Shown here one piece after another: positions 1 to 64,000 of a stretch of DNA of 64,000 nt. The translations under genes were made by a program, and so were the position numbers. The notes under the pieces were generated by a model. That model was given only the letters and a program-made list of their open reading frames with translations, made no database searches and had not been told where the DNA came from. Source of the DNA: Dolomedes plantarius (Eukaryota > Arthropoda > Arachnida > Araneae > Dolomedidae). The stretch covers positions 70,736,488 through 70,800,487 of the forward strand of contig OU015503.1 in assembly GCA_907164885.2 (NCBI GenBank), in the 5' to 3' direction. Within the stretch, counting starts at the first letter, position 1, and the number at the start of each line of letters is the position of its first letter.

Positions 1-4
1 TTTA

Positions 5-275
5 TATATGAAGAATATCTTAAACCCACCATTTGAGTTTAACATAGCTTTCGGAATCCATTCTCTGTTGATGTTATCATTAAGGTATCATTGTAGGAGA
101 TGCCTCGGATAAATAAAAATATGATAAAAGATAATTCTATATGAAGAATAGCTTAAACCCACCTCTTAAGTTGAACACACCTTTCAGAAATCAGTCTCTA
201 TTAATGATATCATTGATGTATCATAGTAGAAGAGACCTAAGATTAAAAAAAATGATTAAAAAACAATTGTATACG
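5..275. repeat. Imperfect tandem repeat, about 133-bp unit
   Basis: A unit beginning TATATGAAGAATA at 5 recurs at 138, and its first bases recur at about 270 (TATACGAAGAATA). Shared internal words include TTAAACCCACC and GTATCAT. Two full diverged units are visible, and the window edge may cut a longer array. No coding potential is seen. Confidence 0.7.
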
Positions 276-1220
<945 letters not shown>

Positions 1221-1223
<3 letters not shown>

Positions 1224-2264
1224 GGTGGCCCTTATTTTTCAACTTTGTTTTCTTTTAATGTCTCACCCACTCAGTTTTTTTTAACTGGCCTAAAACTAAT
1301 GCCCCAAAAAAATCGGGTCATTCGCTTAATTCTAAGTAGTGCCGCAGAGGCTGTGAATGTCGCCATTTATACAGAAATTACTGTTTTTCCCACAAGTTTA
1401 ACAGAAAAAATGAAATAAGATTTTATGCGCGTTAATAAGCTAAATAATATCAAATATACACTAAAACATAGTTTTGCATAGCCCAACAACACGTAGGACG
1501 CACGATAGGGGACGCTGTGCAGGCGGCGTCGGCAGCCCTGGTTGTCGGGAAAACTGACCACGGCGCTTAGTCATAATCAGTATTATGTTGTCTTAAAAAC
1601 GAAGCGGTAGCACGTGGTTTGTTAAAAATGGCGCTAAAGAGTAAACTTCGCAATCATATATATCTGATTGAAAGAGAAACAAATCAAATATTTGGTAGCA
1701 AATTACCTTCTAACAAACAAGTAATGCAAGTGCTATTTTATAATATGAGATGCGCAAAATTAAGTCTCCGTGAAAGTGCTCGTTTAGTAATTTCTGAAAC
1801 TAAAATCTTGACCAAAAGCACGAATACCATTTAGAGAACCTCTGCATTGTTAAACTGGAAGCCCTATATAATTAATGGAGAATGCTTCAAAAAAGTTCTA
1901 AAAGAAAGAGCGAAACTCAGGAGCAAAAAGAACAAAATTTTAAAGAAAAACTAGAGGACCTATTTGATATTGCTCACTCTAATGCCTTGGAAATTATTAT
2001 AATAGAAGAAGACAGACAATTTCTCATCTCCCAGAGGCAGAAAGGACGAATTGATGTTTTAGGGGGCATTGATAAAAGAATTGATGGATATGGCGGTGAA
2101 AGTTGTTAAATTAATTGATTGGGAGTTATTATATTATTAATTATATTAATTATATTTATTATGATTTTGTTATTTATTGGTTCATGATTGTGGGTAGTAC
2201 ATTGATGTGCTTCCCAAATAATGTAAATAACTCTGGTTATATTGACAAATCAATTTATTGAATA
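1221..2264 (+). mobile_element. Truncated DNA-transposon-like element with left terminus CAGGGTGGCCC
   Basis: Directly after the (TA)n tract the sequence begins CAGGGTGGCCCTTATTTTTC, which looks like a terminal inverted repeat. It leads about 400 bp later into a broken ORF at 1619-2109. No matching right-hand inverted repeat is found, because a Helitron terminus begins at 2265. The superfamily is unknown. Linking the terminus to the ORF is inference from their adjacency. Confidence 0.4.
1619..2109 (+). pseudogene. Frameshifted fragment of a repetitive arthropod ORF family (KLPSNKQV type)
   Basis: Two open frames join across frameshifts. 1619-1834 holds KLPSNKQVMQVLFYNMR and LSLRESARLV. 1882-2109 holds ENASKKS-like residues, then LEDLFDIAHSNAL and IIIEEDRQFLISQRQKGR. 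In the 1810-1890 gap, residues like ARIPFREPLHC, KLEALYN and WRMLQKSS appear in alternating frames, so this is one decayed gene. From memory, proteins with this order (KLPSxxxVL, LRESA, DLFDIAHADAL, EEDxxFLxxQRExGR) occur in many copies in arthropod genomes and behave like transposon-borne ORFs. Their biochemical function is not known to me. About 160 codons remain, and the protein is certainly dead. Confidence 0.5.
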
Positions 2265-3124
2265 CTAGCGGCCTGTCCCGACTTCGTCCGGGTTGAACAA
2301 AATATTATACGAATAAATTTCCAGTTGATAGCCAATAAATTGTATATCTTTTTTTACCTTAAATGTCCAATAAAAAGCGTAGTTCCAAATGTAGTTTTCT
2401 TCAATAAACCATTTAACGTTGCCAGTTTCAAAAATCCTTTTTGTATTTATCAATACCTCCTCTACTTGAATCTTAAAAATATTAAACCTTTTCCTTACGG
2501 GGTGGGATAGCATATATCCGAAACACATACTCTCGAAAAATACGGTGTGATGTCGGCAGAGATATAGTCTCGAATTCCACTTCGTTGTGACTTTCCTAAC
2601 GTCTTTGCCCCCAAAGAACAATTGGGTGACATTCTGGGAACGGGGGGTCAATCTTGCCGAAAAGGACTGAATAATAATCTTTTGTCGTTCTAGCTAGAGG
2701 CTATTTCTTTTCAGGCGAGAGACATCAGTAGGGCGGTTCACCCGCGGTTCATCCATTTTCAGCCTTTTGAGAGATGAAAGAGGCACGGAGTGCCGATAAA
2801 CTACTATTGAAATTCTTCTTCAATAGTAAGAAAGCAATAAGAAAGCAATTAACCACTCTTTCCCCTGACTCCCCCACCCTGAATGTCCCCCATATAAAAT
2901 GGGGATAGGAAGTAGATAACATTTTCCCGTTGTAAAGAGCGATTTCGAAAAACGGACACCGTAAGCTAAAGGGTGTTACTATGGTTACTTGACTGCGGTT
3001 GACAAAGGAAAAGATGTAAGGTATATTTTAATGTACAAAAGTTGTACATTACAATCCACATACAAAATCTGCTCTCTCTCTTTTTATATTATTATAGAAG
3101 TATAGATACACATTGGTATCCCAA

Positions 3125-4050
3125 AATTAGAATAAGAGATGAAATAAAAAAAAAAAAATAAAAACTGATTTTAAGTAAAGAATTTTTTTAAAATTATTTT
3201 AAGCACCTAAAATAATATTCAAATTAATATTACGTTATTTATTAATTAAAGTTAATTTTTTAAAAGAAAGAGGTGTGCTTGAGACCGTAGTTTTATTGAA
3301 AAATAAAAAAGGATTTTAAGTAAAGAATGTATTTTTAATTATTTTAAGCACCTAAAATAGTATTCAAAGTAATATTACGTTAGTTATTAATTAAAGTGAA
3401 TTTTTTAAAAGAGAGAGGTTAAGAGATGAAATAAAAATACAAAAATAAAAAAAAGATTTTAAGTAAAGAATGTTTTTTTTAAATAATATTAAATTTTTTT
3501 CAAATAATATTCCTAAAATAATATTCAAATTAATATTACGTTAGTAAATAATTAAAGTTAAATTTTTAAAAGAAAAAGGGCGTGCCGGAGAACGGCTAGG
3601 CTCTAACCACTATCGTAAAAACAGAAGCCCACCGCGATAGCACCACGCTAAGGATCGTTGTAAACTTCGGCACAAAAAGTGGTAGAGGACAGTAGCGGTA
3701 AGAATGGAGATTGTTAGGATTAAGCCCCTAACTTTATTTCTACTGATCAGATATACATAATATATAGCCTATGTCCATCTGGAATAATGTACCTTTCAAA
3801 CAGTGAAAGAATTTTTCAAATAGGTGCAGTGGTTCTGGAGATTACCCTCCACGTACAAAATCGCTCTGTCTTTATATGTAAGTATAGATAGATAGATTGT
3901 AGAAGTATAGATACACATTGGTATTTCAAAATTAGAGTAAGAGATGAAATAAAAATACAAAAATAAAAAAAGGATTTTAAGTAAAGAATGTTTTTTTAAT
4001 TATTTTAAGCACCTAAAATAATATTCAAATTAATATTACGTTACTTAATA
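3125..4050. repeat. Minisatellite, about 144-bp units, inside the Helitron region
   Basis: The word GATTTTAAGTAAAGAA recurs at 3167, 3312 and 3455, giving periods of about 145 and 143. It recurs again at 3973 after unrelated sequence. Each unit continues with TTTTAAGCACCTAAAATA and ATTACGTTA. Confidence 0.75.
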
Positions 4051-4162
4051 ATTGTGTGCACTCCGCCATCTTGGATTTTTTTGCGCCAACTTGGCGATTT
4101 TACCGTGTTTTGAGGAGTGGAAAAATTCTCGCCAATGTGTTTTAAGCGGTGTTTTCAAAACG

Positions 4163-4495
4163 CTGGACTTTGAATTTTTTAGCTTTTTTAATAAAAACCA
4201 CCTGTTTAAATTATGAAACTTAGAAAAAATTTTGAAAAATCATTTAAACGTTGGACTTAGATTTATTTTTGGGTTTTTGATAAAAACCAGTTTTTTAAAT
4301 TATGAAACTTGGAAATTTTTTTGAAAAAATAATTCTCAAATATTGGAAATTTTGGGTTTTTCTTTTAGTTTTTTTAATAAAAACAACCTTTTTAAATTAT
4401 GAAACTTAGAAATATTTTTGAAAAATCATTTAATCGTTGGACTGAGATTTTCTTTTTGTCATTTTTAATTAAAAACTACCTTTTCAAATTATGAT
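4163..4495. repeat. Minisatellite, four units of about 91 bp
   Basis: Units begin near 4163, 4251, 4343 and 4437 with variants of TTGGACTTAGATTT. They share TTTTTAATAAAAACCACC, AAATTATGAAACTTAGAAA and TTTGAAAAATCATTTAA. The array is imperfect but clearly tandem. It lies inside the composite Helitron. Confidence 0.7.
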
Positions 4496-5340
4496 CCATA
4501 TGAAAAATTTGGTCAAATGAATTTTACTTACAGATAAAATTTCAATGCCATGTATTCAGTTTGCCCTAACTCTTTGACTAATAGCAATGAATCACCAAAA
4601 TATTATGCCAATATATTGTTAATTAGAAAAAAAATACAGCATTTTCGTACCACCTAAATAACTTGCAATTTAAAAATTATCTCAAATTCAGCTTTGAAAA
4701 ATGTAAAATAATTATGAACCCATAAATTTATGGTGAGTAACCAGATACTCTTTTTTTTTTTTTTTTTTTTTTTTCGGGTTAGGGCATTGTGGTAATGAAA
4801 TTTTACTTCAGATTTGACCTTAACCAAATATTTGGTGCATACAATAAAATCGGGACAATGATTATTTGACCATTTATCCTGCTGTGTTGGAAATAAGAAA
4901 AAAAAACCCTTTTTCTAAACCAGTAACTTAACCTTAACTAACTTCTTAACTTAGGTTCCTGGGGAGAGAGAAGTTGAACTTCAGTTATTTAAATTTATTT
5001 GTAATCCACTACAATTTGGAATTATAAAATATTTTAAAATATATTGTATTTAAAATGTATACTGTATTTTACATTTTACGAAAAAATGATGGCAGATAAT
5101 TTTTACTTCAAATAAATGAAATGGTGTATCATTATAGTATACTAATTGACAATCGATAAACAAAATTAAAAGCAACTTAAATTTAAAAAGTTAACGAAAA
5201 ACTGATAATGGATTCAAAAATTTTCAACAAAAAGACTCTTAGTTTTAAAAATAATTTACTCTTTTGAGTATAGTCAATTTGACTCAGATTTCCAGTTCAA
5301 GGCCGAGATCTGACTTAAAATTATTATACTGTAATTGAAA

Positions 5341-5984
5341 GATCACATCAGAAATAACTGTTTGATCTTAAAATTAGAGAATTTGACATTGGGTTATTTT
5401 TACCAGAACGCAATAATTATCGCCATGCGAAATGCGCCAAACCCTGGCGGAAAAATCCAAGATGGCGGCCGTGCACTCAAATCTAGAGTATCCCCCTCTA
5501 ACTTTATTTCTACTGATCAGATATACATAATATATAGCCTATGTCCATCTGGAATAATGTATCTGTCAAATTGTGAAAGAATTTTTCAAATAGGTGCAGT
5601 GGTTCCGGAGATTACCCTCCACTTACAAAATCCGCTCTTTCTTTATATATTAGTATAGATTAAAAGATCACATCAGAAATAACTGTTTGATCTTAAAATT
5701 AGAGAATTTGACATTGGGTTATTTTTACCAGAACGCAATAATTATCGCCATGCGAAATGCGGCAAACCCTGGCGGAAAAATCCAAGATGGCGGCCGTGCA
5801 CACCAATCTAGAGTATCCCCCTCTAACTTTATTTCTACTGATCAGATATACATAATATATAGCCTATGTCCATCTGGAATAATGTATCTGTCAATTTGTG
5901 AAAGAATTTTTCAAATAGGTGCAGTGGTTCCGGAGATTACCCTCCACGTACAAAATCCGCTCTCTCTTTATATATTAGTATAGA
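5341..5984. repeat. 325-bp direct tandem duplication of a Helitron 5' end
   Basis: The block starting GATCACATCAGAAATAACTG at 5341 is repeated almost unchanged from 5666. Both copies end with the Helitron 5' signature (minus-strand TC at 5659 and 5984). The few differences include CTCAAATC/CACCAATC and AATTGTG/ATTTGTG. Part of the same block also occurs at about 3725-3880. The open frames in it are incidental. Confidence 0.85.
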
Positions 5985-6640
5985 TTAACACACATAAATA
6001 ATACACTCCAATATTAATCAATATTTCCTCCGGCATTTACACATTATTCACAACTTCATTCCTACTAAATTAATTCTTTACGACACCTATATTTGACTCA
6101 TTCACTTATTATAACAATATTTCGTACTTCATTCTTAGGTTATCTCTGCCTTCACACTTTTTTTCATTTCATATTATTTTCTTACTAATATCTCCGACTC
6201 TTATAATTTCCATTGGTCATATAATTATCATGCCATCGCCATTCGTCCGTGGCTGCCTCTTCTCAATCCCCTTTTTACCAATGCGCATCGAGGGCGGTAT
6301 TTATAAATTCTCCCCCAAATTTAACTTTTTTCCCATGCTTCGGCTTCAAGCAGGGTGGGCTGTTTTATAGCCATCATAAATTTTCTTTTATTCTCTTCAT
6401 GCAACTCACTCTCTTCAACTTTTATCTTCTATTTCTTGCTACAAACACAATCTCTAAATTTCGTATCGGTCTATGGCTTTCTTCCCTTCTCTTTTATTGT
6501 CCTGTTTCTTTCTTGCATTTAACAATTATTTTAGTTTGTCCTGTACTTTTCAATGCTCCTGCCCCTGGCCGTGACACTACTGTCATGTCCCTATGACAAT
6601 GGTAAGGTAAAAAGAGTTTTAAAACGTCTTAATGCAGAAG
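5985..6640. other. Pyrimidine-biased unassigned sequence
   Basis: The plus strand is strikingly C+T-rich (many CTTTTC and TTCCC words) compared with its neighbours. A 115-codon open frame at 6249-6596 is rich in Phe, Leu and Ser because of this bias and shows no motif. I see no repeat ends or known family. Confidence 0.4.
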
Positions 6641-6982
6641 AACAGTGACGAAAAAAAATTAAAGAGGATACAAAAATGATTGAAACATTGGAGGACATGG
6701 ACTTGGACATCGAAGAGTCGTGTAAGTTAAAACCATTAAGTACTTTTGAAATTTGTTTTTGTCCAATTATTACATTCTTAACGCAGTATTTACAAAAAGT
6801 TTTGTTTTAGTGTCAGTTTCGTCTGAAAAGGAGAGTTCATCTGAAAATGAAATTGACCGTGAAGATACGTTGTGTCCCACTAATAAGCCAGGTCCACCTA
6901 AAGCATGTAAACGTGGGAACATTAATTTTATTAACACCAAGTTGGTAGCAGCTCTTGATAAATGCAAGTTAAGTGAGTCCAC
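6641..6982 (+). pseudogene. Two-exon remnant of a repetitive arthropod gene (GPPKACKRG...LVAALDKCK)
   Basis: A reading frame with KEDTKMIETLEDMDLDIEES runs into a good donor (GTGTAAGTT at about 6720). After about 90 bp it resumes from an acceptor (TTTTGTTTTAG, 6800-6810). The second part encodes SSEKESSSENEIDREDTL, then [20 protein letters not shown] and [10 protein letters not shown]. The upstream part has a TGA after AEEQ. From memory, acidic and basic segments followed by xxPKLxAALDxCK belong to a repeated arthropod protein family of unknown function. The frame is cut at about 6983 where a pogo-like terminal sequence begins. Confidence 0.4.
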
Positions 6983-7078
6983 ATATTTCCCATAACGTCG
7001 GAGGGGCCGGAACTGGGAAATATAGTCTTCAAATAGAGATCGCCGTTAAGTAGAGCGTCGTTAAAGAGAGAGCCAACT
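6983..7078 (+). mobile_element. Right end of a pogo/Tigger-like element
   Basis: These 96 bp match 25013-25108: the words CATTTCCCATAACGTCGGAGG, GGGAAATAT and GAGAGCCAACTG are shared. They end in CCAACTG|TA at the start of the (TA)n tract. No left terminus is present, so the copy is truncated or uses the 6.6-kb gene remnant as its interior. Confidence 0.6.
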
Positions 7079-8124
<1,046 letters not shown>

Positions 8125-8287
8125 GGGCCTGTACTCATAGAATCCTTTAGTGTCAGTTGTACTCCTATTGAAATATATTCAGCCAATTAGAAACCTCCAA
8201 ATGATTTCCCACGAAATTCTTAAGGTCTGTGATTGGTTTAAAATAAGTCAATACGAGTAACGCTGACAGTTACATGTGAACAGACCT
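8125..8287. mobile_element. Harbinger-like MITE, copy 1
   Basis: The left end GGGCCTGTACTCATAGAATC and the inverted right end (GTTACATGTGAACAGACCT) pair, flanked by TAA on both sides. The interior carries CCAATTAGAAACCTCC and GTGATTGGTTTAAA, inverted relative to the copy at 49985-50154. A 3-bp TTA/TAA target fits PIF/Harbinger. No coding capacity. Confidence 0.6.
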
Positions 8288-9457
8288 TAAACTGGTAAAA
8301 CTCTTTGGCTAATTTTTTTTTTAAACTTGTTTCATTATTTTTCTCCTTATTTTAAAAATACCATAGTCATAAAATATGGCGCAATTGTACATGGTTTTAT
8401 CTATGTTGAAAATTACAAAAGAAACATATTTAGGTATCCGAATACGTTGTAAAGTTTTATTTGGGCTAAAAATAACATTTTTTTTAATTCTTTAATTGGA
8501 TAGATCAGTTATGAAGTTTTACATAAGAGATTTATTTTGTCTGTACGTTAATTAGAAGCCGAGATATTAAAGCTTTTATAATGACTAGAAAACCGGAAGT
8601 TGAGATTAAGTCACCGGAATTGGAGGTTTATTAAAGAACCAGAAACCTGTTAACAATTAGTACAAACAGAATTTCATTTTTAATATAATTTTAGTAAACT
8701 TTTAATGAAATAATTAAAGTAAGAAAACTTTTGCAAACCGTGTGGCAACGTTAAATTACTTCACTTAGCTTGTAATTCTAAGCACATATAAAACATAAAA
8801 TGCATTTTTCTCATTAGAGATATGGCCATATTTTGATGACTTCAAAAGTGATAACTCAAAATACTATCATTAAATTATTGTGAAATTGTGTGTGCCAAGT
8901 CTATATATTATTTTCTAGAGGATGTATTAAAATAATTTTGATTGAATGAATATTTTTCATATTATTTCAATAATAACGTTGTAAAATTGGCAGACATTGC
9001 ATAAAGAATACCTGATTAGTAATAAAATATTCAATTCTTAATATAACTTCAAAGTCAAAGTAGATTCCCTAGATAAAAGCATGTAGTTTATTTTTGTACA
9101 ACTTTTACTCGGATAAGGCTGACTGTTCTTAATGTAGCATTTTTAAAGTTTTTTTTAAAGTTTTATTTTATTTCTTTAAAATTCAGCATATTTTTAACGA
9201 TTTTGAAACACATAAAAGTTTATTTTTGAAAACTAACACTCTGTCACCAATCTTTATTGGAATTAAATCCAAAAATGTATTTAAAAAGAGCCTACACCAT
9301 GTGTTTCTAAAAAAGTACACCAAACATGTTCGGATACCTTAAAAAAACCATTTAAAAATTGCAATTTAGGTGAAACATTGCATTATTGAACTGAACATAA
9401 AATTTTTTCATCCATCAAGAAATAATGGAATGTTACATATTCTGTACTGACCGCTTA
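8288..9457. other. AT-rich unassigned spacer
   Basis: About 1.2 kb of AT-rich sequence without long open frames, terminal repeats or tandem units that I can see. Confidence 0.5.
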
Positions 9458-10069
9458 TCTATATATATAAAACAGTTCCGTAACTGACTCACTGACTGAC
9501 ATACAAAGCACAGACCAAACCGCTAGACCTAAAGGGCTGAAATATTGCATAGCGATTCTTCTTATGGTGTAGGGGTGCACTAAGAGAGATTTTTGAAAAA
9601 TTCTTCTTAGATTTTTTTAATTTTTAAATTTTTAAGCTGTTTCAGTAACTTTTTTTCAGTTTGCATTTAAAATAATAATTTAAAATAATAATTTAAGGGT
9701 TATAAAATTTATATCACAAGAAAGATCATAAAGATTCCTTTAAAATGAGATCATTTTCGAATCTTTACCTCTATTTTCTGATTTTTGGTGAATTTTTAAA
9801 GATTCATTTTTAGAATTTAATTTATTAAATGCCGATCACGTGATTTCTTTTTCCGGCACTTTAAATAAATTTATCGTCCCGTGATAACAGCTAAATAGAC
9901 AAAAAAATTTTTTTTTTTTTCTTGCTAATGCGGCAGACGATTGGACATTATCCAAAAAAATATTAAAATACAATAAATATATTATGTTCCTCAAACTGTA
10001 TACGGTGGTTTTATAAATATTTTTTTTGTTTTTTTTACATCAATTGTATACATTGATCGTCGTATTTAT

Positions 10070-10123
<54 letters not shown>

Positions 10124-10196
10124 GCATTAATTGTATACATTGACCGTTGTATTTAATTTCAATGTACTCCGTAGCGAAGTGCGGGTTTTCAGCTAG
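9458..10196 (+). mobile_element. Non-autonomous Helitron, family A copy 1
   Basis: It starts TC-TATATATATAAAACAG after an A at 9457 and ends GGTTTTCAGCTAG before a T. This is the TC...CTAG structure in an A^T site expected of Helitrons. GCGAAGTGC sits just before the end as a weak hairpin. The interior has ATCACGTGATTTC-like and TCACGTG motifs shared by all family A copies, and a (TA)n insert at 10074-10121. No ORF is present. Other copies lie at 10510, 11243, 11850, 14014, 53395 and 62797. Confidence 0.75.
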
Positions 10197-10262
10197 TCAC
10201 TGATAAAACAAGTAGGGACATCCTCTTTCTTATTTCTCGCATGGCGGTCTCTAAATCATTAT

Positions 10263-10480
10263 CTTTTCAGTGGATCGCGTAACATGTGGATTTGTCCGGC
10301 AACGATCAGGCCAACCTGCTAGCAAATGAGGGCTCTTTAGAAGTTTCGCCCCTGTTTGAAGCCCCAACTGCATCTGAGGCTCAATCCATTTTTAAGACCA
10401 GGCCTCTACAGTGTTTGGTGAGAGCCTCCTGTTCATCACTGGTATCCAGCAAAAAGCCCTGGCCTGGTCTTGCCCTTTAG
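10263..10480 (+). pseudogene. RNase H fragment of a non-LTR retrotransposon
   Basis: The frame reads QWIA*HVDLSGNDQANLLANEGSLE then PTASEAQSIFKTRPLQC. The core matches the C-terminal end of LINE-type RNase H domains (QWIPSHVxxxGNExADxLA), where the GN(D/E)xAD aspartate is catalytic. Here it is replaced by Asn (GNDQAN), and a stop codon splits the WIPSHV motif. Only about 70 codons survive, trapped in 313 bp between two opposing Helitrons. A Jockey/I-type LINE is likely, and the exact clade cannot be told. Confidence 0.6.
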
Positions 10481-10509
10481 AGGTGTGTGTGTGTATATGT
10501 ATATATATA

Positions 10510-11191
10510 CTAGCTGAAAACCCGCACTTCGCTACGGAGTACATTCAAATTAAATACAACGATCAATGTATGCAATTAATGCCGAAAATCTGTATAAATA
10601 TATTTATAATAAATACAACGATCAAAGTATGCAATTGATGTAAAAAAACGAAAAAATATATTTATAAAAAACCGTACGAAAAAATATAGTTATAAAAATA
10701 TCTTTTACTGTATTTTTATATTTTTTTTATAATTTCCAATCCTCTGCCGCATTAGCAAGAAAAAATAAATATTTTTTTGTCTATTTCATTGTTAGGCACG
10801 TGACGATAAATTAATTTAAAGTACCAGAAAAAGAAATCAAGTGATCAGAATTTAATAAATTAAATTATAAAAATGAATCTTTAAGAATTCACCAAAAATC
10901 ATAAAATGGCGGTAAAGATTAGAAAAAGATTTCTTTTTAATAGAATTTTTACGATCTTTCATGTGATATGAATTTTATAACCCTCAAATTATTATTTTAA
11001 ATGCAAACTTTAAAAAGTTATTAAAACAGCTTAAAAATTTAATTTTAAAAAATCTAAGAAGAATTTTTCAAAAATATTTCTTAGTGCGCCTCTACACTAT
11101 AAGAAGAATCACCATGCAAAATTTCAGCCCTTTAGGTCCAGCGGTTTGGTCTGTGCGTTGTATCTCAGTGAGTCAGTCAGTTACGGAACTG

Positions 11192-11242
<51 letters not shown>
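10510..11242 (-). mobile_element. Non-autonomous Helitron, family A copy 2 (minus)
   Basis: The minus-strand 3' end GGTTTTCAGCTAG-T lies at 10510. The 5' region (CAGTTCCGTAACTGACTGAC, read minus) lies at 11170-11195 and dissolves into (TA)n, so the TC start is lost. The next copy begins directly at 11243. A 75-codon open frame across its left part is incidental. Confidence 0.75.
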
Positions 11243-11243
<1 letters not shown>

Positions 11244-11315
11244 TAGCTGAAAACCCGCACTTCGCTACTGAGTACATTCAAATTAAATACAACGGTCAAT
11301 GTATGCAATTAATGC

Positions 11316-11353
<38 letters not shown>

Positions 11354-11849
11354 AAAAAATCGTAAGGGATATTTTTCTAGACAAAATAATATCCAATCGT
11401 CTGCCGCATTAGCAAGCAAAAAATATTTTTTGTCTATTTAGTTGTTATGCACGTGCGGATAAATTTATTTAAAGTACCAGAAAAAGAAATCACGTGATCG
11501 ACATTTAATAAATTAAATTCTAAAAATTAATCTTTAAAAATTCACCAAAAATGAGAAAATAGAGGTAAAGATTCGAAAAAGATTTCATTTTAAAGGAATT
11601 TTTATGATCTTTCTCGTGATATAAATTTTATAACCCTCAAATTATTATTATAATTCAAACTTTAAAACAGTTACTAAAACAGCTTAAAAGTTTAATTTTA
11701 AAAAATCTAAGAAGAATTTTTCAAAAATCTCTCTTAGTGCACTCCTACACTATAAGGAGAATCGCTATGCAAAATTCCAGCCCTTTAGGTCCAGCAGTTT
11801 TGTCTGGGCGTTGTATGTCAGTCAGTTACGGAACTGTTATATATATATA
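11243..11849 (-). mobile_element. Non-autonomous Helitron, family A copy 3 (minus)
   Basis: The CTAG end is at 11243 and the CAGTTCCGTAACTGAC end at about 11820-11838. It has the same interior as copies 1 and 2 and a private (TA)n expansion at 11317-11347. It is head-to-tail with copies 2 and 4. Confidence 0.75.
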
Positions 11850-12522
11850 CTAGCTGAAAACCCGCGCTTCGCTACGGAGTACATTCAAATTAAATACAAC
11901 GGTCAACGTATGCAATTTATGCCAAAAAATAAATATATATATTTATAATAAATGCGATGATCAATGTATACAATTGATGTAAAATATCTATCTATCTATA
12001 TATATATATTTATAAAAAAATCGTAAGAGATATGCATTTTTTTTATAATATCCAATCGTCTGCTGCATTAGAAAGAGAAAAAAATATTTTTTTTGTCTAT
12101 TTAGTTGTTACGCACGTGACGATAAAATTATTGAAAGTACCAGAAAAAGAAATCACGTGATCAGCATATAATAAATTAAATTCTAAAAATTAATCTTTAA
12201 AAATTCACCAAAAATCAGGAAATGGAGGTAAAAATTCGAAAAAAATTTCATTTTGAAGGAATTTTTATCATCTTTCTTGTGATATAAATTTATAACCCTC
12301 AATGTATTATTTTAAATGCTAACGTAAAAAAAGTTTAAAAAACAGCTTAAAAATTTAATTTTTAAAAAATCTAAGAAGAATTTCTGAAAAATCTTTCTTA
12401 GTGCACCCCTACACTATTAGAAGAATCGCCATGCAAAATTTCAGCCCTTTAGGTCCAGCGGTTTGGTCTGTGCGTTGTATGTCAGTCAGTCAGTCAGTGA
12501 ATGAATGAGTCAGTTACGGAAC

Positions 12523-12584
<62 letters not shown>
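11850..12584 (-). mobile_element. Non-autonomous Helitron, family A copy 4 (minus)
   Basis: The CTAG end is at 11850. The 5' region with repeated GTCAGTCAGTCAGTCAGTGA, as seen on the plus strand, lies near 12480-12525 and is followed by (TA)n to 12584. This is the third unit of a head-to-tail array. Confidence 0.75.
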
Positions 12585-12586
<2 letters not shown>

Positions 12587-13229
12587 AAAGTAGAAATTAA
12601 AGCTTTTATCAAGTATTAAACTGTCACTTCATTGTCAAATACTACTGAAAATTTGGAATGGCAATACGAATAGAATGCGATTCGAGAACTCTACAAATCT
12701 CTGTCCTCCTCGTTCCTTTTCTGCTGCACCTGCGGATCCTTCCCCTATTGTGAAGTTTTTCGGTATCCCCGTTAGCATGCTTGCAGAAGATCAAGATACT
12801 GCTGCCTCCCTTTTGCTAACTGGACAGAGCCTTATGGACCTGGTTTAGCATTTTCTAGTGCGGTTGGCTTTCCACCAATAACAACAAATTTGTCGTACCT
12901 GCTTCCCTAGTGAAGTTGCTCAAGCGAATTTGTCTGTGTCGCTGAGGATTTGCTCTTTATTCAAATTTGTAACGCCCCTCATTCGACGTCACTGACTCAA
13001 CGGTATTATAAGCTAGCAGCCGCAGTCCACAGCAGGTCAGCTACTTCCCCGCTTTTTGCAAGCCGTACTCGTGTCGGCAGTTTTCTTGGCCGCATGTTTA
13101 AATACTTTGAATAAGTTTATTATGTTTTAATTTCCTTTTTAACCTTTAGCTTACGGGGCTCATTTTTCCAATTCTCTTTTTAGAACGGGATATTTCATAA
13201 CCCCTTTGTAAGAATGGCTATTAAGGGGG

Positions 13230-13230
<1 letters not shown>
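12585..13230. other. Unassigned moderately GC-richer sequence
   Basis: About 650 bp with no terminal repeats and only short frames. It looks less decayed than its surroundings and could be single-copy, but I cannot assign it. Confidence 0.4.
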
Positions 13231-13539
<309 letters not shown>

Positions 13540-14013
13540 AATATCCATTCTTAGGCCCATATTAGAATACATGCTATCCCACCCCGTAAGGAAAAGGTTA
13601 ACGAGTAGTTAGAATGCAACATTTGTTTTTATTTTTAAATCTTGAAAAATAAACAAGATTGGAGTCGAATAAGTCTGTTTCCTCAAATAGTATACTTACC
13701 ACTACAGAACTGGGGACTACAGGTCCTTGTTTGGCCTCTTTGAGCTACAAATGCTTTTGAATGTGAGTTGGTGGTACTTTTTTATAACTGCTGAGCAATT
13801 TTAACATTCATCCAAAGCCGAAACTGAATTATTTAAACCTCTGAAATTACAAGGTCCTGTCCGTCTTAGCCAAATAGTCTGTTTCAGTCGAATGAAGATT
13901 TACTATCGATACCACAGTTTATTTGAACCATTCGATCCTGTATTTTATTTCGTCACATTCAAACTCAAGGCAAACACAAGCAAAAAATAAATAAATAAAT
14001 ATATATAAATATA

Positions 14014-14077
14014 CTAGCTGAAAACCCACACTTCGCTACGGAGTACATTCAAAGTAAATACAACGGTCAATTAATGC

Positions 14078-14136
<59 letters not shown>

Positions 14137-14186
14137 ACAATAATAATAATAATAATAAATACGATGATCAATGTATACAATTGATG

Positions 14187-14267
<81 letters not shown>

Positions 14268-14895
14268 AAAATCGTAAGGAATATTTTTATAGACAAAATA
14301 ATGTAGAAGGAAATATTCAAATTAAATCTAATATAAAGAATACTAAAGAATATAGTACAGTTAATATAGTACAGTTTGTAGAACATATCTTTTACTATAT
14401 TTTAATATTTTTTTGGATAATGTCCAATCGTCTGCCGTATTATCAAGAAAAAAAAAGCATATTTTTTGTCTATTTAGTTGTTATGCACGTGACGATAAAT
14501 TTATTTAAAGTACCAGGAAAATATATCACGTGATCAGCATTTAATAAATAAAATTATAAAAATGAATCTTTAAAAATTCACCAAAAATCAGGAAATGGAG
14601 GTAAATATTCGAAAAAGATTTCATTTTAAAGGAATTTTTATGATCTTTCTCGTGATATAAATTTGTAACCCTCAAATTATTATTTTAAATGCAAATTTTA
14701 AAAAAGTTTAAAAAACAGCTTAAAAATTTGATTTTAAAAAATCTAAGAAGAAATTTTGAAAAATCTTCCTTAGTGCACCCCTACACTATAAGAAGAATCG
14801 CCATACAAATTTTCAGTCCTTTAGGTCCAGCGGTTTGGTCTGTGCGTTGTATGTCAGTCAGTGAGTCAGTTACGGAGCTATTTTATATATATAGA
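14014..14895 (-). mobile_element. Non-autonomous Helitron, family A copy 5 (minus)
   Basis: The CTAG end at 14014 and the 5' TC end at 14895 (minus: A^TC-TATATATATAAAATAG) are both intact. It is longer than its sisters because of (TA)n expansions at 14079-14131 and 14188-14264. Its 5' end lies five bases from the pogo-like element starting at 14900. Confidence 0.75.
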
Positions 14896-15191
14896 TATAC
14901 CGTGTTCCCTCTAAAATAAGACCTATTCTAATATTAATTTTTGCTCCAAAAGCGCTTATTTTCAGGTGATGTCTTTTTTTCATTCACAAAAGTTTTCACA
15001 TATTCATTTACAACAATCTATATTATTTCATATATTCATGTACAAAAATTTACATTTATTGAACTACAGTCATATCATCTTCTTCTCTAACTTCGCCATG
15101 AACCTCCAAACCCCAGCCTGAATTTCTCCCGACTTCATTTCCTGTAGAGGCATTGGACCTAATCTCTCATGTTTAGCAATAGAGCTGTCCT

Positions 15192-17000
15192 TTAATGAGC
15201 ACTTCTTGTCCATCTGTCAGTGATTTTATCCCGTGAATTCTTCACACAAGTCACAATCTCTAGCAGGCTACGCTTCACAAAGTTTCCACGTTTATTTCTC
15301 TCCATTCTATTTTCAGTGTAATCATTGATTTCCATGCTCAAATGGTCCTTAAATGGCTTGTTTATTGCAATATAAAGAGTCTGCAGATGGGCAGCCACTC
15401 CTGCGGGAATCATTATTTGATCCATTCTTCTTTCTGCAGGGAAGTTCTTCATGTCTTTAGTGAGGTGAGTGCTGGCTGAATCCCATACTAGAAGACATCT
15501 TTGGCCACCCCGCAAAACAAGTGGCAGTATTAAATCGCCTCACTTCCTTGGAACTGCTTGTGTGCATGAGGATTTTTGGTTTCAAGAACATAAATGCGGG
15601 GAAACGCGTCCCATCTTATATTCCTTGGCCTTAGTGAGGATTTGTAACGGGACTTTCTTTCCCGCCATACGAATTACCAAAATATAGGTAACACGTGCCC
15701 TTTCGTAATCAGTGGCGGGAATGTAGATTGAGGAGACACACCTCTGATCCATTGTCGTTTGAGATCCTTCACCAATAAACACTGCACTTTCACCCATAGT
15801 AATTATGGTGGACAGTTGGTATTTAGAAAAGTCGATGTGATCAACAAAGGAATTAAAAGCAAGTGCACGTTTAAGGGGGCATAGGACCTTGAAGCTCGAT
15901 GAAGTGACTATAAATATGGTCTAATTCTAACCAGAAAAACTCAAATAATATTAGAAAAAGAAATTTTCTTTCTTTATGCATATAAAGTACATATCTTTAA
16001 ATATTTTTTATTAAAAATGGAATCTAAAGTTAATTTTCAAATTAGCAGTTTAGAATTTTATACGATTAACTGGTGATTAAAAATCATAAAGTGCTGTGCG
16101 CATTATAAAATTGAGATGTATGCTTACAGAAAATAACTAATGGTTAGAATACACTTGTATTATATTTACCTGTAATATAAAACCAAATAATTGTAATAAA
16201 TATTAATTAATTAAAAATTGAGAATTAAATTGTAAAACTTCAAAAATTATCACAATTATTTGCATAATTTTTCCACATAAAAAAAGTATTCCAAAATGGC
16301 ACATTTTTCTCGTTTTAAAATGTGAAGTAACCATGAAATATACATATGAGTGTAGTTTTATAAGTTTCCTATTGATAGTTTAAAAGTAATTCTGCACGCA
16401 AACTAAAAATTAGCAGTTTATCATATAAAATTTTAAACTGCTAATTTGAAAACTACTTATAGATTTATAATTTCCATTTTTATATATGACCATATTTAAA
16501 GATATGTACTTATAGGTATAAAGAAAGAAAATTTCTTTTTCTAATATTATTTGAGTTTTTGTGGTTATAATTAGACCATATTTGTAGTCATTTCGTTGAG
16601 CTTCAAGGTCATGTTTCTCCTTAATAACTTCAGTATCATCCAGCTAGAACAGTGTTGTCAATCTTCTTAGAGACAGCTCATATCGCTTAAAGAAACCATC
16701 CATCCAGTGTTGCTTTGAATTCGTCCTGGGATATGTCTAACTGTGGTGCTATTGCAAGAGCAAATGCTTAAATATCAGTCCTACGGACAATCAAAGCCTT
16801 TACTCTTCTGTCAACAATCCATTTACAGGTGACGTCTTCCAACTTAGGAAATACTAGTTGCTGACTCTATCCACATTTGCGCTTCTTCGCATTTACTTCG
16901 TCAACCTGTTGACTGAGGTTATCGTACTCTAATCACCATTTACTTACCATTCGGAGATTCAAACTCTTTTCTTTGTTTTAAGATGCTTATTCCGGAAGTC
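15192..17000 (-). pseudogene. Broken pogo/Jerky-type DDE transposase
   Basis: Segments read 5' to 3' on the minus strand. Near 16680-16720, residues like FKRYELSLRR belong to the CENP-B/HTH tail. 15797-15582 has TMDQRCVSSIYIPATDYERA, then VRMAGKKVPLQILTKAK, matching the first half of the DDE core. 15515-15192 has LLVWDSASTHLTKDM, then AGVAAHLQTLYIAINKPFKD. In the family the last stretch is LQPLDVxxNKPFK, where the Asp is catalytic. Here Tyr stands in its place, so the protein is dead even apart from the stops and the insertion that cuts the frame near 15870. Confidence 0.7.
15875..16620. mobile_element. TTAA-flanked TIR element (MITE-like) nested in the pogo element
   Basis: TTAA at 15871-15874 and 16621-16624 flanks an element starting GGGGGCATAGGACCTTGAAG. 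Its end, inverted, reads GGAGAAACATGACCTTGAAG. Inverted arms extend about 170 bp (AATATTAGAAAAAGAAATTT and AGATATGTACTTA words recur inverted near 16500-16560). There is no ORF. TTAA targets occur in piggyBac and Kolobok elements. The GGGG start resembles the elements at 32375 and 52592. Confidence 0.7.
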
Positions 17001-17486
17001 CTCTGTGATTCCTTTCTTGTACTCGACGGAACAGCTCTCTTTTTTGCTCTCACCTTGTTTGGGGATCAAAACATTATTCACTTTAAATCTATTTTTAAAT
17101 CAAGTGTTAATTGAAGTCGTTCAAAACAGGAGTGGCAACAAAAGCTGTTAAGAATGATGGACTGCACAACAGTGACGAAAAATTACAGGTACAACATTCA
17201 AAAAATTTTTCTTTATTTCACACGAGTACATTAAGTACGTCCATTACAATACACTACGAATTGCATTATGAAGATTTCAATAAGTAACATTCACGTCCGT
17301 TCGTTATCAAGTGTGTACGTGTGTTGTAACTGTACTTCGATTGGTCATTCCGCAATAAGTCTGGCGTCTGTCTGGCTGACGATTTTAACTGGGGCTTATT
17401 TTTCGGGTAGGGCTTATAGTACGAGACTCCTGAAAATTTATGCTAGGGCATATATTCCGATTAGGTCTTAATTTCGGGGAAACACA

Positions 17487-17649
<163 letters not shown>

Positions 17650-17659
17650 GGTTGCTATG

Positions 17660-18430
17660 ACTGGTGCAATGGATTTGTTGGAAAGCTAATTAGTTATCAT
17701 TGGTAAATAGTAGATATCTATGCTAATGCCAAGAAAAACACCGTATTTTCCTGTACAGTGCAGATAAAATGTCTCTAATAGTTATGACTACTAATAGTTC
17801 TGACTCTAATAGTTCTCACTTTCTAATAGTTTTGACTACAGCCTCTGATTCAGTACAAATCGAATATCATCCCATATGTAAAAAAAGAAAATAGCATCTT
17901 TCCGTTAATTACACAGTTCACGCAACAATATATATATTACTGACTATTCATTAGAATTTTATACAGCACATAACTAAAACAACGAAACTCGCGGCACACG
18001 GGATTTTACGGGCGAGAGAAAGCAAAGCATTAAAATTAATCTGGGATGCCTTCTCTTTCCTAAAAGAAGCTTTTAGAAAGCATGAATGACGCAACCCTCC
18101 ACTGTTCGATTATCATCGTGTTGCCGTGGAAACGCTTGTCTACTAACATATTTCAAGTCCTCAAATCAATTAGCCGAATTTTAACTCTAAGTTCCGGGCT
18201 AATTAGCCCTCATATACCAAAAGATGACCGTAGGGCTATCAATTTATCAATATAATAAAACGTCGAGGACTGCTAACACTCTTCAGCGAGATTCTATCAT
18301 TATCAGGATGATAGGGAGACATTTTTTGCACTGTACAGGAAAATACGGTGTTTTTTCTTGGCATTAGCATAGATATCTACTATTTACCAATGATAAATAA
18401 TTAGCTTTTCAACAAATCCATTGCACCAGT
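17660..18430. mobile_element. Non-autonomous TIR element, about 770 bp
   Basis: The first bases ACTGGTGCAATGGATTTGTT match the inverted last bases (18411-18430). The pairing extends about 115 bp inward through GCTAATTA, GATATCTATGCTAATGCCAA and CCTGTACAGTGCA. The centre has short tandem CTAATAGTT(A/C)TGACT copies at 17774-17840. No transposase. It abuts (TA)n on both sides, and the superfamily is uncertain. Confidence 0.7.
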
Positions 18431-18452
18431 TATATATATATATATATATATA

Positions 18453-19372
18453 CAACCTCTGACAATAAAGTTCGGTGAATGAAGTCAGAACGGCCGATCT
18501 GGCAACACTGGCGAAATAAAACTCTGCACCTGCGTATAGGTAGGTGTTGACCATCTGCCCCCACCGTTGTTCAGTTGAGCGTCGTTTGTGTTCCGTGTAA
18601 GACTTGTTTCACAAACTGCTTGTTTAGTGCGTTTGTTTCGTGCGACAAATCGTTACCCAGAATTTAGGGATGAGGAAAACGTGTTGTCGTCTTGTGCCAC
18701 ATCACTTGGATGACGATCATAAGCAGGCACGTTTAGAGGCTTCACAGGATTTTGTCGAAACGGCGGATGCGACATCAAACTTCTTGAACTATATTGTCAC
18801 TGAGGATGAGTCCTGTTGTCTCAGGTACGACCCTGAAACGAAACGGCAAAACATGGAATGGCGTTCTCCTGCATCACCTCGTCGGAAAAAGTTCAGAGCA
18901 GAAAAATCACGCATCAAAACGAAGCTCATTACCTTTTTTGATAGTCAAGGCATTATCCACAAGGAATTTCTACCTGAGGGCACGACGATGAATGCTGAAG
19001 TGTACATTGAAATTTTGACCCGTTTCACCTCAGTGACAATACAGTTCAAGAAGTTTGGTGTGGCCGTTTCGACAAAATCCTGTGAAGCCTCTAAACGTGC
19101 CTGCTTGTGATCGTCATACAAGTGATGTGGCACAAGACGACAACACGTTTTTCTCATCCCTAAATTCTGGGTAACGATTTGTCGCACGGAACAAACGCAC
19201 TAAACAAGCACTTTGTAAAACAAGTGTTACACGGAACACAAACGACGCTCAACTGAACAACGGTGGGGGCAGATGGTCAACACCTACCTCTACGCAGGTG
19301 CAGCGTTTTGTTTCGCCAGTGTTGCCAGATCGGCCGTTCTGACTTCATTCACCGAACTTTATTGTCAGAGGT

Positions 19373-19374
<2 letters not shown>
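18453..19374. mobile_element. Fold-back mariner-derived element with 350-bp inverted arms
   Basis: TA sites at 18451-18452 and 19375-19376 flank the element. The left arm 18453-18805 and right arm 19027-19374 are near-perfect inverted copies, starting CAACCTCTGACAATAAAGTT. Each arm includes the N-terminal part of the transposase gene, so an open frame starting MRQIVTQNLGMRKTCC reads inward from both ends. About 220 bp lie between the arms. Confidence 0.85.
18640..19030 (+). pseudogene. Internally rearranged mariner transposase fragment
   Basis: The frame encodes the segment before and around the first catalytic Asp: RLVPHHLDDDHKQARLEASQ, then NYIVTEDESCCLRYDPETKR and FDSQGIIHKEFLPEGTTMNA. 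In mariners this is VTGDE(S/T)W...YDPETKRQSMEW, so TEDES carries the Asp. The parts with the second and third Asp (HDNA, SPDLAP) are absent. After VYIEILTRF the sequence turns into the inverted copy of its own upstream half. A functional protein cannot be made. ITm family membership is secure. Confidence 0.75.

Positions 19375-19446
<72 letters not shown>
19375..19446. repeat. (TA)n tract
   Basis: TA dinucleotide between the fold-back mariner and the miniature element at 19447. Confidence 0.97.
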
Positions 19447-19449
<3 letters not shown>

Positions 19450-19617
19450 TGGAATCTCGATCGAGCGTTCACCGAATCATCGTTTTCTCGTATGTGTCGC
19501 TTACTTCACTCAGTTCCAACGATAATATTGCTTTGTTATGTTCCCGCATCTATCGTTTTCCCACGTTGATCGTTCAGTTCAGTCGGTCCCTTCATAAACG
19601 ATAGATCGAGATTCAAC

Positions 19618-19620
<3 letters not shown>
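19447..19620. mobile_element. Pogo/Tigger-type MITE, 174 bp
   Basis: The left end CAGTGGAATCTCGATCGAGC and the inverted right end (CAGTTGAATCTCGATCTATC) form terminal repeats in (TA)n DNA. It has no coding capacity. The CAGTGGAA(T/C)CTCGAT start is the common Tigger/pogo style end. Confidence 0.65.
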
Positions 19621-20921
<1,301 letters not shown>

Positions 20922-21521
20922 CTGAAGTGCAAACATAATATTGTCGGTCTGTTTTCGGTTTCAGAATCTATATTAAATTTCTTTGATAGCTATGCTACAA
21001 GAAAACTGTGAGGCTCTTGGTTTTGTTTTAGTTTACATTCCATGTCTTCATTCGCACATTGTTTTGGTATTGTTCATGATTTTTATTATACTCTCAGCTT
21101 CATTTTGAAGTATTATATGACTGTCCTTCATATATCGTTGTATCTTAATCAACATCTTACACACATCTCCATATTGATGTGCGTACTTGTGTGATATAAA
21201 TTTTCAACTAGTTTAAAAATTTGACATTATTTATATAAAATTTGAATGTTTGGTTGCATCCACCTCCTCTATATAAGAGTTATGAAGAAGTCAAAATAAT
21301 TTCAATACATCTTTGAAATTTATTTATTGGACATAATTTAATTCTACATTTTTATGTTAAGGATATTAATGATTCATTAGTTTTCAGCGAAATATCTTGG
21401 GTACGCTCCAGTCTTCTATGTAGTAGTCATATTAGTTTCTCTCAGCCCAGTGCTAACCTATGGAGAAATGTTTTCCAATCATTGTCGACTTATATATGTG
21501 TGTGTCTATATATGTTATGTA

Positions 21522-21640
<119 letters not shown>

Positions 21641-22146
21641 ATGTTGGTATGCAATTCTAGAAGCATAAACTATAATTAACTATACTAATTAGGGTTAAAA
21701 TCAAGCAAATTAGAGCAGAACGATAATTTGCTATTAGAAATTCTAGCGTTTTCCCGTTCAGGAAATAGGTTGTCTTTCTCAGCGGATAGTTCATGGTTAT
21801 CGATAATTAATTGTTCCCACGTGCTCGGAATGATGCAATCTCGAACAGTCAAAGGCGCGTGATGACGCTCACCAGTGACGCTCGCCCATTTGCATAACGC
21901 ACGTTTTGCATAACGCACGTAGAGAACAAAGAATTAGATTAAGGATTATTTTTTGGAGAGGTAGGATGCGCCTGTCGTGAGCTCAGTTCATGATGGGAAA
22001 TATCAGCTTAGCGGATTGATTTGAACTTAATTAATGTTAATAAAGTCTTAGGTGTAATTTAAAAAGTTTTCCTTTGACCCAGGCCTTAATGATGACTGCC
22101 TTTTAGATTAATTATGTAGATAAAGGTCACGTGGTGTAATCACCAT

Positions 22147-22148
<2 letters not shown>

Positions 22149-22223
<75 letters not shown>

Positions 22224-22232
22224 ATGTGTAAA
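22149..22232. repeat. Compound microsatellite (TA)n(TG)n
   Basis: About 60 bp of TA dinucleotide passes into a TG dinucleotide run and TATATACATG variants. Confidence 0.96.
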
Positions 22233-22744
22233 TGTATATATACATGTATAAAAATAAGTACACATACAAATATATAACCTTTAAATTCAAAATTAATTTT
22301 TAAATTACACCCCGTAATAGAATAACTTTTTACTCTACTATCTCATCAATTTTAGGAAGTTCGTCTCCCAAAGGAAACGGTGTGCGTTTAAAACACAGTA
22401 TACCACATTTTTTCCAATCCGAATCATTTAAATTTTAAAATATTGTTTTCGTTTCTTTTTAAGAACGTGAAAGATATCTAAATTAAAGCATTCTTTCTCT
22501 GATACCGAGTAAAATTTTAAAAAAAAATTCAATCCAAGTCGACAATCACTGGAAAACTTTTCTCCATACGTTAACACTGAGCTGAGCGAATTCAATACGT
22601 TCAAAGCTTAAACCTTAAGCTTTTAGCTGCCTTCAGCATGCGTGAAGCATTGTTACGTCTGCCATTAATTCAACGTACAGTCATAGGTAAGTTTCGGCAA
22701 TCACTGGAAAACTATTCTCCATAGGTCGACACGAGACGCGAGAA

Positions 22745-23411
22745 TCCATTATGTTTACTACTACTTTAGTTTTGGGCACACAAAACACTGACTCTATTTC
22801 ACAGACTTGGAGCCTCTGAGAGCAGCATTATAAAGTAGATTTCGTTTTACTTAAAATAGTTTGGCTGTATTCTAGGGAGGCCTTCACAAATCAGGACCTA
22901 TGGCTACAACAATCTATTTCCACGCGTACGACAGTCACACTTCAGTGACCATCGATACGTTTGGTCACCGAGGTGAGACCATCGTAACTGAGGTGTGACC
23001 CTCATTCAATGACCATCGTATCAGTGATCACTGGGGTCACACCGTAGGGGGATGAATTACAGAAAGCAATTCATTCTACTTAATTGGGTCAGTAGCAACA
23101 TAATTTGTACTCTATGATACAGGAAAGACCAAGTTCATAATCATGATTTTATGCCAAGTAATGTTTATTGGGAATAAGGTACTCCCTTTGCAGCTCATAT
23201 TATATCACTGCAGACTCAATGAGAAAAATGAGACATTTTATCTTATTTGACTTTCGTTATATAAACATGTGTAATCAGAAAATCGAGAAGCATCCCCCGA
23301 ATTTTCAATCTGTCTAATTAGAAGCGCAATTCTGGTTTTATATTCTTCGAATCAACGGTCTATATTTAATATCATTTGTAGTTTGAGACATCATTTTTTC
23401 GTCTTTCTTTA
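22745..23411. other. Unassigned sequence with a cluster of TGACC/GGTCA words
   Basis: 22930-23045 holds repeated CAGTGACCATCG, GGTCACCGAGGTGAGACC, GAGGTGTGACC, AATGACCATCG and GGGGTCACACC, in both orientations. The rest shows nothing I recognise. Confidence 0.45.
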
Positions 23412-23413
23412 TA

Positions 23414-24809
23414 CACTGCTGGCCACCCAAATGGCAACACCAAGAAAGACAAGAGATATCACAACAAAATTTATTTTGTAGATAACATGTTAACCAAGTA
23501 TCAAATGATTAAATTTATAGACTAATGTGAAGTGTGGTTCCTGCCAAAATCAGTAGCCAGAGTTGCCGCCATTGTTGGAGATCACCGCTGCCACACGCCT
23601 CGGCATTGATTCAAAGAGACTTTGGAGGAGTTCTTGGGGTACAGCAGACCAAGCAGCTTCCACACGTTCCCAAAGTTGATCTGCTGTAGCAGCTGGGGAT
23701 GGAATCTGGGTCAATCGTAGAGCAACCATGGACCACATGTTTTCTATCGGCGAAAGATCCGGAGAGCGAGGCGGCCAGGGAAGCAATTCCATCTGGCGAT
23801 TGACGAAGAACGGTTGGACAATGCGTGCCACGTGTGGTCGCGCATTATCCTGTTGAAATATGGCTGTGGGCAAGCCCTGAAGGTAAGGAAAGACAACTGG
23901 CTCCAACACCTCGGAGATGTAGCGCTGGCTGTTTAAAGTACCGGCAATGCGTACTAGAGGTGCGTACTTCCGCCCCATACCATAATACCCGGTGCAGGAC
24001 CAGCGTGGCGGTGCATAAAGCAGCTGTTCAGCATCCTCTCTTCACGGTGTCTCCAGACTCGAATGCGACCATCGTGGTGTTGCAGACAGAAGGGTGACTC
24101 GTCAGTAAAGACAATTTCATTCTATTCTGCCGTCCACATCCTTCTGTCATCGCACCATTGGCGGCGGAGACGTCTGTGGTTCTGCGTCAAGGGTAGACAA
24201 AGCAATGGACGTCTTGCGGACAGACCACTCTGCTGTAAACGGCGTCGAATGGTACGCGCAGACACTGGATGATGCGTTACAGACTGCATGTGCTGTGCTA
24301 TGGTTCGTGATGTGACTGAGCGATCCGTCACTGTCATGCGCACAATTTGCCTGTCATCATTTGAAGTAGTGCACAGAGGTGGATGCGATCGAGCACGCTG
24401 GTCCGTCGTACCCTCCTGCATCCAACGATCACATATCCGCATTACAGTTGTTTGGTTTCTTCCAACACGACTACCGATTTCTCTGAAAAATAATCCACAA
24501 TCTCGGTAGGCCACCATTCTTCCTCTGTCGAACTCGGATACTTGATCAAAAGATGATCGCTGTTTTCAACGAGGCATAATTGATCGTTTTTTTGAAAAAA
24601 CCACAAGAAAAACACAATTGCCGAACTTGAAAACGTCGAAATCTCCAAGCCTTAAATAGCTCTTTGAAGTGGCGCCACAGGCGCGCGTGATGTGCGTCTG
24701 CGCTGAAATTCTAATCATTTGCATATCTCACCTCCGCTAATGCATGTTGTAAATTTCATGTTATTTGCATGTTTCCTTCAGGGTGTTGCAATTACGTTGG
24801 CCAGCAGTG
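23414..24809 (-). mobile_element. Tc1-like element, family X copy 1
   Basis: TA at 23412-23413 and 24810-24811 flanks terminal inverted repeats CACTGCTGGCCACCCAAAT and (inverted) CACTGCTGGCCAACGTAAT, ending in GCAACACC. At about 1.4 kb it is full length for Tc1. The transposase on the minus strand is broken. Confidence 0.9.
23550..24577 (-). pseudogene. Tc1-like transposase, family X copy 1 (inactive)
   Basis: The start at 24577 reads MPR then TGA (codon 4, where copies 2 and 3 have CGA). The frame resumes with SSFDQVSEFDRGR, a PAIRED-like helix-turn-helix (EIGSRVGRNQTTVMRICDRW) and ARTIRRRLQQSGLSARRP. A second stop (TAG) replaces Trp in TAEWNEIV at about 24120. FTDES (first Asp), FQQDNARPH (second Asp) and SPIENMW (Glu) are all present, the DD34E triad of Tc1. 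A net 13-bp loss after VWGG shifts the frame near 23970, and the same indel is in copy 2. Confidence 0.88.
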
Positions 24810-24921
24810 TATAAATAAGACTAATCCGTGTAAAACTAACATCTGTAATAATTAACAAAATTAATAATAACGAGGGTTAAACCTTAGTACAAGACTCAGT
24901 ATATATATATATATATATATA

Positions 24922-25108
24922 CAGTTGGCTCTCTGTTTAACGACTTTCAAGGGACCGTGGAAAATCGTCCTTAAGTAGAGATCGTCCTTAAACAGAATTT
25001 GTGAAAAAGCAACATTTCCCATAACGTCGGAGGAGCTGGGACTGGGAAATATCGTCTTTAAATAGAGATCGTCGTTAAGTAGAGCATCGTTAATCAGAGA
25101 GCCAACTG
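24922..25108. mobile_element. Pogo-type MITE, 187 bp
   Basis: The left end CAGTTGGCTCTCTGTTTAAC and the inverted right end (CAGTTGGCTCTCTGATTAAC) are flanked by TA at 24920-24921 and 25109-25110 within (TA)n DNA. Its right half (25013-25108) is shared with 6983-7078. No coding. Confidence 0.8.
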
Positions 25109-25366
25109 TATATATATATATATATATATACATTTCGTAATCTTTACACATTTTAAAAATTTATAAAAAAAAAAGTATGCAATGTAGGAACGGGAAATTT
25201 TCAGATGTGTTACCGCATATAGTATTAGAGTTCTTTTGTGTCAAAAAAAAGTTCAACAGATGTCGAAAGTTGTTCCGTGAAAACGATTGTTTAAAAATGG
25301 CTAAAATATTAAATGGCTTTTTTGCTGCCCATAAGATTTCTTATTTATATCCCCAAAATCATCGGG

Positions 25367-25692
25367 CAACAAGACCGTGCACGGCCTCATTGGGGTATGA
25401 TTGTACGAGAATTTTTAAATGAGGAATTTCCAAACAGGTGGATTGGATGAGACAGTCCTATCCAAAGACCACTTGGTCTCCAGACATTAAACCTCTTGAC
25501 TTTTTTCTTTGGGCATTTGCCGAAAACAAAATTTTTTCAGCAAAAGTGGACAGTCTTTAAGAACTTAAAAATCGCACAATTGCTGCAAAGACATGTGTTA
25601 CGGAATCCATTTCGGAGCGCATATGGGCTGAAATGGATTACCGACTGGATAGTCTCCGCATCACAAAAGGAGAAAATATTGAAATTTATTGA
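25367..25692 (+). pseudogene. C-terminal part of a mariner-type DDE transposase
   Basis: The frame starting at 25367 reads QQDRARPHWGMIVREFLNEE, then FPNRWIG* (TGA). After a frameshift near 25460 it reads [59 protein letters not shown] and stops at 25692. QQDxARPH carries the second catalytic Asp and [10 protein letters not shown] the third region, the usual order of Tc1/mariner proteins. The first third of the protein and both element ends are missing. Two stops plus the frameshift make it dead. Confidence 0.7.
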
Positions 25693-25716
25693 CTATACTA
25701 AAAAAAAGCTTTCATG

Positions 25717-25938
<222 letters not shown>

Positions 25939-26242
25939 TAGCTGAAGTACCCGGCGTTGCCCAGGATTTTAAGTATGTATGTTATCAAAATCAATTTAAA
26001 AACTAAACACAGTATAAATAACATAGAAAAAAACACATGAAATGTTACACTCATCTCAGAATTTTGGTAGATTCAGCATTTCATAATTGTTCGACTAAAA
26101 GCTGAAAAGTAAAAATGTCAAAATATTGTCAATTTTGTTAGTCTCAATTTTGTTACAGCACACCTTACTAATAAATTAATTCATACAGTACAACAAACAC
26201 TTCAATAGCATGCAATTTCATACAGTATACTTAATTCGGTTC

Positions 26243-26375
26243 CATAAGTTAACTAATGAAATGCATTGCATTTCATTGTTAACTTATGAAACAAACTGCA
26301 TTCCAGTTTGTTGTACCAGATACGGCTTTTCGCTTTACGGCCAACTTTTCCGGAACTTATCTAGGCCGTAAAGCG
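26243..26375. repeat. Cluster of three inverted repeats
   Basis: 26243-26288 is a 46-bp near-perfect palindrome (CATAAGTTAAC...AATGAAATGCA and its reverse, one bulge). It is followed by ACAAACTG/CAGTTTGT at about 26291-26312. Third, CGCTTTACGGCC at 26331-26342 pairs with GGCCGTAAAGCG at 26364-26375. Confidence 0.85.
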
Positions 26376-26399
26376 AGGTATGGGTGTATTATTTAACCC

Positions 26400-27345
26400 G
26401 GTTTTTTTACATATGAAGGAATATGTGAAAAACACGTTTTGCCCCCCTTCACCCTTCGGGGGGCGAATTTTGAAAAATCGTGAAACTGATTTTAAGTAAT
26501 CAAGTTCCTTACATTTTAAAGCAAGAATCTTAAGGATATCTGTTTTTTTTTCTTTCAGATATGAGGGAATATGGGAAAAATGCGTTTTGCCCCCTCCTCC
26601 CCTTTTGGGCCAAATTTTGAAAAATCCTGAAATTGGTTTTTAGGTATTCATGTTCCTTACATTTTAAAGCAAGAATCTTTAACATATCAATTTCCTTCTT
26701 TGAGATATGAAGGAAAACACGTTTTGCCCCCCCCCCTCTCCCCTTGAGGGGGGGGCCGAATTTTGAAAAATCCTGAAACTGATTTTTAGGTATTCGGTTT
26801 CCTTTTATTTTAAGGTAAGAATCTTATGGATATCCGTTTAATGTGAAAAACACGTAAATCACGTTTAGCCCCCCCACCCCCCCTTGGAAAAAAATCCTGA
26901 AACTGATTTTAGGTAATCAAGTTCCTTACACTTTAAAGCAAGAATATTTTGGATATCAATTTCCTTCTTTGAGATATGAGGGAATATGGGAAAATACGTT
27001 TTGCCCCCTCCCCCCCATGGGGGCCGAATTTCGAAAAATCCTGAAATTTGTTTTTAGGTATTTATGTTCCTTACATTTTAAAGCAAGAATCTTATGGATA
27101 TCTGTTTTCTTCTTCGAGATATGAAGGAAAATGTGATAAAACACGTAAAAACACGTTTTTTCCCCTCCCCCCCTTGGGGGCCTAATTTTGAAAAATCCTG
27201 AAATTGGTTTTTAGGTATTCATGTTACTTACATTTTAAAGCAAGAATGTTATGGATATCAATATCCTTCTTTGAGATATGAAGGAATATGTAAAAAACAC
27301 GTTTTGGCCCCCTCCCCCCCTTGGGGATCCAATTTTGAAAAATCG
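26400..27345. repeat. Minisatellite, seven units of about 125-155 bp
   Basis: Each unit has a GATATGA(A/G)GGAATATG start (about 26412, 26560, 26702, 26830, 26970, 27117, 27275). Then follow ACACGTTTTGCCCCC, a C-rich/G-rich hairpin, GAATTTTGAAAAATC and CTTACATTTTAAAGCAAGAA. The units are diverged but collinear. Confidence 0.88.
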
Positions 27346-27442
27346 CTTCTTAAATGACGCCTTCAGCGAAAAAGTAATAAGCTCCTAAAATTTGATATCT
27401 GTATCTCCAATAGTTTTTGCTGGGCGTTGATACGTGTATGTA

Positions 27443-27634
<192 letters not shown>

Positions 27635-27729
27635 TCATTGAATTTACTGAGATGAGTTGAGTTAAGATGTTTGAGAGCGTCTTGGTAAACTTTTGCTACA
27701 GAAGGACTTATTAGACCTGGACATATAGT

Positions 27730-27845
27730 TTAAAGCCCATTCCGAATGGCTACAAACATCCATGCCAGCAGTGGGACTAGAACCCACAGACTCTAAGACA
27801 AAATGCCAACGTCCTAGCTATTCGACCATCTCCCAGCAACGCACC
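27730..27845 (-). mobile_element. tRNA-derived SINE (minus strand)
   Basis: Read on the minus strand, GGTCGAATAGCTAGGACG is a box-A-like region. GGTTCTAGTCCC is a good B box, followed by the tail CACTGCTGGCATGGATG and TTTGTAGCCATTCGG. A shorter, degraded relative with the same tail lies at 37875-37925. Mismatches in the cloverleaf argue against a real tRNA gene. Confidence 0.6.
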
Positions 27846-28966
27846 TACTGAAAGTAGGCATAAAGTTTGAAATGGACTCATTTTTAACATAAAATTAAGG
27901 ACGAATACACTAGGAAACTTACTGAAAATACTTAACTAGGTAACACTTGCCTCTAACCCTAAATTTTTGTTTTTACTCGTTTCAGTAATACCCCATTATT
28001 AACAAACATGGCGTTATTATACACCGTTTTTTTTTTTGTTGCACTGAAGTTGGGCAAACTGAGAATTTCGTTGTTACATAGATAATTAATCATTCCGTGA
28101 ATATCTGCGATGATTATATATATATTTTTTTTTCTTCGTTCCCTTCCCGTTTCCACCGCAGCCGCAAAATGACGGAGCACCCTGCCGGACAGCCCTATAT
28201 CATCTGGCAAACAATTCACGTACGTTATTAAGATACTAATCAGAGTCCGCAGATTAAAAGAGTCGCGTGACTACCATTTCGCAACGCATTACTTGTTTCC
28301 TATGCGGTCTAATGACTTTTGCTCGCATTGTTATTATTTCGACCGCACTCGATTCCAAGTGATGCCAAATGCGCGGAGATAAGAGAAATATAAATGCATT
28401 TGCCCTCTCGCACTCCACTCGTTCTGCGGACGATTTCTCATTCTGATAAGTAAATTCGTGTTCGGACGCAATGGAGGAACGCCGTTATCAAGTTTCCAGA
28501 AAAGCGGTGGGATTTAAGCGCTAACAAGGAAAACGCGTTTGAAATGAAAGTATGGCAAGCGGATTTTTACTAGTGGATAACGGAAATATCTGAGGCACTC
28601 GTAAATTGAGCTGTTGAATGCAAATGAATGTAACATTACTCACAATAGTTTTTAGTCAAAGTTTATGTGCAGTATAGTAATATGACAGATATCAAAAATT
28701 CATTCTTGGCTCAGTTGGTATTGTATACACCCGAGGCATCTGAAATGTTTGAGGAAGGACGTGAAAAACGGTATGCATACACTCTAAAAATGACATGCAG
28801 TTTCAGGGTATTATGTTTCTGTTTAGCGAATTTACCTGTTTGAGGTATCCCACATTTTTATCTTTTAAAAATGCTTTCGTAGACTGATAGTTCTACTTCC
28901 ATTTTTGTAATTCCATTTTTGTAAACAATTTTGTAATATACCTAGAACAGCATACACGCGCTGATA

Positions 28967-28970
<4 letters not shown>
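27846..28970. other. Unassigned sequence, possibly single-copy
   Basis: About 1.1 kb without terminal repeats. It is relatively GC-richer around 28130-28530 and contains short frames without motifs. No gene can be supported. Confidence 0.4.

Positions 28971-29026
<56 letters not shown>
28971..29026. repeat. (TA)n tract
   Basis: About 56 bp of TA dinucleotide ending at the left terminus of the 29029 element. Confidence 0.96.
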
Positions 29027-29028
<2 letters not shown>

Positions 29029-29804
29029 CAGTGGTGCTTCGACTTACGAGTTTAGTTCGTTCCATGACGGAGCTCATAACTCGAAATACTCGTATCTCGA
29101 ATCGATTTTCCCCATTGATATGAATGGAAAAGCCATTAATTTATTCCTGGCTCCCCCCAAACACCGCATTTTTGTTACATGTTTTTCAGTAAGAGAAATG
29201 TGCTTATAAATGATGAACATTATATAAAAACACAATACAATAGAATGCACTGCAATAAATTTGTTTTAAGTGTAATGTACAACATTTACCTTGCAGATAA
29301 GTCTTGAAGATGATGATGTACGAAAAGGAGAAAGGCTGAACTGAATAATTAAACCTTATTCTTTGATTTTTAACCAAGAACATCCCATTCCCTAGACCCC
29401 ATGTGGGTTCCAGTGTGGGGGAGGGGATTGAAGCCATTTCTCTGTGAAAGAGGTTGTAGGCTGTTTGGTTTCGGATGGCGACTCAAGTGTGGGCAGAGCA
29501 ACCTGCCCGGGTGATAATTGTTCAGTGTTAATCTCTCGGTTTAAGACTGGATAGCAGTCTTAGAATAATATTATACAATTGTATAATAATTCTACATAAA
29601 GGTTGTAAATATTATATGATTCTTGGGTTCTCATTTGATGAGCACGTAACATGGCGTTTGCTACGCAAACTAGCGGTGGGGTATCTGAAGCTTGCTCGTA
29701 ACCCGAATTATAGCTCGTAACTCGAAGCAAAAAATCTGCCAAAAGAATGCTCGTATCTCGAAAAACTCGGTAAGTCGAGACTCTCGTAAGTCGAGGTACC
29801 AATG
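29029..29804. mobile_element. Pogo/Tigger-like non-autonomous element, 776 bp
   Basis: The left end CAGTGGTGCTTCGACTTACG and the inverted right end (CATTGGTACCTCGACTTACG) are terminal repeats flanked by TA at 29027-29028 and 29805-29806. Subterminal copies of CTCGTA(T/A)CTCGAA occur on both sides. The centre has no recognisable transposase. Confidence 0.75.
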
Positions 29805-29805
29805 T

Positions 29806-30560
<755 letters not shown>

Positions 30561-31059
30561 GTCAGTATACCGTCTGTATGATTTAGTATCAGTGAATGCA
30601 TGCTGTTTTAGGTATATTACAAAAATGGAAATATTACTTAGTGTACGAAAGCATGTTGCAAATAAAATTATGGGATACCCGAAACAGACAAATTTACTAC
30701 CTAGAAACTTTACACACTGAAATAGAGTATGTTCCTTTTTAGGTCACTGTATTGGAAATTTCTGCCCCCTATATCTGAGTTCACAATACCGAGATAGGAT
30801 GCCGATTTTCAAATTTTATGATTTTTTTTCAGAAGAGAGATATTTCAATGTTTAACACTCGTTTTGCACTATGAATTCTCTAGTTATCATTACAGTGAAA
30901 ATATTACTGCTTTTGGAATTTTGAACAGGTCGGATACAGGTCATTTTGTTGCAACGTCACTGATGCGACGTCATGAAAAGGAGATCCGAATCTCTCGATT
31001 TAAATACCCCAATAGAACAACGTCAATGGAAAGAAATAGATCTTGAACTCATAGAATAA

Positions 31060-31225
31060 CGACATATGGTGCAGAGAGAGAAAATAAAAACTTTTCCGCG
31101 AGAAATTTGGAGTGAAATTACACCGGCAACAACAAAAGAAAACTTCGTTGGAGCTATGCCAGAACGCTTAAGAGTGGTCATCCGCGCGAAAAGAAGCCCA
31201 ATTAATCATAAGACAAACTTTCTGC
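31060..31225 (+). pseudogene. Possible Tc1-like transposase C-terminal remnant
   Basis: The frame reads REIWSEITPATTKENFVGAM, then PERLRVVIRAKRSPINHK. Many Tc1-like proteins end with a W(N/S)xIPxxxxxxLVxSMPxRxxAVIxAxGGxTxY pattern, which this fits loosely. No terminal repeats or catalytic motifs are visible nearby. It could be chance, so this is a weak call. Confidence 0.3.
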
Positions 31226-31309
31226 TCTACTGTACTATTTTGAGAGTCATTCTAATTAGCCATGCAGATTTTTTTTTACTTTGCATGACAATTTTCTCAT
31301 TTTAAGTTA

Positions 31310-32370
31310 GCTTATAGTTTCATGTTTAATTATTGTACGTCTTTTTTTTGCCTCAAACAGTGTAGGGAAAATATTAACTTTTTTTAGTTTTCTGTTTTAT
31401 TGAGATTTATGTTTTTGAAACATTGAGTTGTTTCATTGCAAGTTGTTGGGGCGTATAGAAATATTTATTTTTCACCGACTGTTCATACACTAACGAGTAC
31501 ACATACTCAGTATCTACAATTGAAACTGGAAAATTTTTATTTCATCGATATTATATTAATGGTTTAGATAAAAACTTAAAGAAAAGCTAAAGACTGTGTT
31601 ATAGTTATCTGTTTAGTGGAAATAAATGTTGTTGAAACATAGAGTTGTTCAATGCAAGCTTTTTCATAGCAATTTTTTACAGACTTCACATAGACTAACG
31701 GGTATACTGTCGGACACCTAAAATTTTGTTTAATCAATATTACATGAATGATGTTTAAAAAAAAACTTTTAAGAATACTTCAAAACAAAATTCGTCTCTA
31801 TTGTTTGAACTTTGTTTCTTCGACTGTATTTAACACATTCCCTTTTGTATACTACGAAATGTATACACCTTTCATGGACAACAATCTGTGCCGTTTTCAC
31901 AGTGTAGATATGTTTTCTCGATTTTTTCAACGTAAAAAAATCTTCAAACATTTTCCAATTAAAGGTTATAAAATAATTTTTCTTCTTTAAACTAATAACA
32001 GATGGCAGCACTAGTCATTTTTATGCTCCTTTAACTGGAATACATTGAATCGAAGTGAACGAAGGACGAGATTAAAGTGTCAACACCGTGCAAACTGCGC
32101 CCCTCAAAGGGATAAAGCCTAGATTCTCACGAATTACCGGAAATTTCTGTTGGAAATGTAGATGAAGGAATTCCCGCCTCCCGTCACAAACACTTGGATC
32201 GTTCATTTTGGTACGTGCGAGCACCGATGGATACTCAGCATTCGGGGGGATAGGCCCATGGAATGCTATTGACGGATAACATCCTGTGAAATCTTGTGAT
32301 ATCACCAGCACCTCTGAAACAAAAGACCTTAATTAACATGTTACATCAACAACGTTTTTATTACGAAACT
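31310..32370. other. Unassigned sequence
   Basis: AT-rich to 32000, then mixed. Open frames of 79-80 codons on both strands lack motifs. Confidence 0.4.
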
Positions 32371-32374
32371 TTAA

Positions 32375-35183
32375 GGGGACTCGGTACCAAAAAATTTTTT
32401 TTCTTAAATAATGCCTATATTAAAATTCTGAAATCATATTTAAGTAAGTCTGAATGATACAAAATAATAAAACATTTCAAATTGTTAAAATTTTTATAAT
32501 TTTTTATAAAAATTTGAATTTTTTTAAAAAAATTCAATAATTTTCAAATTCCTACTTCTTTTTTAATTTTTATATTTGGAACTAGATTTTTTTACCACTT
32601 GTTCATCATACCTAACTACATAAAACTTCTGAGCAGATTTTAAATAATATAAGTAGATCAGGGTAAAAAAAAATAAAATGTGGTTGCATATGGAAAAAAC
32701 GATAAAAAATAGTACTTTTTTAGATTTATAAATTTTTTAAAAAAGTTTTTTCATAGATATCAAAAAACCACTCAGACGTTTTGATACAGTAAGTATCAAG
32801 ATTAATCAAAAAAAAAATTAGACCATTTGCATTAGAATTGTAGAAGCCTTAGCATTTCGAAGATGGGGAGAATTTGAAAAATCACAAACTGAGAAAAATG
32901 AGTTTAAAGATTTCATTTATAGAAAAACCATATTAAATATAATCTTACTTCATGAAAACTTTTTTGCCAACAATAATAGGATATATTATTTGTTTTCACA
33001 ACAAAAAATAAAAGCTAGAAACCTTAATTTAAAAAATTGAGATGCATATATAAGCTGTTATCCACTCGTTTACTGCAGTAAAATTATCTTGAAATAGACA
33101 AATGCTGTAAATGTACAAAAATTAAGGCATAATATATACTACTTACTTGTTATATATTTATAATAAGATGCACTACTGTCATAAATCCTAAATAATAATA
33201 AACATAAACTATTAATAGCTTAAGATATGAATTTTGAAACCACCAAATTTTAATATTTCAATTTCTAAATTTAATGAACAAGGGTCAATCACTTTCCAAT
33301 AGATTTAAAAGTAGCCAGCACTATAAGTAATTCCTTCTCTCTTTTTTTCTACAATTTCTCTTTTAGCTTTTGCATTTTTTACAATTTTTCTTACATATTG
33401 ATATTTAGATGTAGGTCGTCTTTCTCGAAAAGATTTGTTTTCGCATATCTAACATTTTTGCAAGTCTTTATGTATGGCACCCTGACTTTATTCCTAGTAT
33501 TTTATGAACTTCTTTTAATGTAAAACTCACACCTTTTTTATGTATTCGCAAATTGCTTGTCTAACAGAACGATCTACACATTTTTTATACACAAATATGT
33601 CTTTGGTACACCTAGACCAAATCATATTATGCAAACTTTCATTTGCATTTTGCGTTTTGTAACTAATGCACTTTTCTAAAAGTTCATTTGATGCTAGTCG
33701 TTGGTAAATAGGAAGTATCTTTGGTAAAAATTCTTCTTTAATCGGTGTTCCAACATTTAACTTATGATTTCCTGGTTTTACACCTTTCGAAACTGCAGAC
33801 TGATAGAAACACCATGAATCAGCCCCACTTGGACATTTGTGGTGCTGTGGTTTTTGGTCAGTTGAAATACTGTGGAACAATGTAGCATATATTGCAGTTT
33901 TCATATTATTTACATCACCCTTGTTCTGTAAAATTGCTCTTTGATAGTATTTTGTGAGCTTTTTTATTGTCGTTTCCTTAAGACTACCATGCCCTTTGCC
34001 TCCTAAATTGACACCACGAACACGCCAATCTTTAACAGCATTTCGCAAAGCTGTTCCTAATCTCTTACTTACGTGATTTACACATTCTTCCTTTTTAATT
34101 TCTACAGAAATATCACAAACAGGAAACAGAAATATCACAAATAGCTGAAGTTTTTGAACCTGATCTATAAGCTTCTTTCACTTCCTTATGAACTTGTTCG
34201 AACATATTTTTTGATAAAGTACAAGTTGCAGAGTTAAGCTTTTCAACACACCTCATATAAGTTCGTGAAGAAAATGGGGCCATATTCATTGACATACAAA
34301 ATTTTTCAATAACAGTATATCCTTTCCCAATATTTGAAAAGGCACTGTCAACTTGAATATTTAAATTGGAACATTCTTGTTTCCTTTTAGTGTCTGATAA
34401 TACATTGGTGCACTCTAAACAAACAAGTTTTAAATTTCTGTAAAAACCAACTGCACTGCTACAGTCTAATTTGAGAGATATGTTTCCACAATCTACACAT
34501 TTCACATTAGAAAACAAATTTCACAGTTCAACAGTATTTACAAAAATATATTCACCATTAATATTTTCTGTTTCTATTTGATTACAAGATTGAAAATTCT
34601 GCAATCGAGCACAACTGTTTGATAACATGCTTGTGTTCATGCAACGTGATTCTGCACTGCTATCACTTATTATGTTACCTTCGGTTTTTTTCCATCTTTT
34701 ATTATTATTTTCTGTTGCAAGAACAGATTTTCTTTTCCTTCTAGGCATGATTTCAGAAGAACACACAAAATAAATAAAAATGAACGAAGCTTCCACTTCT
34801 CTAAACGAACTCGAATTATAAAACGCAATCCATGAAAAAAAAACAGTGTTCAGCACTCGTAAATGTAAACAAGTTGGCGCTACGGTTGTGGATAATCTAA
34901 CTTTGAAAGCAGCATCGATATAGAAATAATTATTTTTACAATAAACCAGGGAGACGATCAGATCTCAGCTGTAAACATTGAAGCAGCTGGGATTTAAAGG
35001 GACATTTAAAGGGAAAATGAAAGATATGGGTTACGAAAATTAACCATAACTCCTTAAATATTTATCAGAATGACACGAAATTTGGGTGGAATCTTCTAGA
35101 CATGTGAAGGAATAATTTAGAATAAAAATATGAAATTCGTCAATTTGGTCATTTTTCGACAAAATGAGATGTACCGAGTCCCC
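32375..35183 (-). mobile_element. TTAA-flanked Mutator-domain (Kolobok-like?) transposon, internally deleted
   Basis: Including the flanking TTAA (32371-32374 and 35184-35187), CTTTAAGGGGACTCGGTAC at the left is matched perfectly, inverted, at the right. The minus strand carries a broken transposase of the arthropod Mutator-like domain family. The remainder is AT-rich untranslated sequence. True Mutator elements make 8-11 bp target duplications. The TTAA flanks point instead to the Kolobok or piggyBac mode, and Kolobok is my preferred but unproven reading. Confidence 0.75.
33527..34748 (-). pseudogene. Mutator-like transposase with the catalytic core deleted
   Basis: The start at 34748 is MPRRKRKSVLATENNNKRW, a basic N-terminus. 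An in-frame TGA at 34521-34523 splits it. The frame resumes with a CxxC pair (VKCVDCG) and SAFSNIGKGYTVIEKFCMSM. At about 34110-34140 a 16-bp word (TTTGTGATATTTCTGT, minus) is duplicated and shifts the frame. It joins AICDISVS directly to VEIKKEECVNHVSKRLGTAL. In family members, as I recall them, a DGTW...D core lies between these points. The rest (GADSWCFYQSAVSKG, NANESLHNMIWSRC) is well kept. It cannot be active. Confidence 0.8.
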
Positions 35184-35187
35184 TTAA

Positions 35188-36043
35188 AGATCTGTTTTAC
35201 GGAAGTAATATAAGGTTTGAACGTTTTTCCCAAGTCTTGCCCAAAAAGGTAATATTCAAAACGCTAAAAATTCAAGGGGGTTATCGTCAAGGAGACACGG
35301 TTACGAAATTAAGTACAATCCAGCAACGTAGAGGAAATATGTTTTTGGAGGGGGGGGGGGATCACGAAGTCGCATGGATATATCATTTACACTTTGTAAG
35401 CGAGGTATTTAGTACAACTCAACCTTCAAGCCGGAGACTATGTTTGGCTATTTTGTGAGCTACGCTAGTCACCTCAGAATATTTGAAGTTCCCGTCGGAA
35501 TTTTATTTTTAAAAAATTTCTATTTATAATCACTACTATCGGCTATTTTAAAATTCCTGCCATCATCACATTAAAAAATTGCTAAATAAAATCTCAATCT
35601 CTATAGTGAAGAAAATAACTGTTTAGGAAAGCGTTAAACATTTATTTTCTCCAATGGCGGGTACAAAAGACGTCTGAGCCAAAAGAAAGAAATAATGAAC
35701 AAAATTAATTGCAAAAAGTAGCCACAGAAAGAAACTCTATAGACACATAAGGTTCTTTGCTTGCCAATAGCGTTCCTACGTGATCTTCGTGGAGAGAGCC
35801 GAACAACTGGGAAGGTGAGGCCTGTCCATCATCTCTTTAAGGTCACAGAGTTTGCAGTGAAGGTCATTGGTAACATGTATGCGGTGTAAGTGCTTGGCAA
35901 GAAATTAGTGACCCACAGCAAGACGGAGGTCCGCAACAGTTCTCCTTATAGGCTGGTCTCTAATGCCTGATATTATGCTCCACCAAGACTTCTGAGATTT
36001 CCTCTCGAAAAATTGAAGCGTCGCACATAAATAAAGTTGTTTT
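35188..36043. other. Unassigned sequence
   Basis: Contains a poly-G run at about 35351-35360. No gene or repeat identified. Confidence 0.4.
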
Positions 36044-36226
36044 AAGACCTGCCTCACAATGAGAAAGCATGAGTCTGAAACACGTATGTCCGATACAAGC
36101 TGCCTCGAAAAACCAGTTATTTTTGCACCGATTGCTTACACCAGACATGATCATGTCTGATTTCAATGCAGATTGTATCAGACATGCGTGTTTCAGACAC
36201 GCGCTTTCTCAGTGTGGGGCAGGCCT
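36044..36226. mobile_element. Palindromic MITE, about 183 bp
   Basis: AAGACCTGCCTCACAATGAG at the left pairs with CTCAGTGTGGGGCAGGCC at the right. The arms continue inward through TCTGAAACACG and GTCCGATACAA. The centre holds a second palindrome, CAGACATGATCATGTCTG. TTA/TAA flanks suggest a Harbinger-type 3-bp target. The overlapping open frames on both strands are incidental. Confidence 0.7.
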
Positions 36227-36417
36227 TAGAGCACAAAATCGTCTCCACGCGCGACGCCTAGACAACGCGCTGGATTAGCAAAAACGTAATTTTCTGTTGC
36301 CCGTATTGTAAAAAAGAACATGGAATATTCTAACCCCTACATATAAAGTCTTAAGGGCTGTTTTGTTAATAACTTTGTATATATAATGTAAAAGTAAAAA
36401 TCATTAACACTCCATCG

Positions 36418-37399
36418 GGCGCTTTGATCTGACAGTTACACGCGTGTCAATATCTCTGCTTTTGTCCCCTAAAGCTTGTTCTGACGACCTTGACCTTACC
36501 AGTATCTGTCCGTCTGACCACCTGCTACTTTGGAATGCAGCAACGACCAGTTCCGTGTAGGAGTATTTCCCTTTTTGAAGATTTTTTGAAGTTTTGTATT
36601 TGTTAGATACACGCGCCCGATAACGTTTGTCTTTTGAAGCTTTACGGAAGTATCAAGATTCCCTGTACGTTTTTTATTTTTATTTTCCCATGATGAGTGC
36701 TAAGCGCTTTTCAGATATGAATAATCAAAAAGATCTTGAGCTAGTTCATAGTATTATATTTAGTGATGGAAATTAGGAATTAAATGCTGAAGAATTTGAT
36801 GAAAGTGATGATGACAAAGAAGATATTTTAGAAACATGTGAAGTTGATTCTGATAGCAGTGAAAGTGATTATAATGACTCAGAACTTGATTATGAGGCTA
36901 ATAATGATGATTTTTATGTAGGAAAATACAATAGAACTCAGTGGGCAAAATGGATCGGAAGAAAAAATGTCAAAGGTAGAATATTAGCTTAAAATTACCT
37001 GGAATAATCGGAAGTGCGAAAGGTATAAATCTGTATACGGCTCTTTGAACTGTTTTTTTTTCTGACGAAATATTGGAAATAATTGTGAATGCACTAAAAG
37101 ATACATTTCTGCAGTTTCTAATCTATGTAGTAGAGAAAGAGATGCAAGACTAACAGATAATATTGAAGTAAAAGCCTTTATCGGTTTACTTCTATTAGCT
37201 GGTGTGCTGTGAAAAATAAAAATTGTAAAAAAATGCAAAATAATAAAAACAGGTCCGGGTGTAAAAGCCTGGACCTAAAAAGAATAAAAATAGAAGATTT
37301 AAAGTATTAAAAATTGACAGAAAACACATAAAACAGAGATGTATCTGACAGATACACCGCGCCCGATGACGTAAGTTTCGAGACGCGCCCGACGGAGTT
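36418..37399 (+). mobile_element. piggyBac-like element, internally deleted
   Basis: TTAA at 36414-36417 and 37400-37403 flanks termini ACTCCATCGGGCGC and (inverted) ACTCCGTCGGGCGC. The subterminal motif CGCGCCCGAT(A/G)ACG occurs at about 36610 and 37360. The interior is the N-terminal third of a piggyBac transposase. At 982 bp it is much shorter than autonomous piggyBac elements. Confidence 0.8.
36690..37213 (+). pseudogene. piggyBac-derived transposase, N-terminal fragment
   Basis: The start at 36690 is MMSAKRFSDMNNQKDLELVH, with an in-frame TAG at 36774-36776. Then comes the acidic N-terminal region typical of this family (EEFDESDDDKEDILE, DSDSSESDYNDSELD), then NRTQWAKWIGRKN. After frameshifts, KLPGIIGSAKG, FFSDEILEIIVNA and RERDARLTDNIEVKAFIGLL follow, then LLAGVL and a stop. 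Known family members have LPGxxGxA, W..F(F/L)xxE(I/L)LExIVxxTN and LIGLLxLxGV at these positions. The catalytic Asp region downstream is missing, so the protein is dead. Confidence 0.8.
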
Positions 37400-37403
37400 T
37401 TAA

Positions 37404-39458
37404 GTTCTGCGACATTTTTTAACAGGGAAGTACACCACTGGCTCTCTCTCTCTTAAGTTCTGATAGAAGCAAAGCGTTGCAAATAAAGGAAAGTAAATTA
37501 CAAGAAGGACAATAAACGCATCATGAGATTCATCAAATACCTAGGGAAATGTCTCGGGTATATCACATAGTTATATCACAAGCCGTTACGTAACGATTGT
37601 CGATAAACGTCAATTCTCATGGGTCTCCAGTAAAACATGATCACTAGTCCGCTTCTTGTAAAAGCTTTAGTAATCATAACGTCAGAAATAGCTGGTCAAG
37701 ATGGCGCGCTCCAGGACAGCTCGTAGAGCATACGGAGTTACGTTCAAACGAATCAGCTGTGAATATCCTATGAAGTAACCGAAAACGGAGGTTGGTTGTG
37801 TTGATCGAGAATGCTATGGTTGCCTTTTGCTACACGGGGGTAATTAGACCGATACGTATAGCTTAGAGAAGATTCCAAACGGCTACAGACATTCATACCA
37901 GCAGTGGGACTCTAAATCCCAGCCACGGTATTATGTGGAATTAAACAGGTAATAAAATAGAGAGACTGTGCATACAGGTAATAAAAGTGCCGTATAGTGA
38001 CACTTTTAAAATTGTTAATTGGAGAAAACACATTCTGACACATGTCTGGGATAATTAGAAAAACAAACTCAATTTTAATAAATAATATTAGCATTTAATT
38101 TATCTTCTTATTATTTAAAATTAATTTAATCGTTGGTTACAATTTTCACAGAAACAACATAATAATTATCTACATACATTAAGAAAGTATTTCAACACAT
38201 AATAAAACCTAGCTACATATATTGATTATTCTGTGCTCTCACCTGAGCAAATATATTACAAATTATTTTTACTTACCACCACCCTTATTGTAGACTGATG
38301 ATTATCATTCATTGTTACACTAAACTTGTTCCAATGCAGACCAGAAACTTCGAGATGCCTCAGCATAAAAAGGGCGACAAGGGCCGAAGAGAGGACAACC
38401 TCGAGCTATATCACAGTCTAAGATTGTTCTTCACCTGACTCAAAAAACCGTTAAAACTTCCCAGCACCGAAAATCGCAGTGGTCAGAAAATGTTCTAGAA
38501 CAATTAATACATTTCAGCCCTATGATTGGTTAAAAAGACAGTTGCTGGGTCGTTGCTATGGAGGAACTATGTCCCCCAAATGACCGAGAGGTTGGCAAGT
38601 AATTCTCCCTTCTTGTGCAAATGACCTTGTGTACTATCCGTACAATTACAGGTCACACTTAATTTCATACGGGGAACAAATTCCTTTCTTCCAGGAAACC
38701 CGGTACGAAAAACCACAGAAATGATTTTCAGAACATAGACAATTTAAGATTTTAAGAAATAAAATAAATACATTTATAAATGTGCATGGAACCGAATTAA
38801 TGTTATTTCGAAATTATGAAATAAGAAAATAGTATTTTTTCTTTAGAGTTAAAACAGTATAATAATCAAAACAATTACAAAAGTCGAGTTTCATGTCACA
38901 CATCGACAGAGAGGCAAAAGTTGAAAGGTATTGTTTAATGTTCACCAACACTACCAAAAGCAGCAGAGTTCAATTTCACTCCTCTTTTTGTCAGAACAGT
39001 TCTGCAGAAACCATGTAGTACCAGTACCTTAGACCTAGTTTCTATCGACACACTTTTTGATACCAATATTAGCTCAACAAAACATGTAAGAGGGTGCAAA
39101 ATATATAAAATATCCGATACGTGAAGCAGATATAATGCATCATCTTGACTGGGAAGTCGTGATCTCTTGATGTGTATTTCGGGTAAGCTGCTTCTTACCG
39201 CTTGAAGGGAGTGAGTATGTCAATTGAAGACCTACAAATTTTCCTCTTTTAATCACGAAAATTCTGTCTGCCGAAAATTCCTAATTCTGTTATTTGTCAG
39301 ATGATGGCTTTTTCCACTGAGTTAGTAATTCTGTAAGGGTTGTATATTGTGCATTTTAATAAAGACCTACATAGTACGTTAGCAACACATGATGCAGATG
39401 TTATGTAGGATTTAGTAATATTTAGTGAACAGATAGAGAAATAAAATTTTAGTTATAC
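37404..39458. other. Unassigned sequence with a degraded SINE tail
   Basis: 37870-37925 (ACGGCTACAGACATTCATAC, CAGCAGTGGGACT) resembles the tail of the SINE at 27730. Otherwise about 2 kb has no terminal repeats, tandem units or supported frames. This is one of the least repeat-like stretches of the window. Confidence 0.4.
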
Positions 39459-39528
39459 ATATTGTTACGAATATTGTAAATTAATGTATGTCTTTAGCTT
39501 AAATTAAGGTTAAAATTGTTATTCTGCC

Positions 39529-39536
39529 TATAAAGG
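39529..39536 (+). promoter_or_regulatory. TATA box of the solo LTR
   Basis: TATAAAGG lies 66 bases inside the LTR, with the poly(A) signal downstream in the same orientation. Confidence 0.45.
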
Positions 39537-39990
39537 AATGCATTATTATCGTTTGTTCCATGTAAATAGTCATATTAGCTAAATTTCTGCAGTACCATGC
39601 ATTTAACACAAGGTTTCTATGGTATCTCGGTCAATTGGAGAGTTATTAGCTTTTTGGCGACTTTGCGTCAAGTTTGGTGACTTTTCCAAGCCTGGAATTT
39701 TCTAGAAAATTGTGTAAATCCCCAGACCTTCGAGAAGTTATAATTACAGCCTCGATTCAGGATAGGGTTCAGATTTCAGTTTTGAGTGTGTTTTGAGCTT
39801 GTCAAAAGCGCCGCTGTTAGCCGTGAGATTTTCATCGGAGAATTGCTGAGATTTATGCCACGATAAGTGCGACTTCGTGCGGCGTCTTTTGTGTTGAGTT
39901 TTTTCGTACTTCTGTGAACTAGAGATTGTGTTAGAAGCACTATAGTCAGTTTCTGACGATCTGTAAGCTGTAGTATTTTGAGTTCCTTAA

Positions 39991-39996
39991 AATAAA
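39991..39996 (+). promoter_or_regulatory. AATAAA polyadenylation signal of the solo LTR
   Basis: AATAAA followed by CTTTGTTTTATTCTGTCTC, about 67 bases before the LTR end. Confidence 0.5.
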
Positions 39997-40067
39997 TCTT
40001 TGTTTTATTCTGTCTCATTCAAAGTCTATTCAATAGCCGAACCCTAACTGGGAATTCGTAACAATAT

Positions 40068-40968
40068 GAAAAATAAATTTTGCCAGTCATATTGCTAACA
40101 TTTCCATCACATCACGTTTATAACGTATTCTGTAATCCACAAACATCGGCAACCTTTATAGCATAAGAAGGTACTGGCAATTTCTCAATGGTTTACTTAT
40201 ACGCATATTAACATGTATAACCTATTAAAGTAATTTTGAAATAAAATTTCTCTCGTTTCCTTACCAAATAAATCATATGCCTTTCAACTGTCTCAGCATA
40301 AATAGCACTGTGCGTTTCATCTACTTAAATCTGTATAATATTTAATGTTTTATATATATTAGACACAGAATTCTCTGAAAATAATGTGGACTATGAACGT
40401 ACAAAGCATATCTGAGTCCATTAATAAATATTCAAGCCTAGCGGCAGGGAGTACGAAACATAAATTATTCTCCTTACATTTTTTTAAGCGAAAACACTTG
40501 GTCCATTAAGTTCAATGCATCACGAGGCCCTGCCTAGAATCTCAAGTGCGTCCGTTCCGAAACTTCGAACCGGGAATATGCGAGACCCCCAGAAATGGAA
40601 TAAAAATATTTCATCGCTACAAATCATAATAAAAGATGCATGCGAAAGTAGAACGAAAATTGCAGCGCATTCCCGAAAATTCATTCATGCGATGCTTGTG
40701 ATATAATCAAATATACATTTAAATGACTTCCTCGTGAATAATACAAGTAGGTTTCTCTTCTGGTATTCACTGATTTTACCGGGTTTTTTTTTTTTTTTTT
40801 TGCAAAACCTATGCATGATTTTTTTTTCCTCTGGGAAAATTTTACTCGTTCTAAACGAACGTAAAAAGGAAGAAATGAGAAGGCAGTCACAAAATTATGT
40901 TGGACCAGGTTTGAAAAATCCTTAGAATTGCCACATAAAACTTCCAGCGGGGAAAAACATGACATATG
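40068..40968. other. Unassigned sequence
   Basis: Contains a T18 run at about 40784-40801. No gene or repeat ends seen. Confidence 0.4.
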
Positions 40969-41401
40969 CAGTGGAATCTCGATTTATCGAACCTCAAGGG
41001 GAACGAGAAAACTTCGAATTATCGAGGATTTCGATATACCGAGGTTTGATTTATAGAGGTGATTTCTGACTGGCTTCGATATATAGAGGTTTACAATAAA
41101 ATAATTGTATACTCACTGCAATTATAAATCAAAATTATTTTTATCAAAACAACTTCGATATATGAAGGTTTTCCAATAAAAACTTCGATATACAGAAGTG
41201 CGGTGCTAAGTCAAGCAAACTAAATATTTGAAATAATGAGGCCTTCATGAGTAGTCCTTCAATATGTAGTGGTAAAAATAACTTTGGAGTGTTAGACAGG
41301 TCCAAGAGGAATGGAAAAACTTCAATTTATCAAGTAATTCGATTATATCTAGGTTCGATGTATCGAGATTCGATATATAGAGGTTCCACTATACTAAACA
41401 A
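40969..41401. mobile_element. Pogo/Tigger-like non-autonomous element, about 430 bp
   Basis: CAGTGGAATCTCGATTTATC at the left pairs with the inverted right end (AGTGGAACCTCTATATATCG). Many internal copies of TTCGATATA(T/C)(A/C)GAGGTTT lie in both arms, so the element is almost a repeat of its own end. No transposase. Confidence 0.75.
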
Positions 41402-41782
41402 ATTATAAGAATCCTATAGGAGCTTTATCTTTACATTCCTAGCAGTACTACTTATAATATATTTAAGCTGAATACAATGCAGAGGATAGTTTAAACCAGT
41501 AGTGTGGAAACTCTTTTTCAATAGCGATTCACTTTCTTTAAAGAAAAAATTACTTGATCCCCAAAGAAAAATTCTTGTTCAAAACAAAATTTTTAAAAAA
41601 AATTATTAAAATGCTAACAAAAGAAAAGAAAAATATTTTAGCAAATTTTGGCAAACTATTTAAAAAATCGAGATTAGAAAACCCAATCTCACACACATAG
41701 GCAAGTGGAAACAATGTAAATATAGTCTTTTTACTGAAGGAGTTTTTATTGTATGACTGTTTGACACCGTGTTTAACAATAC

Positions 41783-43073
41783 AGGGTGCATTCCATAGTT
41801 AATGTGACCAATTTTTTCCAGACGCAACTATACACTGTAGCGCCCTCTAACCTGCTGGGCTAGGTGGAGGGGAGTGTAATCTTCATAACGCCCCCCCCCC
41901 CTTTTCAGTCGGCTCCGAGCTGCCGGAAACTCAGGCCGTGCGTTCTGTGTAGCCCGTTTTGAGCTTAATGTATCACGGCGCGATGGATCGTTCTATGGAG
42001 AAACGTTACGCTATCGAATTTTGCGATAAACTTCGGAAGTCCGCCACCGAAACGTTTCTATTAATTCAGCAGGCCTTTGGGAGTGACAGCTTGTCCAAAT
42101 CGCAAGTTCGCCGATGGCACAAGTCGTTCAAGGAGGACCGAGAGGATGTCGCCGACGAACCCTGCATTGGCGTCCATCAACCTCAAGAATAGACGAAAAT
42201 GTGACGCGTGTGCGTAATTCTTTGAAATCTGACCGACGGTTGAGCCTTCAATGGATACCAGAAACTCTACAGATGCCGAAAACAACTGTTTGTCGCATTG
42301 TAACCGAAGATTTGAACAGGAAAAAGGTGTGCGCCAAACTGGTCCCAAAAGTGTTGACCGACGAACAAAAGGACAGGCGAGTGCTCCGGTGCCAAGAACT
42401 CTTGTAAATATGTGAAAAGAATCATAATTATTTAAACTCAGTTATCACCGGTGATGAGTCGTGGATTTTTGAATACGACCCGTAAACAAAAAGGAATAGT
42501 TCAGAGTGGCACACCCCATCGTGGCCCAAGAACGCACGCATGAGTAAGTCCAGGATCAAAACCCTGATCATTGTCTTCTTTGATATCAGAGGCATTGTCC
42601 ACTACGAATTCGTACCTACCATGACCACTGTGACAGCAGCTTTTTACTTGGAAGTGCTCAAAAGGCTGAAAAGGACGGTCGAAGTGTCATCAAGGACGCA
42701 TGAAAACTTCCTCTCGATAACGAACCAAGCCACAGCGCCTTCGTTGCCAACTATTTCCTGGCCAGGACCCATACACCACTGTTTCCCCAGCCTCCCCACA
42801 GTCCTAACCTGGCTCCCCCAGACTTTTTTTGTTTCCTAGCTTAAAAGGAGCCCTGAAAGGGAAACATTGGGACACGATTGAAAACATCCTGTCTCATGTT
42901 ACATCGGCTCTAAAGGATCTCCCGAAGAAGGTCTTCGAGGCCTGGAAACACCTCCACTATAAATGCATCGACGCAGGAGGGTGCTATTTTGAATATTTTC
43001 AACAAATTGTACGAATATGTCCAATAAATGATTTTTTATGAAATCGGTCGCATTACTTACGGAACGCACCCTG
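41783..43073 (+). mobile_element. Mariner element, inactivated
   Basis: TA at 41781-41782 and 43074-43075 flanks CAGGGTGCATTCCATAGTTA and, inverted, CAGGGTGCGTTCCGTAAGTA. At 1291 bp it is full length for a mariner. The transposase gene is present from end to end but carries several frameshifts. Confidence 0.9.
41959..43041 (+). pseudogene. Mariner transposase (frameshifted)
   Basis: Collinear pieces: RSMEKRYAIEFCDKLRKSAT and QVRRWHKSFKEDRED (HTH, 41959-42190); then, in a second frame, SRIDENVTRVRNSLKSDRRL, MPKTTVCRIVTEDLNRKK and AKLVPKVLTDEQKDRRV (to 42407); TGDESWIFEYDP near 42450 (first Asp); KSRIKTLIIVFFDIRGIVHY (42540 on); LDNEPSHSAFVANYF near 42715 (second Asp region); and KGALKGKHWDTIENILSHV (to 43041). 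The third motif reads SPNLAPPDFF where mariners have SPDLAP, so the last catalytic Asp is probably Asn. At least three frameshifts or stops. Inactive. Confidence 0.85.
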
Positions 43074-43079
43074 TATCAT

Positions 43080-43465
43080 AACATAATTTTTAAACATATA
43101 AAAAATATGATTAATAATTATAAGATAAAAAGAAATTTTATATGCAATGTTTTTAAATTTTCTGTTGAAACATATAAACTTGACAATTCAATGTATTAAT
43201 AAATACTTTTTAAAAATTTTTTTGATGAATTATCTCATCAACTTGAAATGAATTTAATTCTGCTTAAAGATGGCTAAAAGTATTAAAATAATGCATAAAC
43301 ATCGTGTTCTGGGATATTCTAAAAGTTTCAAATTTCTACCTAGTCGGGAAGTTAGTTAAAAATCGATTGCAAGATTTGTACGGGACAAACACACAAACAC
43401 ACAAACAAACAAACAAGAAAGCGAGTTAATAAAAACATGGAAAAATATTAAGCATATTAATAAAG
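43080..43465 (-). repeat. Dispersed repeat, copy 1 (with CACAAA-rich simple sequence)
   Basis: In inverted orientation it matches 52280-52520 and 53259-53395: shared words are TTCATCAAAAAAATTTTT, AAATTTTCTGTTGAAACATA, AGATGGCTAAAAGTATTAAA, CGGGAAGTTAGTTAAAAA, ACACACAAAC and GCGAGTTAATAAAAACATG. The superfamily is unknown. It is uninterrupted here, and Tc1 copy 2 begins at its end. Confidence 0.65.
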
Positions 43466-43467
43466 TT

Positions 43468-44663
43468 TTTCTTGTGGTTTTTTCAAAAAAAAACGATCAA
43501 TTATGCCTCGTCGAAAACAGCGATTATCTTTTGATCAAGTATCCGAGTTCGACAGAGGAAGGATAGTGGCCTACCGAGATTGTGTAATATCTTTCATTGA
43601 AATCGGTAGTCGTGTTGGACGGAACCAAACAACTGTAATGCGGATATGTGATCGTTGGATGCAGGAGGGTACGACGGACCGGCGTGTTCGATCGCATCCA
43701 CCTCAGCGCACCACTTCACGTGATGACAGGCAAATTGTGCGCATGGCAGTGACGGATCGCTCAGTCACATCACGAACCATAGCACAGCACATGCAGTCTG
43801 TAACGCATCATCCAGTGTCTGCGCGTACCATTCGACGCTGTTTACAGCAGAGTGGTCTGTCCGCAAGACGTCCATTGCTTTGTCTACCCTTGACGCAGAA
43901 TCACAGACATCTCCTCCGCCAATGGTGCGATGACAGAAGGATGTGGACGGCAGAATGGAATGAAATTGTCTTTACTGACGAGTCACGCTTCTGTCTGCAA
44001 CACCACGATGGTCGCATTGGAGTCTGGAGACACCGTGAAGAGAGGATGCTGAACAGCTGCGTTATGCACCGCCACACTGGTCCTGCACCGGGTATTATGG
44101 TATGGGGCGGAAGTACGCACCTCTAGTACGCATTGCCGGTACTTTAAACAGCCAGCGCTACATCTCCGAGGTGTTGGAGCCAGTTGTCCTTCCTTACCTT
44201 CAGGGCTTGCCCACAGCCATATTTCAACAGGATAATGCGCGACCACACGTGGCACGCATTGTCCAACCGTTCTTCGTCAATCGCCAGATGGAATTGCTTC
44301 CCTGGCCGCCTCGCTCTCCGGATCTTTCGCCGATAGAAAACATGTGGTCCATGGTTGCTCTACGATTGACCCAGATTCCATCCCCAGCTGCCACAGCAGA
44401 TCAACTTTGGCAACGTGTGGAAGCTGCTTGGTCTACTGTACCTCAAGAACTCATCCAAAGTCTCTTTGAATCAATGCCGAGGCGTGTGGCAGCGGTGATC
44501 TCCAACATTGGCGGCTACTCTGGCTAATGATTTTGGCAGGAACCACACTTCACAGAAGTCTATAAATTTAATCATTTGATACTTGGTCAACATGTTATCT
44601 ACAAAATAAATTTTGTTGTGATATCTCTTGTCTTTCTTGGTGTTGCAATTTGGGTGGCCAGCA

Positions 44664-44666
<3 letters not shown>
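43468..44666 (+). mobile_element. Tc1-like element, family X copy 2 (left end truncated)
   Basis: The right terminus (…GGTGGCCAGCAGTG|TA) is intact at 44666. At the left, homology to copy 3 starts only at about 43468, so the left inverted repeat and about 190 bp are missing. (TA)n follows on the right. Confidence 0.88.
43503..44527 (+). pseudogene. Tc1-like transposase, family X copy 2 (frameshifted)
   Basis: The start MPRRKQRLSFDQVSEFDRGR is intact. 43503-44126 covers the whole HTH region and FTDESRF (first Asp), reading into VWGGSTHL and stopping. 44102-44527 in another frame covers PLVRIAGTLNSQRYISEVLE, FQQDNARPH (second Asp), SPIENMW (Glu) and the C-terminal SMPRRVAAVIS. The break is an indel after VWGG: copy 3 has 21 bp here and copy 2 has 8 (AAGTACGC). 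Apart from this indel the 340-codon frame is open. Copy 1 shares the identical indel. Confidence 0.9.

Positions 44667-44702
<36 letters not shown>
44667..44702. repeat. (TA)n spacer between two Tc1 elements
   Basis: 36 bp of TA dinucleotide separates the right end of Tc1 family X copy 2 from the left end of the second Tc1 family. Confidence 0.97.
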
Positions 44703-44705
<3 letters not shown>

Positions 44706-46220
44706 TCACTTCCAAAAGTTAAGCACGGAGAGGAAAATTTTTATTTCCGTAAGCCAATCTGAATTAAAGAAGATGAAATTTGCTGCAAAGGTAGAAGGAA
44801 GTATGCAAATATGTTAGGTAGCCAATCAAGGTTTCGCGTCAAGAAATGTGCAAAACAGGCAGTCTTATAAGAAGCCGGCATTGTGAAGGGTTACAGGAGT
44901 TGCATGTAAGTGCTGATGAAAGGTGTTTAGAACATTCGTACCATTTGTTTTCAAGCTAGACGTGTTTCTATGGCTTCCAGACGACGAATGGAATATTCTG
45001 AGCGCTGTCGGGCTCTCGTACGCATTGAAGTAGTACACTCTATCACAGATGTTGCTCTTTTCTTCAGCGTTCCTCATTCCGTCATTTCACGATTATGGAA
45101 ACAATTTCAAACCAGCCAAACAGTTGTCCGAAGACCTGTAGCCGGTCTTCCAAGGGTTACGACCCCCTCGGAAGATCGATATATTGCTGTTGTAGCCAAG
45201 CGGAATCGAAGATCGACCTCCACACGTGTGACATCTATGGTTGCAGCGGCCATTGCTAAGACGTTATCTGCCACTACTGTTCGTCGAAGGCTACACATGA
45301 ATGATCTATAAGCCTGGGTACCACGAGTTTGTGTTCCGTTATCCGTCCAATCCAGAGGGGCACGATTAAAGTGGTGCCGCCAGCATGTGAATTGGACTGT
45401 GTCTGATTGGGCCAAAGTTATGTTCACAGATGAGTCCAGATTTCCCCTACAACCCGATGATAAGCGTGTAATGGTCAGGAGGGAACAAAGCACACGCAAT
45501 TGGCCAGAGAACATCACCAAACATCACTCATTCCGCGAGGGAAGCATAATGGTCTGGGCAGGGATTTCTTTGGGATATTGCACCAACGTGCACATCTACA
45601 GGCGAGGTTCTGTGACGGCTGTACGGTATCGAGATGAAGTCCTAGATCCCACTGTGAAACTGTACGCTGCAGCAGTTGGTCCTTCTTTCGTTTTAATGGA
45701 CGATAATGCCCGTCCCCATAGAACTTCCATCGTTGACGACTTTCTGGAGAGTGAGGGGATTGCGCGTATGGAGTATCCGGCTTACTCGCCGGACCTTAAT
45801 CCATTTGAAATTCTTTCGGATGCCCTCGGCCATGCTGTCTGTAGACGTTTACCACCTCCAGCCACTCTCAGAGATTTAGAAATTGCCCTACAGGAAGAAT
45901 GGCGATTACTGAACTCTCCGGTAGTTGATCACCTCGTAAAAAGCATGATCTCCCGCTGTACACTTTTTATGAAGGTGAGGGGTGCTCACATACCCTATTA
46001 ATGTCATTTTTTGTCGTTTGCTTTGCATTTAAACATCATTTTGTTAATGACGCAAATATGACGTCATTTTATAATTTATGAAAATTCAATATTTTTCAAT
46101 CTCTGTATGTAATTCTTTGTTTTCTTTCATGAATAAGCATAGAGCTACTTACTTGCAGTATTTCATGTCAATCAAAACAGTACTTGTCCATTTTTTCACA
46201 TTAACTTTTGGAAGTGAGTG
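44703..46220 (+). mobile_element. Tc1-like element, second family (Y), nearly intact
   Basis: TA at 44701-44702 and 46221-46222 flanks CACTCACTTCCAAAAGTTAA and its perfect inverted copy at the right end. Length 1518 bp. One gene fills the centre. Confidence 0.92.
44970..46001 (+). pseudogene. Tc1-like transposase, family Y, one premature stop
   Basis: 44970-45311 and 45387-46001 are in the same frame, 343 codons in all, interrupted by a single TAA at 45309-45311 (NDL*AWVP). Other Tc1 proteins have Y or Q here, so one base change explains it. The N-terminal HTH includes VALFFSVPHSVISRLWKQFQ and ATTVRRRLHM. Catalytic motifs are complete: VMFTDESRF (first Asp), LMDDNARPHR (second Asp) and YSPDLNPFEIL (Glu). 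The end is KVRGAHIPY. This is the least decayed transposase in the window, and the short open frame on the opposite strand at 45107-45520 is its shadow. Confidence 0.9.
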
Positions 46221-46285
46221 TATATGTATGTATATACATATATATATGTGTATATATATACGGATATATATGTGGATATATATAT

Positions 46286-46331
<46 letters not shown>

Positions 46332-46335
46332 GTAT
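46221..46335. repeat. (TA)n tract with TATG/GGATA variants
   Basis: Starts at the right TA of the family Y Tc1. Contains TGTGTATA and several GGATATATAT units before pure TA. Confidence 0.95.
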
Positions 46336-47020
46336 GTATTCTAATCATTAATTCTAAATAGCATTTAGGTTGACATGACCGAAATGTTCTCCCGTTTCTC
46401 TCAATTAAAGAAAGAAAACAATAAATATAACTGAATATTGAATAAATACGTCCACAAATCAAGAGAATTACTTGGGATTTAACGTCTGCACAACAAATCA
46501 TAATTTTTAAAGTGATATTTCCTACAAAACGCTTTTTGAGCGGACCATAACTAAGATTTAATGACTCGCTGGGAGATCGTAAAGCTCGAATAAAACCACC
46601 TAGATGCCAATATATCCTTCGAGACTATCACGAGTCGCCATAAATCTCCATCTTGCGACTATGCAGTGGGCAATAAATGCGCAAAGCACAAACACGTCCG
46701 CAATCGTATTTGTTTATGGACCACTTACACAGCTATAAAAGCAATCAACACAACAGGTGACGAAACGCATGCTTTATAGGGCACTCTTACCCTCGGAAAT
46801 ATTAATTAATCATATCACAAAAGTGAAATCTAATGAAGTGCCCTTGTTTTCCGTGATCCTAGAGCAGAAAAATGTGTAAATTCTTGGAAAGTTTACTTAA
46901 CAAAGACTCCGTAATAAGGTATGTTAAAATCAGGTCTTATTTTCGGGGCAAAACGAAAGTTTTGCCTTGCGAAAATCACGATAGCGTAATGCGTATTCTT
47001 AAGGCTGTTGTGTATTAACC
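46336..47020. other. Unassigned sequence
   Basis: No repeat ends, tandem units or motif-bearing frames. Confidence 0.4.
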
Positions 47021-47643
47021 CTATTGGATTGGCTCACGTCAATGTTAACCTATGGAGAAAATGTGTCCAAAATCTGCTGACTGGGTTTTAAAGATTTTTT
47101 ATAACGTAGGATTACGTTCCTCAATAACCGTCCTCCGGAAAGCAAACTTTCAGCGTCGTCGCGAGTTAGAATTTTGGCAGTGCGCCAAGCCCAGTAGCAG
47201 TAAACAGTTCAAAAGAACTGTACCAAAATGCGTCAATAAAAGAGGTTATCAACGATAAGTAATCCTGCGATAATTACCCGCGGTAGTTTTGTTAAAAGAG
47301 ACTACGTGAATTTTTTTTCTTTGTATTATTAATATTAATTGTACTCTGTAATAGAGAAAGAATTTTACACCTTGGGGTATTTTTCGTTTAAAAAAAACCA
47401 CAAATAATATTTTAAAATTTAAATTATTTTAAAATTTAAAATTTAAAAAATCTGGTATAGTGTGTGAAACGCTTCTCAATTCCTTTGGTGGACGCAATTC
47501 ATAAAATGAATCCTTTTACAAAGTGCTGAAAAGTTCGGTTTATCTGAAAATACCATTTTCATTTGATTATCAGCATTTATGTAGCTGTCAATAGTAGACA
47601 CATTTTCTCCATAAGTTAACACTGAGATGAGCTAATCCAATAG
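47021..47643. mobile_element. Unclassified TIR element with an uninterrupted dispersed repeat inside
   Basis: CTATTGGATTGGCTCACGTC at the left and its inverted relative (CTATTGGATTAGCTCATCTC) at the right lead into GTTAACCTATGGAGAAAATG, a terminal repeat of about 48 bp. Inside, 47095-47300 carries in inverted form the repeat that also occurs at 47890-47965 plus 49655-49780 and at 62490-62560 plus 63592-63775. Confidence 0.6.
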
Positions 47644-47973
47644 AGCAACTTTTATCGACAATAATGTTCGTTGGTAGGTTTTACAAATTTACGTTACGAT
47701 GGCGACATTTTTACTCTGCGCAATTTTCGTATGTCCCTAGATTAAAAACCTGGGAAAATGATTTTTTTCTGTTTCAAACATTACCTTAAGAACTATTTAT
47801 ATAAAACTGACCGCCGTATCATTAAACGTTACATCATTTTGAGTGCGACCTTATAAATATCTCAACCTAACAAAAATGAAAAAAAATATTCAGGTAATAT
47901 CTTCTAACAAAACTACCGAGGTTTATTAAAATAGAATTACTTATCGTTGCTTACGATATTGTATGTATCTATG

Positions 47974-48075
<102 letters not shown>

Positions 48076-49448
48076 CACTGCTGGCCACTGTAAATGCAAC
48101 ACCCTGAAGGAAATATGCAAATAACATGAAATTTCCAACATGCATTAGCGGAGGTGAGATATGCAAATGATTAGAATTTCAGCGCAGACGCACATCACGC
48201 GCGCCTGTGGCGCCACTTCAAAGCGCTATTTAAGGCTTGGAGATTTCGTCGATTTCAAGTTCGGCAATTGTGTTTTTCTTGTTTTTTCAAAAAAACGATC
48301 AATTTTGCCTCGTCGAAAACAGCGATCATCTTTTGATCAAGTATCCGAGTTCGACAGAGGAAGGATAGTGGCTTACCGAGATTGTGGATTATCTTTCAGG
48401 GAAATAGGTAGTCGTGTTGGACGAAACCAAACAACTGTAATGCGGATATGTGATCGTTGGATGCAGGAGGGTACGACAGACCGGCGTGTTCGATCGCATC
48501 CACCTCAGAGCACCACTTCACGTGATGACAGGCAAATTGTGCGCATGGCAGTGACGGATCGCTCAGTCACATTACGAACCATAGCACAGCACATGCAGTC
48601 TGTAACGCATCATCCAGTGTCTGCGCGTACCATTCGACGCCGTTTACAGCAGAGTGGTCTGTCCGCAATACGTCCATTGCTTTGTCTACCCTCGACGCAG
48701 AACCACAGACGTCTCCGCCGCCAATCTTGCGATGACAGAAGGATGTGGAAGGCAGAATGGAATGAAATTGTCTTTACTGGCGAGTCACGCATCCGTCTGC
48801 AGCACCACGATGGTCGCATTCGAGTCTGGAGACACCGTGAAGAGAGGATGCTGAAGATCTGCGTTATGCACCGCCATACTGGTCCTCCACCGGGTATTAT
48901 GGTATGGGGCGGTATTGGATATCACTCTCGCAAACCTCTAGTACGCATTGCCGGTACTTTAAACAGCCAGCGCTACATCTCCGAGGTGTTGGAGCCAGTT
49001 GTCCTTCCTTACCTTCAGGGTTTGCCCACAGCCATATTTCAACAGGATAATGCTCGACCACACGTGGCACGCATTGTCCAACGGTTCTTCGTCAATCGCC
49101 AGATTGAATTGCTTCCCTGGCCGCCTCGCTCTCCGGATCTTTCGCCGATAGAAAACATGTGGTCCATGGTTGCTCTACGATTGACCTAGATTCCAACCCC
49201 AGCTGCCACAACAGATAAACTTTGGCAACCTGTGGAAGCTGCTTGGTCTGGCTGCTTGGTCGAGGCGTGAGGCAGCGGTGAACTCCAACAATGGCGGCTA
49301 ATCTGGCTACTGATTTTGGCAGGAACCACACTTCATAGAAGTCTATAAATTTAATCATTTGATACTTGATCAAATGTTATCTACAAAATAAATTTTGTTG
49401 TGATATCTCTTGTCTTTCTTGGTGTTGCAATTTGGGTGGCCAGCAGTG
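48076..49448 (+). mobile_element. Tc1-like element, family X copy 3
   Basis: TA at 48074-48075 and 49449-49450. The left end CACTGCTGGCCACTGTAAAT and the inverted right end CACTGCTGGCCACCCAAATT both continue into GCAACACC. Length 1373 bp, with a deletion near the transposase C-terminus. Confidence 0.92.
48305..49310 (+). pseudogene. Tc1-like transposase, family X copy 3 (inactive)
   Basis: The start codon is TTG at 48305 where copy 2 has ATG. A longer upstream reading from 48161 runs through the 5' untranslated region and is incidental. The HTH region is intact. The first catalytic motif reads FTGESR, so the Asp has become Gly. Unlike copies 1 and 2 it keeps GGIGYHSRKPLVRIAG with no frameshift. 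FQQDNARPH and SPIENMW follow. CAG to TAG at 49187 ends the frame at ALRLT, and about 45 bp are deleted near 49250. It keeps the ancestral reading frame of the family in the middle. Confidence 0.9.
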
Positions 49449-49640
<192 letters not shown>

Positions 49641-49984
49641 CTACTTAACTCTTTACTAGTTGCCCAAACGATAGAGACTGGGTTTGGCACGCTGCAAAAA
49701 TTATAACTCACGACGCAGGACATCTGAAATTTTGTTTTTCGGAGGACAGTTATGGAGGAACGTAATCCTACGTTAAAAATCTCGTTAAAAAACTGTTATT
49801 GATCAAATTAATTTTACTCGTCCTCTGTCAAACGTCGCTAAAAGCAGTGTTACATTATACGTTTTATTGGAAATTTTGGCGAACTTGAAAACAAAAAGAG
49901 TGGAAACAAATATCTGTAAAAGTGATAACAAACAGGATTTTAGTGTTTAAAACAAATCAGTGAGCAATATTTAAATTACCCTTA

Positions 49985-50154
49985 GGGCCTATTCACATAG
50001 AATTCGTCAGCGTCAGCGTTACTCGTATTGACACATTTTAAACCAATCACATGCCTTAACAATTCCCTGGCTAATATTTTGGAGGTTTATAATTGGTTGA
50101 ATATACTTTAATGCGAGTAACGCAGACGTTGACGGATTCTATGTGAACAGGCCC
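49985..50154. mobile_element. Harbinger-like MITE, copy 2, 170 bp
   Basis: TTA at 49982-49984 and 50155-50157 flanks GGGCCTATTCACATAGAATT and its inverted partner GGGCCTGTTCACATAGAATC. The arms continue with CGTCA(G/A)CGTC and CGTTACTCG. Same family as 8125-8287. Confidence 0.75.
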
Positions 50155-50267
50155 TTACTCTTTTACGGATAATTTCTTTTGATTCCGTAGGAGCCCGGGA
50201 ATGAGAGGTTTTAATGTTTTATTTATGTATCTTCATACATACTACTAAAGTATTGTTCATACTCCTC

Positions 50268-50309
50268 AAAATTTTTATCGCGGAGAAGTGCATCCGCGAT
50301 AAAAATTTT
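50268..50309. repeat. 17-bp perfect hairpin
   Basis: AAAATTTTTATCGCGGA (50268-50284) and its exact reverse complement (50293-50309) are separated by 8 bases. It sits at the left edge of the 178-bp tandem array. Confidence 0.85.
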
Positions 50310-50310
50310 T

Positions 50311-50845
50311 AACCAATCAAGGAGCTCGACGCAATGGCCACGTTATACGTCAAATCAATCACAAGTCCCACCAACAGATAAATGCTCCGGTAGCAATATA
50401 AAGAACGTCTTACTGATTACGCGCAATGAAGTTTAGGTTTAGATTTGAACCGCGTTCTTCCTCTATAATTTTATAGGTTTAAAAATTTTGACCAATCACG
50501 GAGCTCGATGCAATGTCACGTGATACGTCAAACCAATCACAAGTCACGCCAACAGATAAACGCTCCAGTAGTAATATGAACAACGTCTTCCTGATTACGC
50601 GCAACAAAGTATAGGTTTAGATCTGAACCGCGCTCTTCCTCTATATTTTTATAGGTATAAAAAGTTTTACCAATCACGGAGCTCTACGCAATGGCTACGT
50701 TATACGTAAACCAATCACAAGTCACGCCAACATATAAACGCTCCGAAAGCAATGTGAACAAGGCCTTACTGATTACGCGCAATGAAGTTTAGATTTAGAC
50801 CTGAACCGCATTCTTCATATTTTTATAGGTTAAAAAAATCTTTTA
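50311..50845. repeat. Tandem repeat, three units of about 178 bp
   Basis: Units start at 50311, 50490 and 50668 with ACCAATCA(A/C)GGAGCTC. They share CAATCACAAGTC, CCAACAGATAAA, CTGATTACGCGCAA and GAACCGC(G/A)(T/C)TCTTC. Similarity between units is high enough to be obvious by eye. No coding. Confidence 0.9.
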
Positions 50846-50849
50846 AACT

Positions 50850-52279
50850 TGTTAATGTACGACATCTCAACATAAGTTAACGAATTATTTATTTCTATTT
50901 AGCTTTCTCCATACAACCATTTATAGTAACAAAGACTCAACGCAATCAGAGTTGAGGATGTTGTGAGAAATTTGATGTGAAGTGTTATAAACCTGAATCT
51001 CGTTTAAGACTAGTTGGTACTTTCCCATTATACCGATCTGTCGCCAACCTCTCGGAAAACTGTCAGTCTTGGCGAGGAAAAGCCGTTCTCATATACTTGA
51101 AAACACCGGGATTTGATCTCTGGGATATTTAGTAACTAACAGAAAACCCAACCACCGTTGCGTTACTAACAGAACATCTCTATTTAAGAGTATGTAAGAA
51201 GTGAAAGAAATGTACATAAAAATGAAATTTAGAGGTTATTTAAAGATTTATCTTCCGATGTAGCTCTGAACATTTCTCACATACACTTCCACGTGTGATC
51301 TAAATTCTCGAATGAAAGGAATAACGATATAAATGCCATTGAAAATAGAAATGTGATTTACAAAAAAATAATATATGACGTAAAAAGTCAGCATTATCTT
51401 TCTTTCTTCAAATATTTTTTAACTTTAACTTTGACTTTTATAAGTAGTTTTCTAAAATAGAAATGTAGTGTGAAAAGTGAATATTTTCTGGAATTTCTTT
51501 TTATTTAATTGACGACATTTTTGTATTATAACTAGGGGCTTGCTATGCTCGCTCCTCTGTTAGGGCTAATTGCGAGATACATAGGGGTGATCCTCGGGCA
51601 ATGTAACAGCTTCCATCCTTTTACTGTTGTCACCCTTATGCGAAGGACTTTTCATAACTGTCGAATTATCAGTTTTAAAATTCAATTAAAATTCGAAATT
51701 TTAAGATAGAGACCTGAAATGAGGTTTATATGATATAAGAAATCTTTCAGCTTCCAGACGATGTAAATATTTTCTTTGTAAGATAAAAACTCGAGGACCA
51801 TCGATATTACATCCACATATGATACAATATTTCTTGAAAAACTGTGTTTTAATTTTTGATGAAAATATCAGTCTGTTTTAAAATATTTTTAAACAAATGA
51901 GGTCTAGTTTGAAAGAAAAAGTCTGTAGTATTAGATTGTAAAAAGATTAAATTTCTACGATCATGTTTTGGCGAGTTACCATAATCTGAAGATGAAAAAG
52001 TCAATATTTTCCCACAAAACATAAAATGAAAAAAATAATAACTTTAAGTCCGACGAAGATGAAACACGTCTTACTTTGTTTCCCCCATTTTTCTGCATCC
52101 ATTGGTATCGTCTCGACCCCATACCCCCAGCGGTTTCGAAGGAAATAGTGTGACAATCTTTTGACAGTTACTTTCTTTAGAATAGAGAGATTGGCAACTT
52201 TTTGCGTGACATTAGCGACAGGTTGGCTATAATGAGCAAATACCGACTTCTTGAATTTTAAATAAATAATATTTATTCC
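50850..52279. other. Unassigned sequence; possible Helitron-like end at 51534
   Basis: About 1.4 kb without supported frames. At 51534 ACTAGGGGCTTGCTATGCTC, read on the minus strand, ends GCAAGCCCCTAG-T. This may be another Helitron 3' end, but no 5' end is visible. Confidence 0.3.
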
Positions 52280-53394
52280 ATTTTTTTCATGTTTTTATTA
52301 ACTCGCTTACTTGTTTGTTTGTGTGTGTGTTTGTGTGTTTGTCTGGTACAAATCTTGCAATCGCTTTTTAACTAACTTCCCGAGTAGCTAGACAATTGAA
52401 ACCTTTAGAATAGCTAAGAACACGATGACAATGCATTTTTTTTATACTTTTAGCCATCTTTGAGCAGAATTGAATTAACTTTAAGTTCTTTTCAGCTAAT
52501 TTTGTTTTGTAGACTGGTGCAGCCATCTATCAGCCGGAACGGGAACGAAGCCTGTTAAAGTTAAACGCAAGTTAACTTCCAATTAACTTAAGGGGACGAG
52601 GGACCTTCAAACTCGAATTTTTAAATTTCAAATTTTTAACTCTATATATAAAAGGAGGTTAATTAGCAATCTTTTTTTCTATATTGAAGATCCTCCGAAT
52701 TCAAAACAAGGATTTTTTGGTAGAATTACGCCTGTTTTTCAAAATTTTTTTGAAAATTCTAACATTTTTCAAAATGGTCCCCGCGCATTCTATATTCTTT
52801 AAAATCCTTAAATTTATTAATATAAGTTTTCCATTTGTATATAAATATAATTGTGCAATGAATTTTTATTGTATGAATCTGAAATCTTAAATATACATAT
52901 TTTTTTATTTTGCCTGTTAATTTTTTATATTTTTGCTATTTTTCATGGTCTATAAATTTGAAAATTATTTTTGGTTTCAAAGAACTATGCACAGTTTTAT
53001 GGCAAACACTATAATTAACAATCCTGAGAAATTTAGAAGAAATCAGAAGAAAATGAACGCGCATGGAGTATTTTGAAAAATTCTAGCATTTTTGAAGAAA
53101 TTTTTGAAAAACAAGGCTTACTCTTCCACAAAATACTTATTTGAGAATTGTAAGTGACTTCAATGTCGTAAGAAAAATATTAACTATAATCATGTGGTTT
53201 ATTGAGTAAAATTTTAAAAAATTTTAAAAACGAAGTTTAAGGTCCATTATCCCCTTAATTTTCTTTCAAGTTGATGGGATAATTCATCAAAAAAATTTTT
53301 TAAAGTATTTATTAATACATAGAATTGTCGAGTTTATATGATTCAACAGAAAATTTAAAAACATGATATATAAGAAGTTCTTTTTATCTTGTAA
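52280..53394 (+). repeat. Dispersed repeat, copy 2, interrupted by a TTAA element
   Basis: 52280-52520 and 53259-53394 match, in opposite orientation, the uninterrupted copy at 43080-43465. The TTAA element at 52592-53254 plus about 80 bp of other sequence sits between the two parts. A Helitron begins at 53395. Confidence 0.65.
52592..53254. mobile_element. TTAA-flanked MITE-like element, 663 bp
   Basis: TTAA at 52588-52591 and 53255-53258 flanks GGGGACGAGGGACCTTCAAA and, inverted, GGGGATAATGGACCTTAAAC. AT-rich interior with subterminal inverted words (TTTTCAAAAAT... and its reverse) and no transposase. GGGGAC is shared with the element at 32375. Confidence 0.75.
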
Positions 53395-54064
53395 TCTATA
53401 TATATAAAACAGTTCCGTAACTGACTCATTCATTCACTGAGTGACATACAACGCACAGACCAAACCGCTGGACCTAAACGGCTGAAATTTTGCATGGCGA
53501 TTCTTCTAATAGTGTAGGGGTGCACTAAGAAAGATTTTTAAAAAATTCTTCTTAGATTTTTTTAAATTTAATTTTTAAGCTGTTTTTTAAACTTTTTGTA
53601 CGTTTGCATTTAAAATACTACATTGAGGGTTATAAAATTTATATCACGAGAAAGATCATAAAAATTCCTTCAAAATGAAATTTTTTTCGAATTTTTACCT
53701 CCATTTCCTAATTTTTGGTGAATTTTTAAAGATTCATTTTTAGAATTTAATTTATTAAATGCTGATCACGTGATTTCTTTTTCTGGTACTTTAAATAAAT
53801 TTATCGTCACGTGCATAACAACTAAATAGACAAAAAAATATTTTTTTTTTCTCTCTAATGCAGCAGACGATTAGATATTATAAAAAAAAAAAAAATATCC
53901 CTTACGATTTTTTTATAAAATACATTTTTTACATCAATTGTATACATTGATCGTCGCATTTATTATAAATATATATATAATTTTTTTTTTGGCATTTATT
54001 GCATACATTGACCGTAATATTTAATTTGAATGTACTCCGTAGCGAAGCGCGGGTTTTCAGCTAG
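53395..54064 (+). mobile_element. Non-autonomous Helitron, family A copy 6
   Basis: A^TC-TATATATATAAAACAG at 53395 and GGTTTTCAGCTAG^T at 54064, with the full set of family A interior motifs. At 670 bp and without (TA)n expansion, it is the cleanest copy. GCGAAGCGC forms a 3-bp-stem GC hairpin 14 bases before the end. Confidence 0.82.
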
Positions 54065-55625
<1,561 letters not shown>

Positions 55626-55948
55626 ATATTTAAAATTAAGATGACTAAAAGGGCAAATGCGACCATTTAATACTCCTATAACCTGAAATAAGATAGACAT
55701 ATAAAAATGAGCAAAAAACGGAATTGGAGGTGGTATAGTTGATGACTGGGGGGGGTGGGGTGACCCCCTCCCAACCCCGGTTAAACGTGTTTTAAGTCTG
55801 GCAACACTCCCCGAGGTCGGCTATAACACCAAGACAGTAATAAACAATTATGAAGAGGAAAAATATTTTAGATGAAATAGATAAGTTAAACCAGATGTCT
55901 TTACTAATATAGTCAACTAAAACATAATTACAAGATGAATAGCGGTGC

Positions 55949-56132
55949 AGGGTGTTCATAATTAAAGTCCCACTTTCAAAAGGCTGCAAAAAAAGAACCA
56001 CTGGTCAGACTGACTTCAAATTTGAACTGAATATACTAGAAGAAGGGGGAAATGATTTGGCATAATAAAAAAATAAGTTCCAAAATGTTACAGCGCCATC
56101 TATTGATACATTTTGGAACTATTTTCTTTATT
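55949..56132 (+). mobile_element. Possible single terminus of a mariner-like element
   Basis: GCAGGGTGTTCATAATTAAA followed by GTCCCACTTTC resembles CAGGGTG-type mariner ends. ACAGCGCCATCTATTG lies 130 bp inside, similar to TGTAGCGCCCTCTAA in the 41783 mariner. No second end is found, and the sequence is cut by the next (TA)n tract. Confidence 0.35.
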
Positions 56133-56135
56133 ATA

Positions 56136-56172
<37 letters not shown>
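56133..56172. repeat. (TA)n tract
   Basis: 40 bp of TA dinucleotide directly before the long-TIR element. Confidence 0.95.
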
Positions 56173-56173
<1 letters not shown>

Positions 56174-56175
<2 letters not shown>

Positions 56176-57036
56176 GTGGCGTATGCAAGGGGGGGGGGGT
56201 TGATGGGGGTTATAACCCACCCCCATTGGTTTTGATTACATATATTATTTAATTAGGTTTACACTTTGCATTGATTGCTCAAAACTACTCTTTCATAATA
56301 ATAGTCCAGTCAAATTAGTCCAAAATGGCGGCGAATCATGCATTAAATGAAACGATTGAGATTTTTTCAGGAATGTGTAGGGGTTGGTCCCCTGAACAAC
56401 GCCTAATAAAGTCCCCTCGATTTCAGGCGCCGGGGGGGGGGGGGGTCCAAAGGTCACTTTTTTCAGTTTTCGGCGTTTATATCGAAAATGGTGCATCGCA
56501 CAGAAAATTGTCAAATGCAAAAATAAAAGCTTATAAAATTCCCTTCTAAATGGTATATCCATGTTTGTACTCAAGTGTTACCGTTATCGAGATATGAGCC
56601 ATTGAATATGAAAAGTTTTCAAAATAAGTGGTAACGGTTCAGCTATCTCGTCAAACTTCCTCTTCTAACTCTTTCCCCTTCCATTTCTCAGAAAACTCGT
56701 GATAGAGAAAGTTGTAGAGCGAAAGATTTTCTTCAAAAATGTATATAGTTATGCTAATTTATCTTCAGGTAAATAGTTAGAGGGTTTTTAAGTTTAGGGG
56801 TACTTTTCAACATTTTGCTTGTAAAATGCTCGTCACTCAAGTTTCGTTTCCATGGTCTGTAACTCTCTTAATCACTTTGTATGGTGTTTAATTAGATACG
56901 TATAATATTCATAACCCATATAAATAATAAATTATGTATACCTGTACGCATAATGTATATCTCATAATATACAGAAGAACACTTGTAGTACAAAGGAGGA
57001 AGTAAGAAAACAAACCAAACTGTATAAAAGTTGTTC
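56174..57036 (+). repeat. Left long terminal inverted repeat of the 4.6-kb element
   Basis: Pairs with 59537-60787. Contains two poly-G runs (56191-56200, 56432-56445) and about 100 bp (56205-56305) not matched in the right arm. The open frames in this arm (for example 56325-56549) recur in the right arm and are non-coding. Confidence 0.8.
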
Positions 57037-57192
57037 ATATAATCAAAAAATGTTTATCAAAAGTAGGTTTAAACAACAGTTACTTACATTAAATATATTA
57101 TATACAATTTATTTCATCAACTGCTTTCCTATATATTAAAAGCCGTCAATCTGATACTTCGGAAAAAGTTTCAAACAAGTCAGTCTTCACTA

Positions 57193-59400
57193 TCATTTTA
57201 GCTTCTGTAGAATGTCCGAATTTTCACGAACTGATTTCCCACAAAGGTGGCATCCCACTATAATGCTACGATCAAAGTCACTAGGCTCCTTTGACTTACT
57301 CATCGTCTCACAAACGCATAAATATGACCTGGCAGGTTCAGGTTCAGGTATTTCAACTTGTCGGAGCTCCAAGGTCTGTAGTAGAACTTTATCTCCAATA
57401 ATATGACCTGACAAACCACTACCAATACTTTTATAGCTTTCGGTTACGCATCAAATTACGTCACCTGCTAGATCCACTTCCTTAGGGGGGGGGGTGTCCG
57501 AATACTTTTGGCCAGATAATTTATAACGTATTATTGAATATTAATGAATTATATAAATTATTAAATTTACTTAATGGGGTCAGTACGAGCAAAGAAAAAT
57601 GAAAGGTACCTGTGGTGATTGAGATCATGTTCATTTGGCGGGGCCTGGAACATGAGCAGGAACATTTGTTCCTCAGCTCCATAAATGTCTCCTGGTGAAG
57701 ATTTGGAGTTATAAAACACTTTGGCGATGTTTGTTGTTTCATTGGAATACCGCTGGAAACATTGTACTATTACTGCTTTGCTTTTACCATAAATCGCTGA
57801 CGTAGTGTCACATCCTGAGAAACTATGGATGAAGAGAATGTACTGACTGAATGATAAGACCTGAAGATGTTGTGAAGAGTAGAGCCTGTATTCTGTGTTG
57901 CCCCGTCCGGTCTTCATAAAAAACACATTCGTGTCTTGCAGGGTGAGTGCCACAAGTAAGACGAGCAGGTCTTACCCATCTACTATCACCACATTTGAAT
58001 GAGAAGTGTTTTGCCACCCACCTCTGACAATACTGCAATCAGCATCTCCTTTGGCTATAGTAGACTGTATACCTCTTGCACCTAAGGCCTGAACCAACAT
58101 AGTAATGAGCTTGGTTTTGTTCCTTTCATTAGAAAGGAAGTTTTCCTGATGAACAGTAGCCACCATGTTCTTATTGAAGTCAATATCCACTGATGTTTTA
58201 CTTGATGCTCTCCGATGTTGTTCGTCTCTTTCCGTGGAGTTCGTGTGTCTTCATAACCATCAAAAACCACAGCTCAACTGCTGCCGTAATGGTTGATTAT
58301 GTACGATACATATTGATCGCAGATGGAGGCGAAGGTGGTGTTGGTGTTCCACTTTACTCTATGAAGCAGGAAGCCGCCATCGATTACCGTGAAACTGTTC
58401 TTCACATTGATCAGTTGATTACATTTTCGGAAAGCATCATACAGTGCTGACTTTTTGATTTATCTCATTATCCCCTCGGCTAATAGAGACATAGGGTATG
58501 GGGCTAACTCGTACGTTAGCAACTCCTCTACATCCCCTTCTTTTTTCTTGGTGATCAGAGTTCTTTGAAATATCATCAGAGGCTCTACCACCACTACCTC
58601 ATCATTAACTTTGATCATATTGCTCATCGCAGCTAAAGGAACGACTGAGTCCTTCGTGGATTGTTTCACTTCTGAGAAATTCATTCCAAACAAAAGTGCT
58701 CATTGTGCGGGTTCCAAGGACTGCTGGACTTCCAAGGACTCCAAGGAAGCAGTTGACGTTACTTGTTCCAATTACTCCTGCTGAAAGTTATATCAAACAA
58801 TTACGTTCAGCAAAAGGCGGGTGATCAGCCAACCCTTGAGTAAGCTTCCTTCTGTCTAGATCATCTGTGGTTATGCGTGATGCTCGAAACTCAACATGTT
58901 GTTCTCCTCTTGCAGTATGGACGCCACAAAACATCTCAAGTGGACTACATATTGTTGTAGCTGTGCTAGCTCCCCCAACCCATTTCGCCAACACTGAATC
59001 ACTAAAGCCTCGTCCACGTGTTAATTCTCCTTCACTCTTCCTGTCACACATGAGTGTCACCTCAATTGCCATGTCAGACCACACACCAGCCATTGGTGTT
59101 CCAGTTCTGTTGACAGTGAAGTATCCACGATTTATAAAATTCTGTTTAAGTTGAAGGTGGCGAGTTGTTAGTCTCAGCATGTGTTGTACATATAGGTGAG
59201 TACACTTTCCATAATGAAAATGCCCGCTGGCATGGAAGTAAGGTATCATCAGTTGGGCACATGTCATATGATCTTCCCAGTTACCAGTGTGCTGTGCTGC
59301 AATGAATTTTTTCATCAACACCACCATTTCAAAGTACTGGACTCACAAAGCTGCTGTTGCCCCTTTACCTTTGAGACGTGACAATTCATTGCTCAAATTC
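57193..59400 (-). pseudogene. Decayed HSFSGCDTTSA-family protein gene
   Basis: Minus-strand pieces in order. 59327-58788 has TGNWEDHMTCAQLMIPYFHA, NRTGTPMAGVWSDMAIE and LTRGRGFSDSVLAKWVGG. 58693-58460 has MFGMNFSEVKQSTKDSVVPL and LTYELAPYPMSLL. About 58290-58200 has VVFDGYEDTRTPRKE. 58190-57972 has FLSNERNKTKLITMLVQALG and AKGDADCSIV. Near 57960 comes a DLLVLL-like stretch. 57953-57567 has LTLQDTNVFFMKTGRGNTEY and FIHSFSGCDTTSAIYGKSKA. 57414-57193 has HLCGKSV. This order matches, from memory, a large metazoan family of unknown function that is highly repeated in arthropods and cnidarians. Several frameshifts and stops make it dead. Confidence 0.65.
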
Positions 59401-59536
59401 CACTGAATGCTGGCAAGGAAGGTATTTGTGGAAATGTGTTGTGGAGTAATTTCTTCTGAGGTCTGAAGTAACTGAACTACTTATTCTTTTTCATATGGTG
59501 TGATATATAAGTTTTCCAAAATGATCTGAGCTAAAG

Positions 59537-60787
59537 TGACACTTTTATACATTTTTGTTTGTTTTCTTACTTCCTCCTTTGTACTACATGTCTTCTTCTG
59601 TATATTATGAGATATACATTATACGTACAGGTATACATAATTTATTATTTATATGGGTTATGAATACTGTACGTATCTAATTAAACAGAATGCAAAGTGA
59701 TTAAGAGAGTTACAGACCTTGGAAACGAAACTTAAGTGACCAGCATTTTACTAACAAAATGTTGAAAAGTACCCCAAAACTTCAAAACCCTCTAACTATT
59801 TACCTGGTGAAGGTAAATTAGCATAACTATATGCATTTTTGAAGGAAATCTTTCGCTCTACAACTTTCTCGAACACGAGTTTTCTGAGAAACGGAAGGGG
59901 AAAGAGTTAGAAGAGGAAGTTTGACGACATACCTGAACCGCTACCACTTTTATTTAAAAATGTTCATATTCAATGGTTCATATCTCGAAAACGGTAACAC
60001 TTGGGTAGAAATTGTAGGGTTCGCGTGTTGCTCAGATGCAAATTTCTGGTAGCAGCGTTGTACATGCCAGCCGAAGTGAGTTCGGCGCAGGTGTTTGATC
60101 TATTTAAAGGGCACACGCTGAGTTGGCAGAAGCCCAAGACTGGAGTAGCGATACGAGAGAGAGCCGAGGCAAGCTTGATGGAAGGTGATAGCGGTGTTTA
60201 ACTGATAGAGCGTGTATTGGTATTTAGCCGAGGTAGCCGCACGACTTCGAGAATTAGCTCAGAGCCGAGGTTTACGGGTATTATTAGTGAATGCATACTC
60301 TGCCTGAAGGATTCATTGCGACCTTTAGTTTCTTAGTACCGCGGGTTGCGGTACTGTTGTGCATTATTTTGGAAGCCCCAAGTCTGTCTATGTTAGTCTG
60401 CCTCTACGTAGAGAATAAAGGAGTTATTCTGAAGTTATCCCTCGTACTTTATAATGTGCTTGGACCGTTAGAGATAAAAAAAAAGGAATCACACAAATTA
60501 GGAAGAACCACATAAAATGGAATTTTATAAGCTTTAATTTTTGGATTTGACAATTTTCTGTGCGATGCACCGTTTTTGAGATAAACGCTAAAAACTGAAA
60601 AAAGTGACCTTTTGACCACCCCACCCCCGCGGCGCCTCAAATCGAGGGGACTTTATTAGGCGTTTTTCAGGGAACCAACCCCTACACATTCCTGAAAAAA
60701 TCTCAATCCCTTCATTTAATGCGAAATGAAAACCTAATTTGACTGGACTATAACATCCCCCTTTGAAAATTTCTGCGTACGCTGCTG
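59537..60787 (-). repeat. Right long terminal inverted repeat of the 4.6-kb element (interrupted)
   Basis: Inverted partner of 56174-57036, split by the 60014-60500 insertion. The minus-strand open frames at 60424-60824 mirror those of the left arm. Confidence 0.8.
60014..60500. mobile_element. Insertion in the right arm; LTR-like, unclassified
   Basis: The left arm has no counterpart to this segment: homology stops after AACACTTGGGTAGAAA and resumes near ATGGAATTTTATAAGC. The segment starts TGTAGGGTTCGCGTG, is GC-richer than its host, and has AATAAAGGAGTTATTCTG near 60413. That would suit an LTR poly(A) region. The ends and target duplication are not clear. Confidence 0.35.
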
Positions 60788-61869
60788 TATATATGGGAGA
60801 GTGTGTGCGTATGTGTGTGAACATGTGTGGATTCCGATTTGGCTTCCAGCGTACTCACTGATTATGTCATACGGAGAAGTCCATAATGAAACCAGAGGAT
60901 AGTTTCATGGCTTTTGGATACGCTCGAGTTGCCTATCTTTGCATAAGTTAATCCTCGAAAGAGAATGCGGGTTTATAATCAGCCTTCACGTAGCAAAAAT
61001 TTGACCGTAGCGCCTCAAACCAAACCAAAGAGAATGCGTTCATGCAACTTCGGTCTAAGCTTTTAAGTTTTTCCAACAAAAGTCTATCAGAATAATTTTC
61101 ATCAGTGTTACGTTTAGTAGAAAACAATATTAAAAACAAGCAAATTCACGTTTTTCGTTTTCTTGACCTAGAATACGTCTTTCTAATGAGTCGCATATGG
61201 GGTGCCAATTTGGAGTTGGGGGTTTAAAAGAATTAATAGTCATTTATAATAGCTCCAAGTCAGCAACTAATAAACGTACAATAACAAGTGATATATACTT
61301 CTACAAAACGAAAGTTCCCAAATATCAAACAGATTTAGTGCGCATGCGCATGAATTACTGGAATTGCCCAAATTACGTCAATATGTGACCTTCAGGCGCC
61401 AGTAACGTACGAACTTCGTATCGTAGCTACATAAGTGACGTTTCAAAAGATCGGTTACAATTTCTGAATGTTAGCCTTTAGGTTTGTGACCCCTACGTGA
61501 CTTTGTCGGTAGATATAATGAAACGTATATCTACAATCAAAACCAGGCGAAAAGGATAAGAATATAGACAGCTTAGTCTGGTAAATTCAAAAAGGTGCCA
61601 CTCACCGTTTCTGAACGTATGGAAAAGCATGCGTAAAGTACATGGACAGTACATCAGTAGCACTACATAAGGCAATCTGAGGGGAAAACCCCAACCACAA
61701 GACGTATGCTAAGTTCAAACACACGCCTGCCTCCAAGACGCTGGCCACAGCCATTTTTTTTCAACTACGAAGAAGGTCAACATTTTCCGTGGTTCGGTAC
61801 TCATTGTAATATCTCGCTGCTCCACGTCAATAATTTTACCGAAATTTAAATGTATTAAAAGTAAGTATT
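60788..61869. other. Unassigned sequence
   Basis: A short TG-rich stretch at 60795-60830, then about 1 kb without repeat ends or motif-bearing frames. Confidence 0.4.
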
Positions 61870-62086
61870 TAGGGGCTGGTTGTGGCCCTGTGGTACAGCG
61901 CGCTGGTTTTCGGTGCTTAGGGTGATCGAATCCCCGCGTTGCGCCACTAAAAGCGTCCGTTTGTGTCGTCCCTTCATAGGAGGTAGTGCTAGTCCGCCTA
62001 TATGGTGTCCCCATAATAAAGTGGCTAGCAAAACTGCGATGTACTAAAGCGGTCCAAAAAATCATCTGCCACATTGGAAGACAAAA
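61870..62086 (+). mobile_element. tRNA-derived SINE with 13-bp target duplications
   Basis: AAAAGTAAGTATT occurs at 61857-61869 and again at 62087-62099. The tRNA-related head GGGGCTGGTTGTGGCCCTGT has GTGGTACAGCGCGCTGG as A-box region and GATCGAATCCCC as B box. The tail ends in an A-rich stretch at the right duplication. The 119-codon minus-strand frame across it is a shadow. Confidence 0.9.
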
Positions 62087-62582
62087 AAAAGTAAGTATTC
62101 ATACTAAGATCTAATTTTAGGTCTGTAAACTCAATTTTTTCAGAAACTAAAAAGATGGTGCAAATGCCGACACAGCTCATGCGTTTACAATGCTTCCAAA
62201 AATAAATCTTTTCCAGAATTATTTACGAATCAATTAAATACCTAAATTCACAAAAGGAACACAGAGCGACGTCGCACTTTTATGAGTCTTCAAGGAATAA
62301 GCAGCCAGATAACTATGCAAAAAAAAAAAAAAAACACCAGCAGGCAATCGATCGATTAGATATCGAATAAACTGATGACTAACTGGAGTCACCCTTTATC
62401 CATCTGGTTATGACGTCATTCCAGCCGGAAAGGGTCCCGCCCTAAAAATGCTGGGACGTAGTTAACATTAAAAATTATGCAAAAAAATTTCAGATAGTCT
62501 CCTTTAAAAAAACTACCGTGGATTATTAGCGTAGGATTACTTATCGTTCCTTACCTTTTTTGTATATGTATGTATGTGTTAT

Positions 62583-62796
<214 letters not shown>

Positions 62797-63468
62797 TCTA
62801 TATATATAAAACAGTTCCGTAACTGACTCATTGAATGACATACAGAGCACAGACAAAACCGCTGGACCTAAAGGGCTGAAATTTTGCATGTCGATTCTTC
62901 TTACAGTGTAGGGGTGCACTAAGAGAGATTTTTGAAACATTCTTCTTAGATTTTTAAATTAAATTTTTAAGCTGTTTTAGTAACTTTTTATTAATTTTGC
63001 ATTTAAAATAATAATTTGAGGGTTATAAAATTTAAATCACAAGAAAGATCCTAAAAATTCCTTTAAAATGATACTTTTTTTGAATCTTTACATCTATTTT
63101 GTGATTTTTGGTGAATTTTTAAAGATTAGTTTTTAGAATTTAATTTATTAAATGCCGATCACGTGATTTCTTTTTCTGGTACTTTAAATAAATTTATCGT
63201 CACGTGCATAACAACTACATAGACAAAAAAATATTTTTTTTCTTGCTAATGCGGCAGACGATTGAACATTATTTTGTCTATAAAAATATCCCTTACGATT
63301 TATTTATAAATTTATATATTTTTTTCTACATCAATTGCATATATTGATTGTCATTTTTATTATAAATATATATACATATATTTATTTATTTATTGTTATT
63401 AATTGCATACATTGACCGTTGTATTTAATTTGAATGTACTCCGTAGCGAAGTGCGGGTTTTAAGCTAG
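62797..63468 (+). mobile_element. Non-autonomous Helitron, family A copy 7
   Basis: A^TC-TATATATATAAAACAG at 62797 and GGTTTTAAGCTAG^T at 63468 (one change in the usual TCAG). Same interior as copy 6. (TA)n on both sides. Confidence 0.8.
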
Positions 63469-63491
63469 TATATATATATATATGTATGTAC

Positions 63492-63588
<97 letters not shown>

Positions 63589-63592
63589 TGTA
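63469..63592. repeat. (TA)n tract
   Basis: TA dinucleotide with TATGTATGTACA near its start, following directly on the Helitron end. Confidence 0.97.
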
Positions 63593-63775
63593 TGCCAAAA
63601 TTGTTACGCATTTTGGTCCTTTTCTGTTTAACAGTTCACAGTTTGTCGAAGCGATACATACTGGGTTTGGCACGCTGCCAAAGTCATAACTCGCGAGGAC
63701 GGATGGGCGGACAGTTTTAACGTCTGAAATTTTCCTTTCCGAAGGACCGTTATGGAGCAACGTAATCCTACGTTA

Positions 63776-64000
63776 AGATCGATGGCAGAAGATAAAGTTC
63801 GGGACATGAAACAATGACATCACAAGTTACAGAAACACTATCGCAGAGTGTCAAAGTGAGGCATTAAATATCATCAGCGAGAATTATTTTATCTCAAGGC
63901 AAAGAATTCCCAGAAAGAATTCGATACATGTGAGATAAGAATCATTATTCTCTTAATGCAGCAGAATTGTTTCAAAGGAAACTCCACCAGAACGGTGCAG
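63776..64000. other. Unassigned sequence at the window edge
   Basis: 225 bp of mixed composition. Nothing recognised. Confidence 0.4.

Follow-up and report, generated by a model that had tools for sequence, protein, structure and literature searches.

P elements are among the transposons that produce 8-bp target duplications. AcademX is said to be a lineage of the Academ superfamily set out by Kojima in 2020. AcademX transposons with a nuclease are already known: in the available sections of PMC10045372, AcademX is described with a transposon-encoded nuclease and 3–4-bp duplications, and AcademH with duplications of 9–10 bp, a difference in length that is tied there to nuclease versus helicase. 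Academ elements are given a mean length of 5565 bp in bivalves in the excerpted text of PMC10294476, and hAT elements are described, in that of PMC3942097, by short terminal repeats and 8-bp duplications.

The window analysed here is a 64,000-nt stretch of the Dolomedes plantarius genome (contig OU015503.1, positions 70,736,488 to 70,800,487). Toward its right end, two elements lie one within the other, as follows (window coordinates):

56166..56173, no strand: left copy of the outer 8-bp target duplication (TATATATG)
56174..56301, forward strand: hAT-like outer miniature element, left 128 bp, tip CAGTGGCGTA; joined directly to its right-hand portion in empty copies
56299..56301, no strand: left copy of the inner 3-bp target duplication, TAA; identical in 20/20 fetched copies
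56302..57036, forward strand: left arm of the inner Academ-type element, tip TAGTCCAGTC
59541..60750, forward strand: right arm of the inner Academ-type element, interrupted, tip ending GACTGGACTA
60013..60506, no strand: extra sequence within the right arm, edges approximate; missing from six other copies compared
60751..60753, no strand: right copy of the inner 3-bp target duplication, TAA; present in 18/18 fetched copies having the right inner tip
60751..60787, forward strand: right 37 bp, comprising outer miniature element and the duplicated TAA (3 bp), tip TACGCTGCTG
60788..60795, no strand: right copy of the outer 8-bp target duplication (TATATATG)

The long inverted arms of the original prediction are present and pair in two main blocks, 56564-57031 against 59541-60011 (92% over 471 bp) and 56340-56554 against 60507-60722 (91% over 216 bp), and the predicted outer tips are exact, with CAGTGGCGTA starting at 56174 and TACGCTGCTG ending at 60787. 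The arms had been ascribed to one element; they are indeed inverted, but 128 bp at the left extremity and 37 bp at the right one belong to a second element. The inner tips, TAGTCCAGTC at 56302 and GACTGGACTA ending at 60750 (inner element tip sequence, TAGTCCAGTCAAATT), have TAA on either side, and the outer flanks, counted with a single TAA, make up a miniature element of 162 bp. The left outer duplication is weak evidence when taken alone, because it lies inside an AT repeat. The extra sequence in the right arm begins TGTAGGG and substitutes for ~20 bp, so that a clean insertion was rejected; it is perhaps LTR-derived.

Remnants of other transposases occur elsewhere in the window: a Mutator-like one at 33527-34177 (reverse strand; Pfam PF20700, E 1.2e-13), and Tc1/mariner-type ones at 43464-44126 and 48158-49189 (both forward; Pfam HTH_Tnp_Tc3_2 in both, DDE_3 in the second) and, recognised by eye only, at 45312-46001 (forward).

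The outer ends also occur without cargo. Used as a query, the 162-bp sequence gave 42 match rows, of which 36 continue across the empty junction, at 85–92% identity; of the other six, four break off close to or exactly at the junction and two come from a single copy that has been split. In the 20 empty copies fetched from these 36, the tips are CAGTGGCGTA/TACGCTGCTG or differ from these by no more than two changes, and at least 7 of 8 duplicated bases are found in 15 (exact in 7), with fewer in the remaining 5. One empty outer element (C11:1571200-1571535) is split by another, its outer pieces overlapping at query bases 38-45, an 8-bp duplication.

The filled form is repeated across the genome. 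The arms go well past what chance would produce: the whole left arm is present at full length at 40/40 places (93–100%; the best 40 matches, window included, arm matches being ranked by likeness to the window). Gene sequence lies between the arms in all 20 copies fetched from the 39 non-window places, and forms one near-complete block in 16; a second inverted arm was detected in 19. The inner junction is identical on the left in 20/20 and on the right in 18/18 fetched copies, and the base adjoining it is A in 20/20 composites and G in 20/20 empties. When the inner arm alone was the query, its 40 best places comprised 37 from the left-arm list and three new ones, also composites (one without an outer tip); the outer-inner junction is present at at least 43 places, window included. 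An inner element standing alone with the same arms was not found: these 40 matches, the best in a ranking by likeness to the window, are all composites. Nor was an autonomous parent found among the genome matches listed. Copies of the arms without cargo, which the original prediction had named as evidence against itself, thus exist for the outer ends and, among the 40 best matches, not for the inner arms. The left-arm, protein, 162-bp and inner-arm queries returned 2955, 10658, 1839 and 2250 first-look candidates, figures that are not copy numbers.

Once L009 and L016 were set aside, 18 composites had a right tip that could be measured; at the outer ends, all 18 show an exact 8-bp duplication, none an exact 3-bp one and two an exact 4-bp one. 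L025 and L028 count as a single locus that was duplicated, and AT repeats surround L012, L023 and the window, which leaves 15 independent, informative sites. Composite length is ~4.1 kb in 12 of the 18 measured copies.

These 8-bp duplications, with a terminal inverted repeat of ~14 bp (two mismatches) that falls inside the 10–25 bp criterion for hAT, suggest a hAT-like outer element, and its CAG-G tips are, we assume, hAT-like too. A hAT-type transposase is the candidate mover of the outer ends. The mover might instead be a P-type or other transposase that makes 8-bp duplications, as a duplication of this length, shared by P elements, does not by itself identify a superfamily. We consider this unlikely: the combination of a short terminal repeat with 8-bp duplications agrees with the hAT description in the excerpted text of PMC3942097.

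The inner element has relatives that carry ends of their own. A protein search of the genome listed 49 rows; seven relatives, picked from the longest or cleanest copies, were examined, and both ends were found in six, each with its own inverted arms, TAGYCC tips and a 3–4-bp duplication:

L029: arms ~350-360 bp, tip TAGCCCAGTAGC, duplication ATA
L030: arms 406 bp, tip TAGTCCAGTC, duplication CTA
L031: arms 406 bp, tip TAGTCCAGTC, duplication GAT
L032: arms ~140 bp, tip TAGTCCGGTC, duplication GTCT
Relative on C2: arms ~345 bp, tip TAGCCCAGTAG, duplication CTC
Relative on C14: arms ~400 bp, tip TAGTCCAGTC, duplication TGA

The seventh, on C1, has a left tip only within the stretch fetched. The proposal that this gene family travels as a DNA transposon is borne out by these six of seven relatives. 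L029 to L032 are 5.86–6.07 kb long, with open frames of 1319, 1641, 1641 and 1490 codons, respectively (stop to stop); the longer relatives of the protein are mostly ~1450–1550 aa. L030 and L031, at separate sites, show 30 differences in 4923 bases, a near-identity that shows recent movement of the relatives' family (dN 0.0057 and dS 0.0076, from changes too few to reveal selection).

Six places from the protein search (C8:145946437, C159:5876, C10:124601648, C5:37710612, C5:75306954, and C1:77110205) have a match range of 209-951 and frames of 770-771 codons, with one stop in five of them; they are perhaps a second group of shortened copies of this gene that has been amplified. P0200, a protein recorded for the rust fungus Austropuccinia psidii, has 44% identity to P0016, reflecting either contamination or horizontal transfer. 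Viral contigs gave 122 pattern-matching stretches, none confirmed as a relative.

Structure models of the relatives' protein contain a P-element-fold DDE domain and a FEN1/EXO1/XPG-type nuclease, with conserved active-site columns. The family's protein combines a DDE transposase with a fused FEN1/XPG-type nuclease, a type that acts in mobilisation, as the original prediction had suggested. VIA-align on the top 1000 Foldseek chains yielded the transposase ranking for the transposase half; Foldseek scores for this half included nothing below 0.001 (best 0.035, a PadR regulator), and a PDB sequence search with one relative gave no match. Pfam matches to XPG_I and DUF6589 are mostly under their cut-offs. 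DUF6589 (PF20231) covers the transposase core, passing its cut-off in two of the six relatives examined, and because of this coverage may be an Academ-type transposase domain; a literature search for a link between DUF6589 and a transposase gave no match.

The combination recalls AcademX. The relatives have an XPG-type nuclease in the transposon protein and a DDE transposase, and the 3–4-bp duplication occurs in 6/6 relatives with both ends and as the inner TAA in the window, giving a candidate function to a family originally described as having none assigned. AcademH was rejected: Pfam scans of 15 relatives, including partial ones, found no helicase family, and the duplications are of 3–4 bp rather than 9–10 bp. 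The gene family could also be a new superfamily distinct from AcademX, given that Pfam covers the core of the protein just as DUF6589, above cut-off in two of six scanned, and that the likeness to AcademX is one of description. This seems improbable, as a nuclease-encoding transposon with 3–4-bp duplications is AcademX as reported in the available sections of PMC10045372, and the 5.86–6.07 kb of the relatives is close to the bivalve Academ mean in the excerpted PMC10294476.

The copy of the gene within the window is a remnant, with the following features:

57588..59570, reverse strand: decayed gene, approximately residues 680-1335 of a ~1480-aa protein, frameshifted and with stops
59061..59087, reverse strand: GVWSDMAIE, bearing the third (Glu) position of the DDE set
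57954..57971, reverse strand: DLLVLL, nuclease motif, preceded by a stop and a damaged GEDxD motif
57795..57827, reverse strand: HSFSGCDTTSA, FEN1/XPG-type domain motif with conserved Asp

Between ~59543 and 57588, on the minus strand, three pieces resemble the relatives, with frame changes and stops; they retain the rear of the DDE domain and the greater part of the FEN1-type nuclease (residues mapped by alignment to three relatives of 1465–1508 aa). The three motifs on which the decayed gene had been recognised are all present; the decay extends further, however, to the absence of residues 1-~680, including the first two proposed catalytic Asp (~435 and ~600), and to a final ~145 residues that are unrecognisable. 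The third catalytic position, Glu (~842), is retained. Scans of the broken gene pieces gave only two Pfam matches, both under cut-off, and no NCBIfam match.

In an alignment of 17 copies, with the window among them and L025 and L028 counted separately, four stops recur in 16, 13, 17, and 16 copies, so that the amplified source was broken before it spread. Substitutions from the commonest letter number 147, 167, and 145 by codon phase, and the mean likeness of the 17 copies is 96.5%; the even phases and this likeness match the expectation of a single burst and neutral decay. The gene within the composite is a neutral passenger.

The original prediction, of a single transposon with its own CAGTGGCGTA ends mobilised by its cargo gene, is accordingly very improbable. 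Gene sequence does lie inside all 20 fetched copies, but the CAGTGGCGTA tips are those of a different, miniature element, also found without cargo, and it is through these outer ends, with their 8-bp duplications (18/18), that the composite has spread; the inner tips have their own TAA duplication, the six relatives with both ends have TAGYCC tips and 3–4-bp duplications, and the shared stops and even phases are those of a dead passenger. Multiplication of the composites through segmental duplication has a still smaller, almost negligible probability: L025 and L028 (C13, ~22 kb apart) show no difference in their aligned interior or in the flanks displayed, from local duplication or an assembly artefact, but the remaining measured copies have distinct flanks and an 8-bp duplication each, which refutes it as a general cause for those outside AT repeats.

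Very probably, the locus is an AcademX-type deletion derivative nested in a 162-bp hAT-like miniature element, amplified as a composite via the outer ends with the gene as a neutral passenger. The derivative would have inserted into one copy of the miniature element, with TAA as its 3-bp duplication, and the composite would then have been moved as a unit in trans via its outer ends, producing 8-bp duplications, with the gene, already broken in the amplified source, riding as a neutral passenger. In intact relatives, the protein is the element's own transposase: the P-element-fold DDE domain would cut and join the ends, and the fused FEN1/EXO1/XPG-type nuclease, by its fold a 5′-flap or 5′-end enzyme, would probably cut or trim the 5′ strand. 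This sharing of tasks between the two domains is a proposal, and the fused nuclease may shorten a P-type 8-bp stagger. More tentatively, AcademX transposase might be a P-element-fold DDE enzyme with a fused FEN1-type nuclease that performs the second-strand cut or trim, hence 3–4 rather than 8 bp, with the 162-bp element amplifying a cargo ~24 times larger than itself; we put this at somewhat below even chances.

A nested composite with a 162-bp carrier is not described in the literature found, a comparison that the original Academ papers lie outside. As far as the searches show, this composite and the reading of the protein as P-element fold plus EXO1 fold are new. Together they offer a mechanism and a likely name for a large animal protein family that appears in databases as ‘Tesmin/TSO1-like CXC’ or unnamed. 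A fused transposase-nuclease with open-frame, near-identical natural copies in one genome is also a testable system for the setting of duplication length. Arms around a gene are no proof of self-mobility, because a dead transposon has here multiplied by riding in another.

Set beside known systems, the family is like AcademX, compared by description from the available text, in its encoded nuclease, 3–4-bp duplications, and similar element length; unlike AcademX, the window copy is a dead one in which the first ~46% of the protein is missing, and it was moved by foreign ends with 8-bp duplications. The nuclease resembles the FEN1/EXO1/XPG family in its model fold and in conserved acidic residues in the expected order, but is fused behind a transposase, unlike the host repair proteins of that family. 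P elements make 8-bp duplications, against 3–4 bp in 6/6 own-arm relatives, and, unlike P-element transposase, these relatives carry the fused FEN1/XPG-type nuclease. The outer element is like hAT-type MITEs in its 8-bp duplications, short terminal inverted repeats, noncoding sequence, and many copies; unlike them, it took on ~3.9 kb of foreign cargo and still spread.
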